A stretch of 64,000 bases of DNA, taken from Actinomycetes bacterium (lineage in GTDB: Bacteria > Actinomycetota > Acidimicrobiia > Acidimicrobiales > RAAP-2). The notes under the pieces were generated by a model, which saw nothing but the letters and a program-made list of their open reading frames with translations, had not been told where the DNA came from and did not search any database. Positions 1 through 64,000 of this stretch are shown one piece after another; position 1 is the first letter of the stretch, and each line of letters starts with the position of its first letter. The position numbers and the translations under genes were made by a program. The stretch is from NCBI GenBank assembly GCA_021845725.1, contig JAJZVL010000004.1, positions 1-64,000 on the forward strand, in the 5' to 3' direction.

Positions 1-165
1 GATGCTGCAGCGATGTACCGGGCTTCGTACTCGGCAGGCGGGATGTACCCGATGGCCGAGTACAGGCGCTCGGTGTTCCACCACTCCACCCACGAGGCCG
101 TCGCGAGCTCGACGGCTCGGGCATGGCCCCACGTGCCTCGGTGGGCGCCGCCCGACGGCCATCCG
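1..165 (-). pseudogene. IS3-type transposase C-terminal remnant
   Basis: Read on the minus strand, this stretch encodes the tail of an IS3-family integrase-core transposase: a frame containing NTERLYSAIGYIPPAEYE, the usual end of the rve domain. The window cuts it at its 3' end. Upstream the frame degrades within about 50 codons (a weak match to the RRGPWR region), and no start or DDE residues remain in view. It is a fragment of a dead insertion sequence at the outer edge of the accessory region. Confidence 0.7.
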
Positions 166-295
166 GCACGAACCCGCAGTTCACCGGCCACATCTCGCCG
201 CGCGCATCCTGCATACGCATGCGTACGCAGGATTGATAAGGCCCCGAGAAAAAGCCCCGAGAAACTCGCATCACCGACGAGCGCCGGAATGAGAC

Positions 296-348
296 ACCGC
301 TGGTCAGGCGCCTGCACCCCTGCACGAGGTGCGCGCCTGACCAGCGGT
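296..348. terminator. Large hairpin, left copy
   Basis: A perfect 16-bp inverted repeat (ACCGCTGGTCAGGCGC and its complement) encloses a second 5-bp stem (GCACC/GGTGC), making a near-continuous 21-bp stem. The homologous hairpin at 12075-12127 sits just downstream of the initiator tRNA, so this was probably that gene's transcription terminator. There is no strong T-run, so factor-independent termination is uncertain. Confidence 0.5.
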
Positions 349-353
349 CGTGG

Positions 354-403
354 TGGCGGGGGTTCAGGACCATCGCACGACCTGCGGGTGACGAACCCGA
401 CGA
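354..403 (-). pseudogene. Decayed 3' half of initiator tRNA
   Basis: These positions match the 3' half of the tRNA at 12133-12182 with the same spacing. The acceptor stretch (GGCGGGGG on the plus strand) is intact. The next 15 bp, the T-arm, are scrambled, and the anticodon arm matches at 15 of 20 positions, with the CAT anticodon changed. No 5' half follows. This is what remains when an integrating element that carries a replacement tRNA 3' half displaces the original. Confidence 0.7.
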
Positions 404-689
404 AGGTGCTGGTCAGGAGGTTGCCCTATGCAGCTGCCTGGGCAGTTGCCCTACCCAAGTCGGTCCGTACGTGCCGATGTCCCGAGAAACTCCGCAACAA
501 GGATGCACCTTCGGGATCGTGACCCGAAGATCCGCTACCCGGAGCGGCCCGGCGGTGGCCCAGTCGACTGCCTCGTCGCCGTCCACCCGGGAGACGGCCG
601 AGCCGCCGAGCGATCCCGAAAGCACACGAGATCACGCCTCGTGGGTGCCTCTTTCTCGATATCGGTGGAAGGGGGCGCAGTCGCCGCTC
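404..689. other. Intergenic, nothing recognisable
   Basis: Between the tRNA remnant and the toxin gene I see no coding region with family resemblance and no clear repeat. Open frames here are typical high-GC noise. Confidence 0.5.
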
Positions 690-956
690 TCAGCTGCGGT
701 AGGCGTCGCGACGGTGGTCGATGTCGAGGACGTAGACGGTCCGGGTCTCGTCGTCGATGCGGTAGCGGACCCGGTACTCGCCGCGCCGAGCCCGCCACTG
801 CCCTTCGAAGGGCTTTCGCAGCGGTGCTCCTACTCGGCGGGGGTCCAGCGCGAGCGGGCCGAAGACGAACTCGATGCACGCCGCAGCGACCGCTTCGGGC
901 AGGTCCTCGGCCAGGCGCCGCGCCGCGCTCCGGGCCACGACGACCCGGTGGCTCAC
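690..956 (-). CDS. RelE/ParE-family toxin
   Basis: This is an 88-residue toxin of the RelE/ParE superfamily, which usually acts as a ribosome-dependent mRNA interferase (RelE branch) or a gyrase poison (ParE branch). The fold signature is visible: an N-terminal helix (SAARRLAEDLPEAVAAAC), then the strand-rich core with KPFEGQWRARRGEYRVRYRI and the C-terminal VYVLDIDHRRDAYR. The arrangement and the tail match RelE-type toxins better than ParE. It follows the antitoxin with a 4-bp ATGA overlap (953-956), so the two are translationally coupled. The frame looks intact. It lies in the accessory region, where such pairs often stabilise mobile DNA. Confidence 0.85.
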   Translation of the reverse strand: MSHRVVVARSAARRLAEDLPEAVAAACIEFVFGPLALDPRRVGAPLRKPFEGQWRARRGEYRVRYRIDDETRTVYVLDIDHRRDAYRS

Positions 957-1240
957 CGTGACTGCTGGTGATGGTGGCGGGAGACGAGATCTCGAACTGC
1001 TCGCTCATCGAGCACCTCCCCCGCGGCGATGTCCGCGTCTGCCACCCGCAGACGGTCCTGGGCGTCAGGATCGGCGAGCAGTTCGAGGGTGGCCTCGATC
1101 GACTCGAGGTCCTCGGCGGCGAGGAGCACCACGTACTCGCGCCCGTTCTTGGTGATCTGGACCCGCTCGTGGGTGGTCGCCACTTCTTCGGCGATCTCGG
1201 ACAGCCGGGCTTTGACCTCGGACAGCGGCAACATCGTCAT
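953..1240 (-). CDS. Phd/YefM-family antitoxin
   Basis: This 95-residue antitoxin would neutralise the toxin encoded immediately downstream and probably represses the shared promoter. The N-terminal Phd/YefM DNA-binding and dimerisation fold is clear: PLSEVKARLSEIAEEV, then THERVQITKNGREYVVLLA and the AAEDLESIEATLELL helix. The C-terminal part is charged and probably folds on the toxin. The start is ATG at 1240, only 8 bp after a perfect TATAAT, so the mRNA is probably leaderless. The second ATG two codons later is possible. Confidence 0.87.
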   Translation of the reverse strand: MTMLPLSEVKARLSEIAEEVATTHERVQITKNGREYVVLLAAEDLESIEATLELLADPDAQDRLRVADADIAAGEVLDERAVRDLVSRHHHQQSR

Positions 1241-1248
1241 CGACTAGA

Positions 1249-1276
1249 ATTATAGTTTGCGTGGTGATCCGGGCAA
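1249..1276 (-). promoter_or_regulatory. Promoter of the toxin-antitoxin operon
   Basis: On the minus strand, TTGCCC (1276-1271) is followed after 16 bp by a perfect TATAAT (1254-1249). Transcription would start at or within a base or two of the antitoxin ATG. A consensus -10 box is unusual in such GC-rich DNA. Confidence 0.65.
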
Positions 1277-1296
1277 GCACACCGGCGAGATTGCCT

Positions 1297-1601
1297 CTGG
1301 TACACATGGGTGACCTCATCTACGAGCACCGGATGGCCGCTTGAGCTGGGCAGACAGGTTCTCGGCACCCACAGGCTACCGCCGCATCCACGGTGAGCTC
1401 GCCACCATGGGGATCCTCATCGCCCCTTCGAGCGTCTGGGCGATCCTGAAGTGCCACGGCGTCGAGCCGTCGCCACGAAGGTCGGGACCGACCTGGGCGG
1501 AGTTCCTTGTCGCACAGGCGAAGGGACTGATGGCCTGTGACTTCTTCCATGTCGATTCCGTGCTTCTCCGCAGGCTCTATGTCTTGGTGTTCAGCCCGTA
1601 G
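1297..1601 (+). pseudogene. Integrase-core transposase: C-terminal tip fused to middle fragment
   Basis: Two pieces of one transposase family lie head to tail. Positions 1297-1344 encode the extreme C-terminus (GDLIYEHRMAA, stop), and the same tail closes the copy ending at 7561. After about 25 bp of noncoding IS end, 1372-1601 encodes the middle of a related protein: GYRRIHGELATMGILIAPSS, then TWAEFLVAQAKGLMACDFF with a catalytic Asp, ending at a premature stop. The order (tail before middle) shows that at least two copies were rearranged or nested. Confidence 0.75.
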
Positions 1602-1676
1602 GGTCCGAAAACTCGATCATACCGCTGACCAGGACGTTCGCGTGGATGGCCGGTCTGGCTACCGTCCGCCTTCACC

Positions 1677-1931
1677 ATGGGAACACCCGATCGTCCCCGT
1701 CACGGGCTCTGGTCGTTCGCCTACCTCGCTGTCCGGCGAGTCCTCTCGCTCGTCCCGCTCGCCCTGCGAACGAGCGGGTCCAAGGAGATCGAGATCCTGG
1801 TGCTGCGCCACGAGCTCGAGATCCTGGGTCGCAACCAGTCGCGGCCACCCCTCGACCCAGTCGATCGGGCGTGGCTTGCCGCGCTGAGCCGGCTCCTGGG
1901 AAAGGAGCGCTGGTCGAGCCGGACTTACTGA
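1677..1931 (+). pseudogene. Integrase-core transposase N-terminal fragment
   Basis: This encodes an N-terminus typical of the same transposase family: a hydrophobic leader, then KEIEILVLRHELEILGRNQ and PVDRAWLAALSRLLGKERW. The frame stops at 1931, where the family normally continues into the helix-turn-helix linker and catalytic core. Without the DDE core the fragment cannot transpose. Between this and the IS1634-type gene (1932-2032) I see nothing else. Confidence 0.7.
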
Positions 1932-2032
1932 GCTGGTAGGCACGCATGAGAGCGAAATTGGGGTGCTGAGCAGGGGGAACGGGCGCGGCGGGGCTGAGGG
2001 GTCGTGTTACTACGCGAGTCTGTGAGCTGGGA

Positions 2033-3778
2033 CTACTCAGCCGGCGTCGGCAGCTCGTAGTCGAGGATCTGCGCCGGCTCGCGGATCTCGAGCGCGGCGA
2101 GGATGTCGCGCTGGCGATTGGTCGCCGCCGAGCGCTTGGCGATGCGGCCTTCTCTCGTCTCGAGGGTGACGAGGTGCATGCGGTCGAGCTCGTGACGGAG
2201 GTTGCGCCAGGTGTCGCCCGTCGCGTTCTCCGCCACCCGGATGAGGAGCAGCCCGAGCCAGCAGAGCTGGACGTGGCTTCGGATGCGGTCTTCGCGGTGA
2301 TGGTAGACGGGCCGGAGCCGCAGCGAGCCCTTCAGGTCCCGCCAGCCCCGCTCGACCTGGGAGAGCTGCTTGTAGGCGAGGGCGAGGTCGGTCGGGGTGA
2401 GGGTGTCGTCGTCGCTGCGGATCAGCCACTTGCCGTCGAAGTGGGCGTCCCGGTCGATGGCAGCCTTGTCGATGCGGAGCTTGTGGTCCTTCGTTCGCCG
2501 GAGGAAGCGGGCGAGTCCCGGCGTGTTCCGCAGCTCGCCGACGAGCTCGTCACGACGCTGCTTGGACCAGGCGTCGCTTCCTTCGATGCGCCGCTCCAGG
2601 TAGGCGACGAGGTTCTTGCGCACGATCTCGTCGCGGGCCTTCGCCTCGGGGTTCACACAGACACAGAAGCGCTCGGCGCGTGCGCCCTCGCCGACACGGA
2701 CCTCCTTCACCGAGAGGTTGCGCTCGACGAGGTGGTAGCGCCCGGGGCGGGAGAGCGCGGCCTTGGCGTGGGTCGCCGCCATCCGGAGCTTCTCGCAAAC
2801 GACGTAGTGGTCGCCGCCGCGGCTCAGGTAGGCGCGGTTGGTGGCCGAGTTGAAGCCCGAGTCGGTCACCCAAAGAAGGCGGTTCAGCGTCCAGCTCCCG
2901 AGGTCGTCTTTGATGCGCCGGATGACGAGCTGGTCCGAGGTTCGCCCCGGGAAGGTCCAGCAGCGGATGGGGATGCCCTCTTGGGTCACGGCCATCGCGA
3001 TCACGACCTGTGGCAGGTCGGGCCGGTGGTCCTTGGAGTGCTTGGAGAACTGGCGGAGTGCCACCTCCTCGGGCACCGACGGGCCATCGTCCCCGGAGGC
3101 CTCTTGCCCCTTCTCCTCACTCGCCGCGCGTGCCGTGGCGAGGTCGATCTCCTCGTCGGCCACGTCCACCTCCCAGTAGGTGGACGAGGTGTCGACGAAG
3201 ATCACGTCACAGGACAAGTTGAGCAGGTTGGCGGTGCGATCGAAGATGCCGGTCGTGATCTCGCCGAGAGCGTCGAGGAGGAAGTCCATCGCCGCATACG
3301 CCGCCTGGTCGTCGAAGGAAGGACATGAGAGCAATGCGACCCGCTCACGTGCCCACGAGACACACGCCAGCTTGGAGGCGGGTTCGAGGCATCGCTGGGC
3401 GACGAGCGCGAACAGGACCCGCTCTGCCACCTCGCCATCGAGCCGGCGGCCCCTGGCCGCGCCCTCGAGCGCCCGGGCGATGCCGAGGCGGTGCCAGAGC
3501 TCGTCGAGCACGTACGCGCCCCCGAAGCGGCGGGCATCGACGATCTCGACGTCGCTGCCCTCGGTCGCGGCCACGGCCTCTGCGGGCTCGAGGAAGCGGC
3601 CGATCGAGGTGACGAGCCGCCTCAGCGCCTCGCGGTCGACCTTGTCGGCTCGGCCGAAGCTGTGGATCACCTTCGCGACCGGTGAGCCCGTCACCGGATG
3701 GCGCACGTTGTGGGCGAGCTGGAGGTAGGAGACGACCGAGCCGTCCTTGTTCGTCCGGCGGGTCTCTCGCAGGTACAC
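2033..3778 (-). CDS. IS1634-family transposase (apparently intact)
   Basis: This 581-residue transposase has the length and domain order of IS1634 proteins, the long-protein branch of the IS4-type DDE elements. It opens with VYLRETRRTNKDGSVVSYLQ, typical of the family. The catalytic residues are visible as IFVDTSSTYWE (first Asp), WVTDSGFNSATNR (second Asp) and the helical YKQLSQVERGWRDLKG region (Glu with the Y-R-E-K-like signature). No frameshift is seen. The start chosen is GTG at 3778; the region before it has only a weak ribosome site. I could not find convincing terminal inverted repeats by eye, so the element's ends are undefined. It is the only mobile gene here that looks able to work. 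Confidence 0.88.
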   Translation of the reverse strand: MYLRETRRTNKDGSVVSYLQLAHNVRHPVTGSPVAKVIHSFGRADKVDREALRRLVTSIGRFLEPAEAVAATEGSDVEIVDARRFGGAYVLDELWHRLGIARALEGAARGRRLDGEVAERVLFALVAQRCLEPASKLACVSWARERVALLSCPSFDDQAAYAAMDFLLDALGEITTGIFDRTANLLNLSCDVIFVDTSSTYWEVDVADEEIDLATARAASEEKGQEASGDDGPSVPEEVALRQFSKHSKDHRPDLPQVVIAMAVTQEGIPIRCWTFPGRTSDQLVIRRIKDDLGSWTLNRLLWVTDSGFNSATNRAYLSRGGDHYVVCEKLRMAATHAKAALSRPGRYHLVERNLSVKEVRVGEGARAERFCVCVNPEAKARDEIVRKNLVAYLERRIEGSDAWSKQRRDELVGELRNTPGLARFLRRTKDHKLRIDKAAIDRDAHFDGKWLIRSDDDTLTPTDLALAYKQLSQVERGWRDLKGSLRLRPVYHHREDRIRSHVQLCWLGLLLIRVAENATGDTWRNLRHELDRMHLVTLETREGRIAKRSAATNRQRDILAALEIREPAQILDYELPTPAE

Positions 3779-4198
3779 GCCTACCAGATCAGCACAATGA
3801 GCTGTTCAGATCAAGTACCCGTGTGCCTACGCCCTCTAGAACTTCAGGAGACCCGCAAGCCTTCTAGCAGCCATGATGGATCTGGGACTCCGCCTGGATG
3901 CCTACGAGCTCAGCAAGTCCGGCCTGACGTGATTCCGCCAGGTCAGGGCGTTGTCAGGCTCTCGATTTGCCTACGTACTACGGAACTCCGGCCAGACATC
4001 TCATTCAGTCGTGCGACGCTGCTGGGTTTCCTAAAGGCCGAGTTCAGGGGGCGGACCGAACATATGATCCTACAATCTGTAGCCGCTGGCGGGTATGAGA
4101 ACATCTGCCATACCAGGATCCACCGGAACCGCGTCAGGCCGCCGTCGGCGACAGGGAAGGCGAGCGTGTAGTCCAGATCGGAATGATCTCGACGGCCC
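3779..4198. other. Intergenic, no gene recognised
   Basis: The 420 bp between the transposase and the TetR gene hold no convincing gene. The minus strand at 4090-4170 reads as a protein-like stretch (LDYTLAFPVADGGLTRFRW), which may be the tail of a lost gene downstream of the TetR regulator, but I cannot assign it. Confidence 0.4.
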
Positions 4199-4816
4199 CT
4201 ACGTGCTCGCGCCTCGGCACGGTCCCGTCCATCCGGCCAGCAGTCGATGCAAGACCTCTTTGTACTGCTCGGCTGCCTGGGGTGTTGCGCCGGCAAGGGC
4301 TTGGGCAAAGGGGGTCGGTAGGAACCAGATGAAGAGCGCGCCGAGCGCGACGAGCAGGAACTGCTCGGCGTGACCTTTCCCGGACGCGCCAGCGCTAACG
4401 CTTTCCGCCCATTCGAGCAGCGCGTCCCGCAGGTGGGCGATGCGGGCGTGGTATTCGGGTAGGGCGGGGCCCTGGCGGACCGCCCCGGCATCGACGAGGA
4501 GTTGGGCGAGCCCGGGTTGGGCCCCGACCAGCTCGAAGCAGCCGTCGATGAGCAGTCGGATCTGCTCGCTCGGGGTGCCGCCAGCGTGGAGGACCCGGCC
4601 GATGAGCTTTTCGACTTGGTCGAGCGCGTCGAGGAGGAGTTGGAGGAGGATCTCGTCTTTGTCCTGAAAATAGTGGTACAGCAGGGTTCGGTTGATACCC
4701 GCGCTCTGCGCGATGTCGGCCATGTTGGTCTTGGCATAGCCGTGGTCGGCGAAGACCTGCCGCGCAGCACCCAGGATGTGGTGGCGTTGGATGTCGGGGG
4801 CGATCCTGGTCCTCAC
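4199..4816 (-). CDS. TetR-family transcriptional regulator
   Basis: This is a 205-residue ligand-responsive repressor. The N-terminal TetR helix-turn-helix is at about residues 10-55: RHHILGAARQVFADHGY, then INRTLLYHYFQDKDEI with the usual YxxF turn. The remainder is an all-helical ligand and dimer domain with a hydrophobic patch (LLVALGALFIWFLPTPF). The gene overlaps the preceding SDR gene by 4 bp (4813-4816), so they form one operon. A 19-bp TetR-like palindrome lies at the head of this operon (7122-7140), which suggests autoregulation of the SnoaL/acyl-CoA synthetase/SDR/TetR cluster. The inducer is unknown. Two genes of the cluster are broken. Confidence 0.9.
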   Translation of the reverse strand: MRTRIAPDIQRHHILGAARQVFADHGYAKTNMADIAQSAGINRTLLYHYFQDKDEILLQLLLDALDQVEKLIGRVLHAGGTPSEQIRLLIDGCFELVGAQPGLAQLLVDAGAVRQGPALPEYHARIAHLRDALLEWAESVSAGASGKGHAEQFLLVALGALFIWFLPTPFAQALAGATPQAAEQYKEVLHRLLAGWTGPCRGAST

Positions 4817-5787
4817 CGGAGCATGCCGTCCTTATCGGGGCCTGCGAGCGCGGCGAGAGCGGCGCTGGTCGATTCGTGGAGGTCGTAGGCCGTGACGAAG
4901 CCCGTGCTCCGGAGCTTGGTGTCGTCCCAGATCCGGTCGTGGCAGAGCGCCTCGACCGCGTAACGGGTCAGGCCGGGCCGCCTGGACAGCATCTCTTGCG
5001 TGGCGGCGACACCGAGCGCCAGCGGACGGGGGATGTTCCTCGCCTTGGCGACCACGCCTCGGTAAAGGTCGAGGAGGCCTTTCAGCTGCGCCCAGGAAAG
5101 CTCGAAGCCTCGCAGCAGGTAGGTCTCCCCGGCCGCTTCGGGCAGCCCGGCGAGGACGGCCATAGCCCTACCTATGTCGCGGGCGTCGACGCAGGAGAAT
5201 CGGGACCTGCCGCCGTCGATCATCGGGAAGGCGTTCGCTTCGTGCGCTCGGACAAGGCGCGAGAAGAAGGAGTCTTTATCGCGGGCTCCGATCGTGCTGA
5301 CGGGCCGCAGAATGACGTGGTCGATACCGGCAGCCGTGGCCGCGGCGCGCACGGTGTCTTCGCGCTCGACGGCCAGCCTGGAGATCGGGTGGGTGGGCCG
5401 GCAGGGAGTGGTCTCGTCGGCCGGGCAGATGCCGGGCGCGAAGCCGTAGACGACGATGGTGGACAGCTGCACGAAGCGGCCTGCGCCGGCGTGTGCGGCT
5501 GCGTGCACGAGCTGCCGGGTGAGTTCGACGTCGACGTGGCGCGCCTGGCGGGGAGAAGCCTGGACGGCGGCGGTGCAGTTGACCACAACATCGGCTGCGC
5601 TGGTAGCTGCCTCGATGCTCGACTGGTCGGCGAAGTCCACCTGGGCGACTCGCACGCCGACGCTGTCGAGGAACACCCGATCCGACCCGGCGCGAAGCGG
5701 CGCTATGACGTCGTGTCCTGCCAGGTGGAGCTGCTCGGCGACGTGGCTGCCGATGAAGCCGCTGGCGCCGAAGATCACCGTCTTCAT
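4813..5787 (-). CDS. Extended SDR / NAD-dependent epimerase-like protein
   Basis: This is a 324-residue Rossmann protein of the extended short-chain dehydrogenase/reductase class, using NAD(P). The N-terminal nucleotide motif is FGASGFIGSHV, followed by an acidic strand end (VDFADQSSI) and VVNCTAA. The substrate-side sequence VQLSTIVVYGF is present, but the usual YxxxK catalytic pair is not evident where expected (PISRLAVERED), so the activity may be atypical. The C-terminal part resembles the 3-beta-HSD/sugar-epimerase group. The gene is followed by the TetR gene with a 4-bp overlap and preceded by the remains of an acyl-CoA synthetase, which suggests a lost catabolic operon. The substrate is unknown. 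Confidence 0.85.
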   Translation of the reverse strand: MKTVIFGASGFIGSHVAEQLHLAGHDVIAPLRAGSDRVFLDSVGVRVAQVDFADQSSIEAATSAADVVVNCTAAVQASPRQARHVDVELTRQLVHAAAHAGAGRFVQLSTIVVYGFAPGICPADETTPCRPTHPISRLAVEREDTVRAAATAAGIDHVILRPVSTIGARDKDSFFSRLVRAHEANAFPMIDGGRSRFSCVDARDIGRAMAVLAGLPEAAGETYLLRGFELSWAQLKGLLDLYRGVVAKARNIPRPLALGVAATQEMLSRRPGLTRYAVEALCHDRIWDDTKLRSTGFVTAYDLHESTSAALAALAGPDKDGMLR

Positions 5788-5855
5788 ACCGGGGTCAACT
5801 CCGCGTGTCCGCCGGCCCGCCGGCCCGCCGGCCGGTTCGATGCTGCCGGGCAGCT

Positions 5856-6900
5856 TCAGCTGTCATCGATGGTGTCTCCTTCGATCGGATGGGACTCAGC
5901 AATAGCGTCGGGGATCACCAGCAGGCGTTTCGGGTGTTGCTGGACCGTGGCCTGCGTCGATTGGCGCAACGCGGCTCGGTCGATCCTGCCGACGGCGCGC
6001 GTGGGGAGCTCGTCGAGGACCCCGACGGTCCTTGGCACCTTGTAGTTGATAGGGGTTCGAGCAGTGCTCCTGCAGCTCGTCGGGGTCTGGTTCGGCCCCT
6101 CGGGCAGCCACCACGAAGCCGCACGCGACGTGTTGGAACAGCGTGTCGGCCACATCCACGACGCAAGCGGCGACCGCGGGGCGCTGCTCGAGGACAGCTC
6201 GATCTCGCGGGGATAGGCGGTGACCCCTCCCGACCTGAAGCCGTCGCCGGGGCGGCCCGCGAGGCGGAACCTGCCACCACTGTCGACCAACCCGAGGTCG
6301 CCGCTGTGGTACCAGCCATCGCGGTCGAGCACCGCGACGCTCGCCTCGGGGTCGCTGTGGTAGCCGGCGAACACGCAGGCTCCGCGCACACAGACCTCAC
6401 CCACGGTCCCCTCGCCGGCGTGGCGGCCGTCACCGGTGAAGATCGCCACCTCGAGCTGCGCCAGCGGCACGCCGACCGTCTCGCAGAGCTCGGCCAGGGA
6501 GGCGTCGGGGCCCGATAGCGACACCGGGCCGCTCATCTCCGTTCCGCCGTAACCGGTGGACAGCGTCGCGCCAAGGCGCGACAGCCCGCACGCCGTCTCG
6601 GCCGGTATCGCCGAGCCGCTGGAGAACACCGTCGAGACGCTCGACAGGTCGAAGGTGTCGAGATCAGGCGGCGCGAGCCGCATCGAGAACTTGGCCGGCA
6701 CCTGGCCCCACACGGTCACCCGCTCGCGCTCGAGCAGCTCCACGGTCCACCTGACCGTGAACCGCTGCAAGGCGTACACCGTGCCGCCCGCGAGCAGAGT
6801 CGACAGCGACACGTCGCCGACTGGGCCGAAATGGCGGATCGGGATGTGCATCAACGAGCGCGAGGCGCTGTCGAGTCCGAGGTGACGCTCCGGGGCGCCG
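5856..6900 (-). pseudogene. AMP-dependent acyl-CoA synthetase, truncated and frameshifted
   Basis: This is the remains of an ANL-superfamily acyl-CoA ligase. Recognisable parts, in order, are the middle domain (IPIRHFGPVGDVSLSTLLAGG), the adenylate motif region (LSTGYGGTEMSGPV), the hinge and hydrolysis region (YHSGDLGLVDSGGRFRLAGR) and the C-terminal tail (INYKVPRTVGVLDELPTRAV, then GRIDRAALR). The N-terminal half, with the P-loop-like Thr/Ser/Gly motif, is missing. The reading frame shifts near 6200 and returns near 6050. It lies between the SDR gene and a truncated SnoaL-like gene in the TetR-controlled operon. Confidence 0.8.
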
Positions 6901-7078
6901 TAAGCAGCCCGACGACCGCGCCGCGGCCTTGGTAGTCGCCCACGTTCCGGTTCCGACCCGCCGCGTGCCACACCGCGTCATCGGCGAGGTAGCTGCGGAT
7001 CGTCTCGATGTCACCGCGAGGAAATGCGGCGTACAGCTCCCGCACGATCGTCACGTTCGGATGTTCCCCCAAGGACAA
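6895..7078 (-). pseudogene. SnoaL-like (NTF2-fold) protein, 3'-truncated
   Basis: This is the N-terminal half of a SnoaL/ketosteroid-isomerase-like protein: NVTIVRELYAAFPRGDIETI, then SYLADDAVWHAAGRNRNVGD. The family is normally 120-140 residues, but this copy loses similarity after about 57 residues (GAVVGLLT), where the sequence runs into the acyl-CoA synthetase remnant. That is the signature of an internal deletion. The start could be TTG at 7078 or TTG at 7072. The second is better spaced from the GGAGG at 7081-7085. Confidence 0.65.
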
Positions 7079-7109
7079 GTCCCTCCTCGGTCCGTCGCCA
7101 ACGACGACA

Positions 7110-7140
7110 AGCTAACGAGCTATTGACACTGTGTCAATAC
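7110..7140 (-). promoter_or_regulatory. TetR-type operator overlapping a promoter
   Basis: TATTGACAC-T-GTGTCAATA (7122-7140) is a perfect 9-bp-arm palindrome. Read on the minus strand it supplies a -35 TTGACA (7138-7133) spaced 17 bp from TAGCTT (7115-7110). A repressor bound here would block RNA polymerase. It stands 44-62 bp before the SnoaL-like start, at the head of the operon that ends with the TetR gene at 4199-4816. Confidence 0.7.
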
Positions 7141-7162
7141 CGCTCCTCCTTGCAGCATCTCG

Positions 7163-7561
7163 ATGGAGCTTTCCGACCACGCGAGCTCGATCGAATTCCT
7201 CGTCAGCGATCGCGACATGAAGTTCACCGCCTCCTTCGACGCCGTCGTCGCCGCCGACGGCACCAGGTCATCGCCACCCGTCCGAGCGCCCCGGGTCAAC
7301 GCCACCTGTGAGCGCGTCGTCGGCACCTTCCGGCGCGAGTGCCCCGACCGGATGCTCACCCTCGGACGGCATCGCCTCGACGCAGTCCGTGCCGAGTGCG
7401 TGGAGGATCACAACACGCACCGGCCTCGCCGGTCCCTCAGCCAACGACCGCACGCTGACTCCGATGGGACCCCTCTCAGCGTCGGCCATGTCGACGCTGC
7501 CAGGCTACGAAGAGCCGATCGCCCGAGTGGTCCCGTCCAAGAGTGCCGGATGGTCGCCTGA
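7163..7561 (+). pseudogene. Integrase-core transposase C-terminal fragment
   Basis: This is the C-terminal half of an rve-type transposase of the same family as the fragments at 1297-1931. It has IEFLVSDRDMKFTASFDAVV with the second catalytic Asp, then APRVNATCERVVGTFRRECP with the catalytic Glu, then DHNTHRPRRSLSQRP and the tail VQECRMVA. The N-terminal half is absent. The sequence just after its stop (CTGGGCAGATGGGGTTCTCG) nearly repeats that after the tail at 1344, marking the IS right end. Directly beyond lies the truncated transglycosylase gene, which the element probably interrupted. Confidence 0.8.
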
Positions 7562-7570
7562 ACTGGGCAG

Positions 7571-8266
7571 ATGGGGTTCTCGGCGCCAGCAGGTTCGAGG
7601 CGGCCGTGTTTGCCGCCTACGACCGCCGAACCCACCTGGCGACGCCAGCCCGCCGTCCCCCCGATCACGCGACCGACGCCGTCTACGCGGCCGCCCGGAT
7701 GTTCTGCGCCAACGGGGCGCAACGCGGTGCCGACATCTCCGGAGCAGTGTTCGCCTACCACCACGCGTCCTGGTACGTGACAGAGGCCCTTGCCCTCACC
7801 CAGCCCTACGGGCAGACCCAGGCCTAGTCGCCGCCGCCGTCGGCACGGCGGGGGGGTCGCGTTCGACTGCGCCCTCGCCCGGGTCGGCGGGCCCGATATC
7901 CGGGCCGGGTAGACCTCAGGGGTCGGCTCCGACTGCTCCTGGCTCACACAGGCTGCGTACAAGGTGGCGAGGATCGCCCTTACCCGCACCGCCCAAGAGC
8001 AGTGCGACGCGGAGCCATAGGTTGCACTGAACACGCCACTCCAGCCCGGCGACCTCGTCTTCTTCGGGAACGGTCCCACGGACGTGTCGCACGTCGGGAT
8101 CTACGTCGGTGTCCAAGGCGGCCAGAGCGTCATGGTCGACGGGCCCCATACCCGCGCCGACGTCATGGTCGAGCGCTTCCCGGATGCGGGCGGTTCGACA
8201 TGGGGCGGAGAGACCTATCTGGGCGCGACAGCACGTCGCCGCTTCCTCGCTTGTGGTGTCCCTCGT
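7571..8266 (+). pseudogene. Lytic transglycosylase / NlpC-P60 (C40) cell-wall hydrolase, broken
   Basis: Two degraded domains lie in order. Positions 7590-7827 encode the end of a lytic transglycosylase (FEAAVFAAYDRR, DAVYAAARMFCANGA, AVFAYHHASWYVTEALAL). Positions 7856-8252, in another frame, encode an NlpC/P60 peptidase: DCSWLTQAAYKVA with the catalytic Cys, then LQPGDLVFFGNGPTDVSHVG with the catalytic His. In-frame TAG codons occur at about 7913 and 8021. Bifunctional proteins of this build are typical of actinobacterial conjugative elements, where they open the cell wall for the transfer channel. The 5' end was lost at the neighbouring IS fragment. Confidence 0.78.
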
Positions 8267-8290
8267 TATCGGCGGCGCGAGCCGGAGTCC

Positions 8291-8875
8291 CTATCCGGGA
8301 TCGTCGACGACGTCGACGATCCCGCTCGGAGCTTCGAGGAGCATGACAGTCCGGTGGGCCGCCTCGTCGACATGGATGCGGGGCGGGTCCGGTCGCGTGA
8401 CCGGGTAGTAGGTGCCGGGGCCGAACAACTGGCCATAACGGACGACGACGCCACCTGCGTCGAGCACCGAGCGCTCGAGGAACGCGACCGCTTCACCACC
8501 GTCGCCGGGGAGCGTCCAGGCGACGCTCTGGGCGATCACCCGGGCGCTGCAGGTGCACGCTGCATCGACAAGGTTCGTCGTCCCCTCGCGCCGCATCCGG
8601 CTGTTGGCCGCGGCCTGCTCGCGGACCTGTGCGACGTCGTCGGGCAGGTCGGTGAGCTGATGGACCACGACGTCAGGGGAAAAACCAGCCACGGCCCGGA
8701 ACAGCGCGTCGCGCTCGAAGACGTCGCAGAAAACCGGCTCAGCACCGACGTGTCGCAACCAGTCCGCCTTCCCCGGGGTGCGGGTCATCCCTGCCACGTC
8801 GTGACCCCCTTCGACGAGCAACGGCACGAGGTGGCGACCGATCACACCGGTCGCGCCTGCCACGAAGATCCGCAC
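8291..8875 (-). CDS. NAD(P)-binding SDR-family protein
   Basis: This 194-residue protein has a Rossmann N-terminus (IFVAGATGVIGRHLVPLLV) and SDR-like features: FCDVFERDALF, then VVVHQLTDLP, and VIAQSVAWTLPGDGG. It ends near residue 194, after IHVDEAAHRTVMLLE. Many epimerase-like relatives run to 230-300 residues, so the C-terminal substrate-binding part is short, either natively or by truncation. The gene is convergent with the decayed cell-wall hydrolase and 9 bp downstream of the MFS remnant. The substrate cannot be told from the sequence. Confidence 0.75.
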   Translation of the reverse strand: MRIFVAGATGVIGRHLVPLLVEGGHDVAGMTRTPGKADWLRHVGAEPVFCDVFERDALFRAVAGFSPDVVVHQLTDLPDDVAQVREQAAANSRMRREGTTNLVDAACTCSARVIAQSVAWTLPGDGGEAVAFLERSVLDAGGVVVRYGQLFGPGTYYPVTRPDPPRIHVDEAAHRTVMLLEAPSGIVDVVDDPG

Positions 8876-8884
8876 TGATCGATG

Positions 8885-9895
8885 CTACGTGCCGGGCGCC
8901 AGCCGACCGTGGTCCGGCTCAGCTCGCCAGGTGAAGCCCCGGAGCTCTTGGAGGTAGAGGATCATGACGAACAGCTCCCCGTAGAAACCGAGGTTGATGC
9001 ACAGTCCCACGGCAGTGGCCGACGAGAACGTGGGTGAGGAGAACGGCCCCAGCGCCAGCATGGGGTCACCCACCCGGTGCTCGATGACGACGAACGCGCC
9101 TGCGGCCACACGGCCAGACCAGTCGTCACCACCGGTCGCGCCCAGCCAGATGCACCGGCCTCGATGAGCGCGACGGTGAGGCCGTCCAGCGACGCGACCC
9201 CGGCGAGCTGGCCGGCGCCGTCGGTGCCATGTGGCCTACGTGGCGGGGAGGGCAGGAACCGGGCCGCAAGAGCCAGACCGCCGGCTCCGGATGGGGACGT
9301 TCACGAGAACACCGAGCGCCACCCGAGACCCGACACGAGCGCCCCGCCCACCACCGGGCCGGCACCAGCAGCGATGCCGGCCACCGCGCCCCGGATCCCA
9401 ACGGCCCGACGCCGGGTTGCCTGGTCGGGGTAGGCGGCCTGCAGCAGCGAGAAAGAGGCGGGCACTGCGAGAGCTGCGCCGAGTCCCTGAATGCCGCGCG
9501 CGGCTATGAGCAGGCCGGTGGTGGGAGCGAGCCCGCAGGAGAGCGACGAGACAGCGAAGACGGCCATCCCGACCTGGAACACCGCTTTCGCCCCCCGGCG
9601 GTCCCCGAGCGCGCCAGCCGAGAGCAGCAGCGCGCCGAAGACAAGGCTGTAGGCGTCGACGATCCACTGCAACCCGCTCGTCGAGGTGTGCAGGCTCTTC
9701 GAGAGCGCGGGGAGCGCGACGTTGACGACCATGGTGTCGAGGATCACCATGACGTACCCGACGCAGATCGCCACGAGCGGCCACAGGGAAGGCCGCCCCC
9801 GTGGTCGGCTGGCAGCGCCGTCGATCGTGCTCTCGGCCTCCGGTGCCCCACCCGCCGGTCTCTTGGCGGGATGCTTCGCTCTGCCCCGAAGTGTG
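8885..9895 (-). pseudogene. MFS exporter (DHA2/EmrB-QacA type), frameshifted
   Basis: The 5' part (9895 to about 9301) reads as an intact drug:H+ antiporter N-terminus: WPLVAICVGYVMVILDTMVV with the motif-D1 region NVALPAL, then ALLLSAGALGDRRGAK (motif A) and GPVVGGALVSGLGWRSVF (motif C). The frame then breaks, and only scattered pieces follow in other frames, such as the segment around 8950-9080 (SATAVGLCINLGFYGELFVM). About 14 transmembrane segments are expected, and several are missing. It diverges from the ArsR-like gene at 9907, the usual regulator-exporter layout. Confidence 0.8.
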
Positions 9896-9906
9896 CACGC
9901 ATTAGC

Positions 9907-10668
9907 GTGGTGGAAGTGGTTGGCGACGCTGTGGTGGCAGGGGACGTCGATATCGCCCCGGTTGCCGCCCTGATGGGCGAACCGGCGCGCGCCGCGGTAC
10001 TGATGGCGCTTCTCGACGGCCGGGCGCTCGCCGCGAGCACGCTGGCCGCAGAGGCCGGGGTGGCTCCCTCCACGCTCTCCGCGCACCTGGCTCGCCTGGT
10101 CGACGGCGGCCTGGTGAGCGTCGAGGCCTCGGGCCGCAACCGGTACTTCCGCATCACCCGCTCCGAGGTCGCGGACGCGCTCGAGACCCTCGCCCGCCTC
10201 GCCCCTGCCCAGCAGGTCCGCTCGCTTCGCCAGGGGACCCATGCCGAGGCGATCCGGCGGGCCCGGACCTGCTACGACCACCTGGCTGGCCGACTCGGTG
10301 TCGCCGTGTGCGACGGGCTCGTCGCCGCCAACGTGCTCCGGGTCGAAGAGGATCCCGGAGACCGGCCCGATCCGGTCCTCGGAGCAGGACGCTCCCGGCG
10401 CTACGTGCTCACGAAGAGCGGTAGGGCGAGGCTCGTCGAGCTCGGGGTCGACGTGGAGGCAACGGGGCGCCGCCCGCTCACGCTCTACTGCCTCGACTGG
10501 AGCGAGCAGCGCCCCCATCTCGCCGGAGCGCTCGGAGCAAGCCTGCTGCGCCGCTTCGTCGAGCTCGGCTGGGTGACGAGAGGCGATCGGCGGGTGGTGA
10601 ATGTCACCGACGCCGGGCGCAGGGGACTCGTTGCCGAGATGGGAGTGGACCCCGACGCCTGGGCCTGA
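9907..10668 (+). CDS. ArsR-family regulator
   Basis: This 253-residue protein has an ArsR-type winged helix at about residues 20-90: ALMGEPARAAVLMALLDGRA, then AEAGVAPSTLSAHLARLVDG and the wing (LVSVEASGRNRYFRI). A long C-terminal region has a second helical segment and a wing-like end (LLRRFVELGWVTRGDRRVVN). It resembles the ArsR-like regulators that pair with MFS exporters. It diverges from the broken exporter at 8885-9895, so its natural target is probably lost. The start chosen is GTG 9907; GTG 9910 is equally possible. No heavy-metal CxC motif is present. Confidence 0.82.
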   Translation: MVEVVGDAVVAGDVDIAPVAALMGEPARAAVLMALLDGRALAASTLAAEAGVAPSTLSAHLARLVDGGLVSVEASGRNRYFRITRSEVADALETLARLAPAQQVRSLRQGTHAEAIRRARTCYDHLAGRLGVAVCDGLVAANVLRVEEDPGDRPDPVLGAGRSRRYVLTKSGRARLVELGVDVEATGRRPLTLYCLDWSEQRPHLAGALGASLLRRFVELGWVTRGDRRVVNVTDAGRRGLVAEMGVDPDAWA

Positions 10669-10708
10669 GCGAGCTCGTGATGCCCACCCGTGCACCGGCC
10701 GCCAAGCG

Positions 10709-11482
10709 TCAATACCCGGCGAGCAGGGACCGGAGCGTGGCGAGCACCTCGACACCTCCTGGGGCAGCAAGGCGCCGGGGATCACCAGGCTGGCGGCCCC
10801 AGACCAGGAGCAGGCGAGCTGCCACATCCCCGACGACCGCGGGCTCCAGGTCGGCGTCGCTTCGCTCGAGGCGAGGCCCGTCGCCGTCGACGACCACGGC
10901 CAGGTCACTCGCACCCGGCGCGGCGATGGCCGCGGAGAACCCGGCCGGCGCCGCGGCGCCGCGGGAGACGAGGGCTCGTCCGAGGACCGTCACGGCATGG
11001 TCGGTGAGCTCGGATTGGCCGAGCAGGCTCTGGCTGGTCTCGTCGTCGCCGACCAGGTCGAAGCGGTGCAGGGCGAGCTCGCTGCGTAGGTGGGTGACGA
11101 AGCTGCCCACTGCCATCTGGCGCCCGGTCCACGGCACCACCGCATCGGGCTCTGCGCCGAGCACCGTGTCGAGCACTTCCGCCACCCGCTCGATGGCACG
11201 CGGGAGCGCGGCACGGAGCGCGGCATCCTCCATCGCCCGGTAGGGGGCTTCCCGCTCCTCGAAGCCCCTGGTCGCCGGCACCGGCCGGCCCTCTCCGCAG
11301 GCTTCCAGGTTGAGGGCGATCTCGAGCGCACCGGCACCGAGATGGGCCGCCAGCTCATGGGCCCGCCACAGCGCACACCCGGTCAGGGCATCGGGTGCGG
11401 TCGCCTCCAAGGCTTCGAGGAACGCCGCGGCTTCGACGGCAAAGCCGTCCGAGGGGCGGGCAGCAACAGGTTCAGCGCGCAT
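10709..11482 (-). CDS. Mycothiol-dependent maleylpyruvate isomerase-like protein
   Basis: This 257-residue protein belongs to the MDMPI/DinB-like metalloenzyme superfamily common in actinobacteria. The N-terminal helical bundle contains ALWRAHELAAHLGAGALEIA with a metal-type His. A second cluster is at TGRQMAVGSFVTHLRSELAL followed by HRFDLVGDDE, and the C-terminal MDMPI_C-like part ends LLLVWGRQPGDPRRL. Family members are thought to use mycothiol, but the substrate here is unknown. The ATG at 11482 is preferred over a GTG 102 bp upstream, because family similarity begins at about this point. The (GAGCGG)14 tract begins 110 bp upstream. Confidence 0.78.
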   Translation of the reverse strand: MRAEPVAARPSDGFAVEAAAFLEALEATAPDALTGCALWRAHELAAHLGAGALEIALNLEACGEGRPVPATRGFEEREAPYRAMEDAALRAALPRAIERVAEVLDTVLGAEPDAVVPWTGRQMAVGSFVTHLRSELALHRFDLVGDDETSQSLLGQSELTDHAVTVLGRALVSRGAAAPAGFSAAIAAPGASDLAVVVDGDGPRLERSDADLEPAVVGDVAARLLLVWGRQPGDPRRLAAPGGVEVLATLRSLLAGY

Positions 11483-11591
11483 GGCGAAAAGGCTAAGCGG
11501 CAGATTCTTCGGGCTAGCCCGAATCGTCTCTGCGGCAACGGCTTCGACCGCATCGGGGCCCGCAGGGACCAACTGCTCGCTCAAGCTCCGT

Positions 11592-11675
11592 GAGCGGGAG
11601 CGGGAGCGGGAGCGGGAGCGGGAGCGGGAGCGGGAGCGGGAGCGGGAGCGGGAGCGGGAGCGGGAGCGGGAGCGG
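11592..11675. repeat. (GAGCGG)14 hexanucleotide tandem repeat
   Basis: Fourteen uninterrupted copies of GAGCGG span 84 bp. The tract is upstream of the MDMPI-like gene and outside any convincing coding region. Perfect copies suggest a recent or ongoing slippage tract, so its length probably varies between isolates. Confidence 0.95.
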
Positions 11676-11949
11676 GACGTTCACTGAAACCCAAGTGCGA
11701 GGTACGACCATCGATGAGATGGGGCGGCCGACGCCAAGTCGAGGGGCCTACCTCGCGATCACCGCACACACTTCTCCCCGGAGAAGAGAATCCGCAGGTC
11801 GATCGGGATGCCGAGTAATCGCCCTCCCGCTCGCCTCCGGGCGCGATCCCGTCGAGATCTCCTTGATCAGGGCACTGCATACGCATGCCCTGTGCATGCA
11901 TGCGCAACTCGACGTCGACCGGCCGCATCGCGGCGCGCCGGTCTACGCC

Positions 11950-12206
<257 letters not shown>

Positions 12207-12260
12207 GCGGAGACCACAGGATACCAGCACGCGCTGACTGCTGCTACCGCCCCTCGCCCT

Positions 12261-12599
12261 TCAGCTCTCCGCGGAGCCCCCGGGCTCCCGGGGGGCCTCA
12301 GGCGTTCCAGAGCCCGCGAAGTCCCCAGGCTCCGGAGACTCCGCACCCAAATCGATGGGGCCATGCTCCGCTTCGTGGGCCTTGAGCGACGCCACGATCC
12401 TTTCTGCGTCTGCGTCTGCAGTTGGAGCTGCCCGTCCCGAACGCTGTGCGTAGACAACAGCCCCGAGATTGCGAAGCAGGATGTCAGCCGCCCGCTTGGC
12501 CTGGATGGCATCGAGCTTCGCCTGGCCTCGCTGTGCCGCGTCCTTCGCGGCGGCCGTCGCGCTCGCTGCTTGCGTCTTCACCTTGTCGAGCAATCCCAC
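12261..12599 (-). CDS. Small actinobacterial protein of unknown function
   Basis: This is a 112-residue cytoplasmic protein. The N-terminal half is a charged amphipathic helix (LLDKVKTQAASATAAAKDAA, then GQAKLDAIQAKRAADILLRN) followed by GAVVYAQRSGRA. The C-terminal 40 residues are acidic, Pro/Gly-rich and probably disordered. Similar short helix proteins are common in actinobacteria, but I know of no assigned role. The start is GTG with AAAGGTGAG before it. It stands alone between the tRNA and the UPF0182 gene, transcribed in the same direction as both. Confidence 0.75.
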   Translation of the reverse strand: MGLLDKVKTQAASATAAAKDAAQRGQAKLDAIQAKRAADILLRNLGAVVYAQRSGRAAPTADADAERIVASLKAHEAEHGPIDLGAESPEPGDFAGSGTPEAPREPGGSAES

Positions 12600-12703
12600 G
12601 ACTCACCTTTCCACTCGTCTCGCCATGAATGTGGTTCGCATGGGACGGGCGGAGGAGCCCCTGGTCATCGTCCCTCGTTGCGTTCCGTGCTCCTCACTCT
12701 GTG

Positions 12704-15700
12704 TCAAGTCTCGTTCGCCGGGGTCGTCGCCGTCGAGACAGGGCTCCCTGAAGCGTTGAACGAGGATCCGCCAGAGCCTCCTACGCCCGCGCTCAGCCCT
12801 GCGTTGGAACGCCCTGTTCCGGACAAGCTCGCGGACGTCGTCGAGGTCGGGGATCGTGTCGAGACAGACGGGGCCGAAGCTGCAGATCCCGCAGGCGACG
12901 AGCTAGCCGATCCCCTTGACGAAGTAGGCGGGGATGCTCTTGCTCCGTGGCTGAGCCCAGACGCCTTCGAAGCTTCGCCGAGGAGCGCCGATGCCTCTGC
13001 CATGGCTGCCTGCGCTGCGGTCACCTCCCTCTGGTAGCCACCGAGGTCGGATGCCTTCAGGTCGGTCTTCGCCTTGGTGAAGTCCGTAGCTGCCTGCGCG
13101 AGCAGCGCCCGTGCCTTCGCGATGTCGGACGATGTCGCCTTCCCTGATGGGGATGGGGCAACAGCAGGCGAATTCGGTGTTGTCGTGAGGTTGCCACCCG
13201 TAGTCCTGAGTGACGTTCCGAGCAGGGCGTTCAGCGTGGCATCAAGTGTCGGCTCCATCCGCACCTGCTGCCCGAGCACGGCGATCACATACTTGAGCTG
13301 CGGCTGCGGGATCGTCTTCGACTCGACATACAGCGGACGCACGTACAAGACCGACCGACCCACCAAGACAGGAAGGATGTTACCGAGAAGGACGTTGGAC
13401 CCCTCTTTGTTGAGGAGGGTGATCTTGCTCGACACTGTCGTTGTCGTCTCGATCTCGTTGTCTGCGATCACCGGTCCGATCCTGCTCGCGCCCGGTGGCG
13501 TTTCGTACACGTGCAGCTGGCCGAACTGGGTCGGGCTCGAGTCGCCCACGAGCAGCGCGCGCAGTAGCTGGCTGTCACTGTCTCCGGAACCGGCAGGGAC
13601 GTAGGCATCGGTGACCGTGAGCGACTGTGTCGTCTGTCCCGGTAGGGATTCCACCTGGTAGACGGGTGTCATCGGCTGGTAGGAGCCGCCGACGACCTGC
13701 CCCTGCTGGTTCACGACGTACCTGTAGTTGAGAGGATGTGTCGGGGAGCCGACGCCCGTGGTCGGAGAGACGAGCCACGCGTCGCCCGCACTGTAGAACT
13801 GTGAGGGTGTCGTGATGTGGTATCTGCCGTAGATCGCCGCCTGCACCGCGAAGAGGTCGTTGCCGTATCGAAGCTGAGAGCGAATCGACGGCGGCATGGC
13901 GGACTCGGGGGTGAACAAGCCGGGGAACGCAGCCCTGTACGCCTCCAAGATCGGGTCACGATCCATCGCGTAGAACGTGATCTTTCCGCTGTATGCATTG
14001 ACGGTGGCGACCACTGAGTTGCGTACGTAGTTGAAGCTGGAGGGCAGACCAGAGGTGTCCGGCAGGTTCTGAGTGTCCGCGTTCTGCGAGTACGGATAAT
14101 TCGCGGTGGTCGTGTAGCCATTCAGAACCCAGTCGACGTGCCCGTCGACCAGGATGGGATAAGGCTTGGAGTCGAAACTCAAGAACGGCGCGACCTTCTT
14201 CGCCATTGTGCGAACGTCCCGGACGAACATCATCCTTGACTGCGGCGTCACCAGGTTGGAGAGCAGGAGATTGAGATCACCGAACCTGAGCGCGAAGGCG
14301 GCTCTGGTCAGGAAGGAGCCGATGCGCACGCCGCCACTTCCCCGGTAGTGGCCCTCGACGTCTGCGCCTGTCGGGCGCTGGCCGTCGAGCTCGGGCTGCC
14401 GGGTGTCCGCGATCACGTAGCCCGGCTGGTTGACACCGAAGTAGATGGCGGGCTGGCGAAGCTTCGGGAAGCCCCTCGCAGACCTTGGAGGCACATCACT
14501 GATCGCGAAGACTGGGTTCCCCTTCGCGGTCGCGTGGTTCGCTTCTGCCAAGACCAGGCCCTCTCCATGCGTGTATTGCAGGTGCAAGTTGACCCAGTTG
14601 GAAGACGGAAGGTTTGTCGGGTCGATCTGACGAACGCCCACGATGGCGGGCCGGACGGTCCCGTGTGTTGTGTACCCCTCGACCTGGACGGTCTGGAACG
14701 TGTAGTACCCACTGATGGCCTGCTTGACCTGGAAGTCTGCCAACGAGATCTTTGTGCTCGGGTCCCAGAGGCGGATGTTGTTCAGCGTTGTGAGGCTGGC
14801 GTCGATTGTGGAGGTCGGCGGCACTGTGCTATCCGGGTACTTCGTCGTGACCTTCACGTGATCGAGACCGTACGCATAGCGCGTGGCTGCGATGTTGCGC
14901 GCGATGTAGGGATGCTCGAGCGTGCTCTGCGCAGGATTCACCTTCAACGCCTGGAGAACCGCGGGGTAGATCACGCCGATGACGAGCGCGACGAACCCCC
15001 ACAGACCGACGGCCAGGACCGGCAGCGTCCACCCCTGACGCCGAACGTTGTAGAGGAGGATCACGGCAGCGAACAGCGAGACGAAGAAGAGAACGTCCAG
15101 GGCCGGCAGCCTCGCGTGCACATCGGTGTACGTGGCGCCCTCCACGTAACCGCTCGTGGAGAGGTCGAGGGAATAACGCGAGAGCTCGTAGCCGCCGGCT
15201 TTCGCCAATGCAACAAGCGCGAGGAGCACGGATAGGTGGACCTTCACGGCGGGTCTCACCCGCGGCGTCGCGTGAAACCGAATTCCGCCGTTCAGGTAGT
15301 GGAAGAAAGCGGTCAGGACGAGCACCACGGCGAGAGATGCGAGGGTCCAGTCGACGAGGAACTGCAGGAAGGGCAGGGCGAAGACGAAAAAACCATCGTT
15401 GAGACCGAATTGCGGGTCGGAGTGCGGGAATGGCATGGCATGGGTGAAGAGCAGCCAGCTGTTCCATTGCCCGACCGCCGAGGAGGCTGCGATGAGCGCC
15501 GCGACAAGGGCCAGGACGGCGTACACACGCCCTGCGTACGGCCGCACCGTTCGCTGGTAGCGACGAACGAGCTCATCCTCGGGCTCGAGGGACGGCGCGT
15601 GGGCAGCGATCCGGTCACTGATCACCAGGTTCACCCACAGGAGGACGAAGAACGCCGCACCGAAGCTCGCGAAGAGGCCAACCTTCACCGCGAGGAGGGT

Positions 15701-15880
15701 GGACCATACGCCGTGGAACCCCACCGAGGAGAACCAAAGGCTGTCGGTGTAGAGCCCGGCAAGTGATCGAAGTGAGCCGAGCAAGACGATCAGGACGACG
15801 ACGACGCCGATGATCCAACGCCGTGCGTGGCGAGCCCGCGGTCTCGCGACACGGGAGGGGACGTCAGGCGGCGTTCTCAC
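12704..15880 (-). CDS. UPF0182-family large membrane protein
   Basis: This 1058-residue protein has an N-terminal membrane part of about seven hydrophobic segments (the first is IIGVVVVLIVLLGSLRSLAG; the last few end near residue 310), followed by a large, mostly extracytoplasmic domain. Family anchors include GLYTDSLWFSSVGFHGVWST, YIARNIAATRYAYGLDHV and YAMDRDPILEAYRAAFPGLF. UPF0182 proteins occur across actinobacteria and cyanobacteria, and their function is unknown. The C-terminal 120 residues are Ala/Ser/Gly-rich and low complexity. The start is GTG at 15880. It may be transcribed with the DivIVA gene, which ends 27 bp upstream. Confidence 0.92.
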   Translation of the reverse strand: MRTPPDVPSRVARPRARHARRWIIGVVVVLIVLLGSLRSLAGLYTDSLWFSSVGFHGVWSTLLAVKVGLFASFGAAFFVLLWVNLVISDRIAAHAPSLEPEDELVRRYQRTVRPYAGRVYAVLALVAALIAASSAVGQWNSWLLFTHAMPFPHSDPQFGLNDGFFVFALPFLQFLVDWTLASLAVVLVLTAFFHYLNGGIRFHATPRVRPAVKVHLSVLLALVALAKAGGYELSRYSLDLSTSGYVEGATYTDVHARLPALDVLFFVSLFAAVILLYNVRRQGWTLPVLAVGLWGFVALVIGVIYPAVLQALKVNPAQSTLEHPYIARNIAATRYAYGLDHVKVTTKYPDSTVPPTSTIDASLTTLNNIRLWDPSTKISLADFQVKQAISGYYTFQTVQVEGYTTHGTVRPAIVGVRQIDPTNLPSSNWVNLHLQYTHGEGLVLAEANHATAKGNPVFAISDVPPRSARGFPKLRQPAIYFGVNQPGYVIADTRQPELDGQRPTGADVEGHYRGSGGVRIGSFLTRAAFALRFGDLNLLLSNLVTPQSRMMFVRDVRTMAKKVAPFLSFDSKPYPILVDGHVDWVLNGYTTTANYPYSQNADTQNLPDTSGLPSSFNYVRNSVVATVNAYSGKITFYAMDRDPILEAYRAAFPGLFTPESAMPPSIRSQLRYGNDLFAVQAAIYGRYHITTPSQFYSAGDAWLVSPTTGVGSPTHPLNYRYVVNQQGQVVGGSYQPMTPVYQVESLPGQTTQSLTVTDAYVPAGSGDSDSQLLRALLVGDSSPTQFGQLHVYETPPGASRIGPVIADNEIETTTTVSSKITLLNKEGSNVLLGNILPVLVGRSVLYVRPLYVESKTIPQPQLKYVIAVLGQQVRMEPTLDATLNALLGTSLRTTGGNLTTTPNSPAVAPSPSGKATSSDIAKARALLAQAATDFTKAKTDLKASDLGGYQREVTAAQAAMAEASALLGEASKASGLSHGARASPPTSSRGSASSSPAGSAASAPSVSTRSPTSTTSASLSGTGRSNAGLSAGVGGSGGSSFNASGSPVSTATTPANET

Positions 15881-15907
15881 GCAGGAAAGCCTAAAACCCG
15901 TCCACGC

Positions 15908-18196
15908 TCAACGAGGGGTCGGCAGGACCAGGCACCGGCAACCTGCGTGCGCCGGCGGATGCCGATGACCGGTCGGGAAGGCATCACCCGGCGCGACGGC
16001 CCCCGCGAGCCCGTTGTCTTCGCAGTCGGCGCAGCCAGGTCCGACCTCGCTCCGGCTCCAGCGGACGCTGCGGGTGCCCGCGCCGACGAGCACGCCCTTC
16101 GAAAACGCCTCCACGGCACTGTCTTGTGCGAGGCGCTCGATCCGCTCACCTCGCCATTCTCGATACGCGGCGCCGATGCGCTCGGCGGCGTCGGAGATCT
16201 CCCCCGTGTCGAGACGGCGCCGCAGCAAGGTCACGATGGTCGACGCCAGCTGCCCGGTCACCTCGTGCACGGCAGCCTCGTCGGGGCTCACCGCCTTGGG
16301 CTGGCGCCCGCCTGTGGCCGAACGCGCGAAGGCCGCGCCCGTGGCCATCGCGTCGCGCAATGGCGCCGTCGCCGCTCTGACGTAGAACGCCTGCTGCGAC
16401 GCCTCGTCGAGGAGGAGCTCGTCGCTCCATTCGCCCGTCCCCTTACGCAGGCGATCGAGGAGCCCGTTCTGGTCGTCCTGGAGTGCTCGCTTCAAGCGCC
16501 TCGCCAACGTCGCCGCGACCGGATCCAGCGCTTCTGCCCGTCGGGCGAACATGGCGGAGTCGAGCGAGCCTTCGCCTCGCGCCTCGATGCCCTCCTCACC
16601 CTCGGCGACGGCTTCCAACGCGCCATCTGCGAGGGCTTGCGTCCCTCTGCCGACGTCGTCAGCAGCAGTCTCGGCGACGATCGGATCGGCGGGGGCGATC
16701 GGGGCATTCGGGTCGGGTCCGACCTCCGCCTCGTCGCCCTGCGGTCGGTCAACGGCATGCCGGGCCCGTAGGCGCGCGAACAGGCCGTCGACGTCGGCGC
16801 CGCCCACGCCTTCCTCCGTGGCAAGGCTCGAAGGGGGCAGGACCTCCTCAGAGACGAGCTCGCTAGACGCCATGGCCACGGGTCGCGAGGCGGTGCCGTC
16901 ATCGTCAGGCTCGATGCGCCGGTCGCGCCCGAGGGGATCCCCTGCCGCCTCGTAGGCTGGGGGGGCCGTGACGTCAACGTGATCCGGCGCCGGTTCGTGC
17001 GCGCCGCTCGACGCCGCCACATGGCCCGAAGCGGCGTGGGCGGGCTCGGCGACCACCGTAGCGATGTCGTCGAAGCGCAGCACCCTCGTGGCTGCGTGGG
17101 TCGCGAGCTCCCGCATCGCTCGGCCCAGTGGCTCGGTGGGTCCGGGTGGCTCGGTGGGAAGGTTCCCGGCGCGAGAGGCGCCATACACCTGGGCCTCGGG
17201 CACCTGGGCCTCGGGCACCTGGGCCTCGGGCAACGAGGAGATCTTCTCGGGATCGGACCTGCCAGGATCGACGTGCCGCGCCGCGATCCGGTCTACCTGG
17301 TCGGGCGGCCCCTGGGTCGGCGGCCCCTGCGTCGGGCGCCCCTTCTCCTGGTCACGAGAAGGGGAGTGCCTCTGCTCTTCACCGATCTCGCCCAGGGCGG
17401 CGATCGCACGCTCGCCCTCTTCGACCAGCACCGACTCCGGCACGTCGGGACTGCGTGGCCTCGCCGCTCCCGAAGCGGACGCCCGCGCGGAATCCTCGGC
17501 GTGCGAGAGATCCTCCACGATCCGGTCGAGGGAGCGGCGAACCCCGACGACCGACGCTGCGATCTCGTCACGTGCGGCCCGGAAGAGCTCGATCTGCTCG
17601 GTGACGAGTCGACGGCGGTGGGCCAGGTCGGCGAGCACGCGGCGGCGTGCCTCCTGAGCCTGGTCGAGCATTGCCCTGCCGTGCTCTCGCGCCCGGTCGA
17701 CGACCGCCTCGCCTTCGACCCGCGCCGTCTCGAGAACTGCAGACGCCTCCTCACGAGCCTGGTGACGCAGGGAGTTGGCTTCGAGCTCGGCCTCGGCGAT
17801 GCGCTCAGCTGCCGACGACTCGGCGTTCACCTGGATGTCCGTCGCCTGCTGCTGCGCATCCCGCACCATCGTGGCGGCCGTTTCCTCGGCTTGCGAGAGG
17901 ATCCGCGCAGCCTCCTCGTGGGCACCGCGCAGCACCGCGGCACTGCGCTGTCCGAGGGAGCTCGTGAGCACGCTTTCATCGATGACCGGATGCCGTGCCC
18001 GCTCCTCGGCCTCGTGCAGCTCGTGCAAGAGCTCCTGCTCTCGCCGGTCTGCGTGCTCAAGAGCCCTGGCGACCAGTTCGAGGTAGGTACGGACCTCATC
18101 GGGATCGAGGCCGCGGCGCACGGTGTTGAACGTGCGCCGCGCGACATCGCCCGCGTCGATGCGGGAGGTGGAGATGGTCGGATGGTCGTCAGCCAC
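15908..18196 (-). CDS. DivIVA-domain coiled-coil protein with phage-head-like C-terminus
   Basis: The N-terminus (residues 12-50) carries a DivIVA/SepF-region motif (FNTVRRGLDPDEVRTYLELV). Long coiled coils follow (about 45-270), rich in Ala/Glu/Arg heptads. The middle is acidic and Pro-rich and has three exact PEAQV repeats. The last 150 residues look like the tail of phage Mu F/SPP1 gp7-type minor head proteins, ending with GCADCEDN and HRHPPAHAGCRCLVLP, a potential four-Cys/His metal site. DivIVA proteins organise polar growth and septation; what the tail adds is unknown. The start is GTG 18196. It is 10 bp downstream of the PDZ-Lon gene. Confidence 0.8.
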   Translation of the reverse strand: MADDHPTISTSRIDAGDVARRTFNTVRRGLDPDEVRTYLELVARALEHADRREQELLHELHEAEERARHPVIDESVLTSSLGQRSAAVLRGAHEEAARILSQAEETAATMVRDAQQQATDIQVNAESSAAERIAEAELEANSLRHQAREEASAVLETARVEGEAVVDRAREHGRAMLDQAQEARRRVLADLAHRRRLVTEQIELFRAARDEIAASVVGVRRSLDRIVEDLSHAEDSARASASGAARPRSPDVPESVLVEEGERAIAALGEIGEEQRHSPSRDQEKGRPTQGPPTQGPPDQVDRIAARHVDPGRSDPEKISSLPEAQVPEAQVPEAQVYGASRAGNLPTEPPGPTEPLGRAMRELATHAATRVLRFDDIATVVAEPAHAASGHVAASSGAHEPAPDHVDVTAPPAYEAAGDPLGRDRRIEPDDDGTASRPVAMASSELVSEEVLPPSSLATEEGVGGADVDGLFARLRARHAVDRPQGDEAEVGPDPNAPIAPADPIVAETAADDVGRGTQALADGALEAVAEGEEGIEARGEGSLDSAMFARRAEALDPVAATLARRLKRALQDDQNGLLDRLRKGTGEWSDELLLDEASQQAFYVRAATAPLRDAMATGAAFARSATGGRQPKAVSPDEAAVHEVTGQLASTIVTLLRRRLDTGEISDAAERIGAAYREWRGERIERLAQDSAVEAFSKGVLVGAGTRSVRWSRSEVGPGCADCEDNGLAGAVAPGDAFPTGHRHPPAHAGCRCLVLPTPR

Positions 18197-18206
18197 CGCG
18201 CAAAGC

Positions 18207-19448
18207 CTACGGCCCCTGGAGTCGTGGGGTCGGCGGGACCGAGCCTCCGAGGTGACGGAGGTCGGCGAGCACCTGAGCGAGGGAACTGACGCCGTAGACC
18301 CTGAGCGAGGGGGTCGCCTTCGATCTCGCTGTCCTCACCTGGGCCGCCGGCACGAAGAACACCGTCGCACCTGCGCGTTCCACGGCGACCGTCTTCTCTG
18401 GAACACCGCCGACCTCGCCCACGGCACCTGTCGGCGTGATCGTCCCAGTCGCGGCCACCACCTTGCCGCCCGTGAGGTTGCCGTCCCAGAGCGTGTTGAT
18501 GATACCGAGGGTCATCGCCAGCCCGGCGGAGGGCCCACCGATCGATGTGGTCCGCAGCCCCACCGGGAACGGCAGCCTGTACACCGGCTGCGTCTGGGCT
18601 TCGACGCCGAGGAACCCCTGCCCGTGCCAGCCGGCCCCCGGGCATAGTCGTGTCCGCTCGGGGTGCGGGATGGAGGACGGCCAGCGAGCGAGCCGAACCG
18701 TCTCACGAACAGACGGTCCGGGCACGAGGTCGGCGTGCACGCCCACGTGCGAGCGTTCGACCGTCAAGTGCACGACGGCGCCGGCGTGGCGAGAGGCCAG
18801 AGACCGCGCGAATGCGCACACGTCCGGCGTTCGGTGACCCTCCACGGCAGTGACGACCTGGCCCACGGACAGCGCATCGGCGGCCGGGGAGCCCGGGACG
18901 ACCGCGAAGATGACGACGCCGATGTCGCGGACGCCGACGTGGTAACCGAGTCGGGTGAGAGCGGCGGCCTTCGCTGCGGACTGGGACTGCTCCATCTCGA
19001 GGTAGCCCTGTGCCACGAGCTGCGACGGCGGCGTAGCGGGTCCGAGCACTGTGGCTGCCGGCAGGATCTGAGCGTTGGCGCGCAACGAATCGTAGAGATA
19101 GCTGAGCGCAGTCACCCGTGTGAGGTAGACGTCGGTGAGGAACACGCCGCCGTGCAGACGGTGAGCACGCTGCTTCGGGACGTGCACGAGTGGCGCGACA
19201 GGCTGGGCCACTCCCGGAGTGAGCGCGTAGTAGTCGAGGTCCACGTGGTCGGCGATGACGGCAGCCACGACGAGGGCCACGACGACCAGAGCGAGGATCC
19301 GTGCCCACCGCGGCGCGCGCCACTGCCCGCCCGGTCCCCCCGAGCGCACCGCCCCGGAAGCAGAAGTGGAAGGAGGGTCCCACGACCCCTCGGGATCCGG
19401 GTTCTGGACGGCGTCGGGCTGTGTGCGGCGGGGATCGTGTGCAGACAT
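18207..19448 (-). CDS. PDZ-Lon (S16) membrane-anchored protease
   Basis: This 413-residue protein has one N-terminal transmembrane anchor (ARILALVVVALVVAAVIA), a PDZ domain in the middle (VVPGSPAADALSVGQVVTAV) and a C-terminal Lon-type proteolytic domain. The Ser-Lys dyad is visible: Ser in TSIGGPSAGLAMTLG and Lys in GGVPEKTVAVERAGA. The active site would face outside the membrane. Related YlbL/PDZ-Lon proteins are conserved in actinobacteria and Firmicutes; their substrates are little known. The ATG at 19448 lies only 9 bp from the divergent HEAT-repeat start at 19458, with no clear ribosome site, so a leaderless transcript is likely. Confidence 0.9.
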   Translation of the reverse strand: MSAHDPRRTQPDAVQNPDPEGSWDPPSTSASGAVRSGGPGGQWRAPRWARILALVVVALVVAAVIADHVDLDYYALTPGVAQPVAPLVHVPKQRAHRLHGGVFLTDVYLTRVTALSYLYDSLRANAQILPAATVLGPATPPSQLVAQGYLEMEQSQSAAKAAALTRLGYHVGVRDIGVVIFAVVPGSPAADALSVGQVVTAVEGHRTPDVCAFARSLASRHAGAVVHLTVERSHVGVHADLVPGPSVRETVRLARWPSSIPHPERTRLCPGAGWHGQGFLGVEAQTQPVYRLPFPVGLRTTSIGGPSAGLAMTLGIINTLWDGNLTGGKVVAATGTITPTGAVGEVGGVPEKTVAVERAGATVFFVPAAQVRTARSKATPSLRVYGVSSLAQVLADLRHLGGSVPPTPRLQGP

Positions 19449-19457
19449 ACTCGGTCG

Positions 19458-20132
19458 GTGGGCAAAGATCCTGCCACGGACCGCCCTCTTCGCCCCGTCG
19501 ACGTCGTCGCCGCCGGGCATCGCGGGGATGCCGAGACCGCGCGGCGCGCCCTTGGCTCGGAAGATCCCCGGCTCCGAGAGGTCGCGCTCGGTGCGCTCTC
19601 GCGGACCGGAGACCTCGACCCCGAGACGCTCGCACGCGTGCTGTGCGAGGACCCCGATGCCGGGGTTCGCCGGCGCGCGTGCGACCTCGCAGCGACGTTC
19701 CCCTCCGCACGGTCACTCCTCTCGGTACTCATCGCCGCGCTCGGCGACCCCGACGCGCTCGTCGTCGAAGCGGCCTGCTGGGCCCTCGGGGAGTCGCCGT
19801 ACGCGCCTGTCGAAAAGCTCATGCGCACGGCGAGGGCGCACCCCGACGTCAGGGCGCGCGAAGCGGCGATCGCAGCCATCGGGAGCATCGGTGATCCCCG
19901 AGGCCTGCCTGCGGTGCTCGACGGGCTCGGCGATCGACCGACGGTGCGCCGCCGGGCGGTGGTCGCGCTCGCGGCGTTCGACGGCGAGGAGGTGCAAGCC
20001 GCTCTTGAGAGCGCAGTCAAGGATCGCGACTGGCAGGTGCGCGAAGCAGCGGAGATCCTTCTCGACGGCGGGGACGAGGAGGTCGGCGCGCGCGGACGCG
20101 CATCTGGCAACGCGGCTCGGCAGGAGGACTGA
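19458..20132 (+). CDS. HEAT-repeat protein
   Basis: This 224-residue protein is built of PBS-lyase/HEAT-type helical repeats. Successive units are visible as EDPRLREVALGALSRTGDLD, EDPDAGVRRRACDLAATFPS, GDPDALVVEAACWALGESPY, AHPDVRAREAAIAAIGSIGD, DRPTVRRRAVVALAAFDGEE and KDRDWQVREAAEILLDGGDE. Such proteins act as scaffolds or bind partner proteins; no catalytic residues are seen. The start is assigned to GTG 19458, where the repeats begin soon after. Because the PDZ-Lon gene starts 9 bp away in the other direction, this gene's promoter must lie inside that gene, or the true start is further downstream. Confidence 0.8.
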   Translation: MGKDPATDRPLRPVDVVAAGHRGDAETARRALGSEDPRLREVALGALSRTGDLDPETLARVLCEDPDAGVRRRACDLAATFPSARSLLSVLIAALGDPDALVVEAACWALGESPYAPVEKLMRTARAHPDVRAREAAIAAIGSIGDPRGLPAVLDGLGDRPTVRRRAVVALAAFDGEEVQAALESAVKDRDWQVREAAEILLDGGDEEVGARGRASGNAARQED

Positions 20133-20195
20133 GGCGGACGCCCACGCGAGGGCGCGCCCGGGCCGCCCCAGGCCCTCGATCGCTAGCCCAGCACG

Positions 20196-21200
20196 TCAGC
20201 GCGCCGCCGCAGCGAACATGTGCTGGAGCTGGTCGAACGATTCGATGCAGCGCCCCGCTCCGAGGACGACGCACTCGAGCGGCGTCTCCACGAGGTGCAC
20301 AGGGACTCCCGTCGCGTCGTTCAGCCGCTGGGGCAGCCCACGGAGCAACGCGCCACCGCCGGTGAGGTGGATCCCCTGGAAGATGATGTCCTGCGCCAGC
20401 TCGGGTGGCGCCTCCCCGAGGCAGGTCGTCGCCGCGTCCAGGATCTGGGTGACGTGCTCCGCGATTGCCGCACGCACCTCGGCGGAGCTGAGGGTGACGG
20501 TGCGCGGCATCCCCGTGGACACCTCACGCCCGCGCACCTCGGCGTCCGGCTCGTCGGGGTACGGGGCAGCGGAGCCGATCGCCATCTTGATCGCCTCGGC
20601 GGTGCGCTCACCGATCGCTACCCCGAAGCGGTTGCGGACGAAGGACTGGATCGCCGTGTCCAGGTCGAAGCCACCGCAGCGGATCGCGCGCATGGCGACG
20701 ACGCCACCGAGCGAGATGACCGCCGTCTCGGACGTACCACCACCGACGTCGACGATCATCGAACCGACCGGCTCGTGGATCGCCAGCCCTGCGCCGATGG
20801 CCGCTGCGATGGGCTGCTCGATGAGGAAGCACGCCGATGCGCCCGCGGCGCGCGTCGCTTCGACCACCGCGCGCCGCTCCACCGCGGTGATCGCCGATGG
20901 GACGCACACGAGCACCCTCGAGCGACTGACCCTGCTCACCCCCACACGACGAAGGAGGACGTGGAGCATGCGCTCGGTGATCTCGAAGTCGGTGATGGCG
21001 CCCTGGCGCATTGGTCGAACGGCCACGATGTAGCCCGGGGTCCTGCCGATCATGCGCCACGCCTCGTCACCGATCGCGAGCACGTCCTTGGAGCGCGTGT
21101 CCATCGCGATGACCGTCGGCTCGTTGAGCACGATGCCCTTTCCCTTCGCGTAGACGAGGGTGTTGGCCGTGCCGAGGTCGATGGCGAGGTCCCGGGACAT
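20196..21200 (-). CDS. mreB: MreB-type rod-shape actin homolog
   Basis: This 334-residue protein of the MreB/Mbl family forms membrane-associated filaments that guide lateral cell-wall synthesis. The phosphate-1 motif is DLGTANTLVYAKGKGIV, the connect-1/phosphate-2 motif is SMIVDVGGGTSETAVI, and the adenosine motif is IHLTGGGALLRGLP. Length and motifs are typical. It is not followed here by mreC, mreD or pbp genes, so it is a stand-alone copy rather than the head of an mre operon. The ATG at 21200 starts MSRDLAID; a start 36 bp upstream is possible but outside family similarity. It diverges from the HtrA-like gene at 21268. Confidence 0.93.
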   Translation of the reverse strand: MSRDLAIDLGTANTLVYAKGKGIVLNEPTVIAMDTRSKDVLAIGDEAWRMIGRTPGYIVAVRPMRQGAITDFEITERMLHVLLRRVGVSRVSRSRVLVCVPSAITAVERRAVVEATRAAGASACFLIEQPIAAAIGAGLAIHEPVGSMIVDVGGGTSETAVISLGGVVAMRAIRCGGFDLDTAIQSFVRNRFGVAIGERTAEAIKMAIGSAAPYPDEPDAEVRGREVSTGMPRTVTLSSAEVRAAIAEHVTQILDAATTCLGEAPPELAQDIIFQGIHLTGGGALLRGLPQRLNDATGVPVHLVETPLECVVLGAGRCIESFDQLQHMFAAAAR

Positions 21201-21267
21201 CGGCCGCCATGGTACGCAGGCACGGGGCGATACCAACTCATGGGGTCCGATCGGTAACCTCCCTCAC

Positions 21268-22407
21268 GTGCATTGGAGCCCCTCCGAGGACGATCCCGAG
21301 GAGCGAGGGAGCGCCGGGGGCGGCTGGGTTCCACCCGAGGCCCGCAGCTGGCGCCATCCGTCCGAGCTTCACGCGGCCGGTGCTGGCATGGTCTTCGCCG
21401 CAGCGCCGAGCTGGCGGCGCAGCGCCGTGCTCGCCGTCGGGACCGCCGCGTTGGTCGCCATCGTCGCGGGCGCGCTCCTTCTCGCCAAGACCGGATCGTC
21501 GCCCAGGACGGCGACGCTCGACACCATGCCCGTCGGAACGGCTGCGGTCACCCCGTGCTGCAGGCTGTCCCCGGTGCTCACCCGCGACGCCGAGCAGGCA
21601 GTGGTGTCCATCGAAACGGCCGGCTCCCGGACGGCCGGCTGCGGCGTCGTGGTGGCCGACGGGCTCGTCGCGACGACCGAGGCTGCGCTCGGCGGCTCGC
21701 GCACGGCACGCATCGTGGCAGCCACAGGCAGGCTCCTCCAGGGCCAGGTCCTCGCTACCGATCACGACTCGGGGGTCGTGCTCTTGCGACTCAGCGCGCC
21801 TCTCCCCGTGGCGAAGATGGACATTGGCGACAGGCTCGGCAGCGGCGCCCCCGCGCTCGCCGTCGCGATGCGCCCGGTCAGCGGGCGCCGACCGCCGAGG
21901 GCGATCTGGACGTCGGCGACCGTCGTGGCGGTCGGGAAGCCGCCACCTGGTGCCCCGCCGACCTCCATGGCGCAGATCACCGTCCGCGGCGCGTCCGTCC
22001 CGGTGATGCCCGGCGAGCCACTGCTGGACCGGCGCGGGCGCGTCCTTGGCATCCTCGATGCCGCGAACGGGACCGAGCGGTCGTTCCTTCCCATGCCACT
22101 GGTCGTCGGCGTGAGCAGCGACCTGGAGACGATGGGCAAGGTCCGTCATGGCTGGCTCGGCGTCACCGACACGACAATCGAAGGGGGGACAGGAGCGGAG
22201 ATCCTGTGGGTGGATCCCCACGGGGCGGCAGCCCGCGCCCTGCGTCCCGGCGACGTGATCGTCCGAGTCGACGGCTGGCGGGTCCATTCGGCAGCAGATC
22301 TCCGCTCGATGCTCTACGTGATGGCGCCCGGCACGCATGTGTCGGTCGAGGCCATGCGCGCGACACATGTCATCCGGGCGGTCGTCGAGCTCGCCCCCTC
22401 GCCATAG
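21268..22407 (+). CDS. HtrA-like protein with PDZ domain, protease site degenerate
   Basis: This 379-residue protein has a cytoplasmic N-terminus (WHPSEL-like WRHPSELHAAG), one transmembrane segment (AVLAVGTAALVAIVAGALLL), a trypsin-like two-barrel domain and a C-terminal PDZ (HGWLGVTDTTI, then ALRPGDVIVRVDGWRV). The catalytic triad seems lost: the usual His loop reads GLVATTEAALGG, the Asp site reads DHDSGVVLLRL, and the GNSGGP serine loop is replaced by PVMPGEPLLDRRG. It is therefore probably a pseudoprotease that binds extracytoplasmic peptides or sequesters a partner. The start chosen is GTG 21268. It diverges from mreB with a 67-bp gap. Confidence 0.8.
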   Translation: MHWSPSEDDPEERGSAGGGWVPPEARSWRHPSELHAAGAGMVFAAAPSWRRSAVLAVGTAALVAIVAGALLLAKTGSSPRTATLDTMPVGTAAVTPCCRLSPVLTRDAEQAVVSIETAGSRTAGCGVVVADGLVATTEAALGGSRTARIVAATGRLLQGQVLATDHDSGVVLLRLSAPLPVAKMDIGDRLGSGAPALAVAMRPVSGRRPPRAIWTSATVVAVGKPPPGAPPTSMAQITVRGASVPVMPGEPLLDRRGRVLGILDAANGTERSFLPMPLVVGVSSDLETMGKVRHGWLGVTDTTIEGGTGAEILWVDPHGAAARALRPGDVIVRVDGWRVHSAADLRSMLYVMAPGTHVSVEAMRATHVIRAVVELAPSP

Positions 22408-22417
22408 CATCGACCTC

Positions 22418-23587
22418 GTGTCGATGAACGACCCGTTCCAGGGTCTGCTCCAGGACCTCTTGAAGGTCATCGGCGGCGCTGCCGGCAGCCAGCATGCCTG
22501 GCTGGACGCCGCACGCTCCCTCGCCCTCGGCGTCGCGACGGACGGCGAGCCGGAGAGCAACCCTGATCCGATCGCCCGCATCCGCTTCGAGGAGCTGGGG
22601 CGGGTCGCCGAGCTCCATGTCGCCAATGCAACGGGCCTCCCCTTCGACCGCTCACCGGTGCTCTCGCCGGTCGGGCGCGGGATGTGGGCATCTCACGTCC
22701 TCGACGCGTGGGCACCGACCCTTGGCCGCATGGTCGAGGCACAGCGACCCGCCCCCGGTCCTCCGGTGCCCTTCGAGGGCGCAGGTGACGTCGAGGCGCT
22801 CCTCGCCCGGTTCGCGAGCACGCTCGGCCCGGTGCTGATGGGGATGCAGTTCGGCTCTGCCGCAGGCCACCTCGCCCAGCGGGCGCTCGGGCAGTACGCC
22901 CTGCCGCTTCCGTGGCCCGCGTCGGCAGACGTCCTGGTGGTCCCGGAGAACATCCATCGCTTCGCCGAGGAATGGAGCCTTCCCGAGGACGAGACCCGCC
23001 TGTGGGTGTGCCTCAGGGAGCTGACGGCGCATGTCGTGCTCAGCCGCCCGCACGTGGCCGCGCGGATCCAGGAGCTCCTCGAGGCGCTGATCGACGACAT
23101 GGTTGCCACCCAGCAGGGGCTCGCCGAGCGCCTGCTGGGTCAGCACGGCGATCCCGAAGCGCTCCAGCGCATCATGTCGGACCCCGAGGCTCTCCTCGCC
23201 GACCTGCTCACGCCTGGCCAGCGCCGCACGTCGGAGGAGCTCGTCGCGCTCACCACGGTCGTCGCGGCCTACGTCGACCACGTGACGCGCGCGTTGGCAG
23301 GCATCCTCGTCGGAGCGGCCGCGCCGCTCGGCGAAGCCTGGTACCGCTACCGCATCGAGGAGTCGACCGCCGAGCAGGCCGCCGCCGCGCTCTTCGGCTT
23401 GGACCTCACCCACCCACAGGTCGATCGCGGCGCGGCCTTCGTCAGAGGCGTGGTCGAGCGTGCCGGCGAAGAAGCGCTCCAGCAGCTTTGGGACGAACCG
23501 CGCCACCTGCCGACGCCCGCAGAGGTCGATGCCCCAGGGCTATGGCTCGAGCGCATCTCCCTCCCCGAGCTCCCCCCCGATACATGA
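22418..23587 (+). CDS. Zincin_2 / DUF2342-like protein with imperfect metal motif
   Basis: This 389-residue soluble protein resembles the actinobacterial zincin_2 family (DUF2342, often annotated as F420-biosynthesis-associated). Landmarks are PVLSPVGRGMWASHVLDAWA, MGMQFGSAAGHLAQRALGQY (the family's glycine-rich helix), LVVPENIHRFAEEWSLPEDE and LWVCLRELTAHVVLSRPHV. The last is where the family carries an HExxH-like zinc motif; here it reads RELTAH, so the canonical pair of histidines is not complete. Protease activity is doubtful. The start is GTG 22418 or ATG 22424. It follows the HtrA-like gene by 10 bp and is probably co-transcribed. Confidence 0.75.
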   Translation: MSMNDPFQGLLQDLLKVIGGAAGSQHAWLDAARSLALGVATDGEPESNPDPIARIRFEELGRVAELHVANATGLPFDRSPVLSPVGRGMWASHVLDAWAPTLGRMVEAQRPAPGPPVPFEGAGDVEALLARFASTLGPVLMGMQFGSAAGHLAQRALGQYALPLPWPASADVLVVPENIHRFAEEWSLPEDETRLWVCLRELTAHVVLSRPHVAARIQELLEALIDDMVATQQGLAERLLGQHGDPEALQRIMSDPEALLADLLTPGQRRTSEELVALTTVVAAYVDHVTRALAGILVGAAAPLGEAWYRYRIEESTAEQAAAALFGLDLTHPQVDRGAAFVRGVVERAGEEALQQLWDEPRHLPTPAEVDAPGLWLERISLPELPPDT

Positions 23588-23637
23588 GCCGGTCACCCGT
23601 GCCCGCACGACCGCCCGTGCCCGTGCGCCCGCCGGCG

Positions 23638-23919
23638 CTACTCGGCGCCCTCACCCTCCTCGGGAAAGCCGAGGTCCCACTCGAGCGCAAGGTTCTCGCG
23701 CTCGGCATCGCGCACGACCCGCTCCCGATTGCGGCGGAACTGGGGATCGTGCGGCGGCAGGAGCACGAGGCGCGCGAGGACCCTGTCACGGAAGGCCTCG
23801 ATCACCTCGGGGTCGCCGTAGTCGGACTGCACCTCCCAGTGCGGGGCAACCGGCCCCAGGTAGACGATGCGGACGTGCCCGACCGGGTCGGGAGCCTGCT
23901 CGGTGGACGGCTCTGGCAT
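23638..23919 (-). CDS. Small conserved protein, function unknown
   Basis: This 93-residue protein has no membrane segment. The core VRIVYLGPVAPHWEVQSDYG, then DPEVIEAFRDRVLARLVLLP and HDPQFRRNRERVVRDAEREN, has the regular character of a real protein and is followed by a short acidic tail. The ATG at 23919 is chosen because the sequence before it is unstructured Pro/Gly. It converges with the zincin_2-like gene and diverges from whiB. I do not recognise the family. Confidence 0.6.
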   Translation of the reverse strand: MPEPSTEQAPDPVGHVRIVYLGPVAPHWEVQSDYGDPEVIEAFRDRVLARLVLLPPHDPQFRRNRERVVRDAERENLALEWDLGFPEEGEGAE

Positions 23920-24084
23920 TGGGCCAGCGTAACCGCTGCATCTCGGCGCACGTTCCGGTGCGGGCGCCACACGTGCGAGAATCGCGGCAGCATTCGACCG
24001 CTGTCACCGAATCGCCGCAGACGCAAACGTGTCAATTCTGTTGCGGAGCGGCTAGTCTTGGTGCTCGACAAAGGGGCGTGACGC

Positions 24085-24342
24085 ATGAACACGGACTGGA
24101 TGGCGCGAGGGAAGTGCCGCGAGATCCCGCCTGCGGTGTTCTTCCCGAGTGATGGCCTCGGGGTGCAGGCGGCGCAGCGGATCTGCGAGGGGTGCCCTGT
24201 CGCGGAGACATGCCTCGAGTACGCGTTGGCGAACCGCATCGACCATGGGGTCTGGGGTGGCACCTCCGAACGCGAGCGCCGCAGGATCCTGCGGCGTCGC
24301 CGGGTGCCCATCGCTGCCACGGCGATCGATCACCGCTCCTGA
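24085..24342 (+). CDS. WhiB-family iron-sulfur regulator
   Basis: This 85-residue protein has the four cysteines of a WhiB [4Fe-4S] cluster: one in ARGKCREIPPAVFFP, then CEGCPVAETC. The G[VI]WGG turn (HGVWGGTSERERRRI) and the basic tail RRRRVP, which contacts DNA or sigma factor, follow. WhiB proteins are restricted to actinobacteria and their phages and usually act with the principal sigma factor in development, redox sensing or drug response. Upstream, TGTCAA and TAGTCT are 17 bp apart (about 24030-24058) and may be the promoter, giving a leader of about 25 nt. Confidence 0.93.
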   Translation: MNTDWMARGKCREIPPAVFFPSDGLGVQAAQRICEGCPVAETCLEYALANRIDHGVWGGTSERERRRILRRRRVPIAATAIDHRS

Positions 24343-24387
24343 GCCCTGGCGCGGGCACAGGAGATCGCTGGCACAGGAGATCCTCGG

Positions 24388-25308
24388 ATTTCCTCGAGGA
24401 CGGAGAGGCCAGCGCCTCTCGAGTGCGTCGCCAACGTCAGCGAGGGGCGCGATCAGCGCATCCTGCGTGAGCTCGCCGACGCCTGCAGGGATGCGCTGAT
24501 CGATCTCCACTCCGACCTCGACCACCACCGGTCGGTCTTCACCCTGGCTGGACCGCCGGATCTCGTGCAGGAAGCAGCCAGGGCCCTCGCGCGGGTCGCC
24601 GTCGAGAAGCTCGACCTCTCGCGCCACCACGGCGCGCACCCGCGCTTCGGCGTCCTCGACGTCGTCCCGTTCGTCCCGCTCAGCGACCCCGAGACAGCCG
24701 TGGGGCCGTCTCGGGGCCAACCCGATCTCGGACCGGCGATCGCCGCCCGTGACGCGTTCGCCTCCTGGGCGGGACGGATGCTCGGTCTCCCCTGCTTCCT
24801 CTACGGGCCGCTTCGGGACGGGTGCGTGAGAACCCTTCCCGAGGTGCGCCGAGGCGCCTTCTCCACCCTTGGGCCGGACACCGGACCAAGAGCCCCGCAC
24901 CCCACCGCCGGCGCGGTGGCCGTCGGCGCACGACCCGTCCTCGTTGCGTACAACATCTGGATCGACGGCGCGGATCTCGATGTCGCCCGCAAGCTGGCTG
25001 CCAGCCTCCGTGGGCCACTCGTGCGAGCTCTCGGGTTCTCCCTCCGAAGCGGCGTCCAGGTCTCGTGCAATCTGCTCGACCCGGTTACCGTCGGTCCTGC
25101 GGAGGTCTACGACAGGGTCGCGGCCCTCCTGCGGGAGGCAGGGCCCGGCGACACTGCAGGCGGGGTCATCCGCCGCGCCGAGCTCGTGGGGCTGATGCCG
25201 GCGGCATCGGTGCAGCGGATCCCGCCAGGAAGGTGGGACGAGCTCGACCTGTCTCCCGATCGCACGATCGAGGCGCGCCTCGAGGCGCGCACCGGAACGA
25301 GCCGCTGA
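24388..25308 (+). CDS. Glutamate formiminotransferase-like protein, non-canonical start
   Basis: This is a formiminotransferase-type protein of about 306 residues, which would transfer a formimino or formyl group between glutamate and tetrahydrofolate. Both subdomains are present: LECVANVSEGRDQRILREL, SDLDHHRSVFTLAGPP with the catalytic-type His, HHGAHPRFGVLDVVPFVPL, and VLVAYNIWIDGADLDVARKL. The odd point is the start. The frame is open back to the whiB stop, but no ATG, GTG or TTG occurs before family similarity begins. ATT at 24388, 8 bp after AGGAG, is the best candidate; CTG at 24346 is another. An ORF starting at GTG 24565 would lose the first domain. Confidence 0.78.
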   Translation: MSSRTERPAPLECVANVSEGRDQRILRELADACRDALIDLHSDLDHHRSVFTLAGPPDLVQEAARALARVAVEKLDLSRHHGAHPRFGVLDVVPFVPLSDPETAVGPSRGQPDLGPAIAARDAFASWAGRMLGLPCFLYGPLRDGCVRTLPEVRRGAFSTLGPDTGPRAPHPTAGAVAVGARPVLVAYNIWIDGADLDVARKLAASLRGPLVRALGFSLRSGVQVSCNLLDPVTVGPAEVYDRVAALLREAGPGDTAGGVIRRAELVGLMPAASVQRIPPGRWDELDLSPDRTIEARLEARTGTSR

Positions 25309-25317
25309 GCCGCCTCG

Positions 25318-25599
25318 TCAGCCGGCGACGACCTCCGACCGCTGCACCATCGTCCGCGCCCGGCGCTCTCGCCGGCGCTCGCGCTCGCTCATGCCGCCCC
25401 AGATCCCGAACTTCTCTCCGTTGGCGAGCGCGTACTCGAGGCAGTGATCTCGCACGACGCAGCCCCGGCACACCTCCTTCGCCTCCCTGGTGGATGCCCC
25501 CCGCTCCGGGAAGAACAGATCCGGATCCACCCCCATGCAGTTGGCCTGTGCCTGCCAGCTGCGCTCCTGGCGACCGTAGAGCAACGTCACGAGGTCCAC
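25318..25599 (-). CDS. WhiB-family regulator (WhiB2-like)
   Basis: This 93-residue protein has the cluster cysteines in QAQANCMGVDPDLFFPERG and CRGCVVRDHC, then EKFGIWGGMSERERRRERR. The ESTREAKEV-like spacing and the GIWGGMSERERR turn match the WhiB2/WhmD branch, which in mycobacteria controls septation; the role here is inferred. GTG 25599 is chosen over longer frames because GGGGAGG lies 8 bp before it. It converges with the formiminotransferase, leaving 9 bp between them. A near-palindrome stands 37 bp upstream. Confidence 0.92.
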   Translation of the reverse strand: MDLVTLLYGRQERSWQAQANCMGVDPDLFFPERGASTREAKEVCRGCVVRDHCLEYALANGEKFGIWGGMSERERRRERRARTMVQRSEVVAG

Positions 25600-25632
25600 T
25601 GGCTCGCCTCCCCTCGCCACACTTCGTGGCAC

Positions 25633-25648
25633 CGCTGTAATTACAACG
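25633..25648 (-). promoter_or_regulatory. Palindrome upstream of the WhiB2-like gene
   Basis: TGTAATTACA (25636-25645) is a perfect 10-bp palindrome, extending to 16 bp with one mismatch. AT-rich palindromes are rare in this DNA. At 37-46 bp before the start codon it is placed to bind a regulator. I cannot name the protein. Confidence 0.4.
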
Positions 25649-25799
25649 ATGTCATACCGAGCTGGGGAACGCAAGGGCGAAGATCGAGCTCCGAGACGCC
25701 GACCCTTTCTCGTCCCCGAGCCGCCGACCACGGCCGGAGGAACCTTGGCCACAGGTCGGGTCGACCGCCATTGCCTCCCGCGGCTCCATGGCGGGCATG

Positions 25800-27803
25800 T
25801 CAGCTCGCGTGCCGGAACGTTCGGCGATGCCGCAGGAAGTCGACGAGAACGTAGCTGCCGAGGGCGTCAGGCGTGGTCGAGAAGGTGCGCCCGCCGTTCA
25901 CCCGCGCGATCTGCTCGACGAAGGGGAACTGCGTGCGCTCGACGTCGAGGGCGAAGACGTTGATCGTGATCCCGGCCCTCGTGCATCGAACGACCTCGGC
26001 CATGGTGCGCCTGAGCGTCTCGGGCATCGGCGGGTAGTTGAACTGCACCTCCCCGTCGGGCTCGATGTGCGCGGTCGGCTCCCCATCGGTGACCACGATG
26101 ATCTGCTTGGTCCCGTGCTGGTGGGCGAGCATCGTCCGCGCGAGCAGGAACGCGTGCTGGAGGTTCGTGCCGTAGACGTAGTCCCACATCGCAGTGGGGA
26201 GCTCCTCGGCAGGGATCTCGCGAGCGACCGCCGAGAACCCGACGATACCGAGGTAGTCGCGGGGAAAGCGCATCGAGATCAGCGCGTGCAGCGCCAGAGC
26301 CATCTTCTTGGCCGGCACGAAGTTGTCGCGCATCGGCATCGACATCGACAGGTCGACCGCGACCACGGTGGCCGAGCGATGCAGGGCCTCGGTCTCGACG
26401 ACTTCGAAGTCGGACGCGTCGAGGCGGACGGGTACGCCCGATCCCGACCGGCGCACCGCGTTGTGCACCGTCCGGCCGAGGTCGAGGGTGAAGGGATCGC
26501 CGTACTCGAACGGGCGCGACGTCTCTTCGCGGTCGTGGCCCGCGCCCGACGACGTGGACCGGTGGTCGCCGACGCGGTCCAGGCGGAGCTGCGCGAACAC
26601 ATCGGCGAGCACGCGCTGGCCGAGGCGGCGAACCCCCTTGGGGGTCAGCTCGGTTCGTCCTGCGCGGTGCTCGATGTACCCGGCGTCCTCGAGCTCCTTG
26701 GCCAAGCGCGCGAGCCGCTCCATCGACCGTTTCACGTCTTCGCCCACGAGGCGGCCGACCTCCTCGAGGTCGATCTCGCCAAGGCTCGCCGGCGAGCTCG
26801 CGGACTGCAACACACCCTCCGCTCGCTCGATCGACGCCACCTGCTCGGCGACGTCCGCCGCCTGGCCGAGGTCGAGCGGCGTCTCGCCGACGAATCGGTG
26901 CCGGTCGCCCCACCCGGCCGCAGGAAACGCCATCTGGAGGTTGCGCTCGAGGCGTTCGACCTGCCAGCGCAGGTCCATGTCCTCGAGCAGCGACGCGGCG
27001 AGGGCCCTGAGCTCGTCTCGCTGCTCGGGGGAGATGGAGCGCCACATCGCGCCCGCCGCAGCAAGTCGCCGTGCGAGCCGCTCCAGGAGCTCGTCGAAGG
27101 AGGCGGCACCCGGGAAGAGGTCGCCGTGCTCCTCCATGAACGCCTCGAAGCTCGAGGACAGATCCTCGCCACGCGCCCGCTGCTCGAGCATGCGGTTCAG
27201 GCGGTCGAAGGCGTCGCGCAGGCGGGCGAGCTGGCCGGGATCGGTGGCGCGCAACGCGTCCGACATCCCGTGGAAGTAGGTGTCGGCCACCTCCTGGCGG
27301 AGCTCGCCCAGCAGCTCGGCGAAGCGCTCAGCGGCCTGCGAGGACACGAACTCGTAGCGCTGGAGCCCCTGCACGCGCGCCGCGACGCCGTCGGGCAGCA
27401 GGTCGAGCGCGATCCTTCGCTCGGCAGCGACCTCGGAGGTGACCTCCGCGCGGCGTTCGTCGCCGGAGCGTCGCGCCTCGCCCTCCAGCTCGTCGATCGC
27501 GCCGCGCTCGGTGGCGACGACGTCGTCGAGTGCCGCCGCGATCCGCGAGAGCCGGCCGCCCGGGTCTCCTTGTGCGAGGAGCTCGGCCCGTCGGCGCCGG
27601 AGCTTCTCGAGCATCTCGCGCATCCCCATGACGTGCTCGCCGTCCTCGGTCCGCATTCCGCTGCGCAGCACCCGTCGCAGGGCCGCGTCGAGGTCACCGC
27701 CGGCGAAGAGGTCGTCGGTGAGCTCACCGAGCAGGGCGTCCGGTTCGATCCCCGACCCCTCCTGGGATCCGTCCCATGCAGAGTAGGAGTACCGGACGCC
27801 CAT
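25800..27803 (-). CDS. VWA-domain protein, partner of MoxR-like ATPase
   Basis: This 667-residue cytoplasmic protein has a long helical N-terminal region (about residues 1-430, including MREMLEKLRRRRAELLAQGD) and a C-terminal von Willebrand A domain. The metal-ion MIDAS motif is VVAVDLSMSMPMRDN (DxSxS), with IIVVTDGEPTAH as the later Asp. It resembles the ChlD/CoxE-type partners of AAA+ MoxR or ChlI-like ATPases, which together remodel or insert cofactors into client proteins. It follows its ATPase by a single base (TGAGATG), so the two are made together. The client is not encoded nearby. Confidence 0.88.
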   Translation of the reverse strand: MGVRYSYSAWDGSQEGSGIEPDALLGELTDDLFAGGDLDAALRRVLRSGMRTEDGEHVMGMREMLEKLRRRRAELLAQGDPGGRLSRIAAALDDVVATERGAIDELEGEARRSGDERRAEVTSEVAAERRIALDLLPDGVAARVQGLQRYEFVSSQAAERFAELLGELRQEVADTYFHGMSDALRATDPGQLARLRDAFDRLNRMLEQRARGEDLSSSFEAFMEEHGDLFPGAASFDELLERLARRLAAAGAMWRSISPEQRDELRALAASLLEDMDLRWQVERLERNLQMAFPAAGWGDRHRFVGETPLDLGQAADVAEQVASIERAEGVLQSASSPASLGEIDLEEVGRLVGEDVKRSMERLARLAKELEDAGYIEHRAGRTELTPKGVRRLGQRVLADVFAQLRLDRVGDHRSTSSGAGHDREETSRPFEYGDPFTLDLGRTVHNAVRRSGSGVPVRLDASDFEVVETEALHRSATVVAVDLSMSMPMRDNFVPAKKMALALHALISMRFPRDYLGIVGFSAVAREIPAEELPTAMWDYVYGTNLQHAFLLARTMLAHQHGTKQIIVVTDGEPTAHIEPDGEVQFNYPPMPETLRRTMAEVVRCTRAGITINVFALDVERTQFPFVEQIARVNGGRTFSTTPDALGSYVLVDFLRHRRTFRHAS

Positions 27804-27804
27804 C

Positions 27805-29331
27805 TCAGTGCCTGCTGCGGTAGACGGCTCGGCTCCCAGACGCGTCCTTGTTCAGGCGCTTGGTGAGATGGAGGCCCTCGAGCACGAGCTCCACGGCGGC
27901 CGCGAGCATGCCAGGCGACTCGCCCTCGCCACCTGCGAGCGCGCGTGCCGGCGCCTCGAGGCCCGGCACCTCACGCAGTGCCGCCAGGTACTGCGCGGCC
28001 GGAAGATCGTCGCCGGTGTGGACCACCTTGCCGGCGTCGAAGTCCGCGACCACGCCCGCCGGGTCCGCGAGGACCACCCGGCGGCGGAAGACCGCCAGGA
28101 CCGCGGTCGCGACCAGCTGCGCGAACACCTCCTCTTCCCTCCCCTCCTCGAGCGCCTCGACCTCCACCTTGCCCTGGGTCGAGCTCACGAGCGCTGCGAG
28201 ATCGCTCACTCGGGGCACTGCCTCAGGCTCGCCCGTTCGCAGAGCTCTCCGCCGGGCGCTGGCCACGAGCGTCTCGAAGTTGGCGATGCTCAGTCGCACC
28301 GACACCCCGCTGCGCTGGTTGAGGTGCGGGTTGCGACGCGCGAGCTGGCTGACCTCGGCCACCACCTCCTCGAGGTGCTCGGGCACGGTGACCGGCACGC
28401 CGTCAGAGGGGATGCGCGCCTCAGCCCGCACGACCGCCACCTCGGTCGCCACGTCACGAGGGTAGTGGGTGCGGATCTGCGCACCGAAGCGGTCCTTGAG
28501 CGGGGTGATGATCCGGCCCCGGTTCGTGTAGTCCTCCGGGTTCGCGGTGGCCACCAGGACGACGTCGAGGGGCAGGCGCACGCGGTGGCCGCGGATCTGG
28601 ACGTCGCGCTCCTCGAGCACGTTGAGCAGACCCACCTGGATCCGCTCTGCAAGATCCGGGAGCTCGTTGATGGCGAAGATGCCGCGGTTGACCCGGGGAA
28701 CGAGCCCGTAGTGGAGCGTCAGCTCGTCGGACAGGTAGCGGCCTTCGGCGACCTTGATCGGGTCCACCTCGCCGATCAGGTCCGCGATGGAGGTGTCGGG
28801 CGTGGCCAGCTTCTCGCCGTAGCGGTCCGACCGATGCACCCAGTCAACCGGCGTGTCATCGCCCTCGTCGGCCACCCGCAGCCGTGCGAAGCGCGAGATG
28901 GGATGGAGAGGGTCGTCGTTGATCTCGGAACCCGCCACGACCGGCATCCACTCGTCGAGCAGTGTGACGAGCGCACGAAGGATCCGGGTCTTCGCCTGAC
29001 CCCGCTCCCCGAGGAGGATGACGTCGTGACCAGCCAGCAGCGCGTTCTCGAGCTGGGGAACGACCGTCTCGTCGAAGCCGAGCACCCCCTCTACGACCGG
29101 TCGGCCGGCGGCAATGCGCTCGGCGGCGTTGCGACGCAGCTCGTCGGCGATCGGCACCGAGCGCCAGCCGGCCGAGCGAAGCTCGCCGAGCGTGCGCGGC
29201 AGGTCGGGCGGAGGGCCTCCCCGAGCGCCCGCCTGAGCGCCCGCCCGAGCGCCCGCCTGAGCGCCCGCCTGAGCGCCCGCCTGAGCGCCGTGGGGCGAGG
29301 AACGCTCCGGAGCAGGTTCTGCGGAATGCAC
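27805..29331 (-). CDS. AAA+ ATPase, ChlI/MoxR-like
   Basis: This 508-residue ATPase has Walker A in DVILLGERGQAKTRIL, Walker B and the sensor region in RGIFAINELPDL, and sensor-1-type VVLVATANPEDYTNRG, in the layout of magnesium-chelatase I and MoxR proteins. The first 40 residues are a low-complexity GAQAGAQA tract from 12-bp repeats at about 29225-29285. Together with the VWA protein downstream it would form a cofactor-insertion or remodelling pair. No chelatase H subunit or tetrapyrrole genes are present, so magnesium chelation is unlikely. The start is GTG 29331. It diverges from sdhC. Confidence 0.88.
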   Translation of the reverse strand: MHSAEPAPERSSPHGAQAGAQAGAQAGARAGAQAGARGGPPPDLPRTLGELRSAGWRSVPIADELRRNAAERIAAGRPVVEGVLGFDETVVPQLENALLAGHDVILLGERGQAKTRILRALVTLLDEWMPVVAGSEINDDPLHPISRFARLRVADEGDDTPVDWVHRSDRYGEKLATPDTSIADLIGEVDPIKVAEGRYLSDELTLHYGLVPRVNRGIFAINELPDLAERIQVGLLNVLEERDVQIRGHRVRLPLDVVLVATANPEDYTNRGRIITPLKDRFGAQIRTHYPRDVATEVAVVRAEARIPSDGVPVTVPEHLEEVVAEVSQLARRNPHLNQRSGVSVRLSIANFETLVASARRRALRTGEPEAVPRVSDLAALVSSTQGKVEVEALEEGREEEVFAQLVATAVLAVFRRRVVLADPAGVVADFDAGKVVHTGDDLPAAQYLAALREVPGLEAPARALAGGEGESPGMLAAAVELVLEGLHLTKRLNKDASGSRAVYRSRH

Positions 29332-29482
29332 CCATGCCAGCCTAGGACCGCACCTCTCTCGCGCGGCTCGCGGTCGCGCTCCGAGCCGGAGGCCCGCCTC
29401 GTCGTGGTCGCCACGGGCTCAGCTGGTCCTCGAGCGCCCGCAGCAATAAGGTGCCAGCTGCGACGATTCGAGGAGGAGGCGC

Positions 29483-30310
29483 GTGACGACGCTCGACAAC
29501 GCGACGGGCACCCCGGTAGTGATCGGGGGACACAGGGGCGGTCCGGACGTCCGGACGCTCCGCCAGGACCGCTGGTGGGTCCAGCCCCTCGTGACCGTGA
29601 CCATCCTGACCGCGTTCATCGTCTACTCGACGTGGGCGGTCTTCGTGAACAAGGACTACTACGTCGGGGCCGCGATGCACCGTGACCTGATCTCGCCCTT
29701 CTACTCCCCGTGCATCGCGGCGAGCTGCGTCCCCGGGTCGCGCGGCACAACCGTCGTCGCCACCTGGTGGCACATCACCCCGGCGCTCATCGTGATCGGC
29801 GGACCTCTCGGGTTCCGCCTGACCTGCTACTACTACCGTCGGGCCTACTACCGCGGGTTCTGGCAGTCGCCGCCGAACTGCGCGGTCGCCGACGGCCACC
29901 AGCGCTACACGGGCGAGTCCCGCTTCCCGCTCATCCTCCAGAACATCCACCGGTACTTCTTCCTGATCGGCCTGATCTTCAACGTGATCCTGACCGTCGA
30001 CGCCATCATGGCGTTCCGGATGCCCGGAGCCGGAGGGATCGGCTTCAGCGTGGGCACGCTGGTGCTGTGCGTGAACGCGATCCTGCTGTGGACCTACAGC
30101 CTCTCGTGCCATGCGGCCCGCCACCTCTGCGGAGGGCATGTGAAGAAGTTCTCCACCCGCCCCGTGCGGCACCGGATCTGGAAGATCCTCACGCCGCTCA
30201 ACGCCCGGCACATGCAGTTCGCCTGGGCGAGCCTGATCTTCGTCGCCCTCACCGACCTCTATGTCCGGCTCGTGGCCGCCGGCGTGTTCACCGACCCGAA
30301 GCTCTTCTGA
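29483..30310 (+). CDS. sdhC: Succinate dehydrogenase membrane anchor, five-helix type
   Basis: This 275-residue integral membrane subunit anchors the dehydrogenase and carries quinone and haem sites. About five hydrophobic segments are visible, starting with PLVTVTILTAFIVYSTWAVF and TWWHITPALIVIGGPLGFRL, then FFLIGLIFNVILTVDAIMAF, LVLCVNAILLWTYSLSCHAA and FAWASLIFVALTDLYVRL. Candidate haem ligands are His in NIHRYFF and SLSCHAARHLC. It is like the single-anchor Sdh of mycobacteria (Rv0249c type) rather than SdhC plus SdhD. GTG 29483 follows GAGGAGGAGG. sdhA starts 16 bp downstream. Confidence 0.88.
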   Translation: MTTLDNATGTPVVIGGHRGGPDVRTLRQDRWWVQPLVTVTILTAFIVYSTWAVFVNKDYYVGAAMHRDLISPFYSPCIAASCVPGSRGTTVVATWWHITPALIVIGGPLGFRLTCYYYRRAYYRGFWQSPPNCAVADGHQRYTGESRFPLILQNIHRYFFLIGLIFNVILTVDAIMAFRMPGAGGIGFSVGTLVLCVNAILLWTYSLSCHAARHLCGGHVKKFSTRPVRHRIWKILTPLNARHMQFAWASLIFVALTDLYVRLVAAGVFTDPKLF

Positions 30311-30325
30311 GGACCCGGAGCGCAC

Positions 30326-32140
30326 ATGACGGACTACGAGACCCACCGCTACGACGTGATCGTCATCGGGGCAGGAGGCGCGGGGCTGCGCGCGGCCATC
30401 GAGGCCAAGTCGCGGGGATTGACCACCGCGCTCGTCTGCAAGTCGCTCTTCGGCAAGGCGCACACCGTCATGGCCGAAGGCGGCGTCGCCGCCGCGATGG
30501 GCAACGTGTACCCCGAGGACAACTGGAAGGTCCACTTTCGAGACACCATGCGCGGCGGCAAGTACCTGAACAACTGGCGCATGGCGCAGCTCCACGCCCA
30601 GGAAGCCCCGGACCGGGTCTACGAGCTGGAAGCCTGGGGGGCGCTGTTCGACCGCACGCCGGACGGCAGGATCACCCAGCGCGACTTCGGCGGCCACCGC
30701 TACGCGCGCCTCGCCCACGTCGGCGACCGCACCGGCCTCGAGCTCATCCGCACCCTGCAGCAGAAGGCCGTCAGCATGGACATCGACGTCTTCATGGAGT
30801 GCAAGATCCTCCGCCTCCTGCAGGACGCGTCAGGGGCGGTGTCGGGCGCCGTCGGGTACTGGCGACCGACCGGGGAGTTCGTCGTGTTCGAGGCGAAGGC
30901 CGTCGTGCTCGCGACGGGCTCGATCGGCCGCTCCTACACCTACACCTCCAACTCGTGGGAGTCGACCGGCGACGGGCACGCGATGGCGATCTGGGCGGGC
31001 GCGGACGTGATCGAGATGGAGTGCGTGCAGTTCCACCCGACCGGAATGGTCTGGCCACTGTCGGTCCGCGGGCTCCTCGTGACCGAGGGCGTGCGCGGCG
31101 ACGGCGGGGCGCTCAAGAACAGCGAGGGCCACCGCTTCATGTTCGACTACATCCCCGAGATGTTCCGCGCGGAGACCGCGGAGACCGAGGAGGAGGCGGA
31201 CGCGTGGTACGAGGACCACGCGCACAACCGCCGCACGCCCGACCTGCTCCCGCGCGACGAGGTCGCCCGTGCGATCAACGCGGAGGTGAAGGCCGGCCGC
31301 GGCAGCCCACACGGCGGCGTCTACCTCGACATCGCCTCCCGGCGCTCGCCGGAGTTCATCCGCCGGCGCCTCCCGTCCATGTACCACCAGTTCCTCGAGC
31401 TCGCCGGCGTCGACATCACGGCAGAGCCGATGGAGGTGGGCCCGACGTGCCACTACATGATGGGCGGCGTCCGGGTGAACCCGGAGACGCAGGCTGCGAC
31501 CGTTGCCGGCCTTTTCGCAGCGGGCGAGGTCGCGGGGGGCATGCACGGCGCCAACCGTCTGGGCGGCAACTCCTTGTCGGACCTCCTCGTCTTCGGAAGG
31601 CGCGCAGGGATGGGGGCCGCGGACTTCGCCGAGAGTCGGACCGGGGACACCCAGCTCGACGCCGGACAGATCGACGCAGTGGTCGCCGACGCCACGGCCC
31701 CCTTCGAGCGTGCCGGCGGAGAGAACGCCTACGAGGTTCAACAGGACCTCCAGCGCACGATGCAGTCCCTCGTCGGCATCATCCGCACCGGTCCTGAGCT
31801 CGAGGAAGCCCTCGACAAGCTCGGCGAGCTGCGCGAGCGGACCGCCAAGATCTCGGTAGAGGGCAGCCGGGCGTACAACCCCGGCTGGAACCTCGCCACC
31901 GACCTCCCGTCCATGCTCACGGTCTCCACCGCCATCGCCCAGGGCGCGCTCGCGCGCAAGGAGAGCCGTGGCGCGCACACCCGAGACGACTACCCGAACC
32001 CCGACCCCGAGCTCGGAAAGGTCAACTTCGTCCAGCGTCAGACGGGCGAGCGCGGCTATGCGGCACCGATCCAGATCGGGCCCGAGCCCCTGCCCGAGAT
32101 GCCGGAGGAGCTGCACGAGCTTCTCGAAGAAGGACACTGA
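30326..32140 (+). CDS. sdhA: Succinate dehydrogenase/fumarate reductase flavoprotein subunit
   Basis: This 604-residue catalytic subunit oxidises succinate to fumarate (or the reverse) using covalently bound FAD. It has the FAD Rossmann motif VIGAGGAGLRAAIEA and the flavin-linking His region KAHTVMAEGGVAAAMGN. Active-site regions are CVQFHPTGMVWP and the catalytic Arg region PHGGVYLDIASRRSPEF; the second FAD motif is AAGEVAGGMHGANRLGGNSL. Length and motifs are complete. It lies between sdhC and sdhB and shares one base (TGATG, 32140) with sdhB, so the three form one operon of the single-anchor type. Confidence 0.95.
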   Translation: MTDYETHRYDVIVIGAGGAGLRAAIEAKSRGLTTALVCKSLFGKAHTVMAEGGVAAAMGNVYPEDNWKVHFRDTMRGGKYLNNWRMAQLHAQEAPDRVYELEAWGALFDRTPDGRITQRDFGGHRYARLAHVGDRTGLELIRTLQQKAVSMDIDVFMECKILRLLQDASGAVSGAVGYWRPTGEFVVFEAKAVVLATGSIGRSYTYTSNSWESTGDGHAMAIWAGADVIEMECVQFHPTGMVWPLSVRGLLVTEGVRGDGGALKNSEGHRFMFDYIPEMFRAETAETEEEADAWYEDHAHNRRTPDLLPRDEVARAINAEVKAGRGSPHGGVYLDIASRRSPEFIRRRLPSMYHQFLELAGVDITAEPMEVGPTCHYMMGGVRVNPETQAATVAGLFAAGEVAGGMHGANRLGGNSLSDLLVFGRRAGMGAADFAESRTGDTQLDAGQIDAVVADATAPFERAGGENAYEVQQDLQRTMQSLVGIIRTGPELEEALDKLGELRERTAKISVEGSRAYNPGWNLATDLPSMLTVSTAIAQGALARKESRGAHTRDDYPNPDPELGKVNFVQRQTGERGYAAPIQIGPEPLPEMPEELHELLEEGH

Positions 32141-33102
32141 TGACCGACTCGATCCCTGCCTCCACACCGCAGAGCACCGGGACCACGCCCTCTGCATCGG
32201 ACGACGCCGGGATGCCGGCCGCGCCACCGGAAGCCACTCGAGACGACCTTGCAACGACAGCGCTCCTCGAGGATGGAGCCACCGGGCACGCGTTCGAACC
32301 CTCGGACGTCGAGGAAGAGGAGGAGCCGACCGTCACGCTGCGCGTGTGGCGCGGCGACGCGTCCGGCGGGGACCTCGTCGACTACACGCTGCCGGCGAAC
32401 GAAGGCGAGGTCGTGCTCGACGTCGTCCATCGGATCCAGGCGACCCTCGCGCCGGACCTCGCGTGCCGGTGGAACTGCAAAGCGGGCAAATGCGGGTCGT
32501 GCTCCTCGGAGATCAACGGGCTGCCGAGCCTCATGTGCATGACGCGCGTCGACGAGCTCCCAGAAGGCCCCATCACCGTCACCCCGATGCGGACGTTCCC
32601 GATCATCCGCGACCTCGTGACCGACGTCACGTTCAACTTCGAGGTCGCGAAGCGCGTCCCGGCATTCGCTCCCCCACCCCGTCCTGACGACGGCTACCGG
32701 ATGCAGCAGATCGACGTCGAACGAGGGCAGGAGTTCCGCAAGTGCATCGAGTGCTTCTTGTGCCAGGACGTCTGCCACGTGATCCGCGACCACGACGAGA
32801 ACAAGGCACACTACGCGGGTCCCCGCTTCTTCATCCGCTTCGCCGAGCTCGAGATGCATCCGCTCGACACCAACGACCGCCGGGAGCTGGTACGCCAGCG
32901 CATGGGCCTGGGCCTGTGCAACATCACCAAGTGCTGCACCGAGGTGTGCCCGGAGCACATCAAGATCACCGACAACGCGATCATCCCCCTGAAAGAGCGC
33001 GCGGTGGATGCGTCCTACGACCCGATCGCATGGCTCGGCCGCAAGATCCTCCGGCGTCACAAGCGCTCACCGGAGGAGGCGTCGGCCGCGTCGCCACACT
33101 GA
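32140..33102 (+). CDS. sdhB: Succinate dehydrogenase iron-sulfur subunit
   Basis: This 320-residue electron-transfer subunit carries three clusters. The [2Fe-2S] ligands are in CRWNCKAGKCGSCSSEI, and the [4Fe-4S] and [3Fe-4S] ligands are in CIECFLCQDVC and CNITKCCTEVCPEH. An N-terminal extension of about 60 residues, rich in Thr/Ala/Glu, precedes the usual start of the ferredoxin fold (VTLRVWRGDAS); its role is unknown. The start ATG overlaps the sdhA stop by one base. It is followed by an SCP2-like gene 10 bp later. Confidence 0.95.
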   Translation: MTDSIPASTPQSTGTTPSASDDAGMPAAPPEATRDDLATTALLEDGATGHAFEPSDVEEEEEPTVTLRVWRGDASGGDLVDYTLPANEGEVVLDVVHRIQATLAPDLACRWNCKAGKCGSCSSEINGLPSLMCMTRVDELPEGPITVTPMRTFPIIRDLVTDVTFNFEVAKRVPAFAPPPRPDDGYRMQQIDVERGQEFRKCIECFLCQDVCHVIRDHDENKAHYAGPRFFIRFAELEMHPLDTNDRRELVRQRMGLGLCNITKCCTEVCPEHIKITDNAIIPLKERAVDASYDPIAWLGRKILRRHKRSPEEASAASPH

Positions 33103-33112
33103 GGGGCGCAGC

Positions 33113-33514
33113 ATGCGCCTCTACTCCGACGAGTGGATCGCCGCGTTCAACGAAACCGTGGCCGGGCTCGAGCTCGACACCGGCGTGTCGTTGAGAATGC
33201 TGCAGGTCGTCCGCGACAGCCCCGAGGGGACGCTCCGGATCATGCTCAGCGCGCACGAGGGCCACGTCGCCCTCGAACGGGTACCGAACGCCGAGCCGTC
33301 GCCCCTCGACCCCGAGCCGGCGCCCCAGGTGACGGTTTCCGTGCAATTCGACGACGCTCTCGCGCTCGCCCGAGGCGAGCTGGACCCCGCCCGCCTGCTC
33401 GCGGCCGGGCGGGTGCGAGTTCGCGGTGACCTCTCCGTCCTGGTGAGGGGCCAGGCGCTCCTCGCTGCAACGACGGCACGCCTTGGCTCGTTGTCGGCCA
33501 AGACCACTTCCTAG
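33113..33514 (+). CDS. SCP2 sterol-transfer-like protein
   Basis: This 133-residue protein has the length and pattern of the SCP2 lipid-binding fold: LYSDEWIAAFNETVAGLELD, a beta region (LRIMLSAHEGHVALERV), VTVSVQFDDALALARGELDP and ARLLAAGRVRVRGDLSVLV. Members bind hydrophobic ligands. It follows sdhB by 10 bp and is probably in the same transcript; whether it serves the respiratory complex is unknown. The ATG at 33113 is preferred over upstream starts, which lie inside sdhB. Confidence 0.8.
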   Translation: MRLYSDEWIAAFNETVAGLELDTGVSLRMLQVVRDSPEGTLRIMLSAHEGHVALERVPNAEPSPLDPEPAPQVTVSVQFDDALALARGELDPARLLAAGRVRVRGDLSVLVRGQALLAATTARLGSLSAKTTS

Positions 33515-33584
33515 GCGGTCTCTTGGCTGGGTAGTCTTTGGCAAGCGGCCCGTGACCGCGGGCCCAGGACACGGGAGGCGTGCA

Positions 33585-33806
33585 GTGCACCAGCCGATCG
33601 ACGACCACTTCCTCCTCCGCTACCGCGAGCTCCTCGATGCAGAAGACGCCGCGTTCGACGAAGTCGAGCACGCGTGCGAGGAAGGGAACCGCAGCCACTT
33701 CGATGCGGAAATGGTCATCTGGCAGGACACGGTCGCGAAGAAGCTGCACTTCCTCACCAGCGCGGGGATCGACATCCCTGCGCTCGGCGTCACCGCCGTG
33801 CGCTGA
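33585..33806 (+). CDS. Small protein of unknown function
   Basis: This 73-residue acidic helical protein (HFLLRYRELLDAEDAAFDEV, then HFDAEMVIWQDTVAKKLHFL) has no cysteine cluster and no membrane segment. GTG 33585 follows GGGAGGCGTGCA, a good ribosome site. It lies 70 bp after the SCP2-like gene and just before the convergent mdh. I do not recognise the family, but spacing and composition suggest a real gene. Confidence 0.6.
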   Translation: MHQPIDDHFLLRYRELLDAEDAAFDEVEHACEEGNRSHFDAEMVIWQDTVAKKLHFLTSAGIDIPALGVTAVR

Positions 33807-33867
33807 TCGCGTGGAGCGGGTCACGGCGCCCGTGCGCGTCGCGACGTCGTGACCCGCGGCACCCCGC

Positions 33868-34866
33868 TCAGCCGATGAGGCCCATCGACTCCACCTCTGC
33901 TCGCTCCGAGAGCAGCTCCTCGGTCGTGGCTCGGATCCGCTCCTCGGCGAACCCGTCCCGCTCGAAGCTCTCGTCGACCGACCATCCGCCGAGGCCGTCC
34001 GCCTTCACGGGGAAGCCGAACTGGAGCCCCTCAGGGATGCCGTACTCGCCGTTGCTCGCCACCGCGACCGAGAGGCAGTCGTCGTGGGGCGTCGAGCTGC
34101 GAAGCCCGACGACCGTGTCGATCGCGGCGTTCGCCGCGGAAGCCGCCGACGACGCCCCTCGGGCTTCGATGATCGCCGCACCGCGCTTTTGGACCGTGGT
34201 GAGGAACTCGCCCTCGAGCCATGCTCGGTCCCCGATGACCTCGGGCGCGGGGCGACCGTCGATTCGGGCGTTCGCGAAGTCGGGGAACTGCGTCGACGAG
34301 TGGTTGCCCCAGATCGCGACGCGCGACACGGAGCCAACCGCTACCCCGGCACGCTTGGCGAGCAGGCTCTTGGCCCGGTTGGCGTCGAGGCGCATCATCG
34401 AGAACCAGCGGTCCGTGGGAACCTCTGGGGCGTTCGAGCGCGCGATGAGGCAGTTGGTGTTGGCGGGGTTGCCCACGACCAGCACCCGGACGTCGGACGC
34501 AGCATGCTCGGCGATCGCCCGGCCCTGCGGCTTGAAGATCCCCCCGTTGACCCCGAGAAGGTCGCCACGCTCCATGCCCGCCTTGCGTGGGATCGAGCCG
34601 ACGAGGAGGGCCCACGACGCACCGTCGAAGGCGGTCTTGAGATCGGAGGTCGCCACCACGTCGTGGAGGAGCGGGAACGCGCAGTCGTCGAGCTCCATGA
34701 TGACGCCTTCGAGCGCCTTCATCGCAGGCTCGATCTCGAGCAGGCGCAGCACGACGGGCTGACCCTCGCCGAGCAGCTGGCCCGACGCGATCCGGAAGAG
34801 GAGCGAGTAGCCGATCTGCCCGGCAGCGCCGGTGACGGTCACATGGACGGGAGTGGATGAGGCCAT
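33868..34866 (-). CDS. mdh: Malate dehydrogenase
   Basis: This 332-residue NAD-dependent enzyme converts malate and oxaloacetate. The Rossmann motif is [19 protein letters not shown]. The family landmarks [37 protein letters not shown] and the active-site His region [14 protein letters not shown] (with Arg/Asp partners around MMRLDANRA) are present. It belongs to the actinobacterial/cytosolic-type MDH group rather than the LDH-like one. It is convergent with the small gene after sdhB and near icd, so several TCA-cycle genes cluster here on both strands. Confidence 0.95.
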
Positions 34867-34904
34867 GAGCCAACCCTACTCCGGGCGTCCGGATACCCCA
34901 GGAG

Positions 34905-35951
34905 CTACCAGGCCTGCGTGGCGACGTAGACCGTCGAGGTGGCCGCCGGCCCTGCGATCCTCCGCATTGCCCACCCCTGGCGTCGCAGCACCGAGGCGAA
35001 GTAGCGCTCGTCGAAGCCGAGCTCGAGCCACCCGTAGCGCCTGGACGACCACAACGACAGGCCGTCGAGACGGGGCCCCCACGGGTAGGCGAGCACGTCG
35101 ACGGGCTCCGCGCCGAACACGACGACGCCATCGCGCCGGACGACGCCGTGCAACAGCTCGAGCAGCGCGATGTGGTCGGCGCAGTGGTGGAACGACTCGA
35201 AGAACACCGCCGCGTCATAGGGACGGCCCTTGTGCGAGGCCGCGAAGCCGAGCATGTCGTCGTGCACCACGCGTGCGCCGGGCACTCGCCCGGCGACGAG
35301 GCGGCAGAACCCCTCGTCGACGTCGACGGCGGTCACCTCGTGCCCCGTCGCCACCAGATCTGCCGTGAGGTTCCCCCAGCCGGGCCCGAGCTCGACGACG
35401 CGGGCGGGGGCGGGGAGCCCGAGCGCCCGCAGGATGGCGCCTCGAGCCATGAGGTCGTCGCCGACGACGACGGACGATCCCGTCGCGTAGGGAAACGGGC
35501 GCCGCAGCGCCGCGTCGACGTCGAATGGCGAGGACTCGTGCGCGACGGCGTAGGCGCTGCGCCCCGAGATGCGCGCGTACAGCTCGAACACCCACGCCCG
35601 GTACTCCGCGGAGAACGGGTCGCGTGGCCAGGTCTCGGGCGGCGTCACCCGTACGTCGGCGAGGAACGCCCTTCCCGCATCCTCGCCACGCGCGAAGGAC
35701 TCCGCAGCCTGCTCCAGCACGGTGTCCAGCTCTGCGAGCGACACCAGCCTGCTCGCCGCATCGCGCCGTCGCAGCCGCACCGCGCGACGGGCTGGGTCGG
35801 GCAGCACGGCGACGGCCTCTCGCGCCACGCGCAGCGCCACAGCACGCGCCGAGCTCGACAAGGAGGATTCAGCCGTCACCTCGACCCGTCGCGCTCGGCC
35901 ACGACGCGCGATGCCGGGCGGCAGGGAGGCGGGCGGCGGCACGGCGCCCAC
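34905..35951 (-). CDS. SAM-dependent methyltransferase (class I)
   Basis: This protein of about 348 residues has a class-I methyltransferase core in its second half: motif I VVELGPGWGNLTADLVATG, the acidic strand AVDVDEGFCRLVAGRVPGA, then VVHDDMLGF and a post-motif region AAVFFESFHHCADHIALLE. The N-terminal half is a basic, helix-rich region with no known domain. The substrate is not evident from sequence or neighbours. The start is uncertain: GTG 35951 is used, and GTG 35942 is possible. Longer frames would run into the divergent icd promoter. It diverges from icd. Confidence 0.72.
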   Translation of the reverse strand: MGAVPPPASLPPGIARRGRARRVEVTAESSLSSSARAVALRVAREAVAVLPDPARRAVRLRRRDAASRLVSLAELDTVLEQAAESFARGEDAGRAFLADVRVTPPETWPRDPFSAEYRAWVFELYARISGRSAYAVAHESSPFDVDAALRRPFPYATGSSVVVGDDLMARGAILRALGLPAPARVVELGPGWGNLTADLVATGHEVTAVDVDEGFCRLVAGRVPGARVVHDDMLGFAASHKGRPYDAAVFFESFHHCADHIALLELLHGVVRRDGVVVFGAEPVDVLAYPWGPRLDGLSLWSSRRYGWLELGFDERYFASVLRRQGWAMRRIAGPAATSTVYVATQAW

Positions 35952-36038
35952 GCTACCCGGGAGCGGCCCCGCCCTCCGAGGCGCTCCGGCTGGCGAGGGA
36001 CGCCGTGACGTGGTGATCTTTGACGAGAGGTTTTCCGG

Positions 36039-36056
36039 AGTGGTCAGCCGACCACT
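36039..36056. promoter_or_regulatory. Inverted repeat in the methyltransferase-icd divergent region
   Basis: AGTGGTC-AGCC-GACCACT has 7-bp perfect arms and lies 32 bp before the icd start. It could be an operator for icd or for the divergent methyltransferase gene. No matching regulator is encoded next to it. Confidence 0.4.
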
Positions 36057-36087
36057 CGACAGCAACGGACTCGGAGTGGAGCAGCAC

Positions 36088-38310
36088 GTGACCAGATCGA
36101 CCGTCATCTACACCCATACCGACGAGGCGCCCGCACTCGCCACGTACTCGCTCCTGCCGATCGTGCAGGCCTTCGCCGCAACGGCGGGGGCCACGATCGA
36201 GACGAGGGACATCTCGCTCGCCGGCCGGATCCTCGCGGCCTTCCCCGAGTACCTCGAGGAGGCGCAGCGGGTCCCCGACGCGCTGGCGGAGCTGCGCGCG
36301 CTCACCTCGGAGCCGAACGCGAACATCATCAAGCTCCCGAACATCTCGGCGTCCGTGCCGCAGCTGCGAGCCGCGATCGCCGAGCTCCAGGCACAGGGCT
36401 ACGCCGTGCCCGACTATCCCGACAGCCCTGCCGACGAGCAGGAGCGCCAGGTCCGGGCACGCTACGACGCGGTGACGGGCAGCGCGGTGAACCCGGTGCT
36501 GCGCCAGGGCAACTCCGACCGGCGCATTCCCTCTTCGGTCAAGAACTTCGCCCGGGCACACCCGCATTGGATGGGGGCGTGGTCCGCCGACTCGAAGACG
36601 GACGTCGTGTCGATGTCCGCTGACGACTTCCGGCACACCGAGCAGTCCGTGGTGGTGGGAGACGCAGGCCCACTGCGGATCGAGCTGGTCGACGAGGAGG
36701 GGAAGACCAGCGTGCTCGCCGAAGGCGTGGCCGTCGGGGCCGGCGACATCGTCGACGCCGCGGTCATGCGCGTCGGGGCGCTCGCGCAGTTCGTACGCGC
36801 CCAGGTCGCGCGGGCGAAGAACGACGGCGTGCTGTTCTCGGTCCACCTGAAGGCGACCATGATGAAGGTCTCCGACCCGATCATCTTCGGTCACGTGATC
36901 CGGGCCTTTTTCCCCTCGACCTTCGCGCGCTACGGCGAGGCGATGGCCGCTGCCGGCCTGAGTCCCGCCGACGGCCTCGCGAGCATCTTCGACGCCCTCT
37001 CCTCGATGCCGGACGGCAGCGAGATCCGGGCCTCGTTCGACGAGGAAGCCCGGGAGGGACCTCGCCTCGCCATGGTCGACTCCGCCCGAGGCATCACGAA
37101 CCTCCACATGCCCAACTCGATCATCGTCGACGCGTCGATGCCGGCGATGATCCGCAACTCGGGACATATGTGGGGACCCGACGGCGAGGAGGCGGACACC
37201 TTGGCGGTGATCCCCGACAGCAGCTACTCCGGCGTCTACAAGGTCTTCGTCGACGACTGCCGGCGCAACGGCGCGCTGGACCCCGCGACCATCGGCTCCG
37301 TCCCGAACGTGGGCCTCATGGCCCAGGCCGCCGAAGAGTACGGGAGCCACGGCACCACCTTCGAAGTGCCCTCCTCAGGGAGGGTCCGGGTGGTCGACGG
37401 CGCCGGCGCTGCACTCCTGGAGCTCGCGGTCGCGCATGGCGACATCGTGCGCCTCTGCCGGACCACGGACGTGGCGGTCAGGGACTGGGTGAAGCTCGCG
37501 GTGCGCAGAGCCCGTGCGAGCGGAGACCCGGCCCTGTTCTGGCTCGACGAGACCAGGCCCCACGACGTGCAGCTGATCGCCAAGGTGCGCGCCGTGCTGG
37601 CGGAGGAGGACGTCGAGGGCTTGTCGCTCGAGATCATGGATCCTGCGGCTGCGACCGCTCGATCCCTGGATCGGATCCGCAGGGGCGAGAACACCATCTC
37701 GGTGACCGGGAACGTGCTGAGGGACTACCTGACCGACCTGTTCCCCATCATGGAGGTGGGCACCAGCGCCAAGATGCTCTCGATCGTCCCCCTCCTTGCG
37801 GGTGGCGCGCTCTTCGAGACCGGGTCGGGAGGCTCCGCGCCCAAGCACGTCCAGCAGCTCTTGGAGGAGAACTTCTTGCGCTGGGACAGCTTGGGTGAGT
37901 TCCTGGCGATCTCCGAGAGCCTGTCACTCCTCGCCGAGCGCTCAGGGAGCGCCCGGATCGCAGTCCTGTCCACCGCCCTCGATCGGGCAACCGGGCGCCT
38001 CTTGGACGAGGGGAGGTCCCCACGCCGCCAGGTCGGGGGCATCGACAACCGCGGCAGCCACTTCTTCCTCGCCCTGTACTGGGCAGAGGAGCTCGCCGCC
38101 CAGGCCGAGGACCCTGTCCTCGCGGAGGCCTTCACCGGCCTGGCCAAGACCCTGGCGGACGCCCAGGAGACGATCGTCGGCGAGCTGGCATCGGTCCAGG
38201 GGTCCCCCGTCGACCTCGGGGGCTACTACCACCCCGACCCCGAGCGGACGACCGCGGTGATGCGCCCGTCGCCCAGGTTCAACGCCGCGCTGGAAGAGCT
38301 CGCGCGCTGA
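36088..38310 (+). CDS. icd: Isocitrate dehydrogenase (NADP), monomeric type
   Basis: This 740-residue enzyme has the length of monomeric NADP-dependent isocitrate dehydrogenase, which makes 2-oxoglutarate, CO2 and NADPH. Landmarks are VIYTHTDEAPALATYSLLPI near the N-terminus, LPNISASVPQLRAAIAELQ, the substrate Ser/Asn region NSDRRIPSSVKNFARAHPH, and GTSAKMLSIVPLLAGG with FETGSGGSAPKHVQQLLEE near the C-terminal part. The start is GTG 36088; the sequence before it lacks family similarity. It diverges from a methyltransferase gene and converges with metF. Confidence 0.95.
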   Translation: MTRSTVIYTHTDEAPALATYSLLPIVQAFAATAGATIETRDISLAGRILAAFPEYLEEAQRVPDALAELRALTSEPNANIIKLPNISASVPQLRAAIAELQAQGYAVPDYPDSPADEQERQVRARYDAVTGSAVNPVLRQGNSDRRIPSSVKNFARAHPHWMGAWSADSKTDVVSMSADDFRHTEQSVVVGDAGPLRIELVDEEGKTSVLAEGVAVGAGDIVDAAVMRVGALAQFVRAQVARAKNDGVLFSVHLKATMMKVSDPIIFGHVIRAFFPSTFARYGEAMAAAGLSPADGLASIFDALSSMPDGSEIRASFDEEAREGPRLAMVDSARGITNLHMPNSIIVDASMPAMIRNSGHMWGPDGEEADTLAVIPDSSYSGVYKVFVDDCRRNGALDPATIGSVPNVGLMAQAAEEYGSHGTTFEVPSSGRVRVVDGAGAALLELAVAHGDIVRLCRTTDVAVRDWVKLAVRRARASGDPALFWLDETRPHDVQLIAKVRAVLAEEDVEGLSLEIMDPAAATARSLDRIRRGENTISVTGNVLRDYLTDLFPIMEVGTSAKMLSIVPLLAGGALFETGSGGSAPKHVQQLLEENFLRWDSLGEFLAISESLSLLAERSGSARIAVLSTALDRATGRLLDEGRSPRRQVGGIDNRGSHFFLALYWAEELAAQAEDPVLAEAFTGLAKTLADAQETIVGELASVQGSPVDLGGYYHPDPERTTAVMRPSPRFNAALEELAR

Positions 38311-38318
38311 GGGCGGGC

Positions 38319-39197
38319 TCAGCTCGTCGGCGACAGCGCCGGGGCGAGGCCGAGCGCCCGGTAGATCTCCCGGGTCGCCGTCGAGCGGTTGAGCGTGTAG
38401 AAGTGCAAGCCAGGCGCGCCGAGCTCGAGAAGCGTCCGGCACAGCTCGGTCGCCATCGCGATCCCCTCCGCCCGCACGCCCCCGTCGCCCCCGCGCTCAG
38501 CCGCAGACCCGAGCCGCTCGATCGCCCAGCCGGGGACCGGCGAGCCCATCTCCGCCATACGGGGGACGGACGCGAGCGAGGTCACCGGCATGATGCCCGG
38601 GAGGACCGGCTTGGCAAGCCCCCGTCGGGCCAGGTCGTCCACGAGCGCGGCGTACTGCTCAGGCTCGAAGAAGAACTGCGTCACTGCGAAGTCGGCCAGG
38701 GCGAGCTTCTCGGCCAGTCGGGCACGATCCGCGCCGAGGCTCGGCGACGCGGGGTGGCCCGCGGGGTGGGCAGCCACCCCGATCGAGAAGCCGCCGACGG
38801 CCCGTGCGAGCTCGACGAGCTCGATCGCGTGGCCGAGCTCGCTCGCACGCCCCTCCCCTGTGCGCAGCGGGTCGCCGCCCAGGGCCATGAGGTTCTCGAC
38901 ACCGGCCTTGCGGTACTCGACGAGGATGTCGGCGAGCTCGAGGCGCGTGTGGCCGACACAGGTCAGGTGCGCCATCGGGGTGAGCGTGGTCATGTGGAGC
39001 ATGGCGGTCACCAGGTCGAACGTGCGCTTGCGGGACTCGGGGCCACCCCGGTAGGTGACCGAGACGAACGACGGCTTCAGCGGCTCGAGCTCGTGGATCG
39101 TCCGCGTGAGGGTCGCTTGCTCGGCGTCCGAGCGCGGGGGGAAGAACTCGAACGACCAGGTCCTCCCCGCCGAGAGAAGCTCCGCGATCCGCGCCAT
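38319..39197 (-). CDS. metF: Methylenetetrahydrofolate reductase
   Basis: This 292-residue flavoenzyme reduces 5,10-methylene-THF to 5-methyl-THF, the methyl source for methionine. It has the MTHFR TIM-barrel motifs: WSFEFFPPRSDAEQATL at the N-terminus, FVSVTYRGGPESRKRTFDL, TCVGHTRLELADILVEY, VENLMALGGDPL, and ADFAVTQFFFEPEQYAALVD, then GIMPVTSL. It is the last gene of the operon starting at sucC. It follows folD by 9 bp, which puts the two enzymes that act in turn on methylene-THF side by side. Confidence 0.95.
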   Translation of the reverse strand: MARIAELLSAGRTWSFEFFPPRSDAEQATLTRTIHELEPLKPSFVSVTYRGGPESRKRTFDLVTAMLHMTTLTPMAHLTCVGHTRLELADILVEYRKAGVENLMALGGDPLRTGEGRASELGHAIELVELARAVGGFSIGVAAHPAGHPASPSLGADRARLAEKLALADFAVTQFFFEPEQYAALVDDLARRGLAKPVLPGIMPVTSLASVPRMAEMGSPVPGWAIERLGSAAERGGDGGVRAEGIAMATELCRTLLELGAPGLHFYTLNRSTATREIYRALGLAPALSPTS

Positions 39198-39206
39198 CCG
39201 CAGATG

Positions 39207-40061
39207 CTATGGGGCCCGCTCCGCGGCGAGCACGCAGTTGCGCAGGAGCATCGCCCGCGTCATCGGCCCCACGCCGCCGATACGTGGCGTGATCCAGCCG
39301 GCAACCTCGGCGACGGACTCCTCGACGTCGGAGAGGAGCCGACGGCCTTCGAAGGACGTCCCCGCGCCCACCACCGCCGCACCCGGCTTGACCATGTCGG
39401 GCGTCACCAGGCCGGCCCGGCCCGCCGCAGCGACGACCACGTCACCGGTCCGCACGAGCCCCGCCAGGTCGTCGACGCCGGTGTGCACGACCGTCACCGC
39501 TGCGTTGCAGCCCGGACGCCTGGAGGCGAGCAGGAGGGCCAGCGGGCGCCCGATGGTCAATCCCCTGCCGATCACCACTGCATGGCGACCCTCGACCGGT
39601 ACGCCGTAGGAGGCGAGCAGCTCCACGATGCCCGCCGGGGTGCACGGGAGCACGCCGGGATGGTTCGCCACGAGGTACCCGAGGTTCACCGGGTGGAGCC
39701 CGTCCGCATCCTTCAGCGGGTCGACTGCCAGCAGGACGCGCTGCTCGTCGATCCCCGGGGGCAGCGGCAGCTGGACGATGTAGGCGTGGACGCGAGGGTC
39801 GGCGTTGAAGCGCGCGACGACGGCCTCGACCTCCTCCTGGGTCGCCGTAGGGGGAAGATGCTCGTGGATGCTCGTGATGCCGACCTCGGCGGAGTCGGCG
39901 ATCTTCATCGCCACGTAGCGCGCGCTGGGGGGGTCGTCGCCCACGAGCACCGTGCCGAGCCCTGGCTGGACACCGCGCGCGGCGAGCCTCTCGACGCGCC
40001 TCGCCACGTCGGCGCGGACCTGGGCCGCGACGCGCTCGCCGTCGAGCAGCGTCGCAGTCAA
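39207..40061 (-). CDS. folD: Methylenetetrahydrofolate dehydrogenase/cyclohydrolase
   Basis: This 284-residue bifunctional enzyme interconverts methylene-THF and formyl-THF using NADP. Visible motifs are [18 protein letters not shown] (substrate region with Lys), [27 protein letters not shown] and [19 protein letters not shown] (cofactor loop), ending [16 protein letters not shown]. Length is normal. It overlaps purH by 4 bp (40058-40061). Formyl-THF made here feeds the two formyl transfers of the adjacent purH and purN. Confidence 0.95.
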
Positions 40062-41560
40062 TGCCGGAAGTGCCGTTCGCCGGTGAGCACCATGGCGATG
40101 CCGGCGGCGTCCGCGGCCTCGACCACCTCGCCGTCACGCACCGACCCGCCGGGCTGCACGACGGCGCTCACGCCGGCACGGGCGAGAACCTCGAGCCCGT
40201 CGGGGAACGGGAAGAACCCGTCACTCGCTCCCGCGGCGCCAACCGCACGCGCGCCGGCTTTTTCGACCGCGAGCTCCGCCGCGACGACCCGCGACTGCTG
40301 TCCCGCCCCGATGCCGACGGCGTGGCCTCCGGCGACCACGACGATCGCATTGGACGTCGTGCGCGCAGACAGCCTCCACGCGAGGGCGAGGTCCTGCCAC
40401 TCCGCCTCCGTCGGCCGGCGGGCGGTCACCACGCGCCAGTCTGCGGGCCGGCAGACGACGTCGTCGCGATCCTGGACGAGCGCCGCCGCGCCGAACGTGC
40501 GAACCTGGCGTCCCGCTCGCTCGGGTGCCGGCGCAGCGAGAAGCCGGGTGGCCTTGCGCCGGGCCACGAGGCGCTCCACCGCGGCCGGCGTGAACCCGCG
40601 GGCGACGATGACGTCGGCCTGCGGGCCTGCCGCGACGCGCTCGGCGACCTCCTCGGTCACCTCGCCGCCCAGCGCGACGACCCCTCCGAACGCCGAGACC
40701 GGGTCACCCTCGAGCGCTCGGGCGTATGCCGCGGCGAGGTCACCGGACACTGCTGCGCCACACGGGTTGGCGTGCTTCACGATGACGGCCGCGGCTCCTC
40801 CTCCGGCGTCCTCGGCGAGCTCGTGCACGAGTCGCCACGCGGCATCGGCGTCGAAGATGTTCAGGTAGGACAGCGCGGTGCCGGCGTGCTGGACGACCCC
40901 GTCCCACCACCCCGGGCCCGACCGGTAGCGAGCGCCGTGCTGGTGGGGGTTCTCGCCATAGCGGCAGATCTCGGCTCGCTCGAACGTGAGGTGGAGGCTT
41001 GGCGGGAGCGGGTCGTCGCCGTCGAGCCATGACACGATCGCCGCGTCGTAGCGGGCAGTGTGTGCGAACGCCGCACGGGCCAGGCGGCGGCGGGTCTCCT
41101 CGGAGAGGGCGCCGTCGGCGCGCAGCTCGTCGAGAACTGCCGCGTAGTCGGCGGGGGAGGTGACGACGCCCACGTAGGCGTGGTTCTTCGCCGCCGCACG
41201 CACCATCGCGGGGCCGCCGATGTCGATGGTCTCGATCGACGGGGACGTCTCGAACGGGTAGAGGTTCGAGACGACGAGGTCGATGGGCGCGATGCCCTGC
41301 GCGTCCAGGTCCGCCAGATGCTCGGGAACCGAGCGGTCGGCGAGGATGCCGCCGTGCACGAGCGGGTGCAGGGTCTTCACCCTCCCCCCGAGCATCTCGG
41401 GGAACCCGGTGAGGTCGGCGACCAAGACGTGCGCGACCCTCGCGTCGCCGAGCGCCTTCGCCGTGTTCCCGCTCGCGACCAGCTCCCAGCCGAGCTCACT
41501 GAGCCCGCGGGCGAGATCGACAAGCCCGGTCTTGTCGTACACCGACAGCAGCGCCCTCAT
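40058..41560 (-). CDS. purH: AICAR transformylase/IMP cyclohydrolase
   Basis: This 500-residue bifunctional enzyme catalyses the last two steps to IMP. The N-terminal MGS-like cyclohydrolase domain is clear ([20 protein letters not shown], then [19 protein letters not shown] and [16 protein letters not shown]). The C-terminal transformylase carries [13 protein letters not shown] and the catalytic KHANPCGAA, and it ends [19 protein letters not shown]. It is complete in length. It overlaps purN by 4 bp upstream and folD by 4 bp downstream, so all three are co-translated. Confidence 0.96.
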
Positions 41561-42174
41561 GGCTGGCCCCCCTGTCCCGCCGGGGTCGGCTCTCCGGCCG
41601 GCCGCAGCGTCGCCGGAGCCGCATCGAGCTCGCGCAGCACGCGGAGGATGGTCGCGGGATAGAGCCGGCGCTCGACGCGCTTGATCCGTTCATGCAGGAT
41701 GGACTCGGTATCGCCGGGGAGCACGGGCACCTCCTCTTGCGCCAATACGGGACCCGCGTCGACCTCGAGGGTCGCCACGTGGACGGTGCAGCCCGTCGTC
41801 GCGACCCCTGCCGCCAACGCGTCGGCGACCGCGTGCCACCCCGGGAACGCGGGAAGGAGCGACGGATGCGTGTTCAGGATACGACCGTCGAAGACGTCGT
41901 GCACCCTTTCGGTGAGCACGGTGCCGAAGCCGGCCATCGCGACGACGTCGACGCCGCGCGTCACCAACGCGTCGGTGAGCGCCTCGGTGTAGCGCGCGCG
42001 CTGGAACCCGGGGGTGAAACCGCCGAAGTCGCTCCGGTCGACCAGGAGCGCCTCGATGCCGCGGGAGGACGCGCGGGCGAGCGCGCGGCACGGCCGGTCC
42101 GCGACGACGACGCTGACGGGGACCCCCGAGATGGCGATCGCGTCGAGGACCGTCCCCGATCCCGACACGAGCAC
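41557..42174 (-). CDS. purN: Phosphoribosylglycinamide formyltransferase
   Basis: This 205-residue enzyme formylates GAR with formyl-THF. The N-terminal LVSGSGTVLDAIAISG, the catalytic Asn/His region GRILNTHPSLLPAFPG and ATLEVDAGPVLAQEEVPVL with the catalytic Asp are present. The start is GTG 42174, just before VSGSGT; the family often begins two or three residues earlier (VAVLVSGSGT), so the start is tight. It is 17 bp after the sucD stop and overlaps purH by 4 bp. Confidence 0.94.
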   Translation of the reverse strand: MLVSGSGTVLDAIAISGVPVSVVVADRPCRALARASSRGIEALLVDRSDFGGFTPGFQRARYTEALTDALVTRGVDVVAMAGFGTVLTERVHDVFDGRILNTHPSLLPAFPGWHAVADALAAGVATTGCTVHVATLEVDAGPVLAQEEVPVLPGDTESILHERIKRVERRLYPATILRVLRELDAAPATLRPAGEPTPAGQGGQP

Positions 42175-42191
42175 CGCGACCGACCGGGGAC

Positions 42192-43082
42192 TCAGCCGAG
42201 CTCCTTGACGATCGCGACCATGCGCTCACCGGCCTCGGTCGGGTTCTCGGCGACCACCGCGCCCGCGCCCGACAGTGCCTCCATCTTGGCCTTGGCGGTG
42301 CCCTTCGATCCCGAGATGATCGCGCCCGCGTGGCCCATCTTGCGGCCCGGCGGCGCGGTGACCCCCGCGATGTAGCAGACCACCGGCTTCGTCACGTTGG
42401 CCGCGATGAACTCGGCGGCGCGCTCCTCCTCCGACCCGCCGATCTCGCCGATCATCATGATCGCCTTCGTGTCCGGATCGTCCTCGAACGCTGCGAGGCA
42501 GTCGATGAAGTTCGTACCGGGCACGGGGTCTCCGCCGATGCCGACGCACGTCGTCTGCCCGACCCCCTGTTGGGAAAGCTCGTGCAGCGCCTGGTACGTC
42601 AGCGTCCCCGAGCGGCTGACGATCCCGACAGGGCCTCCGGCAAGCGCGATGTCCCCGGAGGTGATCCCGATATTGCACTTTCCCGGAGAGATGATGCCGG
42701 GGCAGTTCGGGCCGAGCAGGCGGGTGCCAGGGTGCTCTTGGACGAGTCGGTTGTAGGTCCGAGCCTCGTCGTGCGCCGGGATCCCCTCGGTGATGCAGAC
42801 GATGAAGGAGATCCCCGCCTCGGCTGCCTCCAGGATCGCCGCGGCGGCGAACGGCGGAGGCACCGAGATGAACGACGCCGTCGCACCGGTGCTCTCGACG
42901 GCGTCGGCGACCGTCGAGAAGACGGGGATCCCCTCGATGACCTCGCCCCCGCGTCTGGGGTTCGTGCCTGCGACGACCCTCGTGCCGTACGCCCGGTTGC
43001 GCAGGCCGTGGTAGAGGCCCTGGCTCGTCGGGCTCACGCCCTGGACGACGACGGTGGTCGTCTCGTCGACGAAAATGCTCAC
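42192..43082 (-). CDS. sucD: Succinyl-CoA synthetase alpha subunit
   Basis: This 296-residue subunit binds CoA and carries the phosphohistidine. CoA-side motifs are [17 protein letters not shown], and further motifs are [18 protein letters not shown] and [17 protein letters not shown]. The active His is in [23 protein letters not shown] 43082 overlaps the sucC TGA by 4 bp (GTGA). A much longer open frame upstream is antisense noise inside sucC. It pairs with sucC to make or use succinyl-CoA in the TCA cycle. Confidence 0.96.
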
Positions 43083-44287
43083 GCTCGCTCCTCGCTCTCT
43101 CGGCTCTCTCGCTCCGTTGCTCGACCGGCCGTCCTGCCCACGCCCGCTGCTGCGGCCATGGCGACCGCCCGGCGGGCCGCCTCGAGCATCGTCGGCTCGG
43201 CCACGAGCCGGTCCGTGAGGTGCGGCGCGAGGAGCGCACGGCCCTCCTCCACGTTCGTGCCGTCGAGACGCAGCACGATCGGCGAACGCAGGTCGACGCG
43301 CCCGAGCGCCTCGATCACCCCCTTGGCCACTTCGTCGACTCGCGTGATGCCCCCGAAGATGTTGACGAAGATCGCCCGCACCGACGGGTCGGCGTTGATC
43401 ACCTCGAGGGCGGCGGACATCACGTCGGCGCTGGCGCCGCCGCCGATGTCGAGGAAGTTGGCGGGCTGGCCGCCGACCTGGTTCACCACGTCGCAGGTGC
43501 TCATGGCGAGCCCGGCACCGTTGGCGATGATCCCGACGTCTCCTGAGAGACCGATGTAGTTCAGGCCTTTCTCCTTGGCCATCTTCTCGCGAGGGTCGTC
43601 GGTCTCGGTCGCCGCGTACTCGTCCCATTCGGGATGCCGGAAACGCGCGTTGTCGTCCAGCGTGACCTTCGCGTCGAGCGCATGGACGCGCCCGTCGACG
43701 GTGAGGATCAGGGGGTTGATCTCCGCCAGGTCGCAGTCGCCTTCGTCGTAGCAGCGATAGAGCGCCATGAGCACGTCGGCCGCCTGGGCGCGGGCCGTCT
43801 CGTCGAGCCCGGCGTCGTCCACCCACCGCCGTGCGGTGCCGAGGTCGAGCCCGCGGACCGGGTCGATGTGGACCCGGGCGATCGCGCCCGGATTGGTCGC
43901 GGCGACCTCTTCGATCTCCACGCCGCCTTCCCTCGACAGCATCCCGAGATGGGTCTTCGCCGGACGGTCGAGCGTGAAGCTCGCGTAGTACTCCTCGGCG
44001 ATGTCCGACGCGTGCTCCACCCACAGTCGGCGAACGACGTGGCCCTTGATGTCCATGCCCAGGATCGACCCGGCATGCGCGCGTACCTCGCTCGCGTCGT
44101 TCGCGAGCTTGATCCCACCGGCCTTGCCGCGGCCGCCCACCTTCACCTGGGCCTTCACGACCACTGGGTAGCCCGCTGCCTCAGCCTGCGTGACGGCTTC
44201 GTCAACCGTGTCGGCGACGCCGCCGGGCGACGTCGGGATGCCGTATCGGGCGAAGTACTGCTTGCCCTGGTACTCGTAGAGGTCCAT
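43079..44287 (-). CDS. sucC: Succinyl-CoA synthetase beta subunit
   Basis: This 402-residue ATP-grasp subunit binds the nucleotide and succinate. It has MDLYEYQGKQYFARYGIP at the start, the nucleotide-binding KAQVKVGGRGKAGG, EINPLILTVDGRVHALDAKV, and GLAMSTCDVVNQVGGQPANF with FVNIFGGITRVDEVAKGV. It is the first gene of the operon running to metF. It is followed by sucD with a 4-bp overlap. A 16-bp tandem repeat lies upstream (44305-44346). Confidence 0.96.
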   Translation of the reverse strand: MDLYEYQGKQYFARYGIPTSPGGVADTVDEAVTQAEAAGYPVVVKAQVKVGGRGKAGGIKLANDASEVRAHAGSILGMDIKGHVVRRLWVEHASDIAEEYYASFTLDRPAKTHLGMLSREGGVEIEEVAATNPGAIARVHIDPVRGLDLGTARRWVDDAGLDETARAQAADVLMALYRCYDEGDCDLAEINPLILTVDGRVHALDAKVTLDDNARFRHPEWDEYAATETDDPREKMAKEKGLNYIGLSGDVGIIANGAGLAMSTCDVVNQVGGQPANFLDIGGGASADVMSAALEVINADPSVRAIFVNIFGGITRVDEVAKGVIEALGRVDLRSPIVLRLDGTNVEEGRALLAPHLTDRLVAEPTMLEAARRAVAMAAAAGVGRTAGRATERESRESEERA

Positions 44288-44304
44288 CGAGCTCTCTCAC
44301 CTTT

Positions 44305-44346
44305 CTGCCGGCGCGTGCCTCTGCCGGCGCGCGCCTCTGCCGGCGC
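44305..44346. repeat. 16-bp tandem repeat upstream of sucC
   Basis: CTGCCGGCGCGTGCCT (44305-44320) is followed by CTGCCGGCGCGCGCCT (44321-44336) and a partial third unit. A 17-bp segment, GGCGCCTCGCGCCTGTC, occurs both here (44342-44358) and in the 3' end of the next gene (44380-44396). It lies in the sucC leader. Confidence 0.8.
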
Positions 44347-44364
44347 CTCGCGCCTGTCATTGGT

Positions 44365-44781
44365 CTAGACGACGTGGGGCGCCTCGCGCCTGTCGAGCGC
44401 CTCTTCGAGCCATGCCCCGATCGACGGCAACGGTGCGCCCGGCGTGAACACTTTCGCCACCCCCGAGGCCTCGAGCACCGGGACGTCGGCCTCAGGGATG
44501 ATGCCGCCCACGATCACCAGGACGTCGGAGCGCCCCACGGCAGAGAGCTGCGCCATGACCTTCGGGACGAGCGTGAGGTGCGCTCCGGAGAGGAGGGACA
44601 GCCCGAGCGCGTCGGCATCCTCTTGGACCACGGCCTGGGCAATTTGCTCAGGGGTCTGATGGAGGCCCGTGTAGACGACCTCGAACCCCGCGTCTCGCAG
44701 CGCCCTCGCGATGACCTTGGCGCCCCGATCGTGGCCGTCGAGCCCGGGCTTGGCCACCACCACACGGTAGGGACGCGTCAT
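44365..44781 (-). CDS. B12-binding domain protein (methylmalonyl-CoA mutase C-domain type)
   Basis: This 138-residue protein consists of a single cobalamin-binding Rossmann-like domain. The DxHxxG lower-ligand motif is [19 protein letters not shown], followed by [39 protein letters not shown] and [20 protein letters not shown]. It has no catalytic TIM barrel, so it would serve as the small B12 subunit of a split mutase whose large subunit lies elsewhere. It is 77 bp upstream of sucC in the same direction; the product of methylmalonyl-CoA mutase is succinyl-CoA, the substrate of SucCD. ATG 44781 is preferred over a start 33 bp upstream. Confidence 0.85.
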
Positions 44782-44860
44782 CGATGGCGATGATAGGCGG
44801 CCGCGGGCGGGCACCCGCCAGCTGGGGCGTCCCGCGGCAGCGCTCGAGGGCGAGCGGGCC

Positions 44861-46492
44861 TCAGCACGCGTAGTCCCCGTCGAAGCCGTTGACGTTGTCT
44901 GTGTACTGGATGAGCCGGATCGCGCCCGAGGGGATGAAGTGCCCTCCCGACGCCGCCACCGAGCGTGCCGTGGCGCACTTCACCGCCGGCGAGGGGCCAC
45001 CCCACCACGCGGGGAAGAGCGGGCCCTGCGGGTCGTAAGAGCCCATCAAGCTTGTCCACTCGTCCAGGGCGAAGTAGTAGCCCACTGTCGCGACGCCGTC
45101 CGCGTGCAACGCGGCGATGGCCCCCATGACCACCGACGCGTTCGCGCTCGTGCTCGCCGACCAGTTGGCCGGCTCGATGTCGAGCCACCACGGCATGGTG
45201 GCGCGGCCGTTGACCATGCTGCTGGCGGCGGCGAAGTCGCTGCTCGCGGTGGCATACCCGTAGTTGCACGCCGCGGGGTCCGGCGTGCTGGCGCAGCCGG
45301 GCTGCGGTGTGGACGAGGTGCCGTAGACCATGAACATGTAGAGGTTCACCCCTGGGCCGGCCCAGTCGACCTCTGTCACGAAGCACGGGTTCGTGTATGA
45401 GCTCCCCCACCCGTCGATCTCCACGATGCCGATCGCGTGGGCCCCGCTCGGGAAGTTCCCGCACTGGTAGTTCGACACGTCGTAGCCGTAGCTGCCCGGC
45501 GGGTAGGAGGGAGGGACCGGGTCCCCGTTGCCCTTGGCCGGCGCCATGCCGACGACAGGAGAGGAGACCGGAGGCGTCACTGTGAACAGCTGGGCAGCGC
45601 CGAAGTTGGTGACCGCCCCCTGTGATGTCGCCAGCCAGTAGCCCTTGCCGCTGAACATCTCCGCCATCGCGGTGATCGGGTAGGGCAGGGAGCCGCCACC
45701 GAGCGAGCCGTAGAACTGGGCGCTGCCGAAGGTGAAGACGCCGCCGTCGGACCCGACGAGCCAGTAGCCGCCGCCTGTCGGCGTCGCCGACATGCCGACG
45801 ATGGGGGCGTCGAGCGGCTTGCCGCCCATCGAGCCGTAGAACTGCGCGCTGCCGAAGGTGAAGATGCCTCCGTCTGCTGCGACGAGCCAGTAGCCGTGAC
45901 CTGTGGGGGCTGCCGCCATGCCGACCACCGGCTTGTCGAGCGGCTTGCCGCCCATCGAGCCGTAGAACTGGGCGCTGCCGAAGGTGAAGACGCCTCCGTC
46001 TGCTGCGACGAGCCAGTAGCCGTGACCTGTGGGGGCTGCCGCCATGCCGACCACCGGCTTGTCGAGCGGCTTGCCGCCCATCGAGCCGTAGAACTGGGCG
46101 CTGCCGAAGGTGAAGACGCCTCCGTCTGCTGCGACGAGCCAGTAGCCGCCGCCTGTGGGGGCTGCCGCCATGCCGACGATGGGCGCGTCGAGCGGCGTGC
46201 CGGCCATTGTGCCGAACTGAGGTGCTCCACCGAAGGCGTAGACGGCCCCGTCGGACGTCGCGAGCCAGTAGGACTGGTCACTCGCGGGCAGTGTCGCGGC
46301 CGCTCGAGTCGCTGTGGTCGCGGACGACGGTGCCGTCGCTGTCGACGCGCCGGCAGCCGTCGGCGCCGCCGCTGACAGGAGCGCGGCGGCAAGCAACCAC
46401 GAAGCGATCAGCGCCGATCCCACGATGAAGCCGCGCGCCCTCGAGGTCGATCGCCCGCTCGCGCGGCGACGGTGCTCGTTCTCGGTGCCCAT
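44861..46492 (-). CDS. Secreted protein: six 42-residue repeats plus GH25-like domain
   Basis: This 543-residue protein has a signal peptide or anchor ([20 protein letters not shown]). Six tandem 42-residue repeats follow (about residues 70-320), each with [18 protein letters not shown], then [15 protein letters not shown]; two units are identical in sequence. The spacing suggests a beta-propeller or solenoid on the cell surface. The C-terminal 210 residues resemble GH25/DUF1906 TIM-barrel hydrolases ([28 protein letters not shown] with paired acids, [10 protein letters not shown]), which cut peptidoglycan or related polymers. ATG 46492 follows GGAGATGGGAC. Whether it is a lytic enzyme or a binding protein is open. 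Confidence 0.85.
45700..46270. repeat. 126-bp near-identical tandem repeats within the secreted protein gene
   Basis: The sequence CCCATCGAGCCGTAGAACTG recurs at 45825, 45951 and 46077, exactly 126 bp apart. Flanking units are more diverged. It is in frame and codes the 42-residue repeats, so copy number can change by recombination without breaking the frame. Confidence 0.9.
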
Positions 46493-46970
46493 GTCCCATC
46501 TCCCGCTGTCGTCGTGTGCGGTTCGGCGGCACCGGCCGCGCGCGACCACCCCGAAGACCGTCGCGGCACCCTCCGCTCTCCCCTCCGAAGCGTCCGCGGC
46601 GGCCGTCGGGATCCTCGGCCTCCGGGAGCTTCGCCGGGGCACCATACAAACGCGCCCGCTGCAGATGCGACCGCCCAGGTCACGGACACGTTCGCGTCGC
46701 CATGAGCTTCAGGGCATGGGTCCCGCAGCGCCCTGACCAGGGATTTCGTCATCGGTCGCCGCACACGTGCAATCCCGATGACAGCGTGCTGGACGACCGC
46801 CGAGAGTATTGAGATTCGACGTCGGTTCATGACGTCCCTGGTCAGAGCAGAGCGGCGCGACGGCGCAGCGTTTGCGATGGGTCCCCTGCAGGGCGCTGCG
46901 CATCACCTGCAATCCGCGCTGCGGCGGGTCAGGTGCCGCGGGTCAGGTGCCGCGCGTCAGGTGCGGCGGG
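46493..46970. other. Intergenic region with nested inverted and tandem repeats
   Basis: No gene is seen in this 478-bp gap. It holds inverted repeats: TGACCAGGGA (46734-46743) with TCCCTGGTCA (46835-46844), and GCAGCGCCCTG (46725-46735) with CAGGGCGCTGC (46890-46900). Four exact 14-bp units (46926-46981) at the end run into the pcrA stop codon. The promoter of the secreted-protein gene must also lie near 46500-46600. Confidence 0.6.
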
Positions 46971-46981
46971 TCAGGTGCCGC
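46926..46981. repeat. 4 x 14-bp tandem repeat spanning the pcrA stop codon
   Basis: GGGTCAGGTGCCGC occurs four times in tandem, one unit with two changes. The pcrA stop codon (46971-46973) is in the last unit, so each unit is a copy of the pcrA end (Gly-Thr-stop). Confidence 0.9.
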
Positions 46982-49196
46982 GCCGCAGCGGTGCGGCGGC
47001 GAGGAGCAGGGTCTTCTGCCCGACCGACGCGAACCGCACGACCGCCTGCGCCCGGGCACCTTCGCCCTGCGCGCTCACGACGACTCCCGGCCCCCATCGC
47101 TCGTGCACCACGTGGTCGCCGGCGGCGAGACCGAGATCCTCCGCGCCGGTGGTCGACGAACGTGTCGAGGCCGGCGTCTGCGCGGCTGCCTGGGAGAAGA
47201 AGCCGCCGGCCACGCCGCCCCTCGCCGAGGGCCGGACGACGGTCCCGGTGCCGGTGCCGAAGATCCGACCGCTGCCGACGTCGCGCAGCAGCTCCTCGGG
47301 CACCTCGGCGAGGAACCGGCTCGGCATCCCTGGCATGGTCCGGCCCCACAGGCTCCGGCTCCACGCATGCGTGAGGTAGAGGAAGCGGCGCGCCCGCGTG
47401 ATGCCGACGTAGCAGAGCCTGCGTTCCTCTTCCAGCTCGAGTGGCTCGCCCAGGGTACGCGAGTGCGGGAAGATCCCCTCCTCCAGCCCGATGAGGAACA
47501 CTGCGGGGAACTCGAGACCCTTGGCGGTGTGCAGCGTCATGAGCGAGACGCGCGACGCGTCGGCGTCGAGCTCGTCGGAGTCCGAGACCAGCGCTACGGT
47601 CTCCAAGAGCTCGGACAGCTGCTCGTACTCCCTCGCCACGCCAGCGAGCTCGGCGATGTTCTCGATCCGGCCCTCCGCTTCGTGGGTGCCCTCTGCAGCC
47701 AGCTCGTCGAGATAGCCCGAGCGCTTGGCGACGAGCTCGACGAGATCGCCGGGAGAAACCTCCGCTGCTGCGGCCCGCAGCTCGCTCAGGAGCGAGGACA
47801 GGTCGTGCGCGCCCTTGAGCGCCTTCCCGCTGATGCCGGCCTCCTCGGCCCGTTCGAGCATTCGGCCGATCGGAGTGCCCGCCGACACCGCGGCCGCCGA
47901 GAGGCGCAGGACCGAGGTCTGCCCGATGCCCCGCTTCGGGACGTTCACGATCCTGCGGAACGACATCTCGTCGTCGGGGTTCGCGATCAGGCGCAGGTAA
48001 GCGAGGACGTCGCGGACCTCCTTGCGGTCGTAGAAGCGGGTGCCGCCCACGACTTTGTAGGGGATCCCCTGGTGGACCAGCTCCTCCTCGACGGCCCGGC
48101 TCTGCGCGTTGGTCCGGTAGAACACCGCCACGTCACCGTAGGAGAGCCCTTCCGACGCGCGCAGCCGAAGGATCTCGCTCGCGGCGAACGACGCTTCGTC
48201 ACGCTCGTCCTCGGCCCGGTACCTGCAGATCCGCTCTCCCTTCTCCCCCTGCGTGAACAGCTCCTTCGGTCGCCGACCCGCGTTGTGGGAGATGACCGCG
48301 TTCGCCGCGTCGAGGATCGTCTCGGTGGACCGGTAGTTCTGCTCGAGGAGCACGGTCGTCGCATTGGGAAAGGCCGACTCGAAGTCCACGATGTTGGCGA
48401 TCTGTGCGCCGCGCCAGCGGTAGATGGACTGGTCCGAGTCGCCCACGACCGTGACGTTGCCGTGCTCGCGCCCGAGGGCCAGCACGAGCTCGTGCTGCGC
48501 ATGGTTCGTGTCCTGGTACTCGTCGACGAGGATGTGGCGGAAGCGCCGGCGGTACGACTCGAGCACGTCGTCGCAGCTCTGCAGGAGGCGCACCGCCTGG
48601 AACAGGAGGTCGTCGAAGTCCATGGCGTTGGCGGCCTCGAGCCGCCGCTGGTACTCGGTGTACACCTCACCGATGCGCCGGCGGTACGGATCTGCTCCCC
48701 ACGACGCTTCCTCGGCGAAGCGGCCGGGGCCGACGAGCTCGGCCTTGGCCTGCGAGATCACCGCTGCGACGGCCCGTGGCGCGAGCCTCTTGGGGTCGAT
48801 GTCGAGCTCGCTCTCGACGAGCTCGACCAGCCGGCGGGAGTCGACATCGTCGTACACGGTGAACGCGTGGTCGTAACCGATGCGCGCCGCGTGGATGCGC
48901 AGCATCCGGAGGCAGGCCGAATGGAACGTCGAGACCCACATGCGCTCGGCGCTCTCGCCGACGAGATCGACGACACGCCGGCGCATCTCGGCGGCTGCCT
49001 TGTTGGTGAAGGTGATGGCCAGGATCTCCCACGGCGCTGCGTCGCCGCTCGCGAGCAGGTGCGCGATGCGCCGGGTGAGCACCCGCGTCTTGCCCGACCC
49101 CGCCCCCGCAACGACGAGCAGCGGTCCGCCGCGCTGCTCCACCGCGGCGCGCTGCGCCGGGTTCAGGTCGCGAACGAGGTCGTCGAGGGCGCTCAG
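46971..49196 (-). CDS. pcrA: ATP-dependent DNA helicase PcrA/UvrD
   Basis: This 741-residue superfamily-1 helicase acts in repair and replication. It has the Q-motif region (DLNPAQRAAVEQRGG), Walker A (VVAGAGSGKTRVLTRRIA), motif Ia AITFTNKAAAEMRRR, motif II LVDEYQDTNHAQ, motif III VGDSDQSIYRWRGA, motif IV QNYRSTETIL and motif VI YVGITRARRFLYLTHA. The C-terminal VHERWGPGVV is the PcrA Tudor-like end. There is no ATG, GTG or TTG in frame before the Q motif without running deep into guaB3. The first usable codon is CTG 49196, which overlaps the guaB3 stop as CTGA. This unusual start is strongly suggested. Starting at the next GTG would delete the Q motif. Confidence 0.93.
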   Translation of the reverse strand: MSALDDLVRDLNPAQRAAVEQRGGPLLVVAGAGSGKTRVLTRRIAHLLASGDAAPWEILAITFTNKAAAEMRRRVVDLVGESAERMWVSTFHSACLRMLRIHAARIGYDHAFTVYDDVDSRRLVELVESELDIDPKRLAPRAVAAVISQAKAELVGPGRFAEEASWGADPYRRRIGEVYTEYQRRLEAANAMDFDDLLFQAVRLLQSCDDVLESYRRRFRHILVDEYQDTNHAQHELVLALGREHGNVTVVGDSDQSIYRWRGAQIANIVDFESAFPNATTVLLEQNYRSTETILDAANAVISHNAGRRPKELFTQGEKGERICRYRAEDERDEASFAASEILRLRASEGLSYGDVAVFYRTNAQSRAVEEELVHQGIPYKVVGGTRFYDRKEVRDVLAYLRLIANPDDEMSFRRIVNVPKRGIGQTSVLRLSAAAVSAGTPIGRMLERAEEAGISGKALKGAHDLSSLLSELRAAAAEVSPGDLVELVAKRSGYLDELAAEGTHEAEGRIENIAELAGVAREYEQLSELLETVALVSDSDELDADASRVSLMTLHTAKGLEFPAVFLIGLEEGIFPHSRTLGEPLELEEERRLCYVGITRARRFLYLTHAWSRSLWGRTMPGMPSRFLAEVPEELLRDVGSGRIFGTGTGTVVRPSARGGVAGGFFSQAAAQTPASTRSSTTGAEDLGLAAGDHVVHERWGPGVVVSAQGEGARAQAVVRFASVGQKTLLLAAAPLRRGT

Positions 49197-50356
49197 TGGC
49201 CCATGCCCACACCCTGGGACCGCTGGAGCTGCTTGCCCTCGGTCTGCAGGGCGGGAGCGACCATGACCTCTGCCTTCTGGAATTCCTTCACCGTCTCGTA
49301 GCCGCAGGTGGCCATCGCCGTGCGCAGCGCGCCGAACAGGTTCATCCGCCCGTCGTTCTCGTGCGCGGGGCCGAGGAGGATCTCCTGGAGACTGCCGCGA
49401 ACTCCGGTCCGCACCCGGGTGCCACGCGGAAGCGTCGGGTGGAACGTGGCCATCCCCCAGTGGAAGCCGCGCGCAGGGGCCTCCACCGCAGACGAGAGCG
49501 GCGAGCCGAGCATCACCGCGTCGGCGCCGCACGCGATCGCCTTCGCGATGTCGCCACCCTTGGACATCCCGCCATCCGCGATCACGTGCACGTACACACC
49601 GGTCTCGTCGAGGTGGCGCATGCGGGCACCCGCTACATCCGCGATGGCGGTCGCCTGCGGCACTCCGAGGCCGAGCACCGCACGCGTGGTGCACGCGTTG
49701 CCCGGACCGACCCCGACCAGGACCCCCACCGCGCCGGTACGCATCAGGTGCAGCCCCGCCTGGTACGACGCGCACCCCCCGACGATGACGGGGATCTCGA
49801 GCTCGCGGATGAACCGTTTCAGGTTCAGCGGCTCGGAGGTCTTCGAGACGTGCTCGGCGGAGACGACGGTGCCTTGGATGACGAGGAGGTCGAGCTCCGC
49901 CGCGAGGCACGCAGGAGCAAGCTCCTCGGTCCGCTGCGGGGTCACCGACGCCGCAGCGACGACCCCGGCATCCTTGATCTGGCGGATGCGCTCGTGCACC
50001 AGCTCGAGCTTGATCGGCTCCTGGTACATCTGCTGCATCCGCGGCGTCGCCTTGTCGTCGTCGAGCTCGCGGATCTCCTCGAACAGGGGCATTGGATCCT
50101 CGTAGCGGGTCCACAGGCCCTCGAGGTTCAGCACCCCGAGACCGCCGAGCCGTCCGAGCTCGATCGCGGTACGCGGGCTCGTGACGCCGTCCATCGCGGC
50201 GCCGAGCAGCGGCAGCCCGAGACGATACGCGTCGATCTCCCAGGAGATGTCCACGTCCTCGGGGTCGCGGGTCCGTCGGCTCGGCACGATGGCGATGTCA
50301 TCGAACCCGTAGGCCTGACGCCCCGACTTGAAGATCCCGATCTCGATTTCTGCCAC
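49193..50356 (-). CDS. guaB3: GuaB3-family IMP dehydrogenase-related protein
   Basis: This 387-residue TIM-barrel protein is of the GuaB3 branch (IMPDH/GMPR family without CBS domains). It begins VAEIEIGIFKSGRQAYGF, continues GLPLLGAAMDGVTSP and carries the phosphate and flap regions MRTGAVGVLVGVGPGNACTT and VIADGGMSKGGDIAKAIACG. The active-site Cys is in GPGNACTT. Related proteins act in guanine-nucleotide metabolism, but the reaction of GuaB3 is not settled in most species. GTG 50356 follows GGAGGGCACTC. It ends by overlapping pcrA. Confidence 0.92.
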   Translation of the reverse strand: MAEIEIGIFKSGRQAYGFDDIAIVPSRRTRDPEDVDISWEIDAYRLGLPLLGAAMDGVTSPRTAIELGRLGGLGVLNLEGLWTRYEDPMPLFEEIRELDDDKATPRMQQMYQEPIKLELVHERIRQIKDAGVVAAASVTPQRTEELAPACLAAELDLLVIQGTVVSAEHVSKTSEPLNLKRFIRELEIPVIVGGCASYQAGLHLMRTGAVGVLVGVGPGNACTTRAVLGLGVPQATAIADVAGARMRHLDETGVYVHVIADGGMSKGGDIAKAIACGADAVMLGSPLSSAVEAPARGFHWGMATFHPTLPRGTRVRTGVRGSLQEILLGPAHENDGRMNLFGALRTAMATCGYETVKEFQKAEVMVAPALQTEGKQLQRSQGVGMGH

Positions 50357-50451
50357 GAGTGCCCTCCGGTGGTCCGCAGTGGTCGGCGCCGTCGCTCCTG
50401 CGCCCCACTGTACCGGCCGCCTCGAGGCCACCGGCGCCCGCACCTGACCGG

Positions 50452-51132
50452 TCAGGGACCGGGCGCCCTCTCGGTGAGCACGGTCGTGAGCAGGTCCACG
50501 ATGATGCGGGCCGTCGCCCCCCAGATGGTCTCGCCCTCCACCGAGAAGAAAACCATCGGGAACCGGGGAAGGTCGGGCTCGCTCCACCATTCCTCGGTGA
50601 ACGCGGCAGCGAGGTCGGCGAGCGATGCGTCGAAGGCGCGGTCCACCTCGGCGGGGTTGGGCGCAAGGGCGGGACGCTCCGCAAGCGTCGCGACGACCGG
50701 CGTGATCGGCGCGCCCGAGCTGAAGGCGAACGCCCGAGCCAGGTACCCGATGGGCCGCACCGCCGACGGATCGAGGCCGACCTCTTCGTACGCCTCGCGC
50801 AGCGCTGCACAGACCGCGTCCTCGCCGGGCTCGATACGCCCTCCAGGAAAGCTCACCTGCCCCCGGTGGGTGCGCAGCCGGGTCGAGCGACGCGTCAGCA
50901 CCACTCGGGTCTCGCCGGCCTCCTCGAAGAGCACCACGAGGACAGCCGAGGGTGCGGTGGCGATGCGCGCAGAGCCGGCCGAAGGAACACCAGGGGGAGC
51001 CGGCGGCGGTCCGTCGGTGAGGGGCCGACCGGCGCGTCCGAACGCGTCGAGCACGGTGCCGAGCGCGATCCCCCGCCGTGGGGTCCACGGCGGGGGGCCA
51101 CCTGGCTCGGCCGTGGCAGGGCGAGGGATCAC
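50452..51132 (-). CDS. NUDIX hydrolase, probable CoA pyrophosphatase
   Basis: This 226-residue NUDIX hydrolase carries the Nudix box GRIEPGEDAVCAALREAYEE, then VGL. The UPF0035 signature just before it (LTRRSTRLRTHRGQVSFPGG) is typical of CoA pyrophosphatases that cleave CoA or acyl-CoA to phosphopantetheine products. The N-terminal 50 residues are Pro-rich and probably linker. It lies between groEL (22-bp gap) and guaB3 (95-bp gap) on the same strand; the substrate is inferred from the motif. Confidence 0.88.
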   Translation of the reverse strand: MIPRPATAEPGGPPPWTPRRGIALGTVLDAFGRAGRPLTDGPPPAPPGVPSAGSARIATAPSAVLVVLFEEAGETRVVLTRRSTRLRTHRGQVSFPGGRIEPGEDAVCAALREAYEEVGLDPSAVRPIGYLARAFAFSSGAPITPVVATLAERPALAPNPAEVDRAFDASLADLAAAFTEEWWSEPDLPRFPMVFFSVEGETIWGATARIIVDLLTTVLTERAPGP

Positions 51133-51154
51133 GCCGGGCTCCCGTCGACCGCTG

Positions 51155-52894
<1,740 letters not shown>

Positions 52895-52912
<18 letters not shown>

Positions 52913-53188
52913 GAGCACGTCCCGGCCGGAGAGGATCAAGAGGTCCTCTCCGTCGACGGTGATCTCGGTGCCGCCGTACTTCGAGTAGACGACGGTGTCC
53001 CCGACCTTGACGTCGAGCGGGATGATCTCCCCGGTGTTGTCGGCACGCCGCCCGGGTCCGACGGCCAGGACCTCGCCCTGCTGGGGCTTCTCCTTGGCGG
53101 TGTCGGGGATCACCAAACCCGAGGCGGTGGTCTCCTCCGACTCACCTGGCCGGACGACAATCCGGTCATCGAGGGGGTGGAGCTTCAT
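52895..53188 (-). CDS. groES: 10-kDa chaperonin GroES
   Basis: This 97-residue co-chaperonin caps GroEL. It has [20 protein letters not shown] at the N-terminus, the mobile loop [28 protein letters not shown] and [23 protein letters not shown] 53188 follows AAGGAGG. A CIRCE operator is 25 bp upstream. The 3' end carries a 17-bp duplication. Confidence 0.98.
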
Positions 53189-53212
53189 CGAAGCGGCCTC
53201 CTTCGGCACTTG

Positions 53213-53239
53213 TTGGCACTCGAACCTTGCGACTGCTAA
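53213..53239 (-). promoter_or_regulatory. CIRCE operator of groES-groEL
   Basis: On the minus strand TTAGCAGTC-N9-GAGTGCCAA differs from the CIRCE consensus (TTAGCACTC-N9-GAGTGCTAA) by one base in each arm. HrcA binds this element and represses until heat shock. Immediately upstream TTGTGG and TAGCAT, 17 bp apart (about 53239-53266), make a plausible promoter overlapping the end of rlmN. Confidence 0.85.
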
Positions 53240-53241
53240 TG

Positions 53242-54387
53242 CTAGCGGACTTGCGGCGGGCCCACAACAGGCCCGGTGTCGCAAGCAGCGAGCTGCCCGC
53301 ATGCGGCGTCGATCTCGACCCCACGGGTGACACGGACGGTGGCGTTCACCCCGAGCCCCAAGAGCGCGTCGCGCGCCTCGGCGACCCGGCGCGCGGGGCT
53401 TCCGCCCGGCGCGTACTCCGGCGTGGGATTGAGCGGGATCAGGTTCACGTGGGCCCCGAGCGGGCGGGCGAACGCTGCGAGCTCGGCCATGTCGGAGGGT
53501 CGGTCGTTCACCCCGTCGATGAGCGCCCACTCGATCGAGAGCCGCCGCCCGCTCCCTGCGACGTACTCCGCGCACGCCTCGGCCAAGGTCGCGATCGGGT
53601 AGCGGCGGTTCATCGGCACCAGCCGGTCGCGCAGCTCGTCGTTGGCGGCGTGCAGCGAGAGCGCGAGGTTGACCGGCAGGGTCGCTCTCGCCAGCAGGCG
53701 GATGCCAGGCACGAGCCCCACGGTCGAGATCGTGAGGTGCCGGGCGGAGATGCCGAGGTCGTCATGGATCCGCTCGATCGCCGCCCAGGTGCGTCCGTAG
53801 TTGGCGAGCGGCTCGCCCATGCCCATGAAGACCACGTTCGAGAGCCGCCGGGGACGCGCGGCGCGGATGCCGGCCACGACCTGCTCGACGATCTCGCCGG
53901 CGCTCAGGTGCCGCTCGAACCCCCTCTGGCCGGTCGCGCAGAACGCACAGTCCATGGCGCAGCCCGCTTGCGTCGACACGCAGACCGTCACGCGGTCCGG
54001 GTACGCCATGAGGACGGTCTCGACCCGGCGCCCGTCGGCGAGCTCGAAGAGCCACTTCACCGTGTCCCCGCCGTCGGCGCTGCGGCGCGCGACCTCGCCG
54101 AGAGCGGCGGGCAGCGCGGCCTCGAGGCGCTCTCGGAGGGCACGGGGCAGCTCCGTCATCTCCGCAGGGCGGTGCGCGCGGCGGTGCAGGCCGTCCCACA
54201 CCTGGCGGACGCGGTAGGGGGGCTCGTCGGCGAGGAGCCCGGCGAGCTCTCCTCGCGACAGGTCGTAGGCGGACCGGGGCGCGCGGGACCGCGCGGGCGC
54301 GGGCGCGGGCACGGGCGCGGGCGCGGGCGCGGGCACGGGGGACCGCGCGGGCACGGGCGGCACGAGCGCCGACGGCACGGCCGTCAT
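53242..54387 (-). CDS. rlmN: 23S rRNA/tRNA adenine C2-methyltransferase RlmN
   Basis: This 381-residue radical-SAM enzyme methylates A2503 of 23S rRNA and A37 of some tRNAs. The cluster motif CxxxCxxC is in [16 protein letters not shown]; other landmarks are [34 protein letters not shown], and a C-terminal active Cys in [13 protein letters not shown]. The first 30 residues are a Pro/Ala low-complexity leader. ATG 54387 overlaps the tsaD stop by 4 bp. The rlmN end overlaps the groES promoter. It is translationally coupled to tsaD. Confidence 0.95.
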
Positions 54388-55376
54388 CCTGCAGGCTCCG
54401 AGAAGTCGAGGAAGAGGTTCGGGTCGACCGCGAGCGACAGCGGGCTCGGACCGTCGTGCGCCAGACGGAAGGTGCCCGCTGCGGCCACCATCGCCGCGTT
54501 GTCGGTGCACATCGTCATACTCGGCAGGTAGGTCGGGACGTCGACCGCCTCGGGGGCGCGCCGCCGCAGGAGCGAGTTGGCGGCGACCCCCCCACCGAGG
54601 CACAGCCCCCTGGCACCGACCGCGCGGACCGCGCGGGCGGCCTTCGTGAGGAGGACGTCGACGACAGCCTCCTGGAACGACGCCGCGACGTCGGGGGTCG
54701 ACGCCGACGGGTGGCGCTCGACGGTGCGGACCACCGACGTCTTCAGCCCCGAGAACGAGAAGTCGTACCCCTCGTCGAGCATCGCCCTGGGGAACGAGAA
54801 CGCGGACGAGTCGCCCTCTTTGGCGACCAGGTCGATCGCGGGGCCACCCGGGTAGCCGAGCCCGAGATAGCGCGCCACCTTGTCGAACGCCTCGCCTGCC
54901 GCGTCGTCGAGCGTCTGACCGAGCAACCGATAACGCCCGGGCGCTGTTGCCTTCACGAGGAGCGTGTGCCCGCCGGAGACCAGCAGCACGACGAGGGGCC
55001 AGGTGAGACCTGGCTCCTCGATCACCGGGGCGAACAGGTGGGCCTCGAGATGGTTCACCCCGACGAAGGGCACGCGCCAGGCCATGGCGAGCCCCTTGGC
55101 CGCTGAGAGCCCCACGAGGAGCGAGCCGACGAGCCCCGGGCCGTACGTCACCGCCACTGCGTCAGGCCGCTCGATCCCGGCTCGTGCCATCGCCTCTTCG
55201 ACCGCGGGCATGAGCAGCTCGACGTGCGCGCGCCCCGCGATCTCGGGGACCACGCCGCCGAAGCGCGCGTGGAGGTCGATCTGGCTCGAGACCACCGACG
55301 ATCGCACGAGGCGCCCCTCGGAGACCACGGCGGCGGCCGTCTCGTCGCAGGAGGTCTCGATACCGAGCACGTTCAC
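54384..55376 (-). CDS. tsaD: tRNA threonylcarbamoyladenosine synthase subunit TsaD
   Basis: This 330-residue protein transfers the threonylcarbamoyl group to A37 of ANN-decoding tRNAs. Motifs: VLGIETSCDETAAAVV, the metal histidines in GVNHLEAHLFAP, LLVSGGHTLLVKA, GQTLDDAAGEAFDKVARYLG, FSFSGLKTSVVRTVERHPS and CTDNAAMVAAAG. GTG 55376 overlaps rimI by 4 bp (GTGA). It works with TsaB and TsaE, both upstream in the same operon. Confidence 0.97.
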   Translation of the reverse strand: MNVLGIETSCDETAAAVVSEGRLVRSSVVSSQIDLHARFGGVVPEIAGRAHVELLMPAVEEAMARAGIERPDAVAVTYGPGLVGSLLVGLSAAKGLAMAWRVPFVGVNHLEAHLFAPVIEEPGLTWPLVVLLVSGGHTLLVKATAPGRYRLLGQTLDDAAGEAFDKVARYLGLGYPGGPAIDLVAKEGDSSAFSFPRAMLDEGYDFSFSGLKTSVVRTVERHPSASTPDVAASFQEAVVDVLLTKAARAVRAVGARGLCLGGGVAANSLLRRRAPEAVDVPTYLPSMTMCTDNAAMVAAAGTFRLAHDGPSPLSLAVDPNLFLDFSEPAG

Positions 55377-55876
55377 GCTCGTCGCGCCTCTTCGGCCTCG
55401 ATCCGAGCGAGGCGGTCGCGATACGCCGGAGCGTCGATGTCGTAGGCCCACATGACGTAGGCGTCCTCCCCGACGAGCTGGTAGTAGCCCTTTCGGATGC
55501 CGACGGGGACGAACCCGAAGCGGCGGTAGAGGGCCTGCGCGCGCCCGTTGCCGACGGCGACCTCCAACGAGACGTGGCGCGCGCCCTTATCCCGGGCGAT
55601 GCGCATCGCCCCGAGCATGATGCGGGTGCCGATGCCACGCCCCTGGTGCTCGGGAGCAACCGCCACCGTCGTCACGTGCGCCTCCTCCTCTACGAACATG
55701 AGCCCCACGTACCCCACCATCTCCTTGCCGACGCGCGCGACGCGGTACGCCCGGCCCTTCCTCTGGGAGAGCTCGGACACGAACACGGCGTGGCTCCATG
55801 GCTCGGGGAAGACCATTTGCTCGATGGCCGTCACCCACCGCAGGTCGCGCTTGCGCATGCGCACGAGCTCGATCAC
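55373..55876 (-). CDS. rimI: Ribosomal protein S18-alanine N-acetyltransferase-like (RimI)
   Basis: This 167-residue GNAT-fold acetyltransferase has the acetyl-CoA loop VAPEHQGRGIGTRIMLGAM and the C-terminal RYFGFVPVG-like ALYRRFGFVPVGIRKGYYQ. It lies inside the tsa cluster as in many actinobacteria, where it is called RimI; N-terminal acetylation of S18 is the known E. coli role but the target here is not proven. It overlaps tsaB and tsaD by 4 bp each. Confidence 0.9.
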   Translation of the reverse strand: MIELVRMRKRDLRWVTAIEQMVFPEPWSHAVFVSELSQRKGRAYRVARVGKEMVGYVGLMFVEEEAHVTTVAVAPEHQGRGIGTRIMLGAMRIARDKGARHVSLEVAVGNGRAQALYRRFGFVPVGIRKGYYQLVGEDAYVMWAYDIDAPAYRDRLARIEAEEARRA

Positions 55877-56547
55877 CGCTGCACCCAGTTGATCCGGGCG
55901 TCGGCTTCCCGCAGGTACACCGGTCGCACCGCGGCCGGCGGCACCGGAGCTGCGCCAGTTCCAAGCCTACCGGCGGCGATCTCGACGAGGACGCGGGGCG
56001 AGGGCTCGGCGATGCTCCCGACCTCGAGGCCCGCGCCGGCGAAGACTGCGGCGTAGCGCTGCGCGCCGGTCCCGACGACGAGCGTGCCGGGCACCGAGGC
56101 GAGCTCCTCTGCGAGGGCGGAGGGCGAGCAGCGCGAAGGTGGCTCGACCCGTGTGCGCTCTCCGGCGCAGCGGGCCACGAACACCTCTCCGCGACGCGCG
56201 TCGACGACGGCCGCGACCGGCCCCTTCCAGCCGCAGCCGTACGCCTCTCGTGCGAGGACCTCCACGCTCGTCACCTCGACGATCCCGATGCCGAGGCCTT
56301 CTGCGAGACCCTGGGCCGTCGCGACACCCACACGTAGGCCGGTGAAGAGCCCGGGACCGACGTCGACGGCGATCGCGTCGACATCGCCGAGCGTCACCCC
56401 CGCCTGCGAGAGGACGTGGTCGATCGCGGGCGCCAGCGCCTCGGCGTGGCGGCGGTCACCGAGGAGCCACGCCCCGGCGATCGGGCGGTCGGCGTCGGCG
56501 AGCGCCACGCCCACCAGCCCGGCCGCGGTCTCGATCCCGAGCAGCAT
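55873..56547 (-). CDS. tsaB: TsaB, tRNA threonylcarbamoyl complex subunit
   Basis: This 224-residue protein is an inactive TsaD paralogue that binds TsaD and TsaE. It opens LLGIETAAGLVGVALADADR and carries VDAIAVDVGPGLFTGLRVGV, VTSVEVLAREAYG, and VVDARRGEVFVARCAG. ATG 56547 shares one base with the tsaE stop (TGATG); GTG 56550 is an alternative. It overlaps rimI by 4 bp. Confidence 0.95.
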   Translation of the reverse strand: MLLGIETAAGLVGVALADADRPIAGAWLLGDRRHAEALAPAIDHVLSQAGVTLGDVDAIAVDVGPGLFTGLRVGVATAQGLAEGLGIGIVEVTSVEVLAREAYGCGWKGPVAAVVDARRGEVFVARCAGERTRVEPPSRCSPSALAEELASVPGTLVVGTGAQRYAAVFAGAGLEVGSIAEPSPRVLVEIAAGRLGTGAAPVPPAAVRPVYLREADARINWVQR

Positions 56548-57035
56548 CACGCACCTCCCGTCCGCGCGTCGAGGGCTGCCGCGACCTCGCCGCACCGCGT
56601 CTCGTCCCCGCCGCTCACCGTGACGACCCGGTCGTCGTCGCCACCTTCCGTGCGGGCGATGGAGACCGTCCAGGTGACCGGTCCGAGAGCTGGGCGCGCC
56701 ACGTCGCCCCACTCGACGAGCACGACACCGTCCTCGGCCAGGTCCGCGAGACCGAGGTCGGCCACCTCCGCGAGGTGGTCCAGCCGGTAGAGGTCGGCAT
56801 GGAGCAGCTGACCGAGCGCGCACGGGTACTGCCGGACAAGGGTGAACGTGGGGCTCGTGACCGGCCCCTCGACGCCGAGGCCGCGCGCGAACCCTTGCGC
56901 GAAGGTCGTCTTGCCGGCCCCCAGGAGACCTTGGAGCACGACGACGTCACCGCGGCGCGCGGCGGCGGCGAGGCGCGCCGCCAGCTCGCGCGTGGCGTCG
57001 GCTGACGGCGTGCGCACGCTGAACGAACAGGCCAT
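56547..57035 (-). CDS. tsaE: TsaE, tRNA threonylcarbamoyl complex ATPase
   Basis: This 162-residue P-loop ATPase drives turnover of TsaB-TsaD. Walker A is in VVLQGLLGAGKTTFAQGFAR, followed by VTSPTFTLVRQYPC and the Walker-B-like LLHADLYRLDHLAEVADLG, then VVLVEWGDVA. ATG 57035 is chosen since the sequence before it is unrelated. It is 22 bp after the uracil-DNA glycosylase gene, and abuts tsaB. Confidence 0.95.
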   Translation of the reverse strand: MACSFSVRTPSADATRELAARLAAAARRGDVVVLQGLLGAGKTTFAQGFARGLGVEGPVTSPTFTLVRQYPCALGQLLHADLYRLDHLAEVADLGLADLAEDGVVLVEWGDVARPALGPVTWTVSIARTEGGDDDRVVTVSGGDETRCGEVAAALDARTGGA

Positions 57036-57057
57036 GCCGGCCCTCAGCGCCCCGAGG

Positions 57058-58743
57058 TCATCGCGAGCCGCGCAGCAACGACTTCGCGCGCACGAAGTCG
57101 GCTCGCATCTCGGCGACGACCACCCCGCCCCCGCGCAGCGCAGCAGCCGGGTGGTAGGTGGGGACCAGGTGCACCCCTCGGAACGGGTACGCATGGCCTC
57201 GCACCCGCCGGATCCCCTCGGTCGTCTCGAGCAGGGTCTTGGTCGCGAAGTTGCCCAGGGTCACCACCACCTTGGGAGCGACCAGCTCGATCTGGCGCTC
57301 GAGGTACGGCCGGCACGCGTCGATCTCCGCGGGGAGAGGGTCTCTGTTCCCAGGCGGCCGGCAATTATGCACGACCCCGCCGGCGGTGACGAAATTATGG
57401 GTCCCTTCGACGTCGATGCAGTAGACGGTGCCCCCGGGGCTGCCGCAGTGGAGCGCCTCGACGATCGCCTCGTCGTAGTGGGTGACGGGCAGCCGGTCGC
57501 CGAACAGACCGGGGGTGAACGGCAGCGCCGACGCGATGTCCGCAGGGAGCGTGTGCCGCATCGGCTCGGGAACGTAGGGCGCGATCGTCCGAGCGAGCCT
57601 TCGGGCGACGAGGGGCTCGAGCTCGACGCGCCCTCGGGTCACCTCCCCGGGGAGCCCGAGGCGGCGGAGGCTCGCGACGAGGACATCGAGGTCGTGGACA
57701 CCCCACGCGCACGTGGAGATCTCGGTCACCGGGTAGCGAGACCCACCCGCCCGCCGGCGCCCGCCGTCGCAGACCCAGACCGCCAACGCTCTCGGGGTGA
57801 GCTCGCCGGCCACCCAGTCCGGGACGTGCGAGCCGCGTGCGCCGCAGAAGTCCTCGACGAGCGTCTGGAGGGCACCTGTCGAGCGCGCCGGCAGGCGGAC
57901 GACCGTGCTGGCGCGCCCCAGCCCCGCCTCGGCGAGACCCTCGCCCGAGGCGGCCTTCATCTGCGCTCCCGGTTCGACGAACGCGCCGAGCTCGGCGAGG
58001 AGCGACGCCTTGAACCGCGCATACCCGTGCCCACCGGGGCGCTGGACGATCTCCACGCCCGCGCCGCTCACGCGCACGCATCCCCCGGCAAGCAGCGAGC
58101 CCACGAGCACGTCGCGCGCGACCGGGCTCAGGCCGTGACCGGTCGCAATCCTCGCCCCTGGCCCGAGGCGTTCGACGGGCGTCCACCCCTGCTCGGTCAG
58201 GACCCGGTGGTCGCCGGTGGCGTCGACGGCGGAATGTGCGGCCCCGATCCCTCCGGCGCCGCGGTACGTGAGGCGGAAGATCCGGCGGCTTCCGAGAGGC
58301 GAGGCGTGCCAGCCCACGACGCGCCGCTCGACGATCCTGCCGCAGGCGTCGACGGACCTGACCGTCCCGCCGTACCGGCGGCGCACGAGCGCGCCGATGT
58401 GCTCCCAGGAACCGTCACCCAGCTGCACGAGCCCGTCTGCCGTGAGGCACATGACCACGTTCGCGATGTAGCACTCGTCGCGCTCGACGCCGATCTCCTG
58501 GCGCATCAGGAGGTCGAGCAGCTTCCCCGATCTCCCCACGAACGGCTCCCCCTGGAGGTCCTCGTCCCTCCCGGGGCCTTCCCCCACGAACATGAGGTCC
58601 GCCGAGGGGCTCCCGACGCCGAAGACCACCTGGGTGCGCCCGTCGGCGAGGTCGCAACGCGTGCACCCCCGCGCCTCGTCGCGCAGGCGCTCGAGCTCCT
58701 CGCGCGCATCCCCCTCACGCACGCCTGCACCAGGATGCGCCAT
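57058..58743 (-). CDS. Type-4 uracil-DNA glycosylase interrupted by an intein
   Basis: This 561-residue precursor splices to an iron-sulfur uracil-DNA glycosylase of about 199 residues. The N-extein (1-98) carries [20 protein letters not shown] and [20 protein letters not shown], and the C-extein (461-561) carries [34 protein letters not shown] and [11 protein letters not shown]. The family cluster cysteines are C27, C30, C461 and C477; after splicing the spacing 3, 69, 16 matches the archaeal AUDG ligands. The enzyme excises uracil from DNA. The window has no partner genes. The ATG at 58743 is the start. Confidence 0.93.
57364..58449 (-). other. Intein in uracil-DNA glycosylase (362 residues)
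   Basis: The intein starts with Cys99 ([20 protein letters not shown]) and ends VVHN just before Cys461. The block-B motif [16 protein letters not shown] has the expected His, and block F/G reads [20 protein letters not shown]. The central part is long enough for a homing endonuclease. The first LAGLIDADG-like helix is [15 protein letters not shown], with Gly where the catalytic Asp is expected. The second, [13 protein letters not shown], keeps an Asp. Splicing residues are intact, while the endonuclease looks weakened. Confidence 0.92.
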
Positions 58744-58804
58744 CGCCGGATGCTACCGCCGGCCTGCGGCACCCCGATGGTCCGGCCGCGCGCCTCGGCA
58801 CGCG

Positions 58805-59749
58805 TCATCCGGTCAGCAGGACCCCCAACGCGTCGGCACGCTCGAGCATCACCATGTGGCCGCACCCCGCGAGCAGCGTGAGGCGCGCTCCGGGCACACG
58901 TTCGACGATCGCCCGGGCTGTGCGCGGCGGCGTGAGCACGTCGCGGCTTCCCGCCACCACGTGGACCGGCAACGAGAGCGCCCCCAGGCGGCTGCGCACG
59001 TCGAACGCGAGGAGGTGCGGGAGTAGCGAAGCGAGGGCCCGGGGTGACATGGCATCGATCATCTGGCGCAGCAGCTCGACGTCGGGAGGCGAGGGCGAGG
59101 CGCCGAAAGCGATCCTTGCCGCCCAGATGGAGGCCGACCTGGGAAGCGGTCCGCGGCCGCTGCGCTCGGCACCGACGAGCGCTCGCGCCGTCGCGGTGCC
59201 GAGCAGGCCCGAGAGGGGCGAGGGGACGACCGGGCCGGGCGTCGTGGCGACGAGCACGAGCTCGCGGACGTGCCTCGAGAAGGCCGGGTCGCGCAACGCG
59301 AGGAGCTGCCCGACCATCCCGCCCATCGAGTGGCCGACGAGGGCCGCCTCGCGCACGTCGAGCGCCTCGAGGACCTCGGCGAGGTCCGCGGCGAGCCGTT
59401 CGAAGCTAAAGCCATCGGTCCCCGCGCGCGACTGGCCGTGCCCTCGCTGGCTGACTGCGATCACGCGACCGGGAAGGGTGCGCAGCTGCCGCGCCCAGGT
59501 CACGACGCCGAGCATGATGCCGTGCACGAGCACCACCGTCTGCCCCGATCCGCGCTCGACGACATGGACGCGACCCCCGTCGCTCGTCGGGACGAAGTGA
59601 TGGCGGATGTCGGACGGCAGCGACAGCCCCGCGGCCACGAGGTCGTCCGGCCTCGCCCTCCAGCGCGAGGCTGCCGCGCGCTCGAGGAGGTAGAGGGCGC
59701 TGCCGCCGGCAGCTCCTGCCCCGATTGCCGCTGCGCGCCGGAGCCTCAC
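58805..59749 (-). CDS. Alpha/beta-hydrolase
   Basis: This 314-residue protein has an alpha/beta-hydrolase fold. The nucleophile elbow is [14 protein letters not shown] (Ser), the oxyanion strand [14 protein letters not shown], and the later catalytic residues are likely Asp in [15 protein letters not shown] and His in [15 protein letters not shown]. An N-terminal Ala-rich stretch ([20 protein letters not shown]) may be an anchor or signal. It overlaps alr by 4 bp (59746-59749), so the two are coupled. Substrate unknown; this position between alr and the tsa genes is common in actinobacteria. Confidence 0.87.
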
Positions 59750-60900
59750 CGATCGCCCGCGCTGCGGTAGACGCGCGGGAGGCGCGGCCCGATGCCGCAG
59801 AGGACCTCGTAGGAGATCGTGCCGAGCAGCCGCGCCCAGTCCCCCGCGCCGATCTCCTCTTCGCCCTGACGGCCGATCAGCACCACCTCGTCGCCCGGCC
59901 CCACGGTCGCCCCCGGGCCGCAGTCGACCATGAGCTGGTCCATGGTCACCGTGCCGGCGAGCGGCCGGCGCCGGCCACCGACGAGCACCGGCGACCCCGT
60001 GTCGAAGAGGCGCCGGGGCACGCCGTCGGCGTAGCCGATGGGGACCGTCGCGACGACCCCTCGCTCCGGGAGCGCGCGGCGCCGGCCGTAAGAGGGGCGC
60101 TCACCAGCGTCCAACTCTCGCACGGCGCTCACACGAGCCTTCAGCGAGAGCACCGGCCGCAACGACGCGACGACCGCGGCAGCGTCCCCTGGCATCCCGG
60201 GTGCCGGCGCGCAGCCGTACATGCCGATGCCGCAGCGGACCATGTCGTAGCGGGCGGCGGGCCACGCGATGGCCCCAGCGGTGTTGGCGACGTGCAGGAG
60301 CCGCGGCCGCTCGGCCAGGGCAGCGACGACCTCGTCGAACCGCCGGAGCTGGAGCGCGGTGAACGCCTGGTCGTCCGCGGTGGTGCCGTCCGCGACGGCG
60401 AGGTGCGTCCACACCGCCTCGACCCGGAGCGCAGGCTCCGCTGCCGCAGCCTGGACGAGCGCCGGCGCCTCGACGGGCGCGACACCCAAGCGGTGCATGC
60501 CGGTGTCCACCTTCACGTGGACCCTCGCCCGGGTGCCTACGTGCCTGGCCGCGGCAGCCAGTGCCTCCATGCCCCGCTGCGTCGCGACGGTCGCGGTGAG
60601 CCTGGCGCGCACGAGCACCTCCGCAGCATCGGGCGTCACTTCGGAGAGCACGAGCACCGGCGCCTCGATGCCGTGCTCGCGCAGCTCCAGCCCTTCGTCC
60701 GCGATGGCCACCGCGAGCCCCGACGCGCCCGAGGCGAGCGCCGTGCGCGCGACCTGCACGGCACCGTGCCCGTAGGCGTCGGCCTTCACGACCGCGCACA
60801 GCGCCGCGGGCGCGGCGCTGTGCGCGAGGACGGCGACGTTGTGCGCCAGCGCGTCGAGATCGATCTCCGCCCAGGCGGCGCGAGTGCGGCCCTCAGCCAT
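59746..60900 (-). CDS. alr: Alanine racemase
   Basis: This 384-residue PLP enzyme makes D-alanine for peptidoglycan. The PLP lysine is in CAVVKADAYGHGAVQVA; the second catalytic Tyr is in AMYGCAPAP-like GIGMYGCAPAPGMPGD and GYADGVPRRLFDTGS. Other motifs are VHVKVDTGMHRLGVA, THLAVADGTTADDQAFT and GTVTMDQLMVDCGP. ATG 60900 overlaps the end of the NAD(P)HX repair gene by 8 bp. Confidence 0.96.
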   Translation of the reverse strand: MAEGRTRAAWAEIDLDALAHNVAVLAHSAAPAALCAVVKADAYGHGAVQVARTALASGASGLAVAIADEGLELREHGIEAPVLVLSEVTPDAAEVLVRARLTATVATQRGMEALAAAARHVGTRARVHVKVDTGMHRLGVAPVEAPALVQAAAAEPALRVEAVWTHLAVADGTTADDQAFTALQLRRFDEVVAALAERPRLLHVANTAGAIAWPAARYDMVRCGIGMYGCAPAPGMPGDAAAVVASLRPVLSLKARVSAVRELDAGERPSYGRRRALPERGVVATVPIGYADGVPRRLFDTGSPVLVGGRRRPLAGTVTMDQLMVDCGPGATVGPGDEVVLIGRQGEEEIGAGDWARLLGTISYEVLCGIGPRLPRVYRSAGDR

Positions 60901-62287
60901 CTCCACGCGCCGTGCCCCGTGCCGCCGGGTCCAGTGCACGAGACAGACGTGCCGATATGAGCTCGGGCAGGTCGACGGCGACGAGCCCCTCGGCGGGCCC
61001 GTCCGACGCGGCGCGCCCGTGCACGTGGGCCGCGAGAGCCGCGGCCTCGAGCGGCGCCCCACCACGGGCCAGGAAGGCCCCGATCACCCCGGACAGCACG
61101 TCGCCAGTGCCTGCCGTCGCCAGCCGCGAGCTCCCGGCCGACGACAGCCGCACGTCGCCAGAGCACGAGGCGACCGCCGTGAGCGAGCCCTTCACCAAGG
61201 CGACCGCGCCGAGCGCTCCGGCGAGACGGCGCGCCGCCGCGACGCGGTCGGGCCCCGGGGGGGCGCCGGCCAGGGCCTCGTACTCCCCGTCGTGCGGCGT
61301 CACCACGACAGGCCGGTCCCCCGCCACGATCCGGCGCGCCGACGACTCGTCGCCCAGCGCGAAGAGCGCGTCGGCGTCGACGACCACCGGCACGCGGGCG
61401 CGCGCCACCACCGTGCGTATGCCGTCGACCGTGGAGGGCGCCCGGCCGAGCCCGGGGCCGATCACGAGCGCTCGGCAGCGCTCGAGCACCTCGAGCACCT
61501 CGCCCGCCCAGCCGCTCGCAGGCAGCGCGAACCGGACGGCCTCTCCTGGCCATTGACCGAGCCCGGGTGCCTCCGCGCTGCCAGGTACCCCGAGCCGCAC
61601 CATGCCGGCCCCCGCTCGCGACGCCCCCCGAGCAGCGAGCGTCGCGGCCCCTTCCATGCCGGGCGACCCCGCCACGACGCAGACCGCGCTCGCCCACTTG
61701 TGCGTCTGGGCAGGCCGGCGCGGCACCAGCCGGCTCAGGTCGGCGTCCTCCATGAGCGAGATCCGGGCGTCGATCTGCCCGAGACCGATGTCCGCCACCT
61801 CCACCTCCCCGGCGTAGCGGGGCCCCTCGCCCTGCAAGAGCCCCGGCTTCAACGCTCCGAAGGTCACGGTGCGGGTGGCGGCCATCGGCCGGCCGGGCAC
61901 GGCACCCGTGTCGCCGTCCACGCCCGAAGGGATGTCCACGGCGAGCACCTGCGCGCGGGCGGGAGGTTCCGGCGCCTCGTAGGGGCCACGCAGCCCGGTG
62001 CCGAGCGCCGCGTCGACCACCAGGTCGCAGTCGTCGACCGCTGCGCCAGGATGCACCACGGTCACCCGTGCGCCACGGCGTGCGAGCACCTCCGCCGCGA
62101 CACGGCCGTCTGCGCCGTTGTTGCCCTTGCCTGCCACGACCACGACGCGGCGCCCATAGGCGCCACCGAGCAACCGGAGGGCCGCGATGGCCGCCGCGGT
62201 GCCGGCCCGGCGGACCAGGGTCTCCTCGGGCACGGGTGCAGCCGCGTCTGCCGCGCGCATCTCGGCGACGGTGACGACGGGGCGCAC
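60893..62287 (-). CDS. nnr: Bifunctional NAD(P)HX epimerase / ADP-dependent dehydratase
   Basis: This 464-residue repair enzyme has an N-terminal epimerase domain (about 1-200; motifs VVVVAGKGNNGADGRVAAEV and VLAVDIPSGVDGDTGAVPG) and a C-terminal dehydratase domain (about 205-464; GAGMVRLGVPG, PVVVTPHDGEYEALAG and RLATAGTGDVLSGVIGAFL). It restores hydrated NAD(P)H. It overlaps alr by 8 bp and lies 2 bp after acpS, so the four genes acpS-nnr-alr-hydrolase form one unit. Confidence 0.95.
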   Translation of the reverse strand: MRPVVTVAEMRAADAAAPVPEETLVRRAGTAAAIAALRLLGGAYGRRVVVVAGKGNNGADGRVAAEVLARRGARVTVVHPGAAVDDCDLVVDAALGTGLRGPYEAPEPPARAQVLAVDIPSGVDGDTGAVPGRPMAATRTVTFGALKPGLLQGEGPRYAGEVEVADIGLGQIDARISLMEDADLSRLVPRRPAQTHKWASAVCVVAGSPGMEGAATLAARGASRAGAGMVRLGVPGSAEAPGLGQWPGEAVRFALPASGWAGEVLEVLERCRALVIGPGLGRAPSTVDGIRTVVARARVPVVVDADALFALGDESSARRIVAGDRPVVVTPHDGEYEALAGAPPGPDRVAAARRLAGALGAVALVKGSLTAVASCSGDVRLSSAGSSRLATAGTGDVLSGVIGAFLARGGAPLEAAALAAHVHGRAASDGPAEGLVAVDLPELISARLSRALDPAARGTARGDG

Positions 62288-62289
62288 GG

Positions 62290-62658
62290 TCAGGCCTCGG
62301 CCACCACCATCGCGATCGCGACGGTCGCCGTATGGGTGAGCGACAGGTGCCAGTGCGCGACGCCTCGCCGCGCCGCCAGTGCCGCAGCCCCCGCGAAGAG
62401 CCGGAGCGTCGGCTCACCGCTCTCGAGCCGCACCACCTCGACCTCTCGCCACCCGACGCTGCCGATCCCCCCACCGAGGGCCTTCATCGTCGCCTCCTTG
62501 GCCGCGAAGCGCGCGGCGAGCCGCTGCACGTCGCCGTGGCCGTCGCGTCGCTCGCCGTCGGTGAACAGCCGCGCGGAGATCGACGGGCGGCGCCCGAGCA
62601 CCGCACCGAAGCGTGCGACGTCCACGGCGTCGACGCCGAGGCCGGCGATCGCGTTCAC
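62290..62658 (-). CDS. acpS: Holo-[acyl-carrier-protein] synthase
   Basis: This 122-residue enzyme attaches the phosphopantetheine arm to acyl-carrier protein. The metal-binding motif is GLGVDAVDVARFGAVLG and the second is RLAARFAAKEATMKALGGG, ending HLSLTHTATVAIAMVVAEA. Length and motifs are normal for the AcpS group. It overlaps glmS by 4 bp (62655-62658). Confidence 0.95.
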   Translation of the reverse strand: MNAIAGLGVDAVDVARFGAVLGRRPSISARLFTDGERRDGHGDVQRLAARFAAKEATMKALGGGIGSVGWREVEVVRLESGEPTLRLFAGAAALAARRGVAHWHLSLTHTATVAIAMVVAEA

Positions 62659-64000
62659 TCGACCGTCACCGTCTTCGCGAGGTTGCGCGGCCGATCGACG
62701 TCGTTGCCAAGCCGGCGGGCAAGCCCATAGGCGAGGAGCTGGAGTGGCACCACCTCGACGACCGGTGCCAGCACGGGGTCTCGAACCGCCGGCACGCGCA
62801 GGACATGGTCACCGGGCGGGTCCGTGTCGTCGTCGGTGGTCAGGACCACCACGGTCGCGCCGCGCGCGGCTGCCTCGGCGACGTTCGATCGCATCTTGTC
62901 GCGCAGCGGGTCGAGCACCGCGACCACCACCGTGCCCGGCTCGACGAGCGCAAGGGGGCCGTGCTTCAGCTCGCCCGCGGGGTAGCCCTCCGCGCGCAGG
63001 TACGAGATCTCCTTGAGCTTCAGCGCCCCCTCCAGCGCGACCGGGTAGCCCAGGTTCCTGCCGAGGAAGAAGTAATCACGGGCTCCTACGAGCACGTCGA
63101 CGACGTCCTCGACCTCCTTGGCCCGCCCGAGCGCCTCGCCGACCGCGGCGGGCAGTCGGTGCAGCTCGTCGAGGGTCGAGGCCAGGGCGCTCGGCCCCAT
63201 CGTGCCGCGCCACTGCGCCAGGGCGAGGGCAAGGACCTCGAGGGCGACGATCTGCGCGACGTGGCACTTCGTGGACGCGACGCTCACCTCGGGACCCGCA
63301 CGGGTGTAGACGATGCCGTCCGCTTCGCGCGCCATCGTCGAGTGGACGACGTTGGAGACGACGAGCGTGCGTGCACCGGAGCGGCGTGCCTCTCGCAGCG
63401 CCTCGAGGGTGTCGAGCGTCTCGCCCGACTGGCTCACCCCCACCACGAGGGTCCGCTCGTGCAGCACGGGCTCGCGGTAGCGCAGCTCGCTCGCGATCTC
63501 GACCTCGGTGGGGAGCCGCGCCCAGCGCTCGATCGCGTACTTGGCCACCATGCCCGCGTGGAAGCTGCTGCCGCACGCCACCACCACCACCTTGTCGACG
63601 GCTCGCAGCTCGTCGGGCGACAGGTGGAGCTCGTCGAGCACGATCGAGCCGTCGTTCGCACGGCGGTCCAAGAGCGTGTCGGCGATCGCGCGGGGCTGCT
63701 CGTGGATCTCCTTGGACATGAAGTCGTCGAAGCCGCCCTTCTGCGCCGCCACGACGTCCCAGCTCGGGTCCACGCCGACGACGGTGGGGTCGACCTCGTC
63801 GCCCGCCAGGGTGGTGACGCGCAGCGAGCCTGGCCGCACCTCCACCACCTGGTCGTCGTCGAGGGCGAAGTAGCGGTCGGCGCGCCCCAAGAGCGCTGAG
63901 ACGTCCGACGCGACGAAGCCGCGCGCCTCTCCGAGCGCGGCAAGGAGGGGCACCGCGCGCCGCGCGGCGACGATCAATGTGGGGTCCTCGCTCGTGAGCG
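62655..64000 (-). CDS. glmS: Glucosamine-6-phosphate synthase, 5'-truncated by window
   Basis: The C-terminal 448 residues of GlmS are present; the N-terminal glutaminase domain is outside the window. Two SIS sugar-phosphate domains are visible: VVACGSSFHAGMVAKYAIE with VGVSQSGETLDTLEALRE, and FFLGRNLGYPVALEGALKLK with GELKHGPLALVEPGTVVVA. It ends RNLAKTVTVE, as the family does. The frame stays open to position 64000. It makes glucosamine-6-phosphate for cell-wall precursors and is the head of the acpS-nnr-alr cluster. Confidence 0.94.
   Translation of the reverse strand, partial: LTSEDPTLIVAARRAVPLLAALGEARGFVASDVSALLGRADRYFALDDDQVVEVRPGSLRVTTLAGDEVDPTVVGVDPSWDVVAAQKGGFDDFMSKEIHEQPRAIADTLLDRRANDGSIVLDELHLSPDELRAVDKVVVVACGSSFHAGMVAKYAIERWARLPTEVEIASELRYREPVLHERTLVVGVSQSGETLDTLEALREARRSGARTLVVSNVVHSTMAREADGIVYTRAGPEVSVASTKCHVAQIVALEVLALALAQWRGTMGPSALASTLDELHRLPAAVGEALGRAKEVEDVVDVLVGARDYFFLGRNLGYPVALEGALKLKEISYLRAEGYPAGELKHGPLALVEPGTVVVAVLDPLRDKMRSNVAEAAARGATVVVLTTDDDTDPPGDHVLRVPAVRDPVLAPVVEVVPLQLLAYGLARRLGNDVDRPRNLAKTVTVE

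Follow-up and report, generated by a model that had tools for sequence, protein, structure and literature searches.

A minus-strand gene unit in the window, the whole 64,000-nucleotide stretch of DNA analysed here, is quite probably, judging from sequence comparison, the decayed remnant of a catabolic operon autorepressed by a TetR-family regulator, with the switch still positioned on its original promoter. From 7139 down to approximately 4086 the minus strand carries, in order, a palindrome, a leader, a SnoaL-like remnant, an acyl-CoA synthetase (ACS) remnant, an extended-SDR gene, a TetR gene and the stub of a metallo-beta-lactamase-fold (MBL) gene (Table 1). An initial sequence-only reading had described a unit of SnoaL-like, ACS, SDR and TetR genes with an operator on the -35 element, and the sequence supports this arrangement. 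Its statement that two of four genes are broken is correct for the SnoaL-like and ACS genes but incomplete for the unit, which displays the remnants of probably six genes, the hydrolase having been lost and the MBL gene reduced to a stub.

Table 1. Coordinates of features in the window and in the fuller operon of genome G647.
Feature	Position	Strand	Basis or remark
IS1634-family element	1913..3928	-	30-nt ends, 87% complementary; downstream of operon
MBL-fold (metallo-beta-lactamase, lactonase-like) gene stub	4086..4232	-	DNA identity to G647 MBL gene
TetR-family regulator gene, intact, 205 aa	4199..4816	-	TetR_N profile
Extended-SDR gene (Epimerase family), intact, 324 aa	4813..5787	-	Epimerase profile
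ACS remnant, C-terminal part	5856..6896	-	Pfam AMP-binding, DNA comparison
Deletion junction	6896..6897	.	L043 5311 joined to 7523 (blastn against fuller operon)
SnoaL-like gene remnant, 5' part only	6897..7072	-	SnoaL_2 positions 1-51 of 102
Promoter	7109..7137	-	TTGACA 7137-7132, spacer 17 nt, TAGCTT 7114-7109
Inferred TetR operator	7121..7139	.	19-bp palindrome, unique in genome within 3 mismatches
IS481/IS3-like transposase fragment	7163..7561	+	starts 24 bp outside palindrome
G647 contig L043, SnoaL	5135-5575
G647 contig L043, alpha/beta hydrolase	5677-6915
G647 contig L043, ACS	6912-8573
G647 contig L043, SDR	from 8637

Operator and promoter

The palindrome, TATTGACACTGTGTCAATA, displays perfectly matching arms (9/9) around a centre of 1 nt and reads TATTGACACAGTGTCAATA on the minus strand, where it occupies the upstream end of the unit. 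As the sequence-only reading had noted, it includes the TTGACA of a promoter; the predicted operator spans this -35 hexamer and much of the promoter spacer, and is followed by a short leader carrying a GAGGAGG ribosome-binding site. TAGCTT is a weak -10, identical in G647, where both hexamers and their spacing are as in the window (TTGACA-17-TAGCTT); the counterpart hexamers of a second genome, G432, are TTGACG and TGAATC. A stock sigma-70 consensus scan called no promoter at the window site.

By rarity alone the palindrome is no better than chance, as 13 different perfect inverted repeats (arm length at least 9 bp, spacer 0-10) lie in the window, compared with a mean of 12.85 in 20 Markov-1 sequences (mean 1.6 for spacer 1 alone). 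This frequency would fit a chance inverted repeat, and the proximity of the IS481 fragment would fit an origin within that element, but both are extremely improbable in view of the retention of the site, in register, before the G647 and G432 operons despite different upstream DNA. Thus, it is conservation at the same place in both genomes, and not rarity, that identifies the palindrome as real. The G647 site, TATTGACACCGCGTCAGTA, presents 2 mismatches and the G432 site, TATTGACGCAGTGCCAGTA, 3 mismatches, with 0.00 expected in each case (200 shuffles). All three loci with readable upstream DNA (window, G647 and G432) carry the site in their sequence, and no relative possessing this TetR but lacking the site was found among them. 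Homology between window and G647 DNA extends precisely as far as the outer boundary of the site (window position 7139, corresponding to L043 5071) and stops there.

A search of the 3.05-Mb genome draft (92.5% complete) for the 19-bp palindrome, proposed in the initial reading, revealed no other copy within 3 mismatches. That reading had also suggested, from the intact SDR and TetR genes beside broken enzyme genes, that the pair may now serve another target. Such retargeting to another gene set is very unlikely and finds no support, because the genome has no second site within a mismatch range that covers the G647 and G432 sites (weaker sites are possible), while the sole known site, still perfect, lies on the unit's own promoter. 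The operator strings had no match in the literature searched, and the exact operator was not found in viral contigs.

Relatives of the operon

Close relatives of the SDR and TetR are rare. At E ≤ 1e-18 the TetR search recovered 2 of 395 class genomes, and the SDR search 2 of 298 order genomes at E ≤ 1e-35 and 4 of 397 at 1e-30, the own genome being counted in all three; at 1e-40 the SDR search gave 2/42 in the family of G432 and 1/396 in the phylum, the latter being the own genome. The genome samples of the TetR and SDR searches overlap. Besides the own genome, only G432, G647 and G1085 were recovered. Among 100 relatives, the TetR retrieved, besides itself, generic TetR matches only (best 60 bits). 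G647 and G432 belong to another family of the same order. The G1085 match, contig L032, shares 99.25% identity with window 208-5665; the differences cluster at window 266-352, none falls in SDR, TetR or the gap, and the contig ends before the operator site. Assigned to another GTDB family and with a coverage of 1.33, L032 is probably misbinned and was therefore not counted as independent; the comparison rests on three distinct loci.

The search for intact relatives, also proposed initially, led to G647, whose fuller operon comprises the site, SnoaL, alpha/beta hydrolase, ACS, SDR, TetR and a lactonase-like MBL gene that is itself broken by one stop and one frame change. The operon is distributed over contigs L043 and L044, the latter carrying the SDR end, TetR and the MBL gene; a 305-bp overlap (99%) between the two led us to take them as adjacent and to infer that the operon is contiguous across them. 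An imperfect 65-bp direct repeat (81.5%; L043:4999-5063 and L044:8017-8080), either att-like or a recombination scar, flanks the G647 operon; a DNA search of the window genome and of G432 did not recover it.

In comparison with G647, the SnoaL remnant of the window begins with TTG in place of ATG and, together with the leader, shares 78% DNA identity with L043 5071-5311 (blastn). Approximately 2.2 kb is absent at the junction, where a single deletion removed the SnoaL 3' part, the entire alpha/beta hydrolase and the ACS 5' part. The ACS remnant matches only positions 200-384 of Pfam AMP-binding, and its C-terminal domain contains frameshifting indels of -1 and -2 nt; the remnant also has two 3-nt indels. 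The MBL stub, the start of which overlaps the 3' end of the TetR gene, runs into the G647 MBL gene at 85% DNA identity (0/500 in a shuffle test). The ancestral operon thus probably had six genes. Elsewhere in the genome neither an intact ACS (the next is 34% identical) nor an intact hydrolase (the sole match, at 41%, spans 99 residues) was found. No hydrolase was recovered at E ≤ 1e-60 in 355 class genomes, a sample without positive control.

In G432 the site and a leader homologous to that of G647 (0/500 shuffles) directly precede the SDR-TetR pair. Enzyme deletion is likely in this lineage too, although G432 could be ancestrally short instead of trimmed, as a SnoaL remnant was not significant there (166/500 shuffles). 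A short MBL similarity in G432 was significant against G647 (0/500) but not against the window (168/500). Close to the G432 pair (L040:12212-14617) there is a polyvalent protein with an LPD1 domain, which suggests a mobile element.

The SDR and TetR proteins

The two final genes, reported as intact with a 4-bp overlap, indeed have open reading frames that overlap by this length. The TetR protein matches PF00440 at 62.7 bits, with the TetR_N helix-turn-helix at residues 13-58, and the helix-turn-helix and recognition region are nearly invariant in all three loci. Among named equivalogs (BetI, FadR, FasR, KstR and others) the best score was 52 bits, the NCBIfam cut-off being 118. The SDR matches PF01370 at 109 bits and retains the Rossmann GxxGxxG as GASGFIG. 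The canonical catalytic YxxxK is missing from the SDR clade in the sequence alignment: the position is occupied by PISRLA in the window, PISKLA in G647 and G432, and PIQKLL in a 40%-identical Priestia relative; three other SDRs have PYxxxK at this position. Lack of the usual residues at this position suggests that the SDR is a non-canonical or non-catalytic protein; a single-sequence structure model (pLDDT 38) was too poor for checking the active site. NmrA-type proteins are NAD(P)/ligand-binding sensors or co-regulators. It is conceivable, although doubtful, that the SDR acts in this way, as an NAD(P)/ligand-binding sensor or co-regulator of TetR, and that the two proteins constitute a minimal regulatory pair, kept together with the operator when lineages, the window's and perhaps that of G432, shed their enzymes.

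Selection and age of the decay

Omega values between window and G647 were 0.33 (0.25-0.44) for the ACS remnant, 0.23 (0.16-0.34) for SDR and 0.20 (0.13-0.32) for TetR. On these values, the decay is probably recent. Retention of SDR and TetR may just reflect this recency, and their intact frames are no proof of present use. It is a substantial possibility, compatible with the autorepression reading, that SDR and TetR are also free of selection and that the decay is too recent for them to have been hit: the ACS omega range overlaps those of SDR and TetR, which would fit a short time since the decay, and even G647 has a disrupted MBL gene. Pointing the other way, the nonsynonymous share is slightly higher in ACS than in SDR and TetR (Fisher p 0.033, a weak comparison of different proteins), and G432, too, retains only SDR and TetR. 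Furthermore, with changes polarised by G432, which left 47 sites that could not be polarised, SDR and TetR accumulated 46 synonymous and 33 nonsynonymous changes in the window lineage (33/79) and 64 and 55 in the G647 lineage (55/119), showing no nonsynonymous excess in the window (p 0.56).

Proposed mechanism and relation to known systems

TetR regulators repress as dimers on a palindrome over the -35 and are released by a ligand. Under the autorepression reading, the TetR dimer would bind the 19-bp palindrome, blocking the overlapping promoter, and a ligand, probably the pathway substrate or an intermediate, would release it. The ancestral genes probably encoded a SnoaL-like protein, an alpha/beta hydrolase, ACS, SDR, TetR and an MBL-fold hydrolase. 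The closest solved relatives of the G647 hydrolase, the gene missing in the window, are SMU_737, 2,6-dihydroxypseudooxynicotine hydrolase and AntI, and the MBL protein resembles AidB-type lactonases, below cut-off. On the basis of these likenesses, an ester, lactone or beta-diketone may have been hydrolysed and the released acid converted to its CoA thioester. The acid-activating part would have been destroyed in the window by the deletion and the two frameshifting indels, with the MBL gene cut to a stub, leaving promoter, operator, SDR and TetR; if expressed at present, the switch most likely controls its own transcript only.

The system is of an ordinary kind and its decay series, a fuller operon, a partial deletion and an SDR-TetR pair alone sharing one operator, is well documented. 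The G647 operon constitutes a direct lead to the substrate, and the series offers a simple way to ask whether a repressor that persists after its pathway is gone does so through drift or because something retains it.

A worked example of such a mechanism is EdcR of Caenibius tardaugens: its TetR gene lies inside the edc cluster for estradiol degradation, EdcR represses cluster promoters and responds to the substrate and an intermediate, and the regulatory arrangement is thought to be horizontally transferred (PMC8700777). Both systems have a TetR gene inside a catabolic gene set, whereas enzymes and substrate differ. In contrast with edc, the window operon has lost most of its enzymes. TetR-type regulators that act on acyl-CoA pathways, such as KstR2 and FadR, share TetR_N with the window TetR, although sequence matches are weak and the window protein falls far below their NCBIfam cut-offs. 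KstR2- and FadR-type regulons include a CoA ligase. Identity with an olefin (ole) cluster was rejected, the SDR scoring 51.7 bits against an OleD reductase cut-off of 580 (NCBIfam) and a Streptomyces ole-like cluster being a distant relative only.

Among plasmids the Priestia protein was the best SDR match, its plasmid carrying no such operon; TetR matches were distant only, and hydrolase matches reached at most 36%, with one neighbourhood read. Viral contigs yielded no SDR relative and one 33% TetR stretch. An operon like that of the window was not found among the matches listed in further searches. Apart from the unit, the window contains a short-unit repeat tract at 11581-11690, the reading frames of which give RERERE, APAPAP and SGSGSG.
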